A DNA stretch of 64,000 bases from positions 310,001-374,000 of the forward strand of contig JAHQIW010007319.1 in NCBI GenBank assembly GCA_019055375.1, written 5' to 3'. The position numbers and the translations under genes were made by a program. This document shows positions 1-64,000 of this stretch, piece after piece. Below the pieces are notes generated by a model. The model had not been told where the DNA came from. It ran no database searches and was given only the letters and a program-made list of their open reading frames with translations. Each line of letters starts with the position of its first letter. The stretch's first letter is position 1. This stretch comes from Parelaphostrongylus tenuis. Lineage: Eukaryota > Nematoda > Chromadorea > Rhabditida > Metastrongylidae.

Positions 1-354
1 ACAAAACATTTTTTTCTCGAATTTAGGTAAACATGGAGTGAAACTTTTTCGTATCCCTCAAGATAACCACAACTTTAATTTCGAATAAGTGTTTCTACAC
101 TAGCTTGTTACATATTTTCTAAGGGGAATCTGGAGAATGTGAAAAGTTTTCAGTGTCATCTTGCTTCCTGCGCCACCAGGATGGCTCATGGCAAATTTGA
201 CCGACTATTCAAATAATTCAAGTTTCTGTTCAAATCAAAATCAGTATTTATCTGGAGATTAATGATTAATAAAGGCGCAGAGAACTGGATAGTTGAAACC
301 ATCATTCCATTTCCTGTGCTGAAATTTGTGTTGTACATTGTCTGTGCATGTCTA
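1..354. other. No gene seen
   Basis: AT-rich sequence without a convincing exon, RNA gene or repeat boundary on either strand. If the flavoprotein exon at 2,086-2,198 is part of an intact gene, its C-terminal exons would lie to the left; none is visible here. Confidence 0.4.
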
Positions 355-650
355 ATAGAGCATGTGGCGCAGTGCTTAGAGGTGCTCTGCGTCGCACGCT
401 AGGTCAGTGGTTCGATCTCGCACTCATGGCTCACAAAGTCACCCAACCCTTCCGGGTCAGTAACTTGGTACCAGACGGGTCTCAGACTTGTCTAGGAGGA
501 TAAGCAGCGCTGACTCGATACGGCAGGAGGTCACCGCGAGTTGTTGTGAAGGTCAGATATGCATTCAATAACTTCAAACAAAGTTAAAGATTGAAGAGGA
601 ATGCATGGCGCATGCCTCAGAGATTGATCAACGCCGGAGCTTTGTGCTTT
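355..650 (+). repeat. tRNA-derived SINE, family 1
   Basis: Full-length-looking copy of a dispersed element. It starts with a tRNA-like head: an A-box-like TGGCGCAGTGC near 364 and a B-box-like GGTTCGATCTC near 409, as in an internal RNA polymerase III promoter. A tRNA-unrelated body follows, ending near 600-650 with the family landmark GATTGATCAACGCCGG just before a T-rich tail. The landmarks recur at 1.4, 16.2, 18.1, 31.4, 38.4, 40.3, 59.3, 61.9 and 62.2-62.5 kb, which defines the family. It needs LINE machinery to move; an RTE-type LINE is present in this window. Confidence 0.75.
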
Positions 651-1384
651 TTATTGTTTGTGACGTGAATGCTTTAGTGCAAGAGTTTCATTGGCGTTTC
701 TATTTAAGCTAAAACTATATGTAGTTTTATGTCTAAGGAGATTGTTCCATGAAATTGGAGAAAGTAAGGAGGCAACATGACCTCGCAGCGTTCTAGAGTA
801 GAAAAACTTTCATCACATTTGTACACAGCGATGAAAAAGCTTACAAAATACCTCAGCCAGTCCGCAGCTCGTGATCGACTATGCCGCATAATGTTCACTG
901 CTTTCATTTTAGATTTCGATCCATTCTCCCTTTCCAAACAATGTCCCATACAATCATAACTGAGTCCTTCTACTTGTAATAGGTGAGCGAGTGTTTTTCA
1001 CACGCTATTGATATAAAAGCCAAAATAATAATTCTTTTTTATTATAAATTAGTTTACCATTCAAGATAGACTTTGCACTGCACATGTTAACTATTATGCG
1101 ACTGACTATTACGGTGGACATCTCATGAGACGGTTCATACGTCTACCAGGAATTGAAAAAAAAAAAGGGGGGGGGGGGAAATTTGCTGCAGGTTATATCA
1201 CTTGTAAAAACGTGTGATCGAAGTATCCCAGTAGGTAGTTACCACGGAGTATATGAGTGAACTGGTGCAGATGACACAAAATGCCGATTCTCCAGAGCCA
1301 TCTACGTTCATGGGTTGCTAAATCATTTTTTATTACTGTGACTGTCTACCTGCCACATAGTTATATATCATATAGGAAGAGCCA
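651..1384. other. No gene seen; A/G homopolymer junction
   Basis: No convincing exon on either strand; the open frames at 704-959 overlap antisense and lack splice context. An A run (about 1,156-1,166) abuts a run of 12 G (1,167-1,178), a place where assembly errors are likely. Confidence 0.4.
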
Positions 1385-1690
1385 TGCAACTTCATGACTC
1401 AAGAGTTTTCCGATACCATGAAGCTCTCGACGTTAATATATCCCTGAGAAACGTACCATGCATTAGTCTCCCTTTAGCAACGTACGAGGTTATTGATAAT
1501 GCATGTCTGGCCTTTGAAATTACTCGCGGTGGCCTACCAGTGTATCAACACTGTTGCTATCTTTACAAACAAGTCCCTTACCAATTCACCGCTCCCGAAA
1601 AGATGGAAAGCTTGGTAAGCCTTAAGCGTCGGATCGAACTATTGATCGACTGACCAACCATGTGTGTGATGCAGAGCACCCTAGCCATTG
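1385..1690 (-). repeat. tRNA-derived SINE, family 1 (minus)
   Basis: Minus-strand copy of family 1. The reverse-complement B box lies at about 1,630-1,645 (GATCGAACTATTGATCGACT region) and the family tail near 1,410-1,480. It is fairly diverged. The 89-residue open frame across it is a by-product of the SINE, not a gene. Confidence 0.65.
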
Positions 1691-2085
1691 CGCTACATTT
1701 ACATGTGCTCATTCTATTTTAAATAAGTAATGTGAGCGAAATTTGTAGCAGATGACATCGTCAGATGCAAAAAATGCTTTGAATTTGAAAGATAGCGTTT
1801 GAAATCTATTGAACTGATACCCTATATGCGAAGCCACTGTAGAAAATATAGTGTCAAACAATCCGTGACATATGGAAAAACCAAATTTCTGCAAAAATAC
1901 TCGCTTAAAGATGAAAAATCGAACATCATATTATCGAAAAACATCTACTACTACATACTACTGACCACGTTTCAAAAATAATGTACAAGCAGAAAAAGTT
2001 AATCATATCTTAGAAAAACCTGTAACATGAAATCTATAGAGCTGAAAATATTCATTGTAAGATAGGCCGATTTATAATTACGAAC

Positions 2086-2198
2086 CTCGTTCGGTTCGAC
2101 GACGCCCACGCTATGCTTTGGGAGCACTCTGGCAAACTTATGACTAGCGCCCATACCGGCGGCACCACCACCGACAACCAACAATCGAAAGTGTTTGC
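2086..2198 (-). CDS. Exon of a sulfide:quinone oxidoreductase-like flavoprotein
   Basis: A single exon with an AATTTCAG acceptor just above 2,198 and a GAG/GTTCGT donor below 2,086, giving 37 codons. The peptide contains LLVVGGGAAGMGASHKFARV followed by VGVVEPNE: a beta-strand, a GxGxxG-type dinucleotide loop, a helix, then a second strand ending in acidic E that would bind the FAD ribose. This order matches the N-terminal FAD fold of mitochondrial sulfide:quinone oxidoreductase (SQOR; sqrd genes in C. elegans), which oxidises hydrogen sulfide and reduces quinone at the inner membrane. The usual next segment (histidine/tyrosine/glutamine-rich) was not found between 1 and 2,085, nor a mitochondrial leader upstream. 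It is either an exon between long introns or a stranded gene fragment. Confidence 0.6.
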
Positions 2199-3943
2199 CT
2201 GAAATTATGACTTTTCTTGATGACTTTTTTTAAAATATTTCTTCAATGGAGTGCTCGTACAAGCGTTAACTGTCTTTGCATTATTTCTTACGGCATTAGT
2301 ATTCAAATTACGTTTTATCTATTTTCTCAACGTCTTATCGAATAGTTGTGGCCGGTATGATACTATTGAGTGTACAGAAGCGACGAAGAAGATTCTTTTC
2401 TCATTAAAATTACTCAGAAAAAGATCAACATATCCGTCTGTAGGACCCACTAATAATAAGCCAGTGTGAAGATTAACCCTTGTCGTAACAATAACGTAGT
2501 CGCAATATGATAAATCTCTCTCCTATTCGCAGGGTTTGCGAAGGCTCTGAACTAGCTATTCTGAAGCTTTGAATAAAAGAAAATCTTGTCAAACGTAATT
2601 TAAAAGTCAGGTAAATATCAGGCAGGATTCCATATGTGCTCTTGGCGTTAAAACATGCTATTCACGTAGTAATGCAAGTGCCCGTAGACGCGCGGCCGCG
2701 GAAAGCATCCTGTTCAGTACGCGTAAAGCCTTGATTCGACCCTGTCCTGGGCCAGCTATGCTCTCTGTCCTTCCGGATATCCTTCTCTATCCTAGAGAAA
2801 ATCGTACCATACTTGAATGTAAACCACTCGGCTGCCATAACGCACAACAGATAGTGCCTCACATTAATGGAGATCCGAGAATGCCCTAACAAGGACACCA
2901 TAATATGCTAAGCAAAGTCAACTCGATCGCCATTTTATGACATTAATAAATATCAAACATTCTCAAGTAACAGCTGATCGCATGTTCAATATCTAACCCT
3001 TTCACAATCAAGCTAGTTTTTCGCTAACTAGTAATAATTCTCGATCACTAGAAATTTCAGGAGTATAGAGCTTTATAAATTTATGAATATAATCTTTCCT
3101 TTCGCATTATTAACTTATTTTTCATTCTACGCCATATCAAACTTAGATATCTTTGAAACGGGAATTTTTGAGAAAACAAATTTTGAAAATCGAATCTTCA
3201 ATAAGAACAGCTTTTGCAATAACCGATGATAAGTTTAGGAAGATCATCGCGTCATGCCTGACAAAATCCTGCTTTTTCAGCTGCGTTCACTTTTGAAATA
3301 TGAAGCTTTTATGTTATAAGATGGAAAATTTATGTGATAAATTTCAGAAATCTCAATTTTACCGTAGTGAAATAAAACAGTTTTCATCCTGCAGAAATTG
3401 CCTTATAAATCCTAATAATTTCTATTAGTCATGATTGCTATACAGGTCACGTCATCGCCTAGGTGCTAAAGACTTTTGCAGATTACTGGAAGAAGAAACG
3501 GACCAAAGTGTTCGCTACTGGTTGGTCGGTTTAGCCATTTATCTTCAATGGACTGCCAATTGAGATTATTAGCTGTAATAGGCATATGGTGCATGAACGG
3601 CTGATGATACTTATGGTGTAGCGTATTCTACACGGCACGATCCAAGTGAATATATGAAATGTCAGCCTTTAATAGTCATTAACCTTGGATCAATGCTGTT
3701 CTATCAATGAGAATATCGCCGAGACTTGTACCAAAATAAGAAACCTTACACATCTCTATTATTTTTGTCAGCAGAACAAAAAAGTACTTTCGTTAACTGA
3801 TAAGAAATCGAAATGAATTCGACTTTTCGAACTTCGAAGACGCTAAACATGACGAAACACAAACCAAACTCGAAAATCATCTGCTATACTCAGTCAGAGT
3901 AAATAAAAATGCAACCTTTAGATTGTTTCACTGTGGCATAATG
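2199..3943. other. No gene recognised
   Basis: No spliceable exon series seen. A minus open frame at 2,662-2,901 ends in a locally GC-rich stretch with a NotI-type octamer (about 2,691-2,698), which is out of character here and suggests an old repeat, but I cannot name it. The SQOR-like leader exon expected on the minus strand was not found. Confidence 0.35.
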
Positions 3944-4699
3944 TTAAGTCTTCTCATCATTTCTTGCGCTAGAGGAATAATCATCAAATTTATTAACCAC
4001 GAATAATCAAAGTTGCTCAACAACACTCTCAAAAGTATGTGCCATCAGGTTGAACACATTTCTGCCATCTCTCAGGCAAATTATCATAAGTGCTCTGTGC
4101 AAAATTTTCTGAGCTTCCTTTTAGTAGGGAATTTGCCCATAGTTGCCGCATTACAACCGCAATAAAGTCTATCCTATTTTGCTGATTTACTAGTACGAGC
4201 TCGACGCGATGCACAAACCGCCTTCAAGAACATCAACTGTGCAAAGGCTCAAGTATTTGTATCCAGGTAAGCAGTGTTTTGTTTGTTTGCTGAGTTTCAC
4301 GCCGATAACACGAACTTGAGTATCAGCTGCCCTCCGGACGTTCACGCGAAGTTGATCAAAAGGCCGTCATTGCAGCAACTGAAGAGGATACGACTTTGAC
4401 TATCGAGGAGTTGGTCGACGATTTTGACTGGGGTCATGCGAAAATTAGCAGAATATTGAAGGCAGCAGGCAAGAAGCGAAAGAAGGGTCGATGGGGCTCA
4501 CCCAAGCGCAAATGCACGATTGAGACCAAGGATGACGAGTTTCTATAAGCACGGTGTTGATTGTTGCCCAAGAGATGGCAAAAATGTGTTCAGGCTGATA
4601 ATGTATAATTTGAATAGTGTTGTGAAGCAATTTTAGTTATATCTAGTGAATAAATTTGGCGTTTATTGCTCTAGTGGCAAAACTTATGCAAAGACCTAA
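3944..4699. mobile_element. Palindromic mariner relic, two 3' ends outward
   Basis: Both ends carry the same mariner-type terminal sequence in inverse orientation: from 3,944 rightwards TTAAGTCTTCTCATCATTTC and, read inwards from 4,699, TTAGGTCTTTGCATAAGTTT, followed in both by CTAGxGxAATAAxC. The minus-strand left half (4,029-4,214) encodes a transposase C-terminus ending LPERWQKCVQPDGTYF. The plus-strand right half encodes the second helix-turn-helix part (4,330-4,545; VDQKAVIAATEEDTT, then IEELVDDFDWGHAKI) and, after a deletion that removes the catalytic core, a shortened PKRWQKCVQAD near 4,568-4,600. Two broken copies of one mariner are thus joined tail-outward. No intact DDD catalytic region remains, so it is inactive. 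Confidence 0.75.
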
Positions 4700-6470
4700 T
4701 ATTCAGGCAAAAAAGCAACAAAATCCTAATAGTGATGTGCTCGCTCAAGCTATAGTAAACTTCTGTCACTTTACCATAAAAAATTTTTAATTCTCTACAG
4801 CTCAGAAATCACTCGTTATTCACTTAATTTTTTTCATTTTAAAGAGAGGAATTTCGTCGGACGTTACGCTGTGGTGTCTACTGCGAGCTCGTCCGTAAAA
4901 TTTGCCATCATGTCACAGTTGTACAAAGATTTGAAAAAAAAAATGAAATTTCTTGCAGTTTTGCTTTGAAGGTTTTAATTCGAGACATATCTGAAAGGAC
5001 GTAACATCACGAAAAAATACATATACAAGCATTTATACATAAAGCGACAGGGAAGAATTTCGTCATTGCGGTAATTGAGTTCACAACTCCTCATATCCTC
5101 TCATTTTCGAGAAAATAATCGTCACAAAATTAATGCTTCAGCAAAGGATCATGTGACTGGAATACTCACCATGTACTGCTACACTCAGCTTCATGCTATA
5201 GTAACACCACTTCTCAGAGAATTCGATTAACGTCAATCGATCGAAACTCTGAAGTTGTCCATTTAATGCAGGCTGCTTGAATCTAATGGCCATTAAATGT
5301 AAGTAATTACCGTTTTTAAAAATTATGAGAGCAATTAAATATATCGGAACAAAAACAATTTTGGATGCAAAAATCAAGACAGTCGCCACTATATGCAGTG
5401 GTTAAAAGAAGAGACAGGGATCGTCAAACATACATTTGTTAAGGTGTTTTAAATAGGAATCAATCAGAGCTGTCTTTTAACCACTCTTCAATTATAAAAG
5501 AATCAAAAAAATTACAACACAATTGGAAAATGCTGTATGTTATCATTTAAAAATTTAGTGACACAGTATGGGAACGAAAGCGTCAAAAGTTAACAAACTG
5601 TCCAAAGAGAGCATTCTGACTTTGATAACATTAAGTATAGAATGCCTTTCTAGTAGTAGAAAAAATAGTAAAATAAGAAGTAGCGTAACAAATCAGCAAG
5701 CGCTCATGCAAAAAGAGAGATGTGGGTTAGATTCCCGGCTGACGCAAATTTTTTGCACAGCGCTCTACATTATTGGGTATATTATAAGATCATACCACAG
5801 CAAGAGGCGATCAAATAAATGAATTCCGATAGAATACCTTTCAATACCGAAAAAGAAAAGTGCCTCCATAACAGGTCACATGCACGACTCAATAATCACT
5901 ATGAGGCATATGAAAAAGAAATGGTTATCTACGAAATTTAGAGACAACAGTAGACTTACTAGTAGCACTCTGCGATGTCAACGAGCTCTCAGTCGTCTCT
6001 ATGACTATTTTGTATACATGATTTACGTCAACATCAGAATCTAGGATTAGGTGAATTGAAAGCAATACAGTTGCCCTTTATAAGGACTTTTCCTATTTGT
6101 AAGTTAAACAGAACAAAAAATTCATAAAACTTCGTGTTAGCTAGTCGTCAAAACGACTAATCGATCATTCACACCATGGATCAGTAAGAGCAGAATTAGA
6201 TGTCTTATGATATATATAGGCCAATTTCAATCCGATACATGCAGAGAGGATGATTGCCAAAAGAAGAAAAAATTCAGTTGATAATCGCCCAAGGACCGTC
6301 TTGTAGCCTGGAGAACTGCCAAATTATACTGGGTCACTGAAGTTGTACAACGCTGAGGATGCTACATTATTCGTGCGAGAATCGACCTTACTCAATTTGT
6401 CACTGTACTGGCGTTGAAGACCAAAATTCCAAGAGGAACAACTACTGTGGGCACTCGCCTAGAATCATTC
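4700..6470. other. No gene recognised
   Basis: AT-rich. Open frames at 5,138-5,389 (minus, hydrophobic) and 5,568-5,822 (plus) have no splice support, and the latter lacks homology I can see. No RNA gene or repeat boundary identified. Confidence 0.35.
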
Positions 6471-6511
6471 ATGGCTCTGATGAGCCACGGAACCGCCGAA
6501 ATGTTAGCTAT
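6471..6511 (+). ncRNA. Degenerate hammerhead-like motif
   Basis: Stem I ATGGCT pairs with AGCTAT (six pairs including one G-U). An intact CTGATGA box at 6,477-6,483 and GAAA at 6,498-6,501 follow at the right spacing. The stem II segment between them (14 bases) does not pair well and stem III is minimal, so it is probably a decayed copy of the ribozyme family better preserved at 23,332. Confidence 0.35.
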
Positions 6512-7379
6512 AGAAGAAAGCCATAAAACGCGATAAATTATCGATAAGACAAAATATAGATCCTCCATACTAAGGTTCTATAAGAGTTAGAATTAAATGG
6601 GACAGGAAATACACTTGAAAAAAATCGTATAGCTTTATTCATCAGATGAACAAAGGAAACGACAAAAAAGAGAAGCGCGCAAGATATTTGCTTTACAGTG
6701 GGCTCCTCATACGGGGTCGGAGGAAGGTTATTCTCAAACCCATAGAGCTCCTTGAGCCGTTCTCGAAAAATTAAACACGAACTCCAGTGATCAATGTCCC
6801 ATGAACATTTGTGCCCTGACATTGTGTCTCCTACTAATTTTAACAACAACAGCTAATCTTATTTATCATTTCATCTGATTACTACAGAGCACTATGTGAC
6901 CGAGTTCATATTAAATATGTGGTTAGAAGTTAAGGAACTCAGGCTGAATAGTTCTTTGATTGCAGGCATCACCTCATAGGTGTATGTTGACTGTTCAGTA
7001 GATATCGAGAGCGACGCAAAGAAAAAATAGAGAGAAAAAGCAGAACAACATAGCTCGCATATGAATCTGTTGAAGAAGCCATCGGACGACCGCAGGAACG
7101 TGAAATTCCGTGTTCACCTTTTACATACATCAAATCACCCAGGCTCTGCTATACAGCAAACACATAAATGGGTACATATCTAAAAAACTCCGTCCACCAC
7201 CCACAGGACGCCTAAACGTTGTCTTTGGCAATTTAATCGGTTTGCACACAACGTAAAGCCACAATGCGCAGCTCCGATCTTCAAATATATTTCAATGTTA
7301 TGTCGATAAGTGACTTTATACTGGTAGCGAGATATACATGAGCCGATTAATATAATGAGAGGAACAGACGACAGATGAA
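6512..7379. other. No gene recognised
   Basis: Contains an uninformative minus open frame (6,538-6,849). The right part (about 6,980-7,379) may be the decayed 5' end of the RTE element that follows, but no clear domain is readable. Confidence 0.3.
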
Positions 7380-7850
7380 CGAAATGAACTATAGAGTGGA
7401 CTTCACGAGGATACGGGCGTCAACTAGGACAACCACCTGCACGTTAGGCGAACGTGTTTGTAAATAAGATCGATAATCTTTGTCAGCAACTGCCTGCCAA
7501 CTATTATGCCATAGTACTCGCATACACTCTCCAAACTGGAAGAGAATCATCAAATGAACGACTCTGGTTAGGCAAATGAAGGATTGGAGAATGCACTTTA
7601 TCTCACACTTTTTGTGAAGGGGGATATCTAGAAATCCTAATGAGTAAAGATGCGAACATTATAATGTTATATCCTGAGTCTCACAATAGAGAACACCATC
7701 ACGAAGTAGAGCACATTACAGTAAATGAAAGTTCTTCCTAACCGCTTCGCTATTGACAGCATACAACGAATTCCTCCTTCGCGTGAGATTCCGTTTTTAA
7801 CAGAAAAAAGAAAAACCTGCCAAATTTGAAAGAAGTTGTTTTGAAGTGTA
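7380..7850 (+). pseudogene. RTE-type LINE, endonuclease-domain remnant
   Basis: Translation with frameshifts and stops around 7,680-7,830 gives the sequence around the last catalytic residues of an RTE apurinic endonuclease: HHEVEHITVNER, a decayed linker, then LLRVRFRF and KKEKPAKFE, matching the family pattern (HNEIDHI...SDHRLLR...RFRF). The central SDH motif is eroded. Read with the reverse-transcriptase remnant at 8.8-10.2 kb, this is one RTE copy interrupted by about 950 bases of other repeat. Non-functional. Confidence 0.6.
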
Positions 7851-8816
7851 AACTGGGATTGATTCGAATCATTACTTGGCCTCCGTAAAAATATCGCGGT
7901 ACTTTTTCGTTATCGCATCCATTTTCAATGATTTAAGAAGAACGCGTTTTCAGCTTTTGTCAAAGTTTTAGCATTATTCGATAGCTTATATCTCAAAAAT
8001 TCTAATGCTGTACTTTTTTATAAAAAGGCCTTTTTAGAGCGTTTGAACAACGTAGATGTAAATAAAATTTCATAACCGCAGAGATCTCGCTCATATTTCT
8101 TCAGGTGATTTAAAAATTTCTTTCCGTCCATTAGAATTTACTAGGTTTCTCGTATTGCAATTGTGAATGGAACTTTTCCCTATCATCTGTCGGCTTAAGC
8201 ATTTCATTTCCATTTTATACTTTCAAAGAACTCCGCTACTAAATTTGACTTAGAACTAAGTTGCATAAGCCTATGAACGTAAAGGACATGAACGCGAATG
8301 GGAAATCTTGAAGTATTAGAGATATATATTTTGTCCAGAGCTTTTCAAATAGGAGAAAACATTTAATCTGATAAAAATAATCGCATGTAAATCGTGCCGC
8401 TTGATCAATTAACCGTACGATCGACACACGGTCAGTCACACACCCTAGCCAACAAGAAATGCGCGGCAAGTGCGAAATCCAATCTTCTTTTGGCTGCTAC
8501 ACTGCATTATAGAGTCTTTTTCTAAAACCAAATGTACAGTTGAAACCGCTGAGATCTAGGCTGTAGAATGATCACTGAAAGTCTAAAAAAAGCTGTCTCC
8601 AATGAAAAACGCCTTAAGTGTGAAATATAAGTTTCTTTTTCACTATTACACTGTTACAGTGCACTAAAAAGGCCTTTCAGGAACAATAAAAAATATTAAA
8701 CTGTCGAGATTCAAGCTATCAATTTAAAAACGTCGATGGAGAAAGCGCTCATTTATAGAACCATATTCACGTTATAGCTGTAAAAGCTGATTATACGGAA
8801 GTAGGATAAAGCTGAT
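7851..8816. repeat. Dispersed AT-rich repeat interrupting the RTE copy
   Basis: Carries phrases shared with stretches at 20.5-21.45 and 30.1-30.5 kb: a 'gagatt(t)aggctatcgaatg'-like segment, 'gcctttcaggaac' and 'aatgaaaaa(t/c)gcctt'. Two or more diverged units are present here (about 7,970-8,180 and 8,520-8,740). The short phrase around 'attcgatagc' is also shared with the terminal-inverted-repeat element at 62.9 kb, so it may be a decayed non-autonomous relative. The minus open frame at 8,239-8,469 has no support as a gene. Confidence 0.45.
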
Positions 8817-10230
8817 ATGCTTACGTGGAATCGTTCGAGTAGCAGGCAACCGTCATTTCACGTCCGTAGTTGCAAAAGGCTGCAGAGAAGCAATAAACAG
8901 ATAAAGGAGTACTATGGTACTTTTGCATTATCGAAACATTTTTGTAGAGACCACCGACAGTTATCGCTCAGGCTGCTCATTATCTGTCATTTAAAAGTGC
9001 GAGTCATCCTAAAAAGAGTGACAGAGCAATGAACGAAGAACAGCCGTGCACAAGCAGGCTTTCGGAAAGACTAATATTACAGACCAAATCTACAGAATGA
9101 CAAGACTCACTGATGCTTCACGAGAGTCTAAAAGATCGTTCTGTCTGACTTACATCGATTCGATGAAAGCATTTGATTAAGTTGAATCTCAAGCAGTCAG
9201 AGAAGGTGTGGGCAGCCAGGACGTTCGCATCTAGTATATAAAAGTGCTTATGAATTATACGAAGATTATACAACCAAGATACCATCAATTCATAAAGATG
9301 TAACTATCGACTTAAAGTACTTTCGCCAGAAGGATATTATTTGACCAAAATCACTCATTATCATTCTCCAGAACAGTAGAACTAAGCACATGGGAATGAA
9401 ATTGGGTAGTCGACAATTATATCATGCTTTGTTTTATTGATAACTTCGTTCTTGTAACTCCAAGCGTCATTCATGCGAAATGAATTCTGATCGACCTCAA
9501 CAACAGTTGTGGAACGATTCGCCTCGGAGAAAGTCTCCTAAAAACTATGTTTGTAAGGAGCAGATTAGTTTCTCATCAACATTTACACTCGCTTTATTGA
9601 ATATCCTTGAATGATTAAAACAAGTCTATCTAGGTTAAAAAGCCATCATGATCATCGACTCAGTTACACATTTGAACAGAAGCAAGCTAGAGGCTGGGGG
9701 ATCTTCTTAGTGCATGAAGAGTACAGTAGAGAGAGCAAAAAGCTTCAGACAATGCTTACTTTTTCGACTCAACGATTGTTTCTGTCTTGACATAAGCTTC
9801 AGAAATGTGCTTCGCTATATAAATGGAATTGAAAGACCTGGAGTTATCGAACTCGTATTTGAAAGGTAGTTCTCCGATGATCATGTTCCGCGTAAATGAG
9901 AGATCTGATCCAAAGCTCTAACCTACGTCAACGATTGTTAAGAATGTCGATTCACACGCCACGCTATCGAAGATCAGATAGGTCGGGCCTATAATGCATT
10001 CTGGTGACAAACGATGAACGAGAGGCGTCATCGACTGGGCTCCTCAGATGACAAACGCACAACAAGGTGACTGACTTCACGAAAAAACTAGAAGGAAGAT
10101 GAGATAATTAGTGTAGCCTAACATCAAGGATACCCACTATACTGATTTTGCGCGGTACAAGGAAGAAACGGAATGTTCATTGGCGCTCAATCAAGTCACT
10201 TGACGATAGGTGATACAGATGACTTCTTCG
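8817..10230 (+). pseudogene. RTE-type LINE, reverse-transcriptase remnant
   Basis: Degenerate reading across three frames shows the order of an RTE reverse transcriptase: around 8,960-9,060 a fingers-type segment (VRVILKRVTE, then an NEEQP...AGFRK-like stretch), around 9,080-9,190 MTRLTDASRESKRSFCLTYI and MKAFD, and near the 3' end (about 9,975-10,090) the conserved tail resembling RWAGHIMRSGDKRWTRGV. The catalytic FADD box is not readable. Many stops and frameshifts make it inactive. Such LINEs supply the enzyme that copies SINEs. Confidence 0.7.
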
Positions 10231-10934
10231 ATTTGGAACATTTTCTACATAATTCTCAAACGTGCAGGTCACCGCGAGCTTTGTAAAATCTACAAGGTCA
10301 AAAATCATAAAGACTCGTCTTTTGCAATGCTATGATTTACTTGAAAAAGAAAGACGGAAATAATTTGCTGGACATTGATGAGCTAAGTGCATTGACCTGA
10401 GGTGGCTTGAAAGCACGTGCAGTAACTAATTTGAATCCGTACCTGAGCAAAATCCTTTCATTTTCTTGGAGCCAATAAATTGATACGGACTTGCCTGAGA
10501 GAATACAATTTTTCTACTCTGATACATTACAGCGCCCGTCCTCTCAAGCAACTTCATAGGTTAGACATAAAATCAAATACCTCTACCATATTATGAATAT
10601 AATAGAGTACATAGCTATATTATGAATAGAATTGAGTACATAGCATCAGAGATTGATTAGCCGAATAAGGTGGATGAGAACCAGCCTAGCACTTTATCAG
10701 AGTCAACTTACCAGAGGTACGAAATTCTGGGAAGTCTTTACCATTGATTGTTATTGGTGGAAAGTCAATAGCTGCACGACTACTGCGATAAGAAGGAGGC
10801 AACGAGTTTCCAGAGACTTTAAATAAACGCAAGTTATACGAACAAGTATTCACTTTTTAGCCAGAAAGAGAGAGATATTTTGTAAATAACGAAATTCAGT
10901 GATCAATCTGAATTCTGACAATCTTTTTTTCGTC
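10231..10934. other. No gene seen; short duplication
   Basis: A direct duplication of about 35 bases occurs at 10,585-10,650 (a 'tatgaata(t/g)aat...gagtacatagc' phrase twice). Otherwise no exon or RNA gene is visible. Confidence 0.4.
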
Positions 10935-11004
10935 GCGTCGTCGTTAACCCTTAGTGTGGGGACTGTAGCACCCACGCAGGATTGGCAAAAGAGAAAGGGT
11001 GAGT

Positions 11005-11047
11005 GCCCGACTGACGAGATCGCAACATCGAAACACGTGTATCGAGT
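11005..11047 (+). ncRNA. Hammerhead ribozyme, type I minimal (tandem copy 1)
   Basis: 43 bases in hammerhead order: stem I 5' strand GCCCGA, core CTGACGA (position 7, here C, is not constrained), stem II GAT/ATC with a 6-base loop, GAAA, palindromic stem III CACGTG, cleavage triplet GUA, then stem I 3' strand TCGAGT. Core residues are intact. Stem I has one mismatch and one G-U. The loop-less palindromic stem III suggests dimeric action, as reported for other minimal hammerheads. Confidence 0.7.
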
Positions 11048-11321
11048 TCTAAAAGTCAGCCCTCTTTAATAGACCACGAACATGCGTAGCTCAAAAAAAA
11101 TTATTAGGCAAATTGGAATTTCAGCTGTGGTCTTAAGAAACCACTCAAAACGAAAGATATGATATATTATATATACTAGCCAAGAACAATCGAGTGTGCA
11201 GCGATATGTGTTCGTGGATAATTTCACTGGACATAGAGTGTACAACGTTCGTCGTCGCTAACACTTAGTGTGGGGACTGGAGCACCCACACAGGATGGCA
11301 AAAGACGAGAAAGGGTAACTT

Positions 11322-11364
11322 GCCCGACTGACGAGATCGCAAGATCAAAACACGAATATCGGGC
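11322..11364 (+). ncRNA. Hammerhead ribozyme, type I minimal (tandem copy 2)
   Basis: Same 43-base layout as copy 1: GCCCGA, CTGACGA, stem II GAT/ATC, then AAAA where GAAA is required, a damaged stem III (CACGAA), and a perfect 3' strand TCGGGC. Because the G12-equivalent is lost and stem III is broken, this copy is probably inactive or weak even though stem I is perfect. Confidence 0.6.
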
Positions 11365-11476
11365 TCTATAAGTCAGCCCTCTTCAATAGACCACTGAGAT
11401 GCGTGGCTCAAAAAAAAAAGATTGTCAGGCATATTGGAATTTGAGCTGTGGTCTTAAGAAAACACTAGAAGCAAAA

Positions 11477-12024
11477 GAAACAATCTGAATTCATTTCATT
11501 TGACGGCTTATTGCGCTGGTATGACGCTACAATAGATCCAGTAATGTAGAGTGGTGTGCAGAAACATTTGCGTCATTTGGGATTCGAACTCAGAGGAACG
11601 AAATTATTCTATCTACCAACCTAATCTATTATGAATAGGACGCGTAATTTCCCTTAGATGAGTTAGAAAATCTTTTAGTACTAGAGCGAATTGTCATCTG
11701 GTACCAATCTTACGTAGAAGCAAACGTCGAAGGCATGAGGAACTTTTGATTGATGGGATGAGAGTAAAGACGTCTCCCGTACTCTGAATCAGTGCTGATA
11801 TAAACTATAGCTGAAACCACGTTTCGAACGTCAATAAAAATTTGCCAACTGAAAGTTGTTGTAACGGTGAGGAAGACGCTAGTGATACATTTGCGAAATT
11901 TGGAGAATACTAAGACATGGTACAATGAGAACATACTCCTGAAGAGAGTCTTCAATGTTCATTTACTGTCTATTCTTTCTCCATTGCCGGGTATGAAATG
12001 ATAATGGCAACCGATACGGCTGTG
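11477..12024. other. No gene recognised
   Basis: The minus open frame at 11,710-11,955 (81 codons) has no splice signals or recognisable domain. No repeat boundary seen. Confidence 0.3.
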
Positions 12025-12490
12025 TAGATGACGGAGCGAGGACCTCGATGGCACAACGAATTTTGAGTTAAGAAGAAATTTTGCGGACTTTTTGATTTTT
12101 GTTGATTATTTTTCATGCATTTGAATTTTTGCTTTTACTATCGTTTAGAGCAGCTTCCCGCGGTTATTTTGATGTATAACTTTGTTATAAGTTGGAATAG
12201 TCCGAAGAGCAAAAACGATTGTCGACGCTACACGAGTATCGCTTGGGGCTCAGGTGTTGTTTTATAACGCAACGATACTCGTATAGTATCAACAATCGTT
12301 TCTGCACTCAAGACTAATCCATCTCAAAACAAATATACAAGTGTTATATACCAAAACAATCGCAAGAATCTGCTCTGACCGATAGCATGAATATAAACTT
12401 AAATGCATGGAAGATAATCAACAAAAACGAAAAAGTCCGGAAAATCTCTTGCTAATTCATGTGAGCCCTCAGAAAGGACCATCATGGGTT
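12025..12490. mobile_element. Fold-back element with ~200-base arms
   Basis: Arms of about 190-200 bases, centred near 12,262, are inverted copies with roughly four in five bases matching. Landmarks are 'ttttgttgattat' with 'catgcattt' in the left arm mirrored at 12,400-12,450, and 'aacgattgt...cgagtatcg' (12,208-12,235) mirrored by 'cgatactcg...acaatcgttt' (12,274-12,302). There is no coding capacity. It is a fold-back or MITE-type non-autonomous element; the target-site duplication is not resolved. Confidence 0.75.
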
Positions 12491-13842
12491 TGAAGCCGCT
12501 TTAGATTCTCCAGTTTTGCTCATATTTAATCAATCTTACGGTTTAACGCATACTATTAAGGAATGGTTTTGATTCAAACCTTGCCTATTCTTTCACCGTA
12601 CCTCACACCATTGCAACTAATATGTCAGGAGTATTTGATGGAAAGAAAAACCACATGAATAATTACTCTAGAATGAATTCCAGAAGTTTAAAACCAGTAC
12701 ATAAGTAGGAAAAAAATGAAAGTACTGACCGAGCTCCTACCCAGGGCTGTGAAATACAAAAGGGACGAAGTGGACTCGAACGATTTTACTATTCAAAATC
12801 CTTGAATGAACGAAGCAATCAAGCGGACGCAAAAAGTGACTCATCGTTAGATCAATCTCGTTACAGAGTGAAGCTGAACAAAGAAAAGCACGAAAAGTCT
12901 ACTGGTGGAACAAATCGCGAGCAGCTAACTGTGCAAACATGAATCTGTGACTGAAAGTGACGAGATTCATAGGAACAAGCAACTCACTGGGCAGCATCAC
13001 TCAAGCGCTCAGTAACTTGCCAGCACGGTCGTCAAACTACACTCTTCACCCTCTCCTAGCCTTTTTTTTCTGTATTGAATTTGCCTCATTGTTTTCTCAT
13101 TATTGAAAAGCTCACCATGAATCTATGTCAACATTGTCAGATCTTGTTGGTTTATGATATCACACTCTTTTTTTTCCGCGGTATTGATTTTTATGTAAAA
13201 TCTCTGCGTAAACTGGTAATTCAGATTACACTGAATTTTTAGCAGTTGGCTTAAGAAAAAGACTTCATAACCTCACAATAGATATTCACAGAATTTCATC
13301 CTTATTAGCTGTTTTTCTTCAAGTCATCGAATAACTCGAATAGGTGTCATTTGACTCTCGGTTTCTATCCTTTGGGTACGGCGTAACATAGTTGGTTCTG
13401 TTGGTTCTATGAATCTACTAAACATCACATTTTTCTTTTGAGATCATTTCTTCGTTGTACAAAAAGTAAGACCGTGGCTTTGAACTAGACGAAAAGTTTC
13501 GTCTTGTGCATTCGACAAATAACAGTCACCCTCTGAGCTATTCACATAAACTCATTGCAACGTTTCAACTCTGGTAGACCTTCGGTTGCTCTCTAACCTG
13601 CTTGTTATGGCTAATCGTCTTGGTGGATCATTTACAGCTCTTCCTGCACATGTCAACCAAATGAGAATCTCATTGGATTGAAGTTCTCCGTCACTTTCAC
13701 GAAAGTTGTCGATACAAAAGTGGCATTCCATGTAGTAAGTGGGGAACAGCTTGGTCAATAATGAATCGGTCGCAAAGCTTATTGTCAGAAGTGTACTCAA
13801 CTAGATAAGTGGAAATTTTGTATGTGCAGTTTCTTTTTAACG
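12491..13842. other. Unassigned; one minus open frame
   Basis: The minus open frame at 13,552-13,800 (82 codons, ending SRLESNRRSTRVETLQ) has protein-like composition and a possible donor inside it, but no clear acceptor. Its end, before 'gttgaaacgttgc', resembles the tails of the hammerhead-bearing elements here, so it may be a retroelement remnant. The rest shows nothing definite. Confidence 0.3.
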
Positions 13843-13953
13843 TTAATATCGCGCTGTCCTGTTTCCACGTTGGGAGGTATCGGTGAGATGCATTTCTGGC
13901 TCTGAATCAACAAGGCGAGGAAACCACGCATGGATTTCCACGTCTGTTAGCCA
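13843..13953 (-). CDS. Possible terminal exon, unknown protein
   Basis: After an acceptor ending AATTAG (just above 13,953) the frame stays open for 36 codons to a TAA at 13,843-13,845. The peptide (WLTDVEIHAWFPRLVDSEPE, then a polar tail) has credible composition. No upstream exon found; family unknown. Confidence 0.3.
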   Translation of the reverse strand, partial: WLTDVEIHAWFPRLVDSEPEMHLTDTSQRGNRTARY

Positions 13954-15400
13954 CTAATTGGATGAGATAACTTCTTAGAACGCATCTTGTCTTTCATATT
14001 TGCATCCAGAATGGAGGAAAACTAACGAGTTTCTGAATATCTTATTCTGCGTAACTTGAGATTTGATATGATTATGTTCAAAAGCTGAGTTGACCCTCTG
14101 ATAGCATTCTTAGAGCTGTAAGCGAAGCACTTACTAACTATTATACTTTTACAGAGTATTTTTATAGAAAAGCAACGTCAGTTGAAAAGTTACTTCGCGT
14201 AACTTTGTGACCATATAGGCTCACATTCCATACGAAGTTCGGTCTTTTGTGCAGTTTTTGGAAAATTTTACAGTCATCAATTGTATAATGTTTACAAAAA
14301 AGCAATGTCTGAATATAGCGACACATAAGGACAACAATCTAATTCACAAAAATTTTTACGAGTTGTTGTGAACGATGTAATATGTAGTTTCGGTTAGAAA
14401 TAGCGGATGAACCATTTGAAATAAATAATGGAAAATATCAACAAAAGGTTTCAGAGTGGCAATTTGAAGCGGAAAACTCGTTCGGGTTGACATTTTGTGT
14501 ACAGCAACAATCTGTCCGTAGCGGCCAAATCGATTGCAAAAGGTTTCCTGGTCGAATATTTTGCAAATTAATGATTTATGCCATCAAGACCAAAAAACCA
14601 GATCGATCGTAAAGTTCTTTCTACGTGATAATCTAGTGTTATCTGGTTCTTCAAAACGTTTTCTTTCGCTATAAATAGTGATGACGCTTATGGAGACTTC
14701 TGAGGGTCTTTTCGAACGGAAAATGTTTTTATTTGTTGATATCTAACATCGTGCCTATTTATCTTCGGATTCAATTCTTTATAATATTTACAGTGTCATA
14801 ACTCACCCAAATATGCTCTATGTGCATTCTGGAAAAGTCGATAGCGTGGGTGCATAGAGGAAACCGGTTTACAGCTAATTTAACCCATTTTCCTCTTTAG
14901 TATGCTTCATGGTAATCGTCAAAAGCTTTGAGAAAAACGCATATTTTTTCCAAAATTTGACTTTGACACTTTAAGCGCTATCCTGGTTCAATGATTTTTG
15001 GGTGAGGCCATGATTCAAACACGCTAAGTGATACTGCTACTGATACACATGCTGATTCGATGCACACGGTAATAGCGCGCTAATAGGGCTTGGTACTGGT
15101 TATTGGCCATGTGAATTTGCTGTGATTGCCGCGTGAAGTTTAAAACGTTCAGCATTCTTCAAAAAATCAGCTCAGGGGAAAATCGTTGTGATTGTCTGCA
15201 CAGTGTTTTCTTTGCGTTTACTTGGTGTTAGCTGTGCCCTTCACCACGAGCATGCCACTGGTCCGATATCGCCTCGGACTTAACACTTCTTTCTCTGTCA
15301 AGAAACTGATGAAGACTTGTTTGAAATCAGGTCACTCCCCGTGTTCCACGTCGAAATACTCTGGCCTAACTATTACAAGACTCCCAACTCTAAGAGAATT
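13954..15400. other. No gene recognised
   Basis: The plus open frame at 15,192-15,437 starts with a hydrophobic leader-like stretch but runs into a family 2 SINE at its 3' end, so it is not credible as a gene. The remainder is AT-rich and unassigned. Confidence 0.35.
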
Positions 15401-15545
15401 GATTGGTGAAAGAAGTCCGACTTTGTGTGGGAGTTGAATCCGCGTTTCACCTATACCGGAAGCGTGCGCTACCACTACACAACTGAGGCACCGTTTCTGT
15501 ACCACTCATTCTTCAATGTTTCTAACATAGCTCTCAGCCAACAAT
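15401..15545 (-). repeat. tRNA-derived SINE, family 2 (minus)
   Basis: Reverse-complement head of a second tRNA-like family: B-box complement 'gttgaatccgcg' near 15,431 and A-box complement 'gcgctaccactacac' near 15,467, giving on the minus strand a TGTAGTGGTAGC-like A box and a GATTCAACTC-like B box. A short CACTCA-containing flank is shared with the copies at 22.4, 39.8 and 53.7 kb. Confidence 0.7.
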
Positions 15546-16204
15546 CTATAACATGGGTGTAGGGGTAGCACATGCCCCCTACCCCCCTCCCCATATGGGT
15601 GAAAGAGGATTCAGCTCCGTCTGAGAAATATTTTTTGCTCACCACGCAATTCTCAAAGGTATAGTTGAAACACCACAACACTGCAGAAAAGCAGTAAAAA
15701 CGTAAGAAATTCTGAGTATTACTCCCAACTCTGCCAGCATAAAACGGAACCCATAAAAATAACGACAATAGCCAAGCTGCAGTAGAACCTATAAGTGAAA
15801 GTTCGCAGGTTCTAGTGAATGACTAATGCGTAGAAACTAGTCGAATGCAAGACTGACGGGAACGGCAAAGTGCAAGTGAAGGTGAATGATGGAATATTAA
15901 AATGGTTTTGATTTCTGCTCAAAATGCACATTTTCCATTAATGAAGCGTTCTTTAAGACAACATATCGCCATTCAAATCAAGTGAAGCACGCAATCAAGA
16001 AATTTGCGTTAAATAATTGCTTATCCTCGCAACACATGACTGCTTGTGATTGAAGTGAAAGGATAGAGAAAACTTCTGCAATTTTTTCATATGAACTTTA
16101 TCTCTAACACCTTCTATTCCTTTTCCATCCACATAAGGAATCACTTCATAGTATTCCTGTAGTGAACTTATATAACAGAAGCGGTGGTATATTCTTCAAA
16201 GTGA
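15546..16204. other. No gene seen
   Basis: C-rich patch at 15,577-15,595 within otherwise AT-rich sequence. The minus open frame at 15,475-15,768 overlaps the SINE and is not supported as a gene. Confidence 0.4.
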
Positions 16205-16500
16205 TAAAAAGTATCAAGCTCTCGGCGTCAAAATATCCCTGAGGATGCGCCATGCATTCGTCTTCAATTTCTGGCGTCGTTTGAAGCGATTGGATGCCTA
16301 TGGCGCCTTTACCAATGACTCGCAGTGACCCACAGATGTATAAAGTCAGTGCTGGCTAATCCCCAGACAAATCTCGTATCAATTTTCCGACCCCGAAGGG
16401 AGGGAGTTTTGGTGAGCTATGAGTGTGAGATCGAACCACTGACCTAGTGGGTGCGCAGAGCATCACTAATCACGGCCCCATGCGCTCTTTTGTCTCTATA
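16205..16500 (-). repeat. tRNA-derived SINE, family 1 (minus)
   Basis: Near full-length copy: tail landmark 'gaggatgcgccatgcatt' at about 16,240-16,257, body 'ccagacaaatctcgtatc' near 16,365, B-box complement 'gagatcgaaccactgacct' at 16,427-16,445 and A-box complement near 16,470-16,495. Confidence 0.75.
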
Positions 16501-18120
16501 AACCCGGAAAGAACGGTTAACGCTTAAGCAGTTTTTTTGTCTCATTACTGCCTTCAATACAAGATAGTAAAAGCGCGTACCTCTAACATTGTTGGATTTC
16601 AAAAGTTTCTTAAAAGTCTCGTGCCCTTTCGAGATCTTCCTCATGCCTAAACTCTGTAAAGTACACTATTGTGCACTTGTCTAAGCGTCATGAATGGGTT
16701 TTGGTATTCAGAGGTTATTCATCGGAATTGTATGGCCGCTCTATTCAATTTCACACTGCTCAGGAGCAAGTCCGTAGTTCCGGTTTTCAATGAAGTGAAA
16801 CTGCGAACGATTCAAAAAGTGAACAGGCGTAACAAATCGATCTCTCAATTCATTTCGCTGCGCTTATCTTACGTTAAGCCGTTGTAGTGGCTTAGTTTAG
16901 AAGTTCCTCACCTTCTATTTATATCTTTAATCATTTCTTCTGTACTTTCGTTCGTCTGGTGCTTCAATTCTTTCTCATCCTCTCAGCGTATGTACCCTTA
17001 TTTCTTTCTGGCTGTCTCATTTTCTGATCTCTTAGCGAGCTTCATAACAGTTTCATTATGAATAAGCTAGGTCTCTTCTTCATTAAAGATCGACTTTGCT
17101 AATACTTTAGGCTGTCACTCTCCTGGTTTTCCCAGAATGGCGAAAAACCGCTAATGTCATAAATTTGTTGGTTTTTTCTCATTTTATGAGTAGAAGGAAC
17201 CATTTGAGTCCTTCATATCAACATTCATTCAAAGCACATAAATGCTGATGTAAAGTTCAGTTTCCTTTCTCAAGTATGAATGGACCCCCGCTTTCTAACC
17301 TTATTTTTTGCTTAGTTCTTTTTTGACGATAAGCTACGACATAGACCATGATCATAAAAGTGTTGAGATGTTAGCAAAACCTGAAGCTTGAGGTGGCTTA
17401 TAACGCGAAGTCCTTTCCGGGGGCTCACTACGTGGTTACTATACCATCGAGGTCTTCACCCCGTCTTTCTCTCAGTTGTGCCTACCTAGTCCACGACTGT
17501 CGGTAAAGACCACTTTAAGGATAATCACGGGTTGAAAGCACATCCGGATCTATCCAAGTTGTGCAAACATCCCAGCAGCTTTGTGATTGAAATTAGGCTG
17601 AAGAAATCTCGTTGCCGACAAAGCAATAGTTATCCGTAAACCCATAGGAAAAAAGTGATTCAAACAGTATAGTAAACATGCGCGAAAAGACGGTGTCAAA
17701 ATTTGTTGGTAAGGAATGGAAATGCGGAACAGAAAAGAGCGACTGTCCTAGACTCTGGTAAAGAATCTTAAAAAATGTAATAAGTGCGGATGTAAATCCA
17801 GATCGAAGTCTCAGCTGTTCAAAGTTCAGCTTTCATGAAATTATCATATGTCTCATAATATGCGACATGTGCACCACAGTGTACGTAGGTTCGGTTATTG
17901 TCACCCTTCGAAAGTGTTTTTGAACTTTTCGAGACCTTTTTGAAACTCTGGCCCCACTTCATGAGCCACACAATGGAACGATGATCTCAAGAAGCAGTCC
18001 AACGCGTTGAAGCCATTTATTGATTACCTTTTAATACTGACTTCTATGCAACGCTGTGATTGAATCGGACGTTGCAAAATTTACATTCCAACTTCACAAT
18101 TTTTGCCAAAGAAAAGCTGA
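16501..18120. other. No gene recognised
   Basis: An open frame at 16,669-16,887 has no splice support. No repeat or RNA gene identified. Confidence 0.3.
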
Positions 18121-18405
18121 AGGATAAAGCTTCCGGCGGTAATCATTCTCTGAGGGATGCGTCAGGCATTCGTTTTCAATTTTGAGTTGTGTTTGAGGTG
18201 GTCGAATGGAAATGTGGTCTTTACGATGACTTGCGATGGCTTCAGCTGAATCGAGTCACTGCTGCTCCCAGGGAAGGTTGGGACCAGTCTGGTACCAATT
18301 CGCCGATCCCACATATAGATTGCTTGGTGAGCCATGAGCGCGAGATCGAGCCATCGACCTTGTGTGCAACGCACAGCATTTTTATCCACTGCGCTACATG
18401 TCTAC
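18121..18405 (-). repeat. tRNA-derived SINE, family 1 (minus)
   Basis: Well-preserved copy: tail 'gagggatgcgtcaggcattc' at 18,152-18,171, 'gaccagtctggtacca' near 18,281, B-box complement 'gagatcgagccatcgacc' at 18,341-18,358, A-box complement near 18,385-18,400. The antisense open frames across it are SINE by-products. Confidence 0.78.
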
Positions 18406-18899
18406 CATAACTATATATATATTACGAATTATAGTGACTGCCACTCGTGATAATGCTACTGCACAAAACTCAGTGGATAAACAGGTCATTCAACAATTTT
18501 GCAAACATCGCTTTGAATGCTACAAAAGGTATTGTGTTTTTTTGGTCGACTCTGGATCACAGTTCCTTTTGAAAGTTCCGAGATACTCTCCTGTAGATCA
18601 AAACTTTGTCTCATTTCGACCTTCCATTGGAAGAGCCGCTTCCGAACACGCTGGTGGATCTATCCGTGAATGTGCGGTGTTTACTGTTATTCTTCTCTCA
18701 TGGATGTTTTTTGCATAAGTAATCACTCGTGAGTCGATCAGGTTATGAGCCTTCTGAGAGTGAAGAGATGTAGCGAGTAGGCTGTAACGCAGACGAAAAG
18801 CTATTACGTGTACAAATATGACTCCGCCCTTTGTTCATTTTTTCTGATATTATAGTAAAAATAGAAAATTGCAAAGCTTTTTTTCGAAAGCGCGTTATA

Positions 18900-19480
18900 A
18901 ACGCTATTTATTCAGTATTTTCTGTGACTATTTTTACATGAACTTGAAGATGACGATTTTTTACACGAAAACGCCATTTGCGGAAAACTTTATTTCCGTG
19001 TTTAATCCAAAGAAAAGCGCCCCCGACAAAAAAGAAGACTTTTTTGCATCGCGTAGCGAGCAAAGGCGAAAAGTGGATTTCGTCTTGACAATCTAAGGAG
19101 CAAACGATTATGGACCGACTCCGGACAGCCATCAAAATCGACTACAAGGGATTACTCACGAAAAGAAGGTTAGACGTGTATTTGGTGGGATCAAAAAGGC
19201 GTCTTCTATCACGAGCTTTTTAAATCTGATGAAACAGTCAATGCAGCACTTCATCAACAACAATTAACCAAAATAGACCATGAATCACAAATAAAACGAC
19301 TGGAATCGACGGTAAGACATGACAAAGTGATTCGTGTTATATGATTACGCTCGACCTCATGTTGCAAATGCCGATCGAAAGCGTCAAAAAAGAGCTGAGA
19401 CGGGAGGTTTCAGGAGGTTTCACCTTGCTCCCCTTACTCCCCCGACATTGCACCATCAGATTATCTTTTGAAATTACCAA
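18900..19480 (+). pseudogene. mariner transposase, C-terminal half, frameshifted
   Basis: Across shifting frames from about 19,165 the translation follows a mariner catalytic domain: a WWDQKGV-like segment, FYHELFKSDETVNAALHQQQ, then YDYARPHVA near 19,338-19,365 and a PPDIAPSDY match at 19,438-19,467. The family's DNARPH aspartate appears as DYARPH and the third acidic position is kept in SDY. Several frameshifts and stops make it inactive. The helix-turn-helix part and terminal inverted repeats were not located. Confidence 0.65.
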
Positions 19481-19987
19481 ATTTAAACTACAAATTGACA
19501 AATCAAAAAAAAATTCTCAAAATTTTACCAAATTTCATCAGTTTTACTTACCAAATGTTTCTTCCATGATTCTTATCCTGTGGTGGAGCAGGATTTTGGT
19601 AATATCAGGTTGCACACGAAAACAGCATACATGTGGATTAATGTGCTTTGCTTACATGTAGATTGTGTCCTACGTGTTTTTGACGAAGGGGTGTGTAATC
19701 AAATTATTAGGAAGGAAAGGGTAGATGCAAAAATGGGCCACTGTTCACTCATACAAAGTCTTGCAAGCCAGCTAATTATTTTATCTATGTATTCATATGG
19801 TATCTATCATATGGTTGCCTTTCCAAGATTTTCACTCAAGTTAGGTGATAGCCATCTTGAAAGTTCAAACAATTATATTTTCAAAATGATGAAATTATTG
19901 GAAATATAATTCCTCAGGATAATCATTGACTATGTCACTACCCTACTTAAGCTTTCCCCATCGTTGAATCAAAAAGGCTTCAGATTC
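19481..19987. other. No gene recognised
   Basis: Two overlapping plus open frames (19,341-19,661 and 19,580-19,909) extend from the mariner remnant without domain or splice support. Confidence 0.35.
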
Positions 19988-20298
19988 ATGGAGAGTCGTT
20001 TAGAGATCGGTAGACTGGTGGCAGGATTTGCTGCTGTTACAATATATGCTGCCGCATTTGAAGAAATCAAGTCCCAAAAGAGCAAGCAGTTCGAGAGAGG
20101 AGCATCGGTCTTCAAGTTGCAGCTTAACTCGCAAATCTGACAACTACTATTGAGATCGATGCAAGAACTCGAAAACGGAGAAATGCTTTGATCTACACAA
20201 TAAGGAGACAGGCATCTACGCGAGCTCTAAAAAGGTTATTTGACAATGATTTAAGTGACAAAGGTTCCATCTCAAATGTTGTTCGCGATCCCCTTTAG
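19988..20298 (+). pseudogene. Two overlapping coding-like frames, unknown protein
   Basis: A possible trans-splice acceptor (GGCTTCAG) stands four bases before an ATG at 19,988. The first frame runs 50 codons to TGA at 20,138-20,140. A second, in the -1 frame, is open from 20,128 to TAG at 20,296-20,298 and encodes a basic segment (DARTRKRRNALIYTIRRQ, then ALKRLFDNDLSDKGSISNVV). Both look protein-like. A single -1 shift, a 46-base intron with weak sites, or decay of a retroelement ORF would each explain the layout. I do not recognise the family. Confidence 0.4.
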
Positions 20299-20499
20299 TG
20301 ACTACGAAGCCATGATAAGGAATTCTTGATGGGCAGACGCGAGGCTCATTATACTTGTTGTATAATATTTATTCTATGAGTATCGATTCTTCAGTGACTT
20401 CGCTAAGCGCCTGAAATGGGTCATAGTAGCAAGTCAGTAAAAATGTTACTCTGTCACCTATTAAGACGCCTAGTTTTTAGTACGTGATGTGAAGTGAAA

Positions 20500-21450
20500 T
20501 AACTTTATGTCGGCTAGTCTAGACGAATTGTCGTTTTAAAATGCAAACAATGGCACTTTTTCGCTCTCTGAGAAGAACTCGTTTTTTCCTTTCTCTAGTT
20601 CTAGTAATCACTCGATGGCTGACTTCTGGGAATTTCAACGGTGCGTTTTTTTTGCGAAACGGCCATTTTAGTGCGTGTAATACAAAAAATCAATTTATGT
20701 TCCACACCCAGACGTTCCTGCTGGAGAGAGCTCTTTCCTTCAGTAATCACTCAATAGCACAAAACTTGATAATTTCGAAAGTATGCTAGGTTTTCGAAAA
20801 GGACTTCTTCATGAGCTGCAGCAGGCGAAGATTGGATTTCGCACTCGGCGTGCATTCTTTGCTGCAATATTTCAATGAGATTTCGCAACATTGGCACTAA
20901 GCCACCGCACTCTTGCATCATGACAGTGATTTGACAGCAGAAATTTAGACTATTCTAAAGCTATGTAGAAACTTTGTTCTATTGTTCTGTGGGTTTAGGC
21001 TATCATTTCCATTTTATAGTGCCAAATGAACCTGCTAATAAGCCTAAGCAGCCTAAGCTTACACACGAAGAGCTTATAAGCGTGCAGAGGAAATCTCAAA
21101 TTCTACTTCACATCTAGAGATTTTTCGAAGAAAAAACGCTAAATTCAATAACAAAAATCGCACGTCACACTTGGCTCGCACTGTGCGATCAATTTTTTTT
21201 ACCTGTTATAGCGCATTACGAAGACTTTTTCAATAACCAAGTACACCGTTGGTATGATGATTTGTGCGATGGAGTGATTTCTAAGGGTCTACGAGAAAAA
21301 CCCTGCCCAATGAAAAATGCTTGAGTTCAAAACATGATTCATTTTCACTGTTACGGCCTTCTCAAAAACGACCCTTGAAAAAGCGAGTACACTAATGAAT
21401 CTTTTGAGATTTAGTCTATCGAATGGCTACTAGAACTCTAAAAAAAAAGC
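20500..21450. repeat. Dispersed AT-rich repeat, two or three units
   Basis: Units share 'agtaatcactc(g/a)at(g/a)gc' (20,598 and 20,740), and, from 21,170 onward, 'gagatttagtctatcgaatgg', 'aatgaaaaatgcttgagtt' and 'cattttcactgttac', phrases also at 8.5 and 30.1 kb. The phrase 'agctctttccttcagtaatca' is close to one in the 62.9-kb terminal-inverted-repeat element. Confidence 0.5.
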
Positions 21451-22389
21451 AAAATAACCATCCTTGCATCATTGTAAGCAGGGAAGACGTTATGCTGAAT
21501 ACGTTGTAGATCGCGTACAAAGAAAAGCAGCAAAAAATCTTTGCGGCAAAATAAGCAGTCAAGAAGAAGGTGGTTACTACCACTTTTTCCTGGTCTGATG
21601 TGTGATTAGAAATCAGCTGATGTTGGATTATGATTTATAGTCCTAATAGGTCAACACACTGAGCTGCTGATTAATGACTTAATAGTTCATTCAGATTTCT
21701 AAAAGAACAGACGAATATCCCACGTTTCTGAAATATGTCGTAAACAAAATCCATCGTTGCGAGTCTCTAGATTACAACGGGAGATTTGGCAACATCTGGC
21801 TCAAATCCCTTCCTCAATTTCGCAGCACAAATAATCAATCAGTCAGTACATCGTGCACACAAACTGACGTTGTTGTAGTGTCAAATTTTAAGCGATCACC
21901 TGTCACCCATAGAGACTTCTAAAGAGACCCAGTTGGGTTGTATCAATTCGCATTTGATAGAATGAATACAATATTGGGCTTCATATGATCGAAATCTCGG
22001 TTTTTCCGATGTTACGTCACTTAGCTGATCTATAGTTAGAATTGTAATGTTTGCTGACTAGAGTGTAGAGAGTCCTGGTCTGGTCCGCCTATCACAACAA
22101 AACGAAATTAGCGATAAATCATGAAGAGTGAAAGCAATTCCCATTGAAAAAGGAAATGATTAGATCAATAAAAGCAAGTAATGTCCTATTTCACCCTGTT
22201 TACCTGAAGTGACTCAATGATTACCATTCTGACTAGTATCGATTTGTTCCAGCTGATGCGCCCTGTGTTCATTATCGTTTTCCGTTCTCTTTCTCACAAT
22301 CACTAGAGGTATTTCGCTTCCTAAAGGTTTATTGCTTTTGATTCTTTTGCAGATTATTCGTAATATTGATTCCTTTCTTATTTACCTAA
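21451..22389. other. No gene recognised
   Basis: AT-rich, no exon with paired splice sites noted and no repeat boundary. Confidence 0.35.
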
Positions 22390-22590
22390 GAGAATTGAGT
22401 GGGGGGCAAAAATACGACTTCAGGCGTGACTGGAACCCGCGTTTCATCCATACCGAGGACGCGTGCTACCATCGCAACACCGAGGTACATTGGCACCACA
22501 GCTTCAAAAAAGCGAGTGTGCGTCCCCGCTATGGATCAAACACGGGTTCGACTCCCGCCTGAGGTCGTATTTTTGCTCACCACTCATTTA
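22390..22590. repeat. Inverted dimer of SINE family 2 (palindrome)
   Basis: The left half (22,397-22,475) reads as a minus-strand family 2 head and the right half (22,508-22,587) as a plus-strand head. 'tgagtggggggcaaaaatac' at the left end mirrors 'gtatttttgctcaccactca' at the right. Each half retains its B box (complement 'ggaacccgcg' near 22,433; 'gggttcgactccc' near 22,543). The whole could fold into one long hairpin. A second, more diverged dimer is at 54,465-54,640. Confidence 0.7.
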
Positions 22591-22976
22591 CGTTAGGTAT
22601 ATATGATATATGGTATAACTTTTGACTCAATGATTAGTACAAATGGTAACACGTGACTGCCGAAGCTTTGATGAGTTGTGTTTCACAGAACAATGCCCAA
22701 TTTTTTTCATCACTAATACGATGCATCGAAATGATCGCGTGTTCCACCTGTGCCTCATAGAACCGTCGAGGTTTTTTCCACCCTATGGTATCATTTTTCT
22801 GCACATTTTTCCACATGTTGCGATGTTTTTCAATATTTATAGTCAGATTTTCAATTAACTCTTCTAGACTCTTTGAAGAATTTTCATCTCACGCGTTTTT
22901 TGAGGAAACTGGCTCACCATACAGACACTACGTCCCTTGGTAGTGGGTTTCGCAACATATGTTGAGTATATTGTAG

Positions 22977-23068
22977 CGAATCATCATCGCCACCGCAATG
23001 AGAAGAACGAATTGATTGACAAGTTTGCGGTTCATGGAAGTAGACGTGAATCGTTACTTGACATATCA
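22977..23068 (+). CDS. Possible internal exon, unknown protein
   Basis: An acceptor TATTGTAG precedes 22,977 and a TCA/GTGACA donor follows 23,068. The 30 codons between encode a charged, histidine-rich segment (NHHRHRNEKNELIDKFAVHG, then SRRESLLDIS). No partner exon located. Confidence 0.3.
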
Positions 23069-23331
23069 GTGACATTTCTAGATCACCTCCCAGGCGGTGT
23101 ATCAGAAACTCCTTTGAAGATCATTTCCATTCTATCTTTCTCTCATAGCTCTCCCCTTGCTTTTCATGTGTCTACCACCCACCTCAACGTAATTTCATTG
23201 AATGTGCTGCATGTGCTGTACATAAATGTATAGGCTATGTTCAATGTTTATTTGATTTTAACCATTTATAATATCTCATAATTACTATTTGAGCCAACAT
23301 GTCATGTGGTCTGTCAATGGGCTCTTGTACA

Positions 23332-23374
23332 GCCCGATACACGTGTTTCGACCTTACAGTCTCATCAGTCGGGC
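23332..23374 (-). ncRNA. Hammerhead ribozyme, type I minimal, fully canonical
   Basis: On the minus strand, 43 bases: stem I GCCCGA with perfect partner TCGGGC, core CTGATGA, stem II GAC/GTC with loop TGTAAG, GAAA, palindromic stem III CACGTG, cleavage triplet GUA with cleavage 3' of A (plus position 23,338). Every conserved core residue of the hammerhead family is present and all three stems pair. This is a self-cleaving RNA by structure; stem III without a loop implies activity as a dimer or with help, as described for other minimal hammerheads. Confidence 0.88.
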
Positions 23375-23905
23375 AGAACACGTCGTCTTTAGTCTTTTTA
23401 GCCAATCCTCTCAGGAGTCCCACTCTCCCTATAATGAGGTAGCGACGACGAACGATTTGCATTGCAAGACAAGTGAAATTATCACCGAACACTGTTGTAC
23501 ACTCGATTGCTCTTTGGCTGGTATTTTTATGATATTATACCTTTATTTCGAGGGTTTTATTAAGAGCACGCTCAAATTTGCATTTATAATCACCAATCGA
23601 CTACATTTGAGACCTTGAATAAAATTCAATATAATCTGATTGGATTTTTCAAGCCTTTCAGAGATCTGGTTAATCGAAATGCCATACCAGACCTCTGAAA
23701 GGCTTGAAAAATCCTATCTAATCATATTGAATTTCGAATTCAAATATAATCGATTGGAAAGTATTGCTGCATGCTTTGTTACGTCGTAAACCATTAAGTG
23801 AAAACTAAGTTTAGACCTCAATATCAAATGATCTTTTCGAATCGTCTGGATTGATACATCTTCAGCGCGGTTATTATCAGTTGTAGGGATGTGAACATGA
23901 AGACA

Positions 23906-23956
23906 AGTGGTATTGATGAGGCGTGCGAGTAACGGCGAAACGTATGTATAACCACT
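23906..23956 (+). ncRNA. Hammerhead-like motif, partly decayed
   Basis: Stem I AGTGGTA pairs with TAACCACT (one bulged A). The core is TTGATGA instead of CTGATGA. Stem II GGCGT/ACGGC has one mismatch, GAAA is intact, stem III CGTATG pairs with one G-U, and the triplet is GUA. The change at C3 would be expected to abolish or strongly reduce cleavage. It mirrors the canonical ribozyme at 23,332 in position and orientation. Confidence 0.6.
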
Positions 23957-23990
23957 CAGAACGCCGTACCACTTCTGAAAGGCCATCGGA

Positions 23991-26849
23991 TTATGGCATT
24001 AATAATTGCATGCGAAAATTTGTTGGAGGATGGAGATAGTGAGTTTGGTGATACGTATCAGAATGCAACGCGCTGGTCCGCGTTTCCCTCCTTAGTGCTC
24101 CCCGCGAGGTCGAGACCAGTCTACCGTTCTCTTAGCTTGGGCCTTAGCTTGGCATTGTCCAAGATTACAAGGAGATTTGACTCGTCCAACATTCTACCAA
24201 ACTCATAAAGTAAGCCAAGAGGTCATCAGCAGCAGCCGAAATAACTTCGAAAATTTCCGATAGCCTTTGTGAGATTGCGAAGAAAACGACTTGAAAACAA
24301 GGTGCTGCATTTCGAGCAGCAAATGTCACGACGATTCATGTGAAATATAGATAATAAGAAGATATAAGATTTGTAAGTTCTCTGCAAAAAGTATCTATTC
24401 TGTAGCTTGCAGACTGCAGTGATGGAAATTCTTTGGCTTATCTTACCTAACTTCATATGTTGTGCGCATTTCTGCGCTTCCTTCATTCATATCAGTCATC
24501 TTTTAGGGTGTTCGGGCTTTCGACCCGAGTTCGGCTGCCCTTTTTCAAGATCTTGTCCTATTTATCGATATCCTAGAATTCTGGCCCAACAAGTCTTCCC
24601 AGGAATCTTTGGATAGCTGTGCTACACTATTCTCAAATCTCGACCACAGGCACATGCTGGTCTTTGTGCATTGAAACTATTTCATCCTTACAAACTTGGT
24701 GCTGATCTATTCACGAGGAGATGACAGGCTTGGTTGTCACGTTACATGGTCAAACTAGCGATGATGCGTGCATTATACAGCATCTTCTCATTGTGTTTAT
24801 CACTGCACGTCGTCATAAGAATTGCATAATAAGCATGATGCAGTAGTACAAAAATTTCAATTTGTAAAATGATTTTATTAGAGCACGATGAAGCAGGGAA
24901 CATGTAAAATTATCAAGGATATAACGCGCAACGTATTGTTAGAGGGCATATTGTACGTGGCATTGCCTCAAAAGGCTGAAAATGCGCATAGATGCAACGC
25001 ATATTGTGCTTAAGCTTAAATTTTTAGCAGTCATTCGATGGAGTTTTCGGAGTTAAAATCATTCAATCGCTAACTGAAAATACGGGTACTGATCATTCCG
25101 GAAAATCGTGGCAAAATGTTGTGCATCTGCTCACCGCCAATTTCAGCAATCATTTTCACTTGTGAAATTCCCCCATCTACTATAAAGTCCCCGAGCTACT
25201 TTCCAAAATCTTTTGTATACCTTATCACCACGAATTGTGCAAATCTAGCTCACTCATTTTATTACGGCTAAAACTTGAGAATATTGTCTTCATCATAAGT
25301 GTGGCCCACTGCTGAGCATAATTCCTTTTAGGATCTTCGGATAGCCGTACTAAATGCTCCTAGAACTTAGATCAACCGCAGATTTTCGGGAGAGCTTTTC
25401 CAGGCAAATTTTGGGTCGATTTTCTGACCTAGGAGGGATAAGATGTATGATTGGTTGAGAAAAGCTAGAGAAAATCATTACGTTTGTACTGCAGGACATC
25501 TTCAACCACTCACCACATAACAGTTAGAAAAACATCCGACTGCTTTCTTGGGTATGTAGTGCTTTTGTTTGTCCGTTTATCCACAAGTTTCCGCGCAGAA
25601 TGTTTTAATCCGTAAACAACAGCAGACCACCGACACTAATTGTCGCACTATCGGAGAATGCGATCATCTCTCATATCATGTTGGTCACAGCCACGCGTCT
25701 CTAGCGTCTAATCACTGATAACGATAAGATTATTACTTGGCTGCCTGGCATATCAAGAGATTATCCATTTTAGAAGTATCGGAATTAATGGGGCTATCAG
25801 AAACATATATTTTCGTTGTGAGTTGAAAAATTTGCCATTAAAAGAGGCCTTTTTCTAGGGGGTCTTCACTAAGTGTTGCCTTTCCCTTTCCCTTTCCCTT
25901 CCCTCTGATAGGTACTAAGTGTTCTCTAGAAATTTCGAAAAGAAAAGTTCATCATGCAATTTTCTTCATATAATTATTCTTTTATATGACATGTTTTCCT
26001 GAATTGAATGAAGTTCGCCGTTTCATCATTCGAAATGTCATCCTGATTTGTTATATATACACAATGATATGAGGACCTTACTCGTTGGCTCAGCAGTAGC
26101 TAGAGGATTCGTGGTCTTATGAACAGTGTTGAGTTTTACTTAAAGAGTTTTGCTTAGAATTTTGCCATGAAAGCAGTACAGCGCTACCAAGTCCATACCA
26201 GAGCCATTCGCCAGCCATCATGGAGGAAGCTCTTCTCAAGCAAATTCGGTAGTACCTATTTGCTGGTCCCAAGGAATGATTTGGCCGGGTTGTGGTAGAA
26301 GCGTCGACTATGCGAGTGTTGCATGACATTTTTAATCACTGCACCCAACACTCTTGATGGTTTGAAGTAAGGAGTGAGATCAAATTCGCACATTCAGCTA
26401 ACGATAACGGGAATTAGTAATAAGGCGCATTCAAAGATGAAACACCTTGTGTCTTTAAAAAATACTTGTTTTTCGACATATTTTGCTCTTTTTGCAAATC
26501 GTGACAATGACTACAGTCAGGGGGATAATGAAGAGAGGAAAGTATTGTGAATTCCGTTCAAGCGCAATCTGATCCTCTCGGGACAAGGAATTTCACAGTG
26601 TTCGCCCGTGTACCAGTTTTGGCCTGAACAGATATAAATTCCATCCATAGCGCTCATTGATTACTCTCGCTATTGCAATTGTAGATTTCATTTCTGTTCA
26701 TGCACTTTTGCTTACTGTTTTCGCCTCTTATATTCTAAAAATATATTTCATCACAGACAGTAAGAGTAACGAAATATTTGAACACCGCTATTCTGTATAA
26801 CATAAATCTTTAATGTGAACGTAAAGCTTCTTCAAAAACCGTTGCCATG
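23991..26849. other. No gene recognised; small repeats
   Basis: A phrase of about 50 bases around 'ggaatctttggatagctgtg' (24,600-24,650) recurs diverged at 25,330-25,380. A CCCTTT-type simple repeat lies at about 25,880-25,903. Open frames at 23,993-24,208, 24,226-24,616 and 26,117-26,329 lack splice or domain support. Confidence 0.35.
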
Positions 26850-26935
26850 ACCCGCTACTTTAGAGGGGCATTGAACCCGCGATCATCGTTACAAGGAGCT
26901 CAGATGTTATCCACCGCACAACTGTAGCTCTTGCT
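26850..26935 (-). repeat. tRNA-derived SINE, family 2, head only (minus)
   Basis: B-box complement 'cattgaacccgcgatc' near 26,868 and A-box complement 'ccaccgcacaactgtagc' near 26,910. On the minus strand this reads as a tRNA-like head. It is too diverged to be a working tRNA gene: the acceptor arms do not pair. Confidence 0.55.
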
Positions 26936-28064
26936 TTGTTTTTCTCTCGACAACGTTTCTAATCCATACTATACTCTGCCTATAAAGAAAAAGAGAAGAA
27001 AAGTCACCCAGAGTGGGTACTCCAATGTCCGATATCTAAAGTGGGATAGAATGATAAGATGTCAGTCGGCTCCGTCGTACATCCTCCACTGATCTCTGTC
27101 GTGAGCGCACTCTCTTTGTCCATTTGCCCACTTCGTTATGCTTGTCGTTTTACCCAAAAAAAGCACACGAATAAGAAAAAGGCCAGACAAATAAAGTTTT
27201 CAATTTCGTCAGTGGTCTATCGCGATAATGTAAACGTATTCATTACGAAATCCTACCTGAGAGAGCCTCAATTATTCTCTCAGTCCTCAGATATCCCTGT
27301 CTATTACCTATGTTGAAGGTTGTTAACTACATTTGCAAGCTCTTCCACCAAACACTGTGTATACGTCAAAACTTTCCCACAACTTCTCAATCGCTACTTT
27401 TACTTATCAATTACTCACCATTCCTTTTTTCTTGAGAAAAGCTGAATGGCCCATTGTGTAACTTGAGAGACTTCAGAAAGTATAATCGCGGTCTTGAAGT
27501 TTTTAAAGCTATCTTCGTATCCAAGTTTCGTTCCTATCTCAGCATTGTTGTCTTTGTACTCTTTATCTCTAATTCTCTACAGATCCTGCGGATGAGTAAT
27601 TTCGAATAAATGAATAATTAGGTAAATAAATAAATTCCTGCTGTTTACTGATTTTTGACTTGTAGCAGAGCAGGGAAGATAGCGAGGAACTGAATAAGAA
27701 GAATAACAGCAGCACATTGGTGATCTTTTAGTTGGTTCGATCACAAACTAGTCTTCCATTCACGCCCACACTTACTCAAACAATGTTATAATTTCATAAA
27801 TAAGAACCGTTTGTTGGTTAGTATCACTTTTACAGTACAAACTTTCATGTGTTAGGTTATGAGTCAAATTTTTCTGTTGCTTTTTACCTACCTATAACTA
27901 CTCTTATGATTTTCTCAGCCTTTACTAGTTTCATACTTTACTTATACTTCATTCAGTATCCTCTACTCCTATTCCTTCCTTTCTTTTATCGATTTCCAGC
28001 ACGACTTCGCATTTTTGATATCTTGATTACCTTCGTAGAGTGGGATTCCTCTCACTTGTGTGAT
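26936..28064. other. No gene recognised
   Basis: The plus open frame at 27,849-28,136 is hydrophobic but reads into the tandem repeat at 28,065. The frame at 27,059-27,316 has no splice support. Confidence 0.35.
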
Positions 28065-28178
28065 ATGGGATGGGATGGAGTTATCCCCATTTCAATAGTG
28101 CTTCCTGGTCTAAAAAGCGAATATGGAATGGGATAGAGTTATCGTCATTCAATGTGTTTCTGGTGATTCAAAAAGCGA
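28065..28178 (+). repeat. Tandem duplication, two ~57-base units
   Basis: Units 'tatgggatgggatggagtta ... aaaaagcga' (28,065-28,120) and 'tatggaatgggatagagtta ... aaaaagcga' (28,121-28,178) are adjacent direct copies with moderate divergence. Confidence 0.7.
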
Positions 28179-28539
28179 CCACAAAGTCTTGTTCTTTGTT
28201 TTCTGTACTACATCCTTAGTGGGGTTTTCAAGTAGCCAAAACGAATCGTTTTTCCCAGATTATCATGGAAATGTGGCGTTCATCACGTTCCCTTCACGAC
28301 CCAAATATGCGAAGCCTTCAATATTCCAATGTCTTCGTTCCCTTGATTGCTGCCTGCAAAATATATTCGTTTCTCATTGTTCACCTTTTTATTGAGATAT
28401 AAATCGATCAATTTTATGTGCCCTAGTGCCGTACAAAACATGCAGTGTCCTCGTCCCATCTGGTCGAAGCTTTGCATCGCAGTAATGAAAGTACAGCAGA
28501 CGATTTTCATTTAGCTGTCGATCGTCTATCATCATTCCT

Positions 28540-28884
28540 ATGCGGTTCCATTCTAGTTCTAATATTACACTCTCGAGAGTAGTGTCAAATATCTCTGTCG
28601 AGATGACATCGTCGTATCAACTGCCGTGTTTGCCATTTCCGCCCCTGGATTCTGAGCCTCCTTCGAACCGAAAACAGAAGCACAGGCATCGTGTACTTCC
28701 AGTCATATCTCAGCGAACTTCGCTACCGTATCAATCCACTGATCCAGTGAAGTGTTCTCTTTTTGAAACTTTGTTTGGCCTCTTACGTCCACTATTTCGT
28801 TCAACCTTTTGGGTTAACTCGGAAAGGATTTTGTCAATGACACAACAAATTGGGTGTCATGTAACCTATCTTAGTATACAATAA
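28540..28884 (+). CDS. Possible small gene or terminal exon, unknown
   Basis: Open frame of up to 114 codons; a start at 28,603 (after TCTGTCGAG) is as likely as 28,540. The peptide has a proline-rich start (LPCLPFPPLDSEPPS), a basic patch (NRKQKHRHR) and a mixed hydrophobic end. The stop overlaps an AATAAA (about 28,879-28,884), a possible poly(A) signal, which favours a real 3' end. The antisense strand is less open. No family recognised. Confidence 0.4.
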   Translation: MRFHSSSNITLSRVVSNISVEMTSSYQLPCLPFPPLDSEPPSNRKQKHRHRVLPVISQRTSLPYQSTDPVKCSLFETLFGLLRPLFRSTFWVNSERILSMTQQIGCHVTYLSIQ

Positions 28885-29225
28885 ATCGTGTCAATTCTTT
28901 ATTATCTAGAAAATATGCATTCCAAGAGGTCACGCATGTAATACCGACGAACTCTAGGAATGGTTGAGCGGCAAGTTCTCCGAACCTCCAGAATTGATAC
29001 TATAGGGATCGCAAGTCTGCGAGTGATGCCCTATTCACTCTACCTAAAATGTCCTGGAGGCGGTAACTGTCGAAGAATAAGATGATTGCCCGAGTCACGG
29101 TGCCTAGGAGTGAATACTTTGGTCACGTGATTCCTTTATTTGACTGTTTTTAAAACCTCTATCAAAATTCAACTCACCCTGACAGCTCATTTTGCGCTCT
29201 TCATGAGTTTGTTAAAACACTCTTA

Positions 29226-29268
29226 GTGCTAGACGTATGTTCCGGCCTTTTGGTCTCATCAGTGACAC
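29226..29268 (-). ncRNA. Hammerhead-like, GUC cleavage triplet
   Basis: Minus strand: stem I GTGTCA/TAGCAC (one mismatch, one G-U), intact CTGATGA, stem II GACC/GGCC with AAAA loop and one mismatch, GGAA instead of GAAA, stem III CATACG with one mismatch, triplet GUC. The GAAA change makes activity doubtful. The 43-base length equals that of the canonical copy. Confidence 0.6.
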
Positions 29269-29438
29269 CAAATCATTGTAATGTCAAGTGGCTATATCAC
29301 TTGACATGTAGTGATTTGTTATCACTGCAGTATAGGGTGACCTTTTCACTCTACAGGCAGTGTAACCGATGCGACATCGATTACCTCAAATGTAGGGGTA
29401 TTTGTTCTTACAGAGGAGTGGGTGAACCGAAAGGCACC

Positions 29439-29481
29439 GTGTTACTGATGACGCCAGAAGGCCGAATCGTACGTTTAGCAC
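29439..29481 (+). ncRNA. Hammerhead-like, near-intact core
   Basis: Stem I GTGTTA/TAGCAC (one G-U), intact CTGATGA, stem II CGCC/GGCC with AGAA loop (one mismatch at the base), GAAT instead of GAAA so the A15.1-U16.1 pair becomes U-U, palindromic stem III CGTACG, triplet GUU. Likely weakened. Confidence 0.62.
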
Positions 29482-29601
29482 TAAAAGTACCATAGCAGAC
29501 CTCCTGAAAGTCTTGAAATCTGCTCTCGATGTCTAGTGATTACTGGGTCTTGGACGGCATTTCAGAAGTTCTCATCTTCCAAAAAGTCACTTTGTAATTC
29601 C

Positions 29602-29880
29602 TTAATAGGAAAGATGAAGCGTAGAATGATAAACCTGACAATGTGAAATCCTGCATGGATCTTTTTTTACAAGCAATGGTGCATGGCTGTCGTCAGTGAC
29701 ATGAACATTGTCCTTTACTGAGCCGTTTTCGAGATTTTGTGACACCAGTGGCTTACGCTCTTTACGGCGATTTCGCTCGCCGTCAGAGCCACACGCTCCT
29801 CTCAATGGCTTATGGCTGTCATTTGTGACATAAGCATTGTCATTCATTTCGATTTTTTGAAAACCTCCTTTTTTGATCAT
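29602..29880 (-). CDS. Possible exon with an internal protein repeat
   Basis: 92-codon open frame with two diverged copies of a 14-residue unit: NDNAYVTNDSHKPL and KDNVHVTDDSHAPL, separated by a charged linker (GSDGERNRRKERKPL). Most differences are conservative at protein level, which favours coding selection. Candidate donor after CATTGTCAG (GTTTAT); no clear acceptor. Family unknown. Confidence 0.4.
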   Translation of the reverse strand: MIKKGGFQKIEMNDNAYVTNDSHKPLRGACGSDGERNRRKERKPLVSQNLENGSVKDNVHVTDDSHAPLLVKKDPCRISHCQVYHSTLHLSY

Positions 29881-31349
29881 GATATGTTTATTAGACTGTT
29901 AAAGCACTATATTATATTGGGAGATACTATGGTGTTTGATTTCATCCAATGCCATCTGCTTAATGGCTGATTTTTAACCCTTTGTGGACGCCTGCATAAT
30001 CGATATCACCAAAAGAGCGCGATTTCCGTTCTTCAATAAAGATTTTTTTCCTTGTTCCAAAAATTACTAATAGAAAAAGTCGCCTCTACATGTCTGTGTA
30101 CTTTTGATGCATATGTAATTCCTATGTGCAAAGAAAACTTTGTATGTGAAACGTAATTTTATTTTCGCTTTTAAGGTGCGCTATGAAGACTTTCTGAGGA
30201 ACCAGTTTGATTAATGAATTGGCCAGATTTGGGCTATCGAATGGATTTTGTGTAGTTCACTAAAAAACCATCCACAGAGTATACCTGAGGTAGTAAGATA
30301 AACCGAGTGTGAAGCATAATTATATTTTTGCCGCTATAACGTAACTCAAAAGCCTTTCTGGAAACCAAGCGAAGTTGCGGGATTTTCAGAATCTAAGCAT
30401 CTGAATGATTAATTAAATTCTACAAAAGCCTTGTTCAGCGAAAAAGGACCTTTGAAAAATTTGAACGTCAAAATGACCCTCATCGACTGCAAAAGATTAA
30501 TCAATGGGTGGAATAGATAGAAAAATAAGGGAAAGTTACATTACTTTCCAAGAGTTCTAGCCAGAGAACGTTGTTTTTGACAAGACTCTGAAGTCTGGTG
30601 GTTTTTGCTTCAACTAATCAAGCTCAGTATACGAAATACTGTAGCTCATTCATTACGCTATTATATCTGTTCATCGCATTTTTGAGAGTTTCACTAACTT
30701 GCAGATCTCTCGAGAGTTGCAAAACGTTCAGTATTCAGTGTATCACTTGTTTACCACTTATCCTCCCGTTGATCGTCAAGTGACCCAGGCGAGTATCACG
30801 CAGTAAACCTTTCACGTTTTGCGGGCGCATGCAGGAGAGCCCAATAAGTTTCCTTCGTTACAAAAATATGTTGGGCATCGTTCAGGCTTCTCATAAAAAT
30901 CAGACTCTAGGCGCGGTTGTTTTCCTGTTGTGTAAAATGCCAAAATGAAAGCGATAGTAGAATTTATCTCCGCACTCTCAAGATACAGGGGGTGAAGTAA
31001 CGCCCTGGTTAGTCTGGTTAAGGTTTCCTTACTCCTGAGAGATGAGAAGCTTGGTGAGCTTTGGGGCGGGAAATACTTAAGAAAGTAATTCAGCAGTTAC
31101 ACATGATATGTGCTAGTCATCTTCCAAAAATAGTAGGTGTTTCAGACTCATTAGTCAACCGAACATTTCCGTTTGTTTGTGTGCTATTGCAGCTCACACT
31201 GTGACATCTAATAGATTTCTGTAATCTTTTTTTAGCGCATGGTAATTTGACGCTGTAGGTGGAGTCGTTACACTCAGCGCCTTATGGAAAATCGCATTTA
31301 TGCGACTTAAGTGACTTGAAAAACTAGTAGATGACCGTAATCCATTGTA
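29881..31349. other. Dispersed AT-rich repeat; no gene
   Basis: 30,140-30,470 carries the repeat also seen at 8.5 and 21.2 kb ('ttgggctatcgaatgg' near 30,228; 'gcctttctggaaacca' near 30,353; 'cagcgaaaaaggacc' near 30,437). Nothing definite elsewhere. Confidence 0.45.
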
Positions 31350-31445
31350 ACGACTGTCACCTTCGTATCCCTCCAACGATGCTTGATGATGCCGAATGCA
31401 TGGCGCATCCTTTAGGGATTGATCAACGATGGTAGCTTGATGCCT
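31350..31445 (+). repeat. tRNA-derived SINE, family 1, tail fragment
   Basis: Tail landmark 'gcatggcgcatcctttaggg' at 31,398-31,417 followed by 'attgatcaacgatggtagct', matching the 3' part of the copy at 355-650. The tRNA head is missing. Confidence 0.65.
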
Positions 31446-31700
31446 TTTCCTTTTTTTCACCCTCAATCACCCAATAATAAAAAGACGGTGAAAAGTAAAA
31501 TGATGTTGAGATAATAAAAAACGACTTCCCGAAATATTTCTTGACTTTCTTTTTGAAAGCAATATCAAACCCAACGCCAGATTCCTCTGAATCGATAGTT
31601 AGAAAGAAGCTGTTTTTGTCTGGCTAACACACATGCCATCATCAATTAATATAATTAAGTGTACTAGATATTCGCATCTGGAAGGCGTTTTAATTCTTAG

Positions 31701-31824
31701 CTCAGAACTCGCGAGCATTTCGGAATGTTCGGCGCATGAAGTGAAAGATGTTGTCGATTACAGACAGTCGTGGGCACTTAACTTGTTTCTGAGTCAGGGT
31801 GAAGATGAAGCTTTCACTATGTGA
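31701..31824 (+). CDS. Possible terminal exon, unknown protein
   Basis: A TAATTCTTAG acceptor precedes 31,701; the frame is then open for 40 codons to TGA at 31,822-31,824 and encodes SELASISECSAHEVKDVVDY, then RQSWALNLFLSQGEDEAFTM. Composition is protein-like. About 75 bases beyond the stop a 'ggagaaggcgacccgacg' with GAAACGTCAGCC (31,911-31,940) recalls the hammerhead-element tails, so it could be the end of a Penelope-like ORF. Unproven. Confidence 0.35.
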
Positions 31825-31950
31825 TCCAAAATTCATTTCTTACGTTTTCTGCAGGGGTTATGGAGGTTTTGGCTCCGTTGATTGTGATTCAATTTGATCC
31901 TTCCAGACTTTGGAGAAGGCGACCCGACGAAACGTCAGCCACCACGATTA

Positions 31951-32999
31951 TTGTAATATTCATGCCGCATTACTAGCTGCATTGTTGTCTTGCTATGCTA
32001 GTATTCAATAAATAATATCACTAACACATCGGAACGGCTTAGCAGAAGAAGCTACTCAGAACAGTTGTGAAACGAAAAACCGAGTTCGATGTTCGATGTT
32101 CGATGTGTGTCATCTGAGCTTGACCCTCAGGAGTGTCTACCCTATGATTACTCATGGGAATTCTTGTCATTTCACATGCTAAGAACTCCGTTTTTTTCCC
32201 CATCACGTAGCTGTATGAATCATTTGAACTTATGTTCTGTATCTTGTGTTGATCCACCTTGTTAGTACTCTGTAATCCTTGATGCTGCAAGTTGTTTTGG
32301 ATAGCAACTCTCAGCTCTTGTCTATCTTTATGAGTTTCAGTGCGCTATTCATGCATATTGATTTACGGGCATACAAAAATCCCACCACAAATTTTGTGAC
32401 TGGATAATAACTTTATTATGTCGTTGATGGCTAGGAAAACATCGCATGATTCCAACAAACCGCTGACATCCTGGAATTACTCAAAGCAACGTCGACATAT
32501 CGAAAAGCTGGATGGAATTAGAATGTCCAAAAATGTGCGCAACACGCGACTTGAAATTCTGAACGTCAGAGAATCAGATTTCTTCTAGAAATTCTCATTA
32601 TTCATGACAGTCCATGAGATTCATGATTTTGATTTTACTGAGTCACTATTATAATAGTGCTATAATATTACACTGGTTTATTTAGCGTTAACAACTCGCT
32701 GGTTTGTGTTTACAGTTCATGTATCTCATTTCGTAGTTGCATGCTAGTAAAAAAAAATTACTGGCAAAGAGCAGTGTGGGTTTGGAAACCGAAAAGCTCT
32801 TGCTATACATCTAACTCTTCTGTTGACTTCTGTTTTATTGCATTGCATGTCCTCTCAACACCTTTGATCCATCAATAATAAGGAAAGAGTCATCCAACAT
32901 GACTTTTCAGTATTCAAGGTTTAGTTTTACTTAGACGCTCTTATGTCCGCACCACAAACAATCGCTAGCCGTATGAGTCAAAGCGGGTTCGTGATGTTA
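31951..32999. other. No gene recognised
   Basis: A short GTTCGAT-type direct repeat lies at about 32,086-32,107. The minus open frame at 32,039-32,290 crosses it and has no splice support. Confidence 0.35.
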
Positions 33000-33656
33000 C
33001 TATAATATTTCTTCCTTACAGTGATATCTGACATTTATTTCTGCTAAAGGTAGGCTCAAAGGTAAAAACGGCAAGTTTTTTTGCGTTAGTAAATGATCTT
33101 GCTGTAGATAAACTCCCGTCTACATATCGTGATTCGACGCAGTAATTCTCCCCTTGAACTAATGAAGCACTAGAGCAAAACAACTTTCTTCTAATCTTGG
33201 CGGACATGTTTTTTCACTTGTGTTGTATGTACGCTACTAAAACGATTCATTCTGGTATTTCCGGCTGTTGCTTGCCACATATAAGCGTTGATTCCGACTG
33301 AGTGCACAGCTGTGCTACGAATGCAACGAACACATTCGCAATCTTTTTTGATGGTCCGTCAAGGTCGCGTTGTTCTCTTGTCATCCAGTCTAATCCACTT
33401 GTCCTCTTCTGCTCTGTTTAAGAAAACGGCCCGTCGATGTTTTCTTTTCCGTTATAACCCACTGGATCTCAAAGTTAGGGCATTCTTTGAATATCTAAAC
33501 TCCAGGAAGCGGTTGATGTTTACTGTGTTTAATTGCCACCAAAACACATCTGTCAAATATATTTCTTTTATTGATCGGGCCTATAGCTCGAGGCTGTTAA
33601 TAAAAAGACTAATTTGTCTAACGTTTCGCTGCGTTCGTCTTCTTCAGGCCGATTAA
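33000..33656 (+). pseudogene. Possible Penelope-like endonuclease-region remnant
   Basis: Translation has weak but ordered similarity to the linker plus GIY-YIG end of Penelope-like proteins: a PYSD-like start at about 33,015, a C/H-rich patch near 33,290-33,330 (LCYECNEHIRNLF in one frame), and an open plus frame (33,288-33,656) with a segment (33,480-33,600; KVRAFFEYLNSRKRLM) where such domains carry a conserved Arg/Glu helix. It stops right at the hammerhead-bearing inverted element at 33.57 kb, the expected gene order. No intact GIY and YIG pair is visible, so this is inference. Confidence 0.3.
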
Positions 33657-34310
33657 TCCGAGTCGATGCTCCACAGTCGTTCGTCCTCGCTGTGGTATTT
33701 GCCTTCGGTCTCGTTCGCGTCCGATCTTCTCGAAGGCTAGTCAGTGAAACAAATGGTCGATAAGCACACACTAACTTACTTACTTAGATACTTAGATGGT
33801 CGTCTTCGCTAATTGTGCGGACCCCAGCACATATTTTAAATGATATAGTGCTGGTTGTGCATATGATATTCTATGGTTTCCTGACGTAGCCTTGCAATGC
33901 GTTTTCAATTTATCACGATGTCGTTTCCGAAAAATGGATTCGGCGATGGGTCTTTGGCCGGGCTTTCTATTTGTTGATTTGGTGATGATTTTAGGCCGAA
34001 ATCAGAAGCAGGAGTAGGAAAGGAAATCAACCGAGCGCTCGCGGATGATGTAAAGGCCGAAATTCATAAGCACACATTTCATCCTCTATATAGTGAGCTC
34101 GCCGAATGAGGTTCATCGTCGAGCAATGCTCCTACGAAGAAGATCCGACTCGAACGAGAAAATGAACGCCACTGCGAGGACGAACGAGTGTGGAGCATCG
34201 CCTTGGATCAATCGGCTCCGAAGAAAACGAAGCGCGTTGAAACGTTAGCCGATTTAATTTGTCAACAATCTCGTGTTATAGGCTCGATTAACAAAGCATA
34301 TATGATTAAT
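33568..34310. mobile_element. Inverted element, hammerhead-like ends (family B)
   Basis: Arms of about 150 bases: 33,570-33,720 is the inverse of 34,140-34,310 ('cgatgctccacagtcgttcg' mirrored by 'cgaacgagtgtggagcatcg'; 'aatttgtctaacgtttc' mirrored by 'gaaacgttag(c)cgatttaat'). Each arm has an outward hammerhead-like core followed by GAAACGTTAG. The centre (33,780-34,080) has an 'acttacttacttagatac' stretch and no coding frame. Related copies at 43,290 and 48,320. Confidence 0.7.
34210..34254 (+). ncRNA. Hammerhead-like motif with perfect 8-pair stem I
   Basis: Stem I AATCGGCT pairs perfectly with AGCCGATT; core CCGAAGA (one deviation, at position 4, since position 7 is free); stem II AACG/CGTT with loop AAGCG after one unpaired A; GAAA intact; minimal stem III CG; triplet GUU. 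The opposite arm (minus, about 33,608-33,650) has CTGAAGA and GAAACGTT but poor stems. Confidence 0.5.
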
Positions 34311-37300
34311 TGAATTATGCTGGAATTAAAGGAAATCGGTGTGCAATACATCTGTTGAAGTAATGTACGCATCCTTCTCAATGTGTCCTACATAGTAGCC
34401 TATGATTTTGTTCGTGTCACAGACCTAACAACTGTTGTGTCAAAAAAGTGATCACACGGGTTGGAGCCAGCACATTGTTTAATGGCCTCCGTTAAAGGCC
34501 ACCAAAAGTGCTGCTCACTCTGTTCTTTTGAAATCTTCTCATAATTCGTTATTCATCTTTATTGAAACTGAATAAGATATGTTATTCTTGATCACTGATC
34601 CACTAGTGACAATCATTCTTGTTCGCATCAGCCATTTGTCGTGGTTTTGGTTTTCCTCCAATTCATCTATTGACCAATCCTATTGCCTTGAAATTCCATA
34701 GATAAGAGCGATCTGTGCTGGAAATAGGCGCGTACATACATTTTTTTCGCAGAATTTCGTTATGCCCATTTTTTCCTTACCTTTGAATTTTGTCGTTTTT
34801 GACTTTGATTAGATACTTTTTTTCTGAAAAAAATATTTCGTTGTTAAAAATAGCGCGTTCTTGTGTGTCCTTTTTTGTAGAAATTGAACCGTTCCTATCT
34901 ATGGAATTTTAGGGCATGTGTTTCATTCAGTTTGTTGGTTGTGGCGAAGGCCTTGTGTCTTCAATATTCAATAATTACGAAATCACTTAACGTCGTCGAA
35001 GTGATTTTCGGCGTGAGAGGTAGATGATTTGTTCGAACGAGATTCGCATAACTAACTCTTGTGAAAAATCCAGTTTTCTGTGTTTATTTGGCTTCACCAA
35101 GAATTTCTAAGATGCGCGTGACGATTATGTCTAAGAAAAACTTGAGACGCTAGCCTCTCTCAATGAACTGATCAGGTAACATTGCAAAATCATCCCTATT
35201 ACAAATTGTATGCATGGTGTGCGAAGTTCATCGCTTGCTTCATTTGCTAATGTCGCGTTGTAGGGCCGCAAATAGCTTATAAGTCTTAACTGTCAACTCA
35301 AGACCAGCCCAAATGCTGTATGATACAGGAGCTAGAAAAGTTCTTATTGCAGTTCGGACAGCTATAGGGACTGTTGAATATGTTTTTTCAATAGTTTGAT
35401 GGGGTCTGGCACATTGATGGGCCTAGCCCTACAGGAGTCTTTTTTATAGACTTGAGCAAATTTTTGAGAGATTTTCGAAAGTTTTTTTTATGTTCAAATC
35501 AACAGCAAGAACACCAATAATTATTCTTCAAATAAAGATACAAGATATTTGAACCGCTAAGGTCTAATTGCTAGATAGGCACTTGTTTCATCCTACTTGA
35601 ACTCCTCAGTGGCACAGTCTCTTGGTTCAGTCAACCTTGAGGCTATACCCCTCTATGAAGGAATTGACGCCGAGTAATAAATCCCGCAAGTCAGGTGGTG
35701 GAATCCCCTGGCATAGCAGAGACGAGCAGTCGAGCTTGTGGCTGCTAAAATAGATCATACCTCTTAATTGGACCGTTTTTTTCAAAGACCTCGCTTGCAA
35801 CAATAAAATCATGACAGGGATATGGCATGTTTTGAGCCGTTACTACAGAGGGACTGTGCTACTGAGGAGTCCAGGTAAGACAAAACAGCGCTCCTGTCTA
35901 GCACTTAGACCTGACGAACGGCTCAAATCATGTTATATCATTATCAGATTATTACTGTTTCAAGCGGGGTCTGAAAGCAATCCAATGGAGAGGTATTATT
36001 GAAAGTATGGACTACCATTATCCACTACTTTTTTGTAGCATCCTTTGGACAAAGTCAAATTGGTGCAACTTGGTGACAGCGGTCCGCTGTGAAACATCAA
36101 TCTCATCAGCTAAATCACGAGTGCTCGATGAAGGCGCAGCATCCAAGCGGCTTGCGAGTCACTTTCATACGAAACAGATGGCGGGCCAAAACGAGGCATG
36201 TGTTCGAGATCAGAGTTGTCTTCTTTGAATTACATAAACTACTTGCTCATAGTCTAGTCTGTCACCGTACCAGCACCTTCATCCTCATTGATCTCATTGA
36301 CGGCTTCAAGAATCGTCAATTTCTTCTCTCGTAATGGCGGATTAACACACGTGAATCATGCTGTTCAGCAGGCATTATGTAGCTGAAGCCAACGAACTAA
36401 ATGAATATACAGAAAATTACAAGTAAAAAAACGACACAAAGATGTTAGAAAACACGACTCTCAAAAATTCTCCGGAACTTTTTGCTCACCCAGTAGTCCC
36501 GCCTCTCAATTCCTACGCTATTACCGCTGACGGAACTTTGAACAAATTGTGTTAATGATTATTAAATATGTGTAGCAGAGATCCTGGACGCGTATCATCT
36601 ACTTTTCTGAGCTCTTTTCTTGCTCGATAAACTTTAAGCACTATCGCTGCAATAAAAATAGTTCGTTTGGAACAGGTTTGTTGACCTTTCAGCGGCCATA
36701 GCGCCATCTGTCGGATCTTATTTCGCGCTAGTCATAACATGGGATCAATGACAGTGCACTCCACTCTCTGTGGTCAGCTTCTTGTCTTTCCTTCACTATG
36801 CTGACTAGATCTTTCTACTTTATGTTCAAAGAGAATGTTTGCACGAAAAGAAGATGCTCATCAGATTTGCAAAATAAATACTATCATTTGCTGTCTAGGG
36901 CGAGACCGATTTGCCTATGAGCCTAGTGTCTGAGGCAATAATCTAATTTGTTTTCGGTCTTTCGGATTGAGAAAGAATCTCTCTGGGAGGAAAGATGAAA
37001 GCGTAATTTATTTTCTTGGGACTGGACTGTCTCCGTCTTCGCTACTTATCTTCGATCTCAAGTTGGAAGTTTTCTATTTTTACGAGTTCTATGTTTATCT
37101 CCATGCGCTGTTTCGTTCTTTACGCTGAAGCATTAATAACAAATATACAAATATATGGAAAAAAAAACTTGCAGACGAATTCCTAGAGGCTTTCATATGG
37201 AGTGAACTTCACATAATGATCTACCAGAGCTGCTGAGCTGTGGTTGGTGGGACCAGTTTTCTTCTATTAAGGAGGAACAAGTACAAAGTTGGAGGACAAG

Positions 37301-38439
37301 CATTATCATGAGGATACTAAGATGAGCTGCAGATAGGCGCTCGTGGAAGCGAACTCTATTAACTACATGTTGAAGTCTTCCTCACTTGAAATAAAGGTTT
37401 CAATGTCCACCTCTTTCGTGATTCCGTCCTTGTCCCCTTATTTGAGGACGATCGCAGCGTACTGTACTTGGTACGTACTGTAGTGATTGAAAGAACGTGA
37501 AGTATGAAAGACTGGCTTGGCGTCTTTGTGCACACTTGAAAAAAGTATTTATGGCATGTCGAAAGGCTATCACTGTTGTTCAGATTTGATGAGGTTTTTT
37601 TATCTAAACATGTTAGTCGCTCGTCAAGCGTGCTCTTCTTTGAATTCTAAGACCACATGTATTATCTCTCTCTCCAATGATATAGAGTGGCTCGATAAGT
37701 GTCAATAAATTTTCCACTTGTCCTTGCCTAGTGTTTAAGAGTTTTCTTGGATTCTACCCGCTCTAGTGACTCTATGACAATAATTTCCTTTCTTTAGAAT
37801 TTTCCTGAAGAACTCTGACTATTCTAAAATAGCTGTTGTAAATCATTCTTATGTCTCCACCAATGCTAAACCAAGCTTCATGAATCGAAAGGAGGCAAAC
37901 TTTTAGCACTGATTATCAGCCAACAATGTACCTTGACCGCTAAACCTTGCCATCAGTCACTCCAGTTTCAAACTGGGAGAAAAATGCAATTCACGACCTA
38001 TTCTGGTATTGTATCCCCCAAGCGTTTCCATTAACACCAATTTTGTTTATTCCATCTTCGCTTAAACCCTTAGAGATAGAAACAGACGACGGTAGGTAAA
38101 CGAAATATGCAAGCTAATTAGGGTGTTTTTTTCAATTTTTTTTTCGTGCTTCGATTTTCTTTGTCATTCAGAACATTCAAACTCACTTTCTATGCACCAG
38201 TGAGCGAAAAATGAACAACGAAAAATAGACGGTTGCCGGCATGCGTTATTACATTCTGATAACAATGCACACAATCCTATATTAAGAATATATGGGTTGA
38301 ATATTGCATTTAGTCGAATAGCTTTATCGCGGCCTCTATTCCATCACAAACAGCCGACTAACATTTAGTTTCGATTGATTTCTATGTGATTTTTCTTGTA
38401 TTTTATACTCTTACCTGGTCCTTTTTTTGGGCGCATATG
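34311..38439. other. No gene recognised; one inverted repeat
   Basis: A pair of inverse phrases, 'aactcctcagtggcacagtc' (35,599-35,618) and 'gactgtgctactgaggagt' (35,853-35,871), bounds a 270-base segment; 'ttttgagccgtt' (35,829-35,840) and 'aacggctcaaat' (35,918-35,929) form a second stem. Open frames at 35,627-36,334 and 37,517-37,708 have no splice or domain support. Confidence 0.35.
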
Positions 38440-38710
38440 GAGCAGTAGTTAGAGATGCGATGACGTTCACTTAGTTGTTAGTTTGACTTCGCGTCCCAAA
38501 CCATTAATCCTTCTCTACCCCTGAGGTTGATTATAAAAGCAAAAATTGGTGCAACTTGTCTATGGGGATAGCAGCACAGGCTTTATACATCGGTAAGCCA
38601 CCGCTAGTTATTGTGAAGGCTAGATTTGTGTTCAGTCCCCTCTAATGATGCTTGATGAAGTTGATTGCATGACGCTTATCTGCTGAGCCAGTAGCTTAAT
38701 ACTTTTCATT
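38440..38710 (+). repeat. tRNA-derived SINE, family 1 (diverged)
   Basis: A-box-like 'tggagcagtagttagagatg' near 38,437-38,457, a damaged B box near 38,485, body 'gatagcagcacaggctttat' near 38,567, and tail 'gattgcatgacgcttatctg' near 38,662. Old copy. Confidence 0.6.
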
Positions 38711-39243
38711 TGTTGATTCAGTTTAAAAAAGACCAGCGCTCAATGAGATAAGATGTTTGTCTTCATTGTCCCAGTTCTGCTCTAATTCGTGAAATATATA
38801 CACCATCCACATTAGACGAGACAATGAGAAATTGTACACGCCAGTTTTTACTTCTCGTTTTTCTTGTGTCTTTAAACTATCATTTCAGATTCTTAGACGA
38901 GTTTATTGTTTGACAACCGTGAGTACAGATTTCCATACACGGGGCTCATTGATCTTGGCCCTTTGAAAACATTTTTTCCAAGTCGCTTGAGCCTTTTTTA
39001 AACATTTTTTCCATTTTATGGAACAAAAAATGTAACGACAATCTCAAAAATTCGGTTCTTCTCATCTCTACTGAAAACTGACTATTGAATCAATACTATT
39101 TGCAATGAGAAGACCTTCCATGTTGTGATTGATTGGTCGTCAAAAAGTTAAAATTCGAACTTCGATCATTAATACAAGTTTTTTTCTAGCACTTATATCT
39201 TAGAAAGGTCAACATTTCCTCAGCACTTCGCAATCATTCTTCT
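38711..39243. other. No gene seen
   Basis: AT-rich, no exon or repeat boundary identified. Confidence 0.35.
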
Positions 39244-39429
39244 TTACCAGCTGAGCTGATCTTCATAAAACTTTTTCACTTCTTCCATAGTGAACATTTT
39301 CTCCCGTTCTTCTGAAGCTGTTACACAACTATTCAGTAGAAATCGTTGAGTTTCCATAACGTTTAGAAAATTTATCTCTGAAGGTGACAATCGATTTTTG
39401 TATCTAGTAACAGTTATCAGTAGCATCAA
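39244..39429 (-). CDS. Possible small membrane-anchored protein or exon
   Basis: Frame open on the minus strand from about 39,482 down to TAA at 39,244-39,246; the first ATG is at 39,429. The N-terminus is a hydrophobic run (about IILMLLITV) followed by TRYKNRLSP, then a polar helical tail ending EEVKKFYEDQLSW. This is the layout of a signal-anchor peptide or the last exon of a membrane protein. No acceptor is clear upstream (an A8 run precedes the frame). Family unknown. Confidence 0.4.
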   Translation of the reverse strand: MMLLITVTRYKNRLSPSEINFLNVMETQRFLLNSCVTASEEREKMFTMEEVKKFYEDQLSW

Positions 39430-39482
39430 AATGATTGCGGCATCTATAACAGCAGTGCTCTTCGATTGCTTTTTTTTAGTTA

Positions 39483-39794
39483 CAAATCATGTATTACTCA
39501 GCAGATTTTTACTGTACTTTCGATAGATTTCTGTGGGCAGCTACCGTGATAACATTATCTTAGTGTAGATTTCAAACTTTCGAGATATTTTCCGGCCAAT
39601 TTTACGATTTTCACTGCTATACAATCCCGTATTTACGGTAAAGCAGTGAGTGTGGATTTATATCGTTCACCGGATTGTTTGCTCCCCTGAATATCATCTG
39701 CTACCCTTTTGAAAAGTGTTTATTTTTGGAATTTCTATCGTTTTCACTGCATTTTTCACGGTGCTATGATGTTTCATACATATCTAAGAAAACT
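39483..39794. other. No gene seen
   Basis: AT-rich. The plus open frame 39,709-39,972 runs into the SINE that follows. Confidence 0.4.
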
Positions 39795-39915
39795 GAATGG
39801 TGAGCGAAGTTACTACCGCAGACGCGAGTTGCACCCGCGTTTCATACATATCCGGGGACGCGTGCTGCACCATCGAGGTACATTCGCAATACCACTCATT
39901 ATTCAACATCTTCAA
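39795..39915 (-). repeat. tRNA-derived SINE, family 2 (minus)
   Basis: B-box complement 'gagttgcacccgcg' at 39,826-39,839, 'ccggggacgcgtgctgcacc' at 39,852-39,871 with the A-box complement, and the family flank 'aataccactcattattcaac' ending near 39,907. Confidence 0.7.
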
Positions 39916-40319
39916 CATGTTTGTTCCTGTATAACTGACAAGCTCGGTGGTGCAGAGAATTCGTTGGCGTAGGGCAAAAGTCAAGCTGATGACTATGTAC
40001 GTTTGTGTAAACAGCATTACACTGCGATTCATGTTGCTATCAAATCAACTAGTAGGCTTTTCAGCTCTGCATGCCCCAACACCTAAGAAGCCACGTGACT
40101 TCCAGAGCAGTCATATCACGTGAAACAGTGATCCTTTTAAGTTTATCTCAACTTATAGAATTTGAGTTGTTTGAGGTTCATCGACCCTGTTATGCACTTC
40201 ATTTTTGACTGCGTGGATGAGATTGATTCATATCTGACCTATAAAATAGCTTGCAGTCGTCTACAAATTTACCAAGTTTATGTTTATTGCTATTCTTCCA
40301 AGCAAGTCTAGGCCCACTT

Positions 40320-40420
40320 TCCTAAATCCGGATAAGTGAAAGGCTTGGTGAGCCCAAGGCGAATGATTGAACCAACGTGTGTATTGCCGACACCTCTATT
40401 GCTGCGCTACACAACTTTTA
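40320..40420 (-). repeat. tRNA-derived SINE, family 1, head fragment (minus)
   Basis: B-box complement 'gcgaatgattgaaccaacg' near 40,360 and A-box complement 'cacctctattgctgcgctac' near 40,390-40,409. Body missing. Confidence 0.6.
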
Positions 40421-41929
40421 TGCTATCTTGGCTTCCATGATCAATACCCTTGAGTTATGAACACATTAGGATGAGCAACAACCGATAGTGTCTGTGTAGC
40501 TAGAACAGTGAAGAAATTGCTCTATAGTGGCGTATCTGCTGTTAAGTTTAGAGTATTCGTCATAACGAAATCATGACGAGTGATCTGCGAAGGAATTTCG
40601 GGAATCTCAATGTTTCATCGGAACTGATCACGTGTCATTGAACAGCCATCACTACCAACGATCCACAGAGACGACTTTCAGTCTGCTCACTCTACAATAC
40701 CGTGCTTTTTAATCAGGTTAACACATTCATTACAGCGCCTATATGGTCTCTGGTTCATTCCCGATTGATGTTAGTAAGACTCGCTGTTATTGCGGCCAAA
40801 AACTGGTATTCTCTTTGGATTAGCAAGATCGATAGTAGAGTTTTCTGGGAAAAGTTCTTCCAAGTCCACAATGGCCGGGTACTGCATATGATGAAGACCT
40901 TGAAACCATGTAGCAAAATAACCACAGGATTCTTAGATGTAACATCTGATCAACTGGCGAAATCATCGTAGGCAAAACCCTCTGCTGGTAGCTGTACCAA
41001 ATGTAAATCTCAAAGCTATTATGGAAAAGTGATTCAACATAGTGACTCCTCTGTGTATCATGAACACGTTGTATGTATACTGTAAAAACGTTTTTTCCAA
41101 AAACGGCCAATATCAGTGTGAATGTGAGAAATTAATGCTCTTAAATTACCACCGGTGAAAAGTGATATGCTGCAAGACGATTGCTAACTGCTTCACAAGC
41201 AGTTTTGAAATTTTCTTGTCGAGCGCTTTTCGAATGATGAAGATGAGCAACTTAGCATCATAGATGCATGTTCTGCATTCGAGTTTTGTTCTTCTGTTAA
41301 ATAATCTGATTCATAGGCTATAATTAGCAATGAGCAGAGACAGAGACCAGTTTTGCTTGTCACTGACTGCATTTTTTTTTTTGATTTTTCTCACTTCCTC
41401 AGTAAAGAATGTGTTGTGTACGATCAGCAAATGAGATAAAGGACAATGTTTCGATTCCAGATTGCTATCTCTGGAGAATCCTTAGATTGTCCGCAGTCAT
41501 CAGAGGTGTACCTTTTAAATTCATTGTAACCTGGTATTCCGTAAACTCCAGATTTTGAATTTCTTTTTCCGAAATATTGCTAAAGTAAGTACCCTAAAGA
41601 ATTTGTTATCACTATTATTAATATTGTTATTGCAACGATGATATTATTGATGGTGGCATGTTGCAATCTATATAAAAAACTTGGTGTCTTTAGCACTTAG
41701 CTTTCAAATGTAATTACATCTCAGTCAACATGTTTAGTCAAAGGAAAAACCACTCAAACTTGCAGATCTCTGCCAACGAGGCGCATGTTCCTCCGTTATT
41801 CAAAACTTCTGAGCTTCCGCAATCTACGAAAATTTTGAACGTATCTTTACCCAGGTTTAGTTGTTGGAAATTCCCTTGGGAAATGAAAATTTTCCGAGCG
41901 ACTGTTTTAGGCCTTTCCGAGAATCGGCA
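40421..41929. other. No gene recognised
   Basis: Antisense-overlapping open frames at 40,702-41,110 have neither splice context nor domains. No repeat boundary seen. Confidence 0.35.
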
Positions 41930-42790
41930 CATCAGAAGTTTACGTACGTTACGGCGGTCTCGCCTTCCTCATCCGAGCTACACGCCCCTCCAGTTAAACC
42001 TTTTAAATAGTATGTAAGGGGAGACGCAGCATTTAGGGCCAGGTAACGTGAAATGTTGTTTGGACCATTCTTCAGTCGCTGCCTTGCGAAGGTGATCGAG
42101 TGTTCAAACATTTCCTATCAATCGGCTTTTTTTTGAAAGCCTCATTATAAAATTTCGATATATTCTGAGAGGCTGGAAAAAATAATTGTGGAGCTTCACG
42201 CCAAATTGACGAACAGCTGACAAGGTGATGCAACAGAATCGCTCTCTTAATTTATGAGCACTAGTCGCAAATGTTGCACCTTTCAATGTTAACGCATTTC
42301 ATCAACATTTTAGCAATACTTCCCTGCTGCGATAAGTTAACTGTGATTCAGAACATTACACTAATCAATTTCATGTTTCAAACGCAAAAAAATCGTTGCA
42401 TTCTCGTAAATTGGTCTTCGACTAGTGTAATTGATTTTCATCATTGGTTTTTGTGCACAAAATCATTCATTCCACTCTCAAAAAGGAGAACTTTTCATCC
42501 ATTTAATGTCATATAATGCCTCTCTTTTCGACTGTTTCTGAGACCTCGCTCAAAAGCAGTCGAAAAGAAAATGATTACATAGCACGTTTCACCAGCCACG
42601 AGTAACTGGCTGTTAACACTGCACGATGGGTGGTCTTCTTTTCTAACGGCAGTGCAAGATGTATGTCGTCGATTCCTTTATATGCGGAGGGTTTACTCAC
42701 CTATAAGGGATTGGCTGAAACGAAAGGCATTGTGCAAATGAAGAGGCTGGAAGGCCGAAACATGAGCTCTGCGTTATGTATGTGCCATAA
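41930..42790. mobile_element. Decayed element with two outward hammerhead-like ends
   Basis: Minus-strand copy at about 41,937-41,985: GGATGA core, stem II GGCG/CGCC with AGAC loop, GTAAC in place of GAAAC, palindromic ACGTACGT. Plus-strand copy at about 42,733-42,775: AATGAAGA core, GGC/GCC stem II, GAAAC intact. The 90 bases before the right copy match those before the hammerhead at 29,439. A hairpin (42,526-42,570, CTTTTCGACTG/CAGTCGAAAAG) resembles the one inside the 29.2-kb element. Same family, more eroded. Confidence 0.45.
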
Positions 42791-43289
42791 TATTCAAAGT
42801 CAATGAGTTTTTAGAAAATTCGTTTGAGCTGCTCAAACCGTTGACGAACTATCATTCACAATGTGGCTGGTCATCATACTGAAATTAGTACTCATTTAGC
42901 AAACAGTAAAGGCGCAGCGAATTAAGTTGTTGAAATCATCGTTTTCTTCTTCAGCTCACAGAATGAAAAAAGCCAAAAAATTGCTCAAGGGCCTTTTTTA
43001 TAGGGCCATAATCACTGTACCGCGGCTATTGAAATTGAGACCCGTGGTTGCCATAACTTAAAACACATATTTTATCACTAGCTGCTGTAAATGATAGTTT
43101 AAAACCAAACAGCAAGATGTGATTTAGATAAGCTCGCACAATTTTACAAATTGAAAACTTTTTTATATTGGTGCGCAGTAGCGCAATCGTTAGAGATCTC
43201 ATGCAATGCAGATATCACTCTGAAAGCCGACTTTTCTTCAACCTTGGCATTACCATATAATCATACCCTTTTCGTTAAATGAACTTGTA
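42791..43289. other. No gene; possible SINE fragment
   Basis: 43,172-43,215 ('tggtgcgcagtagcgcaatc') looks like a family 1 SINE head without a recognisable body. Nothing else identified. Confidence 0.35.
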
Positions 43290-43885
43290 AAACGGGATTG
43301 TTAATGGAATTCCATATGGGAAACATTTTCACGTCTTTGCTTTCTTCAGAATCAATGGTTCGAGTCGAGCTCAAAGTTGTTCGCCCTCGCTGTGGTCCAC
43401 GTCTTCGTCGTCAACCAAGTCGAATCATTTTGTTCGACGATGTTTGTTTCACTGGACGGTCCATCCTGCAGTCGGTGTAATTATTGGTTAGCACAGAGCG
43501 CAACAACAATTCGAAAACAGGCTTTACCTTAACCTCAACATGTTTGATTGATTCATTGGTTAGCCGAGGTCCAAGGTTAAGGGGAGAGGAAAGTCGGTTT
43601 CGGTTTGTTAATACGCTCTGTATTAGCCAATAATCACACGTCGACTACAGGATGGATTGTGCGCCCAAAAACAATTGGAATCACCGGACAATCACTATCA
43701 TCAACAGCCACTCTGTATATAAGGGTATCGCTGAGTGGGGTTCTTCATCTAAGCGGCGCCCACTTCTACTCGAGCGACGACGAGGTGAAGACCAGAGTGG
43801 GAACGGACGACCGTGGACCATTGACTCGAATCATCAGTTCTAAAGAAGACGAAGACGTGAAAACATTAACCGAATAACTTTATTA
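43290..43885. mobile_element. Inverted element, hammerhead-like ends (family B)
   Basis: Ends match 33.57-34.31 kb: left 'ctttcttcag' (43,338-43,347) is the inverse of 'ctaaagaagacgaag' (43,841-43,855), and the right end 'gaaaacattaaccgaata' aligns to 'gaaacgttagccgattta'. Cores here are degenerate (CTAAAGA, GAAAAC). A CA repeat (43,886-43,902) abuts the right end. No intact gene inside. Confidence 0.55.
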
Positions 43886-43906
43886 CACACACACACACAC
43901 ACTTTT

Positions 43907-44377
43907 ATTCAGTCAAAATGCCCAAGACAACCCTTGTAGCCACGAAAAGAATCGATTTTCTATGTGAACGAACGTCAAAATAGCTATGACGATAATGGCT
44001 GTACTTTGTTTCTGTCCCGTCCGATGATTCATTGTAAACATGGCGCTGACTCTCTAGTCTCTGATTTTTCGCATTATAAAGTCGCTGGAGGCCTCCACGC
44101 TAGGTAGAAATCTATTCGTAGCAGCTGGTGTACCTTCGTTTCCTAACATTTATGCTAACACTTTGTTTTTTTTACTTTCAGCAATGAAGGTGGAATGAAG
44201 CAGACAAGTGAGCATTCTCATCATCCTCTGGTCCGTTTCAATTCTCGTACTTTATCTCCTGTAAATCATTGAATCCATTGTGAATTAGTTTCGAAAAGTT
44301 CTTCTTAAATTCCCTTGACAACTCAACATTTCTACAAGATTGACGTATTTATCCTTGGATTCTATCCCTTTACTTTA
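43907..44377. other. No gene seen
   Basis: AT-rich; no exon or repeat boundary identified. Confidence 0.4.
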
Positions 44378-44967
44378 TTAGGTGGTTCCTTTATCTTGAC
44401 ACTAGAAGAGTAAGCATCTGATTTATCAACCAGGAGTGATCAAATTGCATGATTTTGGGATCGTTTAATTGCGCATTTTCTAGCGAATATTTTGATATAC
44501 AGCTTGCCTATACTTGCTTTAAGATTGAGCTGTCTTGGGAATAAATTCGCTTGCTACTCATGCACGAATGGCGCGTGGGGGAAATGTTAGTGAGACGGCG
44601 CGCAAGATTAATGGAGCTTCCTGTGGGCGGTCCGACCGCAAGTGATCCTCCGAAATGCTCTCAGAATTCGTGATCCACTTCTTATCCATTTTTGTGCAAC
44701 CGTTTCATCACCACATGCTCCAGTAATATTGCGGGCCGCTTCACTAACATTTTCACCTATGCGCCATTTGTGCATGAGCAGTAAGCGCATTTGTTCCCAA
44801 AACAGCTCCATCTTAAAGCAAGTATAGGCAACTTGTATATCAAGATGTTTCCATAAAAATGCGCAATTGAACGATACCAAAATCATGCAATCTTAGGCCC
44901 TTCTGAATGATAGATTTCATGTTTATTAGTCTGGTGACGAAACTTATGAAACGACCTAATATTTGTG
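44378..44967. mobile_element. Palindromic mariner relic, two 5' ends outward
   Basis: Both ends carry a mariner-type terminal repeat: 'ttaggtggttcctttatctt' from 44,382 and, read inwards from 44,963, 'ttaggtcgtttcataagttt'. Both halves then encode the transposase N-terminus, head to head about a centre near 44,640. Minus half (44,608-44,886): FWEQMRLLLMHKWRIGENVS, EAARNITGACGDETVAQKW, the first helix-turn-helix. Plus half (about 44,440-44,640): the same with more damage (IRLLLMHEWRVG). No catalytic region in either. It mirrors the 3.9-kb relic, which keeps 3' ends instead. Confidence 0.78.
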
Positions 44968-45666
44968 TTCTTTATCACGGATAATATTCTTTTTAATTGA
45001 TTAGAACTAATTTTTATGTGTACAAAGTTATATTTCAAAATTAGTGCTGCCATAGGTTGATGATGTACTGAAATTCTTGTCGAGATATTTGCGGCGACTA
45101 TTTTTACAACAACTGCCGCTGATATTCGCTAACTAGAGCCTTTAAGAGATTATGAAAATTGATTTTTGTTGAAACAGACACTATTCATCTTTCTCATGGT
45201 AAGATATCTATTGTAATAGGCCATTTTGACTCTAAAGCTGTTGGAAATCAAAATATCCTAGAGTATCTGAAGCAAAATCTAACCCTATTGCGACCACATG
45301 TACAGGTTTCGGTACACACATGATTGTATTACACTCGAATGGAACGAATTGCAATAAATTCAGCCTTTCAAATTTTGGTTTTTTAAGTTTAATTTTGAGG
45401 CTTCTACAGTTCTTTACAAGCATCCTCCCATTTTATGGACCAAAGAGCGGAACAACTATCTTAAGAAATAAGTTCATCGCGTTTCTACTGACTATTGTTG
45501 GCCAAATATGTACTGATTTCAATGCGCATTTCGATTTCTTGCCTACTTTTGATTTGAGTATTGGATAGTCACGCGCGTCGTTAGAGATAAACTCTCGGAA
45601 ATGTTTATTGAATCACAGATAGTATCCGATGCTATCGGAAACACATTTATGTAGTTCATTGCGTTT
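44968..45666. other. No gene recognised
   Basis: Overlapping antisense open frames at 45,232-45,568 have no splice context. Confidence 0.35.
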
Positions 45667-45905
45667 TGCCTCTCTTGGTCAGTTATTTTGAGCATCCGTA
45701 AAAAAAAGAGAGGAGAATTTTGCGCTTTTCAAGAAACCAAGATTTTGTCTCTGTAAGAAGAGAAAAGTTAAAATTACGGATCGTTATCATTATGAACTAA
45801 TTCTTCTCTTTTTACAGAGGTTAAATTTTGATTTCCTGAAAACCGCACAATTTTCCTCTCGTTTTTATTCATCGTGGCTCAAGATGACTGAACAAGAGAG
45901 ACGAG
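45667..45905. mobile_element. Fold-back element, ~110-base arms
   Basis: Left arm 45,669-45,780 is mirrored by 45,795-45,905: 'gcctctcttggtcagttatt' against the inverse of 'atgactgaacaagagagacg'; 'agaggagaattttgcgcttt' against the inverse of 'ccgcacaattttcctctcg'; 'ctctgtaagaagagaa' against the inverse of 'ttctctttttacagag'. Short centre, no coding frame. Confidence 0.72.
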
Positions 45906-47688
45906 TAAAATGCGAAGAATCCCATGAATGAGTTAATATGCGCATCGTTGTCAATCGATTCAATGATTTTCTTTTCATTCACAGAAATTCAAAATGAACA
46001 GTGAATGATAGTATTGCAATGGTTCGAAACTTTATAGATTCATAGAAGAGATTCTATTCCAATGAATCAATTGCCTAAATAATGTTTATATAGCCTGTGA
46101 TGAAACCCAGGATGTAAAAAGAGCTGCAAATTTTGAAAAAAGTCGGATTCTATGTTTCTAATGTTTTTAACTGTGAATGCCACTTATACTTATGAAAGGA
46201 AAAGATTTAGTAACCTCAACATGTCGAGCTCGGCAAAATTTATCTAGTTCATTTGTTGCTCTCGTGTTTGAATATGAGTCCTAAATCAGAAAGGTGAAAG
46301 AAGGGGCACCAGGAAATTACCATTTCGACATTGGTGGAATGAGAAACACTGACGTTGTGGGAAAAGATCTGTGTATTCTAATGGTACATATTATAATTTT
46401 AAAAAACTCCCAATTAGCTGAGATGAACGGTCAAGGATAAAGTGCAAAAAATCCAGTGTTAATCAATGCCTTACAAGTGCGACAAACATTCGACTCCATT
46501 CGTTCCATCTTCAATCTCTACTATGTACTGCACTGTACGCCTAATCACTGTTCTATGTTGATATAAATTCAGAACGATCATCATTTTCGCGTCCAGTGAC
46601 TCTCATAAAGGTCGTTTCATCGTGGAAATATTTATGATACCATGCGTCAGGTTGTTAAGTGGTAACTGTGGTTCACATTACAATGATTTACGATGTGTCT
46701 GTGGTGTTTAAGAGTCGCGATCGTGTTGAAGCGAACAAAGTGAAACCTTACACGAATGAAGTAACTTCATGTGGTAGGCTCCCTCTTACTTGATTGTTCA
46801 TTATCGAATGCTCGTTTCATATTATCTGTTCACTTCAGAAAATCTACCCTGTTATGATATTTTAAGTTTTATTTTTATTCCACATCAATCCCGTTGAAGG
46901 GGGCTGTTGACAATACAGACTGAGTTAAAATATGGCTGAGAGAGATCAGAGAACGCGATTTGGTGGTGCTGCGAATTGAACACATGAGTTCCCGGAAAAC
47001 GATGTCGCCTCGGAGCCCAATCAAAATTCCGTGTTTTTCTCGTATCTCAGCATTCTTGTAATTTTATCTGGTTAATTCCGAGTTATCAGCAAGCAATCAG
47101 CGAAGCAGAAGAGAAATGTGACCGCTCGGCGATATCATTCATCAGGCTCTTTTACTTTTATTCCTCTATTGAACACCTCTCATAACATTACTTTTCACTT
47201 ATTGAGTTCTTTGTAAGAAAAAACGTTCTCTTCTATTGTCATTAGCAGAATGTTCATTTTCTGATCAATACGAAATAAAAAGGAAAAAATTCTACCCGAA
47301 AATCATCTTCATCACTAGCATGAGCGTCGCCTTCATAAGTGCTTCAAATCTCTAGTCTATTGATTTTTAGAATATTCCGAAAAGTTCTATCCCTAAGTTT
47401 TCCTCATATTGTCCAATCAGATGTGGAAAATCCTTGAGTCCTCAAAACTTAAGGTTTCTTAAGGCTAACGCATGATAGGATAATGAACGGTAAAAGGCTT
47501 TGTTATAGTTCTTCTTCAGATAAAGGCTCTCACTGCTTGTTTCCATTTAACTGGAAGTTCGTTTTGACAAACTTCCTGTGAGCTTACTGAGCTGAAATAT
47601 CAACAAAAGTCGCAGTTCGTGATTTTTCACTGCCATTCGTCCATTTGTTTGTGAAATTCGATACCTTAGAGTAACCAATCTATCAAAA
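45906..47688. other. No gene recognised
   Basis: AT-rich; no exon series found on either strand. It would hold the promoter of the small plus-strand gene(s) starting at 47.69 kb. Confidence 0.35.
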
Positions 47689-47969
47689 ATGACGAGTCTT
47701 TTTGTTGTTTTGTTAAGTATTCTCGTTTCATACATTTTTTAGAAGTTCATGTCAAATTATATTATTGAAATTCCAGGTAATGGACATCTCTGCACCAATA
47801 AGACCGCTCTCGTGAGTTTACAAAATCGATTTATGTTGAAAACATTGGTAAACAGGAAATCGAATGTGCAATGACACCGACGCCGTCGTCTCAGGCTCGA
47901 TTTATCGCTGTTGACTTCCCAACTACCAGACGGAGAACAAGAGACTCTTCCGCTGATCAAGCTATTTAA
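47689..47969 (+). CDS. Possible small secreted protein (58 residues, 3 exons)
   Basis: Model: 47,689-47,716, 47,777-47,811, 47,856-47,969; introns of 60 and 44 bases, with phases agreeing at both junctions. The protein starts with a signal-peptide-like MTSLFVVLLS, then NGHLCTNKTALEIECAMTP with two cysteines, then a polar, arginine-rich end to TAA (47,967-47,969). Acceptors are ATTCCAG and GTAAACAG (the second is weak); donors are AGTATTC and GTGAGT. The middle exon is also used, in another frame, by the 79-residue model that follows. At most one is likely to be the main product. Confidence 0.35.
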
Positions 47970-48272
47970 AACGCATAATATCATACTTAATAGTTTGATA
48001 TGTATGCTTCGTTGATTTAGACAGTGATACGTCTAAATTTCAGTGGATGTCTGAATTTTTTCAGCAATTCACGCCCTACGCAAGCTTATTACGTGCCACG
48101 TCGACTTCTGGAGGGTGGTCGAGGTCCATATTCCGTTAGCGGAGACAGTAAATCCGTTGAAGGTTTTGTCAATCAACCGGATGGCCCACAATTCGCTCCA
48201 AAGCCTCGGTCAAGTAATGAGGTAGTGAGAAAATATAGTCGGCTACACGAAGCCAATCAAACACCAAAATAA
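47780..48272 (+). CDS. Small basic protein, two exons (79 residues)
   Basis: ATTCCAG at 47,770-47,776 is followed after three bases by ATG (47,780), a layout typical of a spliced-leader acceptor. Exons: 47,780-47,811 and 48,065-48,272 (alternative in-frame acceptor at 48,043/48,044), joined in phase 2. The second exon, after GAATTTTTTCAG, encodes NSRPTQAYYVPRRLLEGGRG, a Ser/Gly stretch, then VNQPDGPQFAPKPRSSNEVV and a basic end to TAA at 48,270-48,272. Codon choice and splice sites make the second exon convincing. Probably disordered; no family recognised. Confidence 0.55.
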
Positions 48273-48319
48273 GGAGAAATCAAGTTCAGGTTTTCTAAAG
48301 ATCGTTCGGCTTAAAGAAG

Positions 48320-48660
48320 GTTCTTATATAGATATTATTTGACTAACGTTTCCACATCTCCGTCTGACTCAGAGCCGATTGATCCGAGTCGATAGTCTAC
48401 TGTAGCTCCTTCTCCACGTTATCGCTCAACGCAGTCGTATCGAGTCAAATTCTCATGAGTGGAGTACCGCTCAGATCGAGAAGACCGCTCGAACTTTAAA
48501 GAGGATAGTCGATGTACAACAAGGAGATTGTGCGACTAGTGCTTCACTCAGAAAAAAATTCGACTAAAGTAATTACGAAGACCCACACCACGAGAGTGAT
48601 TAAGTGCAGACCATCGGCTCGGATCAAACGGATATGTAGAAGACGTGCTGCAACATTACC
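48320..48660. mobile_element. Short inverted element, hammerhead-like ends (family B)
   Basis: Left end on the minus strand: 'gatcaatcggctctgagtca' then GGAAACGTTAGTC (about 48,344-48,385), with stem I GGCT/AGTC. Right end on plus: 'catcggctcggatcaaacgg' (48,612-48,631) and a decayed 'caacattaccc'. Smaller than the 33.6-kb copy and missing the central part. Confidence 0.5.
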
Positions 48661-49294
48661 CAAATGAAAATACTAAGCCTATGTTAGTTCAACAGATTTT
48701 TGCGAGTTTCAATCGCTAATGAGGCGGTTTTTGCGCTTAACTGCTAATCTCGAGGCTTTATAGTTTTTGAGTAGCAAATATTACACAATCCTCCGATGTA
48801 TTTTATTGCTTGTTATATGGGCCTTTCAAATGCACGTTCACATCCAGTTCTGCTTTTATATGCAACTTTTTTTTTGCTAGGAGCAAATGAGTAGCAATTT
48901 TTTATCTTCATGTTTTCTGGTTTTTAGAAATGACAAGTCACTTCTCATTTCTATACGAAGTTTCTTATAATCAAGACTGGTTTTGTTTTCTACTACGTTG
49001 CTAATAATCATAATTAATTATCAGACTTCACTATTATGTATCAGAAAATCAAGCTTTTTCTTGAAGGTCAATATGAGCAACAAACATTTGGATTAATACG
49101 TTCAAATCAACGGGCACTGATATTGAGTAACCGAAAAAAAAACTCCAAACGTTTATCACGTCCACTACATTACCTGGACCGAGGATGACTTTGGTTTTAT
49201 TACCCAAATTTCAGAGCAAAATTTTCAGAGGACGAGAGAAAAGAAAATTCTTCTCTTGCTTATTTCATGTTCTTCATAGTGATTTCATGATTAG
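48661..49294. other. No gene seen
   Basis: AT-rich. A possible acceptor before 49,230 (AAATTTTCAG) starts a short frame that enters the SINE that follows; not credible alone. Confidence 0.35.
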
Positions 49295-49385
49295 AGGTGT
49301 TCTCCGATACACACATTGTCGCCGGGTTCAATCCCGCCTCCTAAGCTAACTGTCCATTTTTGCGAGGTCGACATAGCGTACTACA
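49295..49385 (+). repeat. tRNA-derived SINE, family 2, head
   Basis: Decayed A box ('ttagaggtgttctccgatac', 49,292-49,311) and intact B box 'gggttcaatcccgcc' at 49,324-49,338, followed by family-like sequence. Confidence 0.55.
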
Positions 49386-49581
49386 CTGTTTGAGAGGATA
49401 GCAATACTAACTTCACACTGGTTTGCCACCCTAGGGCACTGTACAGGCCACATAAGTAGTTGCTTGATCCAACGATATTACTGATGGAATCTAATGGCAT
49501 TCGTGGCATTCATGGTGGTTTGATCAACAACGAAGGCTATATTCTTTTTTCGTTTTCAATAATTTAAGCTCTGTTTTCTAG

Positions 49582-49714
49582 AGAACAAGGAAACTACAAT
49601 GATTGTGTGCCGATGTTCAAGGTATCTGGAAAAAAAAATAGTTCAACAACAGATGTACAAGAGACTAATCGAGTAGCCTCTTCTGATGGTTGTGACTGTC
49701 AAGAGAACGCTTAG
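49582..49714 (+). CDS. Possible terminal exon, unknown protein
   Basis: After TGTTTTCTAG (acceptor at 49,580-49,581) the frame is open for 43 codons to TAG at 49,712-49,714: EQGNYNDCVPMFKVSGKKNS, then a Ser/Thr-rich, acidic end with two cysteines. Composition supports coding. No upstream exon identified; a SINE lies 200 bases upstream. Confidence 0.4.
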
Positions 49715-50159
49715 TATTTCTTTCTCTGATAATCATTTGATGGAATGTGATGCCAACCTACAAATTTGGCGCAGAGTACCTCGGAATTTGCGTCGCAAAC
49801 GCTTTAGAAATCCCAAAACAAAGCGCACTTACCTTATTTTCACCACATTTCAAACCATTAACTTTCCATATAGAGCTCTTCTGAAGGGGATTTACCTTCA
49901 TAACTCTATTTATCGCATAACAATCACAAATTTGCACACCCTTGAGTCCAGAGTTTGGTTAAAACATATAATTGTTTCAAGAAAATTCGTATGATAATGC
50001 AAACCAAGTAATATACTGACTTCATATCACAATATCCATGAAAGCATAACACTTTACATTGTCGGTCCACAAAGGAAAGTTGGTACACAGAAGCAGAGTA
50101 CCTTACTAAATGAGCAATTAGAATAGGAATCATATGCTTGCTTCATCAATCGTAATGTA
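49715..50159. other. No gene recognised
   Basis: The plus open frame 49,686-49,994 and the minus frame 49,924-50,133 overlap antisense; neither has splice support. Confidence 0.35.
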
Positions 50160-50310
50160 TTCGCACAGAGCACGAGGGTGTAGTAGTCTTGATTAAAAGT
50201 AAGACTTCCACCTTCCCGATAAGTTTAATTCAAACTGAATCACTTTCAGGTTCGAACCCCACCAAAGAAAACTATAGTCACTACTCATATCGAACCACGT
50301 CCTTTAATGG
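50160..50310 (+). repeat. tRNA-derived SINE, family 2 (diverged)
   Basis: A box 'gagggtgtagtagtcttg' at 50,174-50,191, B box 'ggttcgaaccccacc' at 50,249-50,263, then the family flank 'agtcactactca' near 50,276. An ideal-looking acceptor (CACTTTCAG) and donor (CAC/GTAAGT at 50,342) bracket the downstream part by chance. Confidence 0.6.
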
Positions 50311-50524
50311 CTGATCTCCTGCCGAGAACTGATTCTCATCACGTAAGTCTATAAATACCATGATATGAAAACCGTACAGCCTTACTTCAAAGAAAAATGA
50401 CAGGAGAAGCGTCGTACACCGCGAATCGCTGAACAACTCGTTCCGCCTAGTTTTCCACAGTGCCGAACTACTCAGTTGAAGCCGTTCACCCCTAGAATCG
50501 TCAACGCTCCTCGAGGACCAATGA

Positions 50525-50785
50525 CTAGGCCAAATACGTTTTGTACACTTCCGTTCCCGCTAAAAGGCATATGCATATGTGATCGGCCGAAGGTTCACGT
50601 TGTCTGCAAGCGGTTGGTCTTGATTTTCCTTCGAAAATTTCAATGTTTCTATCTAAACCATCGTTATAAGTTTTCCGTAAGCGTAAATTATCTAATGTTG
50701 TGCGACTTCTGCTAAGCTTAGAACCAGCATCGGCACCAATCGATACGATTTCAGATGCGGTTACGAGTGTGTGGGTCGTGTACAA
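50525..50785 (-). CDS. Possible 3' terminal exon of the minus-strand gene
   Basis: Minus frame open for 86 codons from an acceptor GCACACCAG (above 50,785) to TAG at 50,525-50,527. It encodes HTLVTASEIVSIGADAGSKL, then RTTLDNLRLRKTYNDGLDRN and a mixed tail. The acceptor phase (0) fits the last assigned exon of the gene at 52,410-56,269, which would give a protein of about 413 residues. Against this: a 1.6-kb intron with a SINE in it, and plus-strand frames here are also partly open. Confidence 0.4.
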   Translation of the reverse strand: MYTTHTLVTASEIVSIGADAGSKLSRSRTTLDNLRLRKTYNDGLDRNIEIFEGKSRPTACRQREPSADHICICLLAGTEVYKTYLA

Positions 50786-52029
50786 CTGGTGTGCGACGTG
50801 CATCCTACCTCACTCTCGCTGATGGACATGCGAGAGTGTGCTAATCCTATCTGTAGGAGTATACAGATCTACGAAGCTTATCCTCTTATGGATAACAACA
50901 TTTCCGGAATACTACCTTACTAGCTGAACACCTAAGCACGTTAGCCAGACGGGTTAATCCTATGTGTTATGACATGCACACCTCTATGACGGACAACTCA
51001 TCGCATTTTGCTATAAATAAATTGCCAAAAAGACTATCTCTCAACGAGTATTCAGTGCCAGTGGCGCTTTGGGCTAAGACTAATTTCTAATTGTGGGATC
51101 ATTGGGTTCCTAAAGTTTCCACTTCCCCCATAATTACCAGAGATTATTCACAAAAGCATCTAGAAGTGCCTTGTTCTCCTCGACTTCCTTCTCTAACTTC
51201 TTGCATTATTTTCAGCAAATGAGATGAGTTGTCTCAGAAACAACCATGACGGCTGAGTCAACTTGACTTCATTCATCAACGCTAACACACTGACATGATA
51301 ACGTTTCCGAAAGTATAAGTGCAGTAAGAATGAAATTTAGCTACTATAATATCGTCAAAGAAGTACTATCGCCTCTATTTGGCCTTTGAACTTTTTGGCG
51401 TACATCGTCCGTTCAAAACAAAGCCAAATGCCCACAGCTTTCTTCGCTGCTATTAGGAAAGGGCGAAAATAAGTCAGATTCTTTCATTTACAACGGATGT
51501 TAGCTATATCACCTTTATTTGTGGATAAAGTATGGGTTACTCTTATCGCATTTAAATTTTTTAGGGATGTTAAGTTTCTTTTACATGTCTGTAAACGATT
51601 TATTTTTATCTGTGATTAATAGTGACGTGTAGTGTGATTTATCTCGTTTTGTTTTAATATTTGAATATTTTCACATTTATTGTACATATTACAAGGAGAA
51701 GTAAGAGAAAGTATACGACTTACTTATCAGTGCTATTTAGAATAAAGTGATTATGGGAAAAAGATTTTACTGGTACATTATAGGGAATAACAAAATGTAC
51801 TTCTAAGACAGTGCAATGCGCAACAACAACATTAAGCTATTACAAAGTAGTACGCAGGGTAAAAAAAGAATAATATATGAACATGAGTACATTATCAGTA
51901 TCTTCTGCCACTGTAAGGACTACGATGCCTATAATTGTCCAATTTTTTTAAAATGTCCTCAGAATTGACCTCATAAAAGCGTAGATTTTTTATTGATATA
52001 GTTACAACTTTTTACTAGAAGTACTGGTT
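50786..52029. other. No gene recognised
   Basis: A possible minus exon lies near 51,360-51,435 (acceptor TCCTAATAG, then about 23 codons to TAG), a weak alternative 3' end for the upstream minus gene. The rest is AT-rich without features. Confidence 0.3.
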
Positions 52030-52190
52030 CGTGGGGCCCGTGCAGGTCAGAAGTGCTACACTGTACACGTGGTTCTTAGTTCGACACCGCTCTTGAACAA
52101 TCAAGTCCTTCCTCTCCTTTCCATTCTTTCTATCCTCGCCAAGTTACTCTTGGATATGCTTATTTAACTCACCACCGACACACAAAGAGA
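52030..52190 (+). repeat. tRNA-derived SINE, family 2 (diverged)
   Basis: 'agtgctacactgtacacgtg' at 52,051-52,070, a damaged B box 'cttagttcgacaccgc' at 52,075-52,090 and the family end 'aactcaccaccgac' near 52,169. Lies in the putative long intron of the minus gene. Confidence 0.5.
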
Positions 52191-52409
52191 GGGAGCTGTG
52201 TTGAACAATCAAAAGATCCACTACTAGGTACATATCACCTTAGTTCAAACTCCTTCATAGACGATGGATAAGAAGAAAAAATCGGACAAAAGAATTGCCG
52301 AGTTCAGGGCACATTATGCCAAGAAAGGTCGGATAATAAGTAACGTTAAAAAACCTTGTGTTTGCACGAATTCTAGGATAATAAATAGACATGACATGTT
52401 CACTATCAC

Positions 52410-53416
52410 TCGCCTTTGTGAGCCACGAACTCTTCCAAACTGCGTTCTCTGCCCATAAGTCTGATTATTACCAAATGCAGAATACGACTGTCCAAACTGA
52501 AAGTTTACTTTTCAGAAACTAGAACTTGAGTTCACTGGAGATCTTAATTTACTAAAACTCAGACAGATATCAACAAACAAACCGTTGAAACAGTTTCGTT
52601 TCCATGAACGTCACTAGGTGAAGCCATCAGAGGATACGAAATGCAACCAGCATGAGAGAATTTGGAGCCACTGAACTTAGCATTTATTTCCTTGAATCAT
52701 AACTACACGAACCTCCATCAAGATTTATAATTAGCATCAGGAACATTTACGGCAGTCGTACTGACCAGAACAGCAAAATAAATAATTTCTACCAAATTTG
52801 GTGAATTAGACAAAATAAATAAAACAGGCACCTTTCACCGTATCTGCCATGAGGCTCGGCAAAACTACTGACGTCCCGAGTTCGTCCTGGATTACTCTCA
52901 ACGTCATTTATAGCGCGAGAATTGAAATCGCGTCTATTTGGCTGTGATGTGCCATACAGATCCTTGTGAATGCTAAAAATACGATTTCCAAAGAAGATCA
53001 GTTTACTATGACTTAAAAATCAGTGTATTAAGAAGATGCAGGAGGTTAGGGGGTCGTACGTCTTCTCGAACTACATTTTTTTCCTGCCTGAAACACAGAA
53101 ATTAATTGTTCAGATCTATATGAGATCTATAAAGTAGTGGGATACCTGCTAAACTACAACGATAATTTATTTGATGCAGATGTACTAAAGACTTACTGAA
53201 ATATTTGCAGATAGGTATTTGTTCTGTTTAGACTCCTTGCCTCTGACCTAGGTGTACAAAAGACCTTGGAAATCGTGTATGATTCCCACTGGCACAATTC
53301 GCTTGACATTAAAAAACACAATGTCACTAGTATGTAGAATTAAATCATTGATTTCACCACTTAACAACTTTAGTGAAATTAAGGATGAGACACCCCCACT
53401 CCCCCGCTCCAAGTAC

Positions 53417-53450
<34 letters not shown>

Positions 53451-56269
53451 TGAATTAATTTCTATACCATCATCAACAGAACTTACCGATCCACCGATTT
53501 ATCAATTAATGGTGCAAGCGATCTCGCTGGTAGAGATGGTGAGTCGCTGAACATATGACTTCTTGTGGTGAGAGGTAGGTCCTGAAATTAACGCTATAAG
53601 TGGTTCATACACAAGATTTCTTTATTGTTGCTGCTTTTTTGCAGTGTTACGATTCAGATATACTCAAGAGAACTGAGTGATGAGCGAAAATTCGCCCTCA
53701 GACGGGCGCTGAATCCGCGTCTCACCGATAGCGGGGGCGGGTGCTACCTAACACCATCGATTGACCGCTAAGCTATCACTCATTTTTTAATGCCTCTATC
53801 ATAGCTATCAGCCACCAACCTCAACCGGAGAAACAGTATCGCTTGTCGCTGTTTCATACACATTCATTAACCATGAGATACCACCTGTGCCAAAAATTTC
53901 TCGCCATCGGATTCAGTGAATCATATCGCAGTCCATAGAAATCTTTATCGATTTAACATATAAGACACTACAACCTTACAGATCTGATCGAAATAAGAAA
54001 AATCTTCTTTCAAAGACCAATCCCAACTTTTTGGATTTACATAGAACACACTTTTTTCGCCGAAGCCCGTGTTTTGGATACCGAAACGATGCTACAGTAG
54101 GTAGTTAATGGAACAGATTACGATGCTTCCCTTCAACGTGCAATAAAATTTCGAAACGGAGAGTCTCCTTCCAAACTTTTGAATTTGAGATCAAAAATTC
54201 TTCAAGGGCATAATTTTTTCCTTAGAGAAACGGCTTCATTGAGAATGTGTCAAAGATAAAAAATTTCCCTTTTACCTAGTAACGCAAAAACAATCCTTAT
54301 TGGTTCATATTTCTAAACCATGATAACTCTCTGATAGAATCATTCGCACTATAAGAGCTCGTACCCATTCAAGCTACTCTGCGATCAACTTCGAAGTTTC
54401 TGAAGTTCAGACAAAAATTTTCACCACTTATTACATCAAAATAAGCTGAAAGATGCTGCCTGAAAATTTGAACGCAGGCGGGAATTGAACACGCGTTTCA
54501 CCCGTACTCAGAAGCTTTATACTGAAAAAGAGTGGAAGGAAAGCGCTGCCCCTGGTGTAATGGTAGCACGTGCCTCAAATATAGATAGGACGCGGATTCA
54601 ACTCTGACTTTGGGTAGAAAACTGCGCATACCCTCAGCACCATTTAATGTATGATTATAACATGATAACCCTTCCACGATAACGCTTAAATAAAATTCTT
54701 GTGGATCACATCTTTAATTGGTTCACCTATAACAAATCATAGATGTTTGTGCTAACCTAAAAGAAGGTTGAAAGAAGACAATATACCGTGTGATTCACTG
54801 CATTTAGCACAGTACCCAATGCCGAATTCAGGCCGAACTTGTCTACCTGTCTTGCTGCATCCATCGATGACGCATTATTCTGAGCCGCTCTACGCATTAC
54901 TTCTTCTAATTGGCGCAGTTCCCTGAATATGAATGGACTATACCATGAAGGTAGTATGATTATATATGGGAAAGAACGATCTTGACGAAAGCTCAAAACC
55001 GTAGATAACGCACGATGACATGACAGGAGGTCTGGACCATGGAGACATCTCGATTGATTCTCTTCGATTATTGAATGGATGGATTCCTCCATAACTCATC
55101 TACAGATATTCATATGTTTACATAGGAGGTAGGTGTGTGGATACTTGAATTGAGTTAGAAAATCCGTCTAACATTCTCTGATTTTTAACATCTAACAATC
55201 TTAGTCCGAATCAAATGCACAAAACTTGTCAAGCTGAATTTGTACTCGTACTCCAGAATTTTGTAAAAACTCTCGCCGTAATCTTTGAAATCATGAGGTA
55301 AACATTTCTGATCTCACCTGTTCTTCAGTCCTTCTCGTCGGACGAAATCTCTGCTGTCTATTTCGTCCGTCATTTTGGTGATACGATGGAGCGAAGCCCC
55401 TCTCCGTACCATTTCGATTTGCATTTGAAGCCGTTAACAGTTCAGAGTACGGTCGATAATTTGCTTGTCTTCTACCCCTTTCTTCTCTTCGCGGAAAACC
55501 AGAGCGTGGCGACATAGGGAAAGTCTTCACGGGAAAATTTCTACGCTGCATTCTTCCTCTTCCAGAGTCAAATGTTGACAAGCCACGCCTTTTCGGAGAA
55601 ACTAAAGATGTGATGCTGTACAAAAACAAGCACAAAACAAGTGTCCCTTCCTACTCACAGAACAGACTACCTACGCCAGTTAAGCTTTGTAGTCATATAA
55701 GTGAGACAATACTAGTAACACCAGTAGAAAAGGTTTCTAAGTTATTAAAAGGAAAACTAGATGTAATTACACTTCTGAGTCAAATTTTGATTTTAAATTT
55801 CCCAGAATGTCAACTACTCTAGAAAATCCAGTCAGAAAACTGATATATGTTATTGAAACGGCAAGTTTTGATAGTGCATGGATCGACCGCAATAAATTTA
55901 GCATCAAACCGAAGATTCTTCGAATATAGCAAGAACGTCCCTCTTAATAAGCCTGCTACAAAAGCAGGTCGCAAACCGTTCCCATGCTTCGGAACTCACT
56001 AATTTCAAGCGCAGATTGAAAATAATTGAACTCCTCCTGCGCTAATAAAATATCCAAATTCGATAGTTCCAATACACATAGATCCCAATGACCAGCTTAC
56101 ATCTTGTAAAAGGCTTCGGACGGGTGGAGTTATGAGTATCCAATCGTGATTGTTTCACAACATTACCGCTTTCCTGAGTCGGTGACAAAGCATCATGTTC
56201 TGCTGAACGTTTTCTAAAATTACAATTGTGTTGACTCGGACTACGCTTCGGCATAGCTGCACAATCTGT
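52410..56269 (-). CDS. Arginine-rich, probably disordered protein (8 exons)
   Basis: Exons in coding order: 56,269-56,101 (ATG at 56,254), 55,601-55,318, 55,099-54,987, 54,922-54,847, 53,581-53,487, 52,972-52,832, 52,613-52,583, 52,496-52,410. All junction phases agree; 981 coding bases, 327 codons without a stop. Acceptors are mostly TTTCAG/TTTAG; donors include GTAAGC, GTGAGA and GTAAGT; the donor at 54,986 (GTCAAG) is the weakest. The protein starts MPKRSPSQHNCNFRKRS, has an Arg-rich second exon (RGRMQRRNF; FPRREERGRRQANYRP; RNRQQRFRPTRR), a short helix (ELRQLEEVMRRAAQNNASSM) and a Gly/Gln/Phe/Tyr-rich end (FGQSYSAFGNNQTYGQ), as in RNA-binding proteins. Acceptor 15 bases before the ATG suits trans-splicing. 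Stop not fixed; 50,525-50,785 is a candidate last exon. SINEs sit in its introns. Confidence 0.7.
53415..53451. repeat. TA/CATA simple repeat
   Basis: Run of alternating TA with one CA interruption. It lies in an intron of the minus-strand gene and creates spurious open frames on both strands. Confidence 0.9.
53670..53830 (-). repeat. tRNA-derived SINE, family 2 (minus)
   Basis: Best-preserved minus copy: 'aactgagtgatgagcgaaaa' flank from 53,671, 'cagacgggcgctgaatccgc' with B-box complement at 53,700-53,719, 'gcgggggcgggtgctacc' with A-box complement at 53,731-53,748, and flank 'ctatcactcattttttaatg' to 53,791. Intronic. Confidence 0.75.
54465..54640. repeat. Inverted dimer of SINE family 2
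   Basis: Left half minus: 'gcgggaattgaacacgcgtt' (54,479-54,498). Right half plus: 'ggtgtaatggtagcacgtgc' (54,554-54,573) and 'cgcggattcaactctgactt' (54,592-54,611). Same head-to-head logic as 22,390-22,590 but more diverged. Intronic. Confidence 0.6.
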
Positions 56270-56466
56270 CTGAATAATTCGTGAAACCCATGTTTGCACT
56301 TCTTACTACCACCAGAAATCAAAAGACTCGCAAATATTCAAAATCCATTGTATATTCGAATTCCTGTTCTGCTCATCTCTCAGCATACATATTGCAATAA
56401 AATATACTACTAGTAGTGGAATAGAAGTCACTGACACTGTTTGAAATCGTCTTTCAAACACCACAG
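56270..56466. other. No gene seen
   Basis: Short interval upstream of the minus gene's first exon; it would contain its outron if the gene is trans-spliced. No promoter element recognised. Confidence 0.35.
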
Positions 56467-56729
56467 AAATCACTGTGCATTTTATTACTCACATGGACTC
56501 CTTCAATGATTATAGCAAAAAGGAAAAAACCTCAAACGAGTAATTCTTTCACATTGGAAGATGCCATTAGAAGCATTATTTCATTTATTATAAGGCAAGG
56601 TGAGATTGAATGGTATTCGCTTGTACGACTTACTATCGGTCTTGACCCTATACAAAACCGATTTCAGGTAGGCAGCATAGATCTGTGGAAGACCCGTCAT
56701 CACATTCAACGGGGATCCACACCTCTTAA
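56467..56729 (+). CDS. Possible plus-strand 3' exons, membrane tail
   Basis: Exon 56,467-56,599 (acceptor ACACCACAG) and exon 56,668-56,729 (acceptor CGATTTCAG), joined in phase 1 across a 68-base intron with donor GTGAGA. The product runs KSLCILLLTWTPSMIIA, a possible membrane segment, then KRKKPQTSNSFTLEDAIRS, ISFIIRQG and a polar end to TAA (56,727-56,729), like a receptor's last helix and tail. No upstream exons found, and it lies between minus-strand genes. Read unspliced, 56,506-56,901 is a 131-codon frame. Confidence 0.35.
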
Positions 56730-56901
56730 ATTTGAAATCGCTTTCTTACATTCATCACCCCATCCTAAGGATTGCTACGGCGGCTGCGTTGAGATTTTTG
56801 TTTTCCTCGTGAACGTCGTAGAATATTGGTTAAAGCTAATTCACTTTTACGATCTCCGAAGTGGGCAAGCTAAGGCGTTCCTTATGGCGTTCGTTGATTG
56901 A

Positions 56902-57284
56902 CTGCGAGCAAGTGCCGGGGGAGAAGGTCAACTAGCACTTGTTCACTATCTTGCTTCATAACAACCCTTATCGCTAACTACTGCGCTACCACGCTCACTG
57001 CTTGAGTCTGCAATCCTTTTACGTACACGAAATATCTGATGAAAAGGTGTCGCAAGGTTCAAACCATGAAGTGCACAGTCCGAAAATGTAAGAGGAGTTC
57101 TTTATGACCAAAAATAAACATCATTTGTCACAACAATCACGGATGAGCCCTGGCCACTTCCAAGATGGTCAATAGAGATCTCAACAGAATTAGTGATTCG
57201 ATATGATAGACTAGATATCCTTATTCAAACGACCTCCAAGCAGTAGTCATGATGTTGTAATCGTATATCCACTGATACTGAGTG
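56902..57284. other. No gene seen
   Basis: No exon or repeat boundary identified. Confidence 0.35.
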
Positions 57285-57385
57285 ATATGCGGAAACTTTG
57301 AACCTCGGGTAGGAACTGAACTCGCGCATCCTCATTCCCAGGAGTGCGCGCTAAGCACTGCATAACTGTGGCTCTTGTTTTGCTA
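57285..57385 (-). repeat. tRNA-derived SINE, family 2 (minus)
   Basis: B-box complement 'aggaactgaactcgcgcatc' at 57,311-57,330 and A-box complement 'gcgcgctaagcactgcataa' at 57,346-57,365. Confidence 0.65.
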
Positions 57386-57663
57386 TCAATCATAGCACAC
57401 GCACTCGTAGAAGATGCGATAGAATTGGACTAGCAATTGTTGATCTTTAGCAGACTCAGCTGCCTTTCAAGTGCGCTACGAACGACTGGAGTTCTCTCCG
57501 AACAGAGAATAAAGAAGCAACGACCGATACCAGTAATACTTCTCCAACAATATGCAGAATATAAGAGCATTGAAGCAGAACAAAGACATAAACTCACTGG
57601 CGCAACTCTGAAGTGACCAACGACTTTTCTTTGTTATTCTTCTCCATTTTCTCTTCAACCACG

Positions 57664-59981
57664 TCATTCGCACCCTTCTCTTCGTTCCCCTCCTTCCTTC
57701 TGTTTTTTGGCAGACCTTCTATCCACCTGTAGTTCAACACTCAAAATCTAAACAAAGAAAATGCAGTCATCATTCATTCGCTCTGTTGCTCATAGCTTCT
57801 AACTACCTTTGAAACAGAAGTGTGACGGGTTTGTGGTCTCGGTTTCTTCGATACAGCGTTATTGCATGACTCTCTATGCTTCAAAAGGAAAAAAAAAGAA
57901 GATTTACAGATCAAAGAAGAATTAAAAGCATTCAAACAACTGAATTACCTCTAGAATCGATTTTAGTCTTGCTTCTTGAGCTTCGCGATGGACCGGATCA
58001 TTATCGAAGTTGCTTAAATAAGAACTACCTTCGACCTTTTCGCATTCAAAATGTTCTATCATTCTATACAGAAATGAATCAACACCATGTAGTGGCTATG
58101 AATACGTACTCAACAATCAAGGTTGGATTGAGTTTAGCCGTCGGTGGAACACCGATATCCAGAACTGAAACTTCATCAGTAGTGTCCCAGAGATTCGCAT
58201 CAACCTAAAGAACATTACTAGATCTGACAGTTCAGAAATCAGTCCGACTCTTTGTAAACGTAAACAAAACAGTCTTCTGGTGATTAGCTTGGAATACTCC
58301 ACAGAAAGCTCAAGGGCACTAATGGTTCTAAGGTGATTTTATTAATTAGTAAGCCAAACACGAAGCTATTATAGCACAGTTTATTCTAGCACCAAGCGTT
58401 TCGGAAGTTCCGTTTTCTTCAAACCCTGAAAAAATCAAGCTGTTTACAGCCCACTCAGCCAAATACCTTATTGTTTCAACAGAAAAAATTCTGGAACTCA
58501 AAACTTTTGGAAACCTCTCTTTTGGCAAAGTAATGGAGGTAGTTGGCCGAATGGATCGCAGACAAACTGATCTCCCCAGGATCTCAGGAGGACGAAACAA
58601 CCCCGTCGTCAGCCGATGGAATAATTTGCATCATAACAATTTCGTATTTCGCTATGAGAGAAGGTCTGCGAGATGTTGAACAACGCTAAGATCATATGAG
58701 TCGGCTTAGAAATAGCAAAAGTATTAAGCAACTAACATGACTGGATTTCCGTGCTATCTCATTTCTTAGAAATACGGATAGCTGTGTAACATTGAATCTC
58801 ACGACACCATCTTCTTCTACTTTTGCCATGAATCGAAAACTTCCTTCGGAATGCGAACGACTTTCCGCTAAACAGTATCAAGATAGAACAGTCAAAGAAT
58901 CATCAAAAGGGTTATACGGACCTTATAATTTCTCTGCCTGTTAAGCAGTTGCTCTTCAGATTCAAGTGTACCCGATTCATCACCATCACCACATTCATCA
59001 ACCACAACGACATCGTCATCATCAATTTCATCTTCAAGCACCGATTTCTCCAAATCAGAGCTCTCCTAAAAAGAAACAACTAAAGTTAGTCTGAGACAGC
59101 ACGTACCAAAAGGAGACTAATTTTCAGAAAGCAATCTCATCTTATCAACCTTTGGATAGATACCGAGCAAAATTATTTGCTTTGTATTTCTGCCTCGTTT
59201 TAGAAGGCAAACTCATAGTTCTTGATTTCCAGAATATTTGAGAGGACAAAACCGAAGAATGAAGTTCTTGGCGTTGATCAATCCTTAGAAGGATGTACCA
59301 CGTATTCGTATTCACCAAGCATCGTTTTAGCAAACTGTACGCAAATCTGGCCTTTGCAATGACTCGTGGTGGCCTATCTTCCACGACTACTATGGTACCA
59401 ACTCGTCGATCCGCTAGTATAAAAAGCCTGGTTGTGAGGTCGAACGATTGACCACATATGTGTCGTAGAGAGGGAACCTCTCATCACTGCGCTACACGCG
59501 CCTAATCATTTGTACTCACGACAGATAGGAATGATTGATACATCCACACGCACCTGAAGGAACTCTGTTCCGTCAATGTCGCCCAATTCTTCTGCAACGT
59601 CTACCGACTTTTCCTTTCTGGAATAATCATTAGAATGAGAAAGAGTGAAAGCACACAAGTATTCTCTTTTGAGTATTTTAAACAACGTACACGTCGGCAG
59701 ACTTCCCTCTCTGACTTTCAGGCTCCTCAAGAGCTTTCTTTACAGACGATTCGCCGTTTACCACAGCACATTTTCCTTTGCTTTCGCCAAGGTTTTCATC
59801 ATTCTGTTCAAGAGGTAATGCTTCCGTACTCACAATTATCGATACCGAAACAGCACTCTAAATGATAGAAATGATTTGAAAGTGCCACTGGTTGGTTACC
59901 GAGTTACATGCTCAAAGTAAGCGCCACCTTCAAAAGGTCATCCTCATCGACAATCATTAGACTCGACAACTCTTCAGACAT
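57664..59981 (-). CDS. Acidic/basic protein of unknown family (264 aa, 8 exons)
   Basis: Exons in coding order: 59,981-59,928, 59,857-59,691, 59,617-59,554, 59,065-58,922, 58,204-58,110, 58,063-57,949, 57,878-57,807, 57,747-57,664 (TGA at 57,664-57,666). 795 bases, one frame, phases agreeing at all seven junctions. Donors include GTACGT (twice) and GTAATT; most acceptors end TTTAG or CAG, exon 7's ends GAAG. N-terminus MSEELSSLMIVDEDDLLK; exon 4 is strongly acidic (EDEIDDDDVVVVDE); exons 5-6 look folded (VDANLWDTTDEVSVL; MIEHFECEKVEGSSYLSNFD; EAQEARLKSILE); exons 7-8 are basic (KKPRPQTRH; RRSAKKQKEGGERR). No signal peptide. A nuclear or chromatin-type role is a guess from composition only. 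Exon 8 continues open in another frame (EKMEKNNKEKSLVTSEL) to a GTGAGT donor, so another 3' form may exist. Intron 3 holds a SINE; intron 4 may hold a plus-strand gene. Confidence 0.8.
58231..58679 (+). CDS. Possible antisense gene inside intron 4
   Basis: The second piece, 58,390-58,679, follows a GTTTATTCTAG acceptor and is open for 96 codons to TGA: EVPFSSNPEKIKLFTAHSAK, YLIVSTEKILELKTFGNLSF, GKVMEVVGRMDRRQTDLPRI and a basic tail; its composition is better than the opposite strand's. The first piece, 58,231-58,332 (SEISPTLCKRKQNSLLVISL), has acceptor GATCTGACAG and donor AAG/GTGATT, but its phase does not match the second piece, so they may not be joined directly. Both fall entirely within intron 4 of the minus gene. 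No family recognised. Confidence 0.4.
59330..59510 (-). repeat. tRNA-derived SINE, family 1 (minus)
   Basis: 'ctttgcaatgactcgtggtg' at 59,352-59,371, B-box complement 'gaggtcgaacgattgaccac' at 59,436-59,455 and A-box complement 'catcactgcgctacacgcgc' at 59,483-59,502. Lies in intron 3 of the 264-residue gene. Confidence 0.72.
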
Positions 59982-60329
59982 AAAGAGAATCAATCCTATA
60001 CGATGTAGATGGGCGGTATATAATAGTCTATACCACTTCAGTAAGGTAAAGGTATTCTTCTTCTAAATTTCAATTAAACGTTGAACTTACAATGCCACCA
60101 ATAAGTAATAGAAATAGAAAGGTGAAAAAAATCACTAATGACCGTTCAATGTCGGACAATCCATCCCAAAGTACTCGCAAAATTCCCAAAAATGTTTTAC
60201 TGCGCGTACATGATAAAAGACGGTATCATTGCATGATACTATCGATATGCACTTTATGAACGAACGCTGAGCGATAAGCAGAACCTGGAACAGCACGGGG
60301 AAGGAGAGGGGGAAGGGTAGAGGGGGAGA
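59982..60329. other. Upstream region of the minus-strand gene
   Basis: A possible trans-splice acceptor (CGTATAG, 12 bases before the ATG) lies at about 59,994-60,000. No TATA-like or other promoter element can be assigned. A G-rich patch (60,297-60,325) lies next to a SINE. Confidence 0.3.
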
Positions 60330-60420
60330 GTTGGACCAGTATCTCACTCTTTCCGAGCACGTGTGCTAACCCTTGCACCACCTGTGCTCCTGTTCTTCCA
60401 TCACTTTCTACGATACAAGG
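60330..60420 (-). repeat. tRNA-derived SINE, family 2-like (minus)
   Basis: 'cgagcacgtgtgctaaccct' at 60,355-60,374 with A-box complement 'gcaccacctgtgctcc' after it; the B-box complement is eroded. A further fragment ('gagttgaacttcaatgagga') lies at about 60,617-60,636. Confidence 0.45.
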
Positions 60421-61100
60421 TATTGATTCTGTCAGTGACTAACCGTCAACGGTTTATCTCGGAAAGTACATATCGGTACTGCGCACACTTATAACAGCTC
60501 TAGGAGACATGTGATCAAACAAGAATCTTTATCTAACCTCTTTTCAAACAGTGCTATGTGACGGAACTATATATCCAACAATATTGAGTGACATGCAAAA
60601 TTTTGCTCTCAACGAGAGTTGAACTTCAATGAGGATATAAAATTTTGCCACTTCATTTTTTCATTGTATGATCCGTCTCACAGCCTCTTTTCTTGTTTCA
60701 ACGTGCGGATCCTAGTTTTCTGGAATTCGACTAGTACTTGATCTTCTTCTTTAACGTCGTGGAATCCGATTGAGTACGCTTCCTTGCAATGTCGAGGATA
60801 GCCCGGCTGTGGCGTTCCAAAGGACGTTCGCTGTCGACTGCCGGGAGGTGACGGGAGGTAAGGATCAGTCCTAAGGCCACGACAAGTATCCCAGTTACTC
60901 GCTCATAGCTCTGGATAACACCATACCAGTGCTTAGAAACGGTAAAGTTAGGAGTTTTTGAAGATGCGCACTTATAAGCGATTACTGTATAACTTATACA
61001 GTATGCAAAGCATACCGTATAAAATCTTCAAACCAAAGGATCAAGAAAGTTTCCTTGGGGAACTTCTGAAACCAGGACTACGGACTAACCGGCTGACTTT
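60421..61100. other. No gene recognised
   Basis: No exon identified. The stretch 60,790-60,890 is relatively GC-rich and unassigned. Confidence 0.35.
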
Positions 61101-61140
61101 CGCGGACCCATGCTGGCGTGTCCGCCAGCATGGGTCCGCG
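61101..61140. repeat. Perfect 18-bp-arm palindrome
   Basis: Arm 61,101-61,118 (CGCGGACCCATGCTGGCG), loop TGTC, arm 61,123-61,140, an exact reverse complement. The right arm plus flank ('ccgcggaggtcaacc') recurs diverged at 61,775-61,800 ('cagcgtgggaccgcggaggt'). It would form a very stable hairpin. Confidence 0.95.
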
Positions 61141-61384
61141 GAGGTCAACCGATTAATTTAGGCAATGCTCAAATGATTCCGTATTTCTTGATAAGCGTGC
61201 TCGGGATTGTTAAGACTACAATTTATCCACTGCAACAATAACGGCTGACGTCTCGATGGTTTAAGCTTCTTCGAGAGCCATCTTGTCGATTTTCTCCAAG
61301 TCTCCTCGCATGTAAGACTCGAATTGGCTGGTCTCCAAAAATAACTGATGGCTTCGATAGCTCATGTCGAAGAGTGGCCGCAAA
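61141..61384. other. No gene seen
   Basis: Open frames on the minus strand here have no splice support. Confidence 0.35.
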
Positions 61385-61480
61385 GCTTAAGCCTTGGAGG
61401 TGTAGTGGCAGTAGATGTCTCGGAAAGGTGAAGCAAAGGTTCAACTCCCGCCTGAGGAAGAATTTTTGAGCACCACTCAG
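61385..61480 (+). repeat. tRNA-derived SINE, family 2
   Basis: A box 'ggaggtgtagtggcagtaga' at 61,396-61,415, B box 'ggttcaactcccgcctgagg' at 61,438-61,457, flank 'gagcaccactcagtcttatc'. The acceptor-stem halves do not pair, so it is not a functional tRNA gene. Confidence 0.72.
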
Positions 61481-61849
61481 TCTTATCGAATGATTGGTGG
61501 ATCGTAAAACAACAAAACGTCGGGTTTGAGGATGTCGATGCCAGAAGGTCAGCCATTAGTTTACTACACCGATTTACTCAAATAAGTGGCTACTTAGCGT
61601 GGGAACGACTCCACCCTCTCTGCCACGATGTCACCAGCTACAGTACTACTTTTCGCTGCAAGACCCGCAGCTAAGTTCTGAATAAATTCGCCTGCGCTCT
61701 TGCAACGAGAAGCAGTACTGTAGTTGGCCGTCAATCAGGGTAGAGGTGGTGGGGTCGTTTCTGGAGCGGTCAGGGCCAGCGTGGGACCGCGGAGGTCAAC
61801 CTCATGTCCGGTCTCACTTTCAAAACACTTACCAGATTGAGAGCACGTG
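61481..61849. other. No gene seen
   Basis: Holds the second copy of the 'ccgcggaggtcaacc' phrase (near 61,800). Nothing else identified. Confidence 0.35.
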
Positions 61850-62150
61850 TAATTCAGTGGCTAGAGGGCTCTATGACACATAAAGTCGGCAGATCAATCG
61901 ACAGTCGACGGCTAATCTCGCGCGCTCATGGCCCCTATAGGGCCAGGGCCGGTGAGCTGATTCGATGCCTGACTGGGAGGATAGCAGCACTGACTTGATA
62001 CAGCGGGCCAGCTCGAACAATGTGAAGGCTAGATGTGCGTTCAATCACTCCAAACAGGGCTACGAATGGAATCCAATGCAAGCCCCATTTCTCAGGGATT
62101 GGTCGATGATGGAGTTTCCGGCAACCATCCTAAACTACTGCGTAGTTCGA
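61850..62150 (+). repeat. tRNA-derived SINE, family 1
   Basis: Head 'tcagtggctagagggctcta' at 61,854-61,873 (A box) with a drifted B box near 61,905; body 'gactgggaggatagcagcac' at 61,971-61,990 and 'tgtgaaggctagatgtgcgt'; tail 'agggattggtcgatgatgga' at 62,093-62,112. Confidence 0.72.
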
Positions 62151-62174
62151 TGCAAATAAAAAAGTGATAAAGGA

Positions 62175-62560
62175 TGAGCTCTCGGTACTCACTGGTCCCT
62201 CGAAAATACGCCACGCATTCGACTTCGTCAAGCGTCCTTTGATCTCAGTGAGATGTAAGACATGGGGGTTCAAGCACGGGATTGAACCAAAGACCACGAG
62301 TGCATGACCGAGTACCTCTAGTCACTGCGCCATACGCGTAACAAGATACTAGATGCATGCCCAACCTTGACAATGACTCGCAATGGTCTATCGATGTGCC
62401 GAGTGCTGCAGGCCTCCCAAACTTATCCGGTACCAATTCGTCGACCCCGGTGGACGTAAGACTTGGGGAACCCGAGCACGGGATTGAACCGTCGACCACG
62501 TGCCCGCCGTTGAGCACCCCTAACCACTGCGCATTACGCGCCATATAATACGAAGCAAAA
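62175..62560 (-). repeat. Two nested or tandem family 1 SINEs (minus)
   Basis: Copy A, 62,175-62,345: 'gaaaatacgccacgcattcg' tail, B-box complement 'gggattgaaccaaagaccac' (62,279-62,298), A-box complement 'gtcactgcgccatacgcg'. Copy B, 62,346-62,560: 'gcccaaccttgacaatgact', 'cttatccggtaccaattcgt', B-box complement 'gggattgaaccgtcgaccac' (62,481-62,500), A-box complement 'accactgcgcattacgcgcc'. Copy A lacks the middle of the body. Confidence 0.72.
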
Positions 62561-62892
62561 AAGAGAAACAGAAAAAAAGAGATGACCCACCTGAAGGCGA
62601 TCTCCAACTGGTACAGCCTGCCTTGGGGGAGGAAGACGAAAAGGACGACGCGCGCCGACGCGGCGCATCGAAAGAGGAAATTGCACAACATCGCGATTAC
62701 CGTAATCCAAGATCATACTACTGAACAATACTGCGGATACAGTAATCCTAAATTCATTTCGCCACATCATTTCTCACCGTACGACGGCCGTTCGGACGCC
62801 CTCCCCCTCCACCTCCAGCCCCTCTCTTTTGTTTATTTGTTTTTGTTTGTAAACAACTTTCGGTTCTTTTTGGTTAGGGGGGGGGGACAAAT
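62561..62892. other. No gene recognised; homopolymer
   Basis: Overlapping frames on both strands (62,245-62,932) derive partly from SINEs. A G run of 10 lies at 62,877-62,886. A locally GC-rich patch (62,640-62,670) is unassigned. Confidence 0.35.
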
Positions 62893-64000
62893 GAAAAACC
62901 GATCTCATTCGCTGGAGAGAAATTTTTCATAGGAGTGTTAGGAAACCATTCGAAAGCTGAGATTCCAACAGCCCTACATCGACAGTTTTTTATAACATAC
63001 TTTTATAATTCTGTAAAACCAAGATAAAACTTTGTCCCAGACGCGCATATTTCTCATCGGGCAGAGCTCTTTCTTTGAACTGCTAGTAATCATTCGATAG
63101 CGCAATTGTTTCTGATTCGAACGATGTGCTTATATTCTGAAAAGACCGTCTCCCTGCAACGCATCATGTAAAATGAGTTGAATTCGCACGCTCGACCATG
63201 GTGGAGTTTGGCCAATTCACGTGCGGTCGCGTGAGGCAACCACGTGCGCTGGCGCGGTCTCGTAAGATCGGTATAAGGCCCATCAACCACCGCGTGATCG
63301 GCACGTGAATTGGCCAAGGGCCATCCTGATCGCAGATGGAGTTCAACTTCATCGCTGCGTTTTTTTTATAACATACTTCTATGATGCTGTAAAACTAGCA
63401 TAAAACTTTGCCCCAGGGGCGCATATTTTTCGCCGGGCAGAGCTCTTTCTTTGGGCTGCTAGTAATCATTCGATAGCGCAATTGTTTCTGATTCGAACGC
63501 TGTGCTTATATCCTGAAAAGACCGTCTCCCTGCAACGCACCATGTAAAATAAGTTGAATTCGCATGTTCGACCACGGTGGGCTTTGGCCAGTTCACGTGC
63601 GGTCGCGTGAGGCAGCCACGTACGCCGGCGCGACTCTCGTAAGATCCGCGTAAGGTCTATCGATCGTCGCGCTTATCGGCACGTGAATTGGCCAAAGGCC
63701 GTCCTGATCGCATATGGGAGTTCAACTTTATTGCTGCGTTTCAGAGAAACGATTTTTTTAGGTTAATAAGCACTACGTTGGAATCAGAAACGATTACGCT
63801 GTCGAACGATTACTGACAGTTCAAAGAGGGAGCATGTCTTGCGAGAAATACGCACGTCGGCAACGCAAGGAATCTCCTGTAGCGACGTCGAGATAAGGCT
63901 TTGAGAAAAACCGGTAACTTGAGGCTGTAGCCTGAAGTCTCAGCTTTCGAATGGTTCCCAACAGTCCTACAGAGAGTTCCTCTCCAGCGAATGAGATTGG
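62893..64000. mobile_element. Non-autonomous element with long terminal inverted repeats
   Basis: Left end 'cgatctcattcgctggagag' (62,899-62,918) and 'accattcgaaagctgagatt' (62,945-62,964) are mirrored at the right edge of the window ('tctcagctttcgaatggt' at 63,937-63,954; 'tctccagcgaatgagattgg' ending at 64,000). Inside, two direct units of about 380 bases (62,986-63,360 and 63,361-63,745) each hold an inverted motif: GGCCAATTCACGTGC-like and GCACGTGAATTGGCCAA. A third inverted phrase near 63,773-63,830 mirrors 63,080-63,120. No transposase gene. The window cuts the right end, so the target duplication cannot be seen. Confidence 0.75.

Follow-up and report, generated by a model that had tools for sequence, protein, structure and literature searches.

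Among the closest described systems are the non-LTR retrozymes of animals (Cervera and de la Pena 2020, PMC7229834), whose type I hammerhead ribozymes are recorded in the accessible text of that paper from cnidarians, molluscs, rotifers, flatworms, annelids, crustaceans, insects and amphibians. Dimeric action has been established for the hammerheads of newts, according to the accessible portions of PMC6155905 and PMC7229834, and a palindromic stem III was noted by Perreault and others (accessible text of PMC3088659). The word stem "nematod" was absent, on a word search, from the main texts of PMC7229834, PMC7761336, PMC3088659, PMC6155905 and PMC4918200, and the word "ribozyme" was likewise absent from the accessible text of the Parelaphostrongylus tenuis genome paper (PMC10940269). 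Literature searches combining hammerhead and nematode terms, in which subscription papers were thinly covered, gave no nematode family among the matches listed, in agreement with the original prediction, which named no nematode family described with this exact form.

The hammerhead described here lies in a 64,000-nucleotide stretch of P. tenuis DNA (the whole stretch analysed, referred to as the window) and sits in a retroelement-like repeat of this nematode, which bears out the earlier association of the motif with retroelements. The repeat, designated family A, belongs to a kind of element already known and is of note for the phylum in which it occurs, for its copy number and for having a stem III that is palindromic. 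It fits the description of metazoan retrozymes in the accessible text of PMC7229834: family A shares with them a type I hammerhead, a multi-copy unit of about 300 bp (150-450 bp as published; approximately 316 bp here, with 3,002 core matches), a GC content below 45% (45-50% being the published upper bound; 42.2% in the window element and 41.5% in the family A majority unit) and, at the window copy, a target-site duplication longer than 4 bp (10 bp). The monomer is highly self-paired in the majority unit (circular fold z -5.36, 58% paired) but not in the window copy, which as a whole folded no better than shuffled sequences (circular z 0.12). The retrozymes of that text form long direct tandems, whereas family A occurs mostly as opposite-strand neighbours or single units, and family A differs further in a stem III that is self-complementary through its centre and in having a nematode host.

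The dimeric hammerheads of newt and axolotl (Amex1) resemble those found here in that a weak stem III becomes a longer helix in the dimer; in Amex1, however, the accessible text of PMC7229834 and PMC6155905 gives one pair capped by a palindromic tetraloop, in contrast to palindromes of 8, 10 or 12 nt in the present families. The minimal hammerheads of Penelope-like elements and Terminons also have a very short stem III, but they are described, in the accessible text of PMC6155905, as being without helix III and tertiary contacts, unlike the family A majority sequence with its outer 7-bp stem I and bulge. The Sm-alpha repeats of Schistosoma, also parasitic worms although of another phylum, are likewise mobile and carry a type I hammerhead.

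The type I hammerhead, for which cleavage is predicted, was located on the minus strand at 23332..23374 from its core, a structural descriptor and a sub-gathering Rfam match. Read from 23374 to 23332, the strand contains a full type I core and three helices (the invariant CUGANGA...GAAA...UH being present): stem I is GCCCGA/UCGGGC (6 bp), the core is CUGAUGA, stem II is GACU-GUAA-GGUC (4 bp, final pair U-G, loop GUAA) with GAA next, and stem III is the loop-less, self-complementary ACACGUGU. H17 is an A, the complement of 23338, and cleavage is predicted 3' of that A. The original prediction had described an invariant core and three stems within 43 bases of the minus strand, a GUA triplet cleaved 3' of the A complementary to 23,338, a 6-pair stem I and a loop-less palindromic stem III, all of which were found in place. 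Its term "minimal" calls for a qualification, since the family A majority sequence has in addition an outer stem I of 7 bp with a bulge; this outer stem, the membership of a repeat and the further copies in the window had all been overlooked. In the window copy the extended domain (23319..23381, minus strand; identified with the R1 model and pair counts) has an outer stem I of GUUCU/AGAGC with one mismatch and a 6-nt bulge, UGUACA, which could carry the usual tertiary contact. The domain scored 91.9 bits with the R1 model, the alignment of which includes the window copy itself.

When a 361-bp sequence was searched against Rfam, Hammerhead_1 (RF00163) was matched over model positions 1-45 of 45 with 27.7 bits (E 7.3e-5), together with one chance-level match to another family, and no match was obtained for the whole window at gathering scores. 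A score below the gathering score of 34 bits, which is a curators' cut-off and not a structural feature, was the outcome that the original prediction had itself named as one that would refute it; it is outweighed here by the evidence from the repeat family. The hammerhead was not the minimum in single-sequence folds of 43, 69 and 111 nt, and these folds were weakly or not better than those of shuffled sequences (z -1.64, -1.85 and -0.46, respectively).

The window hammerhead was found to be part of a complete family A element of one unit (308 bp, 23273..23580, minus strand), delimited by unit-copy alignment and by a perfect 10-bp target-site duplication, CATTTATAAT, present on the plus strand at 23263..23272 (left copy) and 23581..23590 (right copy). 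A tandem pair of family A units was found at 10895-11418, with partial tandems elsewhere. One unit of the pair carries a diverged hammerhead with an intact core (10998..11060, plus strand; 63.7 bits with R1, in the model's alignment), in which stem II is altered to GAUC-GCAA-CAUC with 3 of 4 pairs, and the next carries a hammerhead (11313..11379, plus strand; 58.9 bits with R1, also in the model's alignment) in which stem II has the compensatory form GAUC-GCAA-GAUC and the G of GAAA is lost. A decayed family A hammerhead at 42725..42787 (plus strand) scored 31.9 bits with R1 and is outside the model's alignment. Two inverted repeats were also observed in the window: one at 23622-23734 (49-nt arms, 90% complementary, 15-nt spacer), which is MITE-like and adjoins the putative retrozyme, and one at 22376-22606 (87-nt arms, 82% complementary, 57-nt spacer).

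When the 481.5-Mb assembly (5,105 contigs) was searched with a 31-nt family A core allowing up to 2 mismatches, 3,002 matches were obtained (1,472 + 1,530), compared with 0 for the reversed control. A 261-bp query around the motif gave at least 56 genome matches at 80-100% identity, a lower bound since 40 of 5,649 first-look candidates were scored. Neighbouring segments lay on opposite strands at 17 of 19 family A loci (L022-L040, some of which are duplicates), and many segments in these loci ended near unit position 40-54. Target-site duplications at p<0.01 (uncorrected) were detected for 3 of 18 insertions (the window copy, 10 bp; L028, 10 bp; L035, 8 bp), and the search for duplications gave nothing at p<0.01 for the other 15. 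Target-primed reverse transcription accompanied by inversion is suggested by this untidy arrangement. No reverse transcriptase was found in the family A unit, Pfam gave no family for ten frames of the window, and a tRNA scan of the window gave none. The window copy is traversed by frames without stops, of 97 aa on the minus strand and 118 aa on the plus strand, which counts against a retrozyme; in the doubled majority unit the longest such frames were 53 and 91 aa.

Covariation was assessed over 29 family A copies, in which the hammerhead helices together with the 7-bp outer stem I and 6-nt bulge had standard pairs in 89.6% of cells. Changes on both sides were present in 8 of the 21 hammerhead pairs, compared with a mean of 2.8 after shuffling; this number was reached in 0 of 500 shuffles, and structures slid along the alignment gave at most 4. 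RNAalifold, applied to the 29 copies, predicted stem II but not stem I, in whose place it gave three pairs of a competing hairpin. A second set, consisting of 29 units of at least 200 bp, was scored on a circular fold predicted for the majority unit. Double-change cells numbered 15 in the hammerhead domain (3.4 shuffled, slid at most 6), compared with 17 outside it, where no excess was observed over the shuffled (13.4) or slid (18-33) controls. Double-change pairs numbered 12 outside the hammerhead (10.9 shuffled, 15-24 slid) and 20 in the whole unit, above the 14.2 of shuffling but no higher than the 19-27 of the slid controls, and a conserved structure of the whole family A unit was therefore rejected as unsupported. 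As the excess is confined to the hammerhead, it is the ribozyme, and not the remaining RNA, that bears the pairing signature.

Likeness to the majority sequence in the 29 units was 94.7% for the core, 91.1% for the 43-nt motif and 84.8% for the rest of the unit, most of these copies having been recruited with a query that contained the motif. Recruitment with a motif-free query, which reduces this bias, gave a less favourable picture. At least 45 matches were obtained (40 of 3,401 candidates scored), and the hammerhead region was present in all 29 recruits examined out of the 44 matches other than the window, with a deletion in one. Core and stems were intact in 11 of these 29, and conservation of the core did not significantly exceed that of the remaining motif (325/348 versus 817/899, P = 0.17). 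From their sequences, we read these recruits as being mostly decaying insertions of a master that presumably had an intact ribozyme.

Hammerheads were also found to be present in at least two further families (B and C) of the genome, which differ from family A and from one another in sequence and length. The Rfam model identified at least 31 hammerheads at E <= 0.001, at least 20 of them above the gathering score, with 74 of 119,811 candidates scored. The 20 read, all above gathering, carry the stem II of family B, which resembles the GUCC...GGAC of Sm-alpha. The window copy of family A was not among the 31, and the Rfam model therefore probably overlooks much of this family. The family B unit is 285 bp (locus L016), and the window contains two decayed family B units at 35532..35996, arranged head to head and both carrying a CTGAGGAG-type hammerhead. 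Family C hammerheads were found in L016 and L057, the latter being a 3-kb locus in which hammerheads of families A, B and C were observed together. A possible fourth type, with a stem III near ACAGGCCUGU, was observed in L013 at 31-95 (minus) and 181-244 (plus).

A descriptor that demanded only the outer two pairs of stem III was used to collect 30 distinct intact hammerheads from the fetched loci and the window, and in 23 of these, drawn from families A, B and C, stem III was self-complementary to its centre (G-U allowed). The self-complementary forms were ACACGUGU, ACAAUUGU and AUACGUGU in family A, AUAGGCGCCUAU, ACAGGCGCCUGU, ACAGGCGUCUGU and ACAGGUACCUGU in family B, and ACACCGGUGU in family C, the variants within a family being related sequences and not independent events. 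Across the three families the palindrome is 8, 10 or 12 nt long (8 nt in family A). Since a loop-less palindrome cannot fully close on itself, a lone RNA would keep only part of stem III. When one example per family was folded as two strands (without flanks), the minimum was exactly a double hammerhead in which the whole palindrome forms stem III (-35.7, -40.7 and -48.3 kcal/mol for A, B and C, respectively). For a lone strand the minimum was a different fold, below the hammerhead by small margins of 1.8 (A), 0.1 (B) and 2.0 (C) kcal/mol. Concentration, flanking sequence and tertiary contacts do not enter into the two-strand calculation. The ribozyme probably acts mainly as a dimer, either inside a multimeric transcript or between two RNAs. 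A stronger reading, that several nematode retrozyme families are obligate-dimer hammerheads whose centre-palindromic stem III keeps the ribozyme off in a lone RNA and switches it on only in multimers or paired RNAs, is a tentative one that we consider more doubtful than probable; it was rated lower because the lone-strand margins are only 0.1-2.0 kcal/mol.

Among other sequences of the assembly, 102 exact copies of the 22-nt SL1 spliced leader were observed (reversed control, 0), which marks the genome as that of a nematode. Many of these copies lie in a regular 568-bp tandem array (L041 and L042; G000:C3131), which gave 36 matches to the Rfam SL1 model, the best of 47 bits being below the gathering score of 75. 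No Rfam match was obtained at gathering score in L041, and therefore no 5S rRNA is present there. A 442-aa open frame close to an SL1 leader copy (L045:2-1327, minus strand) matched Pfam DUF1759, as in the gag proteins of Pao/BEL-type elements.

Three other explanations of the motif were weighed. A chance resemblance would be in keeping with an Rfam score under gathering and with the loose CTGATGA..GAAA pattern, which was no commoner in the window than expected (3 found, 2.16 expected, not significant) and was rejected as evidence, having no excess over chance. The strict descriptor (the core, a stem I of 6 bp, a stem II of 3 bp or more and a paired stem III), however, gave a single match when both strands of the window (GC 39.8%) were searched and 0 matches in 940 Mb of random sequence having the dinucleotide frequencies of the window, which together with the 3,002 genomic matches to the 31-nt core refutes this explanation; its probability is negligible. 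It is quite unlikely that family A is a SINE-like or satellite repeat whose ribozyme, though present, has ceased to matter. In favour of this reading, most of the copies examined are diverged, and the motif-free recruits gave the core no significant advantage over the rest of the motif; against this, the motif and its palindromic stem III are common to three families unlike in sequence, and the covariation is specific to the hammerhead.

The hammerhead might instead belong to an autonomous Penelope-like element of this genome, as part of its non-coding ends, family A units being such ends in detached or truncated form. Penelope-like elements have a reverse transcriptase, with a GIY-YIG domain in many, and Penelope insertions resemble the inverted and partial neighbouring copies observed here; their small hammerheads are said to have been found by Lunse et al. 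in 2017 to cleave as dimers. In L034 a reverse-transcriptase fragment (L034:170-598) was found approximately 0.7 kb from a family A copy, and in L038 a weakly similar fragment approximately 0.5 kb from one, the two resembling each other at E 2e-5 and both lying within 1 kb of family A. The L034 fragment, whose motifs seem to us reminiscent of Penelope-like elements, had 20 relatives, the named species being in Angiostrongylus, Necator, Heligmosomoides and Parelaphostrongylus; those in Angiostrongylus include proteins named reverse transcriptase, with identities of up to 72% among the relatives in that genus, and 3 of 7 relatives scanned matched Pfam RVT_1. Pfam gave no family for the two fragments themselves, and a PDB search with the L034 fragment found none. 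Both fragments are decayed, however, and occur at 2 of the 19 loci (L022-L040); moreover, L024 aligns to L034 (92.7%, 2.5 kb) but not over the stretch of the fragment, so that its vicinity to family A looks incidental. The window copy, in addition, stands free as one unit flanked by a duplication of its own. The link between the fragments and family A is accordingly a weak lead, and a Penelope-like origin is improbable, having been rated lower because the near-duplicate L024 lacks the fragment.

Most probably, family A is a non-autonomous, non-LTR retrozyme present in thousands of copies in this strongylid nematode, and the motif is its ribozyme, which appears to favour the dimer. What the computations show is the family and its copy number, covariation of the hammerhead helices, an insertion footprint that is clean in one case, and a predicted two-strand fold that is the double hammerhead. 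As for the transcription, cleavage, circularisation and mobilising enzyme of family A, we infer a course that borrows two of its steps, ligation to a circle and reverse transcription in trans, from the retrozyme model in the accessible text of PMC7229834. Family A units would be transcribed, partly as multimers, and two hammerheads, in the same multimer or in two RNAs, would pair by means of the 8-nt palindrome of stem III and an exchange of stem I strands. The paired hammerheads would cleave 3' of GUA, the monomer RNA would be circularised by a host RNA ligase, and a reverse transcriptase acting in trans would copy the circle into new sites, where short duplications of the target would be left and part of the copy would often be inverted.

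A retrozyme of this kind would extend hammerhead retrozymes, which are makers of circular RNA in other animals, to the nematodes, and family A alone accounts for 3,002 recognisable ribozyme cores in this genome. The three natural families, with palindromic stem III of 8, 10 and 12 nt, allow a direct test of whether hammerheads can act only as dimers. If the obligate-dimer reading is true, only tandem (or rolling-circle) transcripts would be cut, and the frequent head-to-head copies in the genome would be the footprint of copying from paired RNAs.
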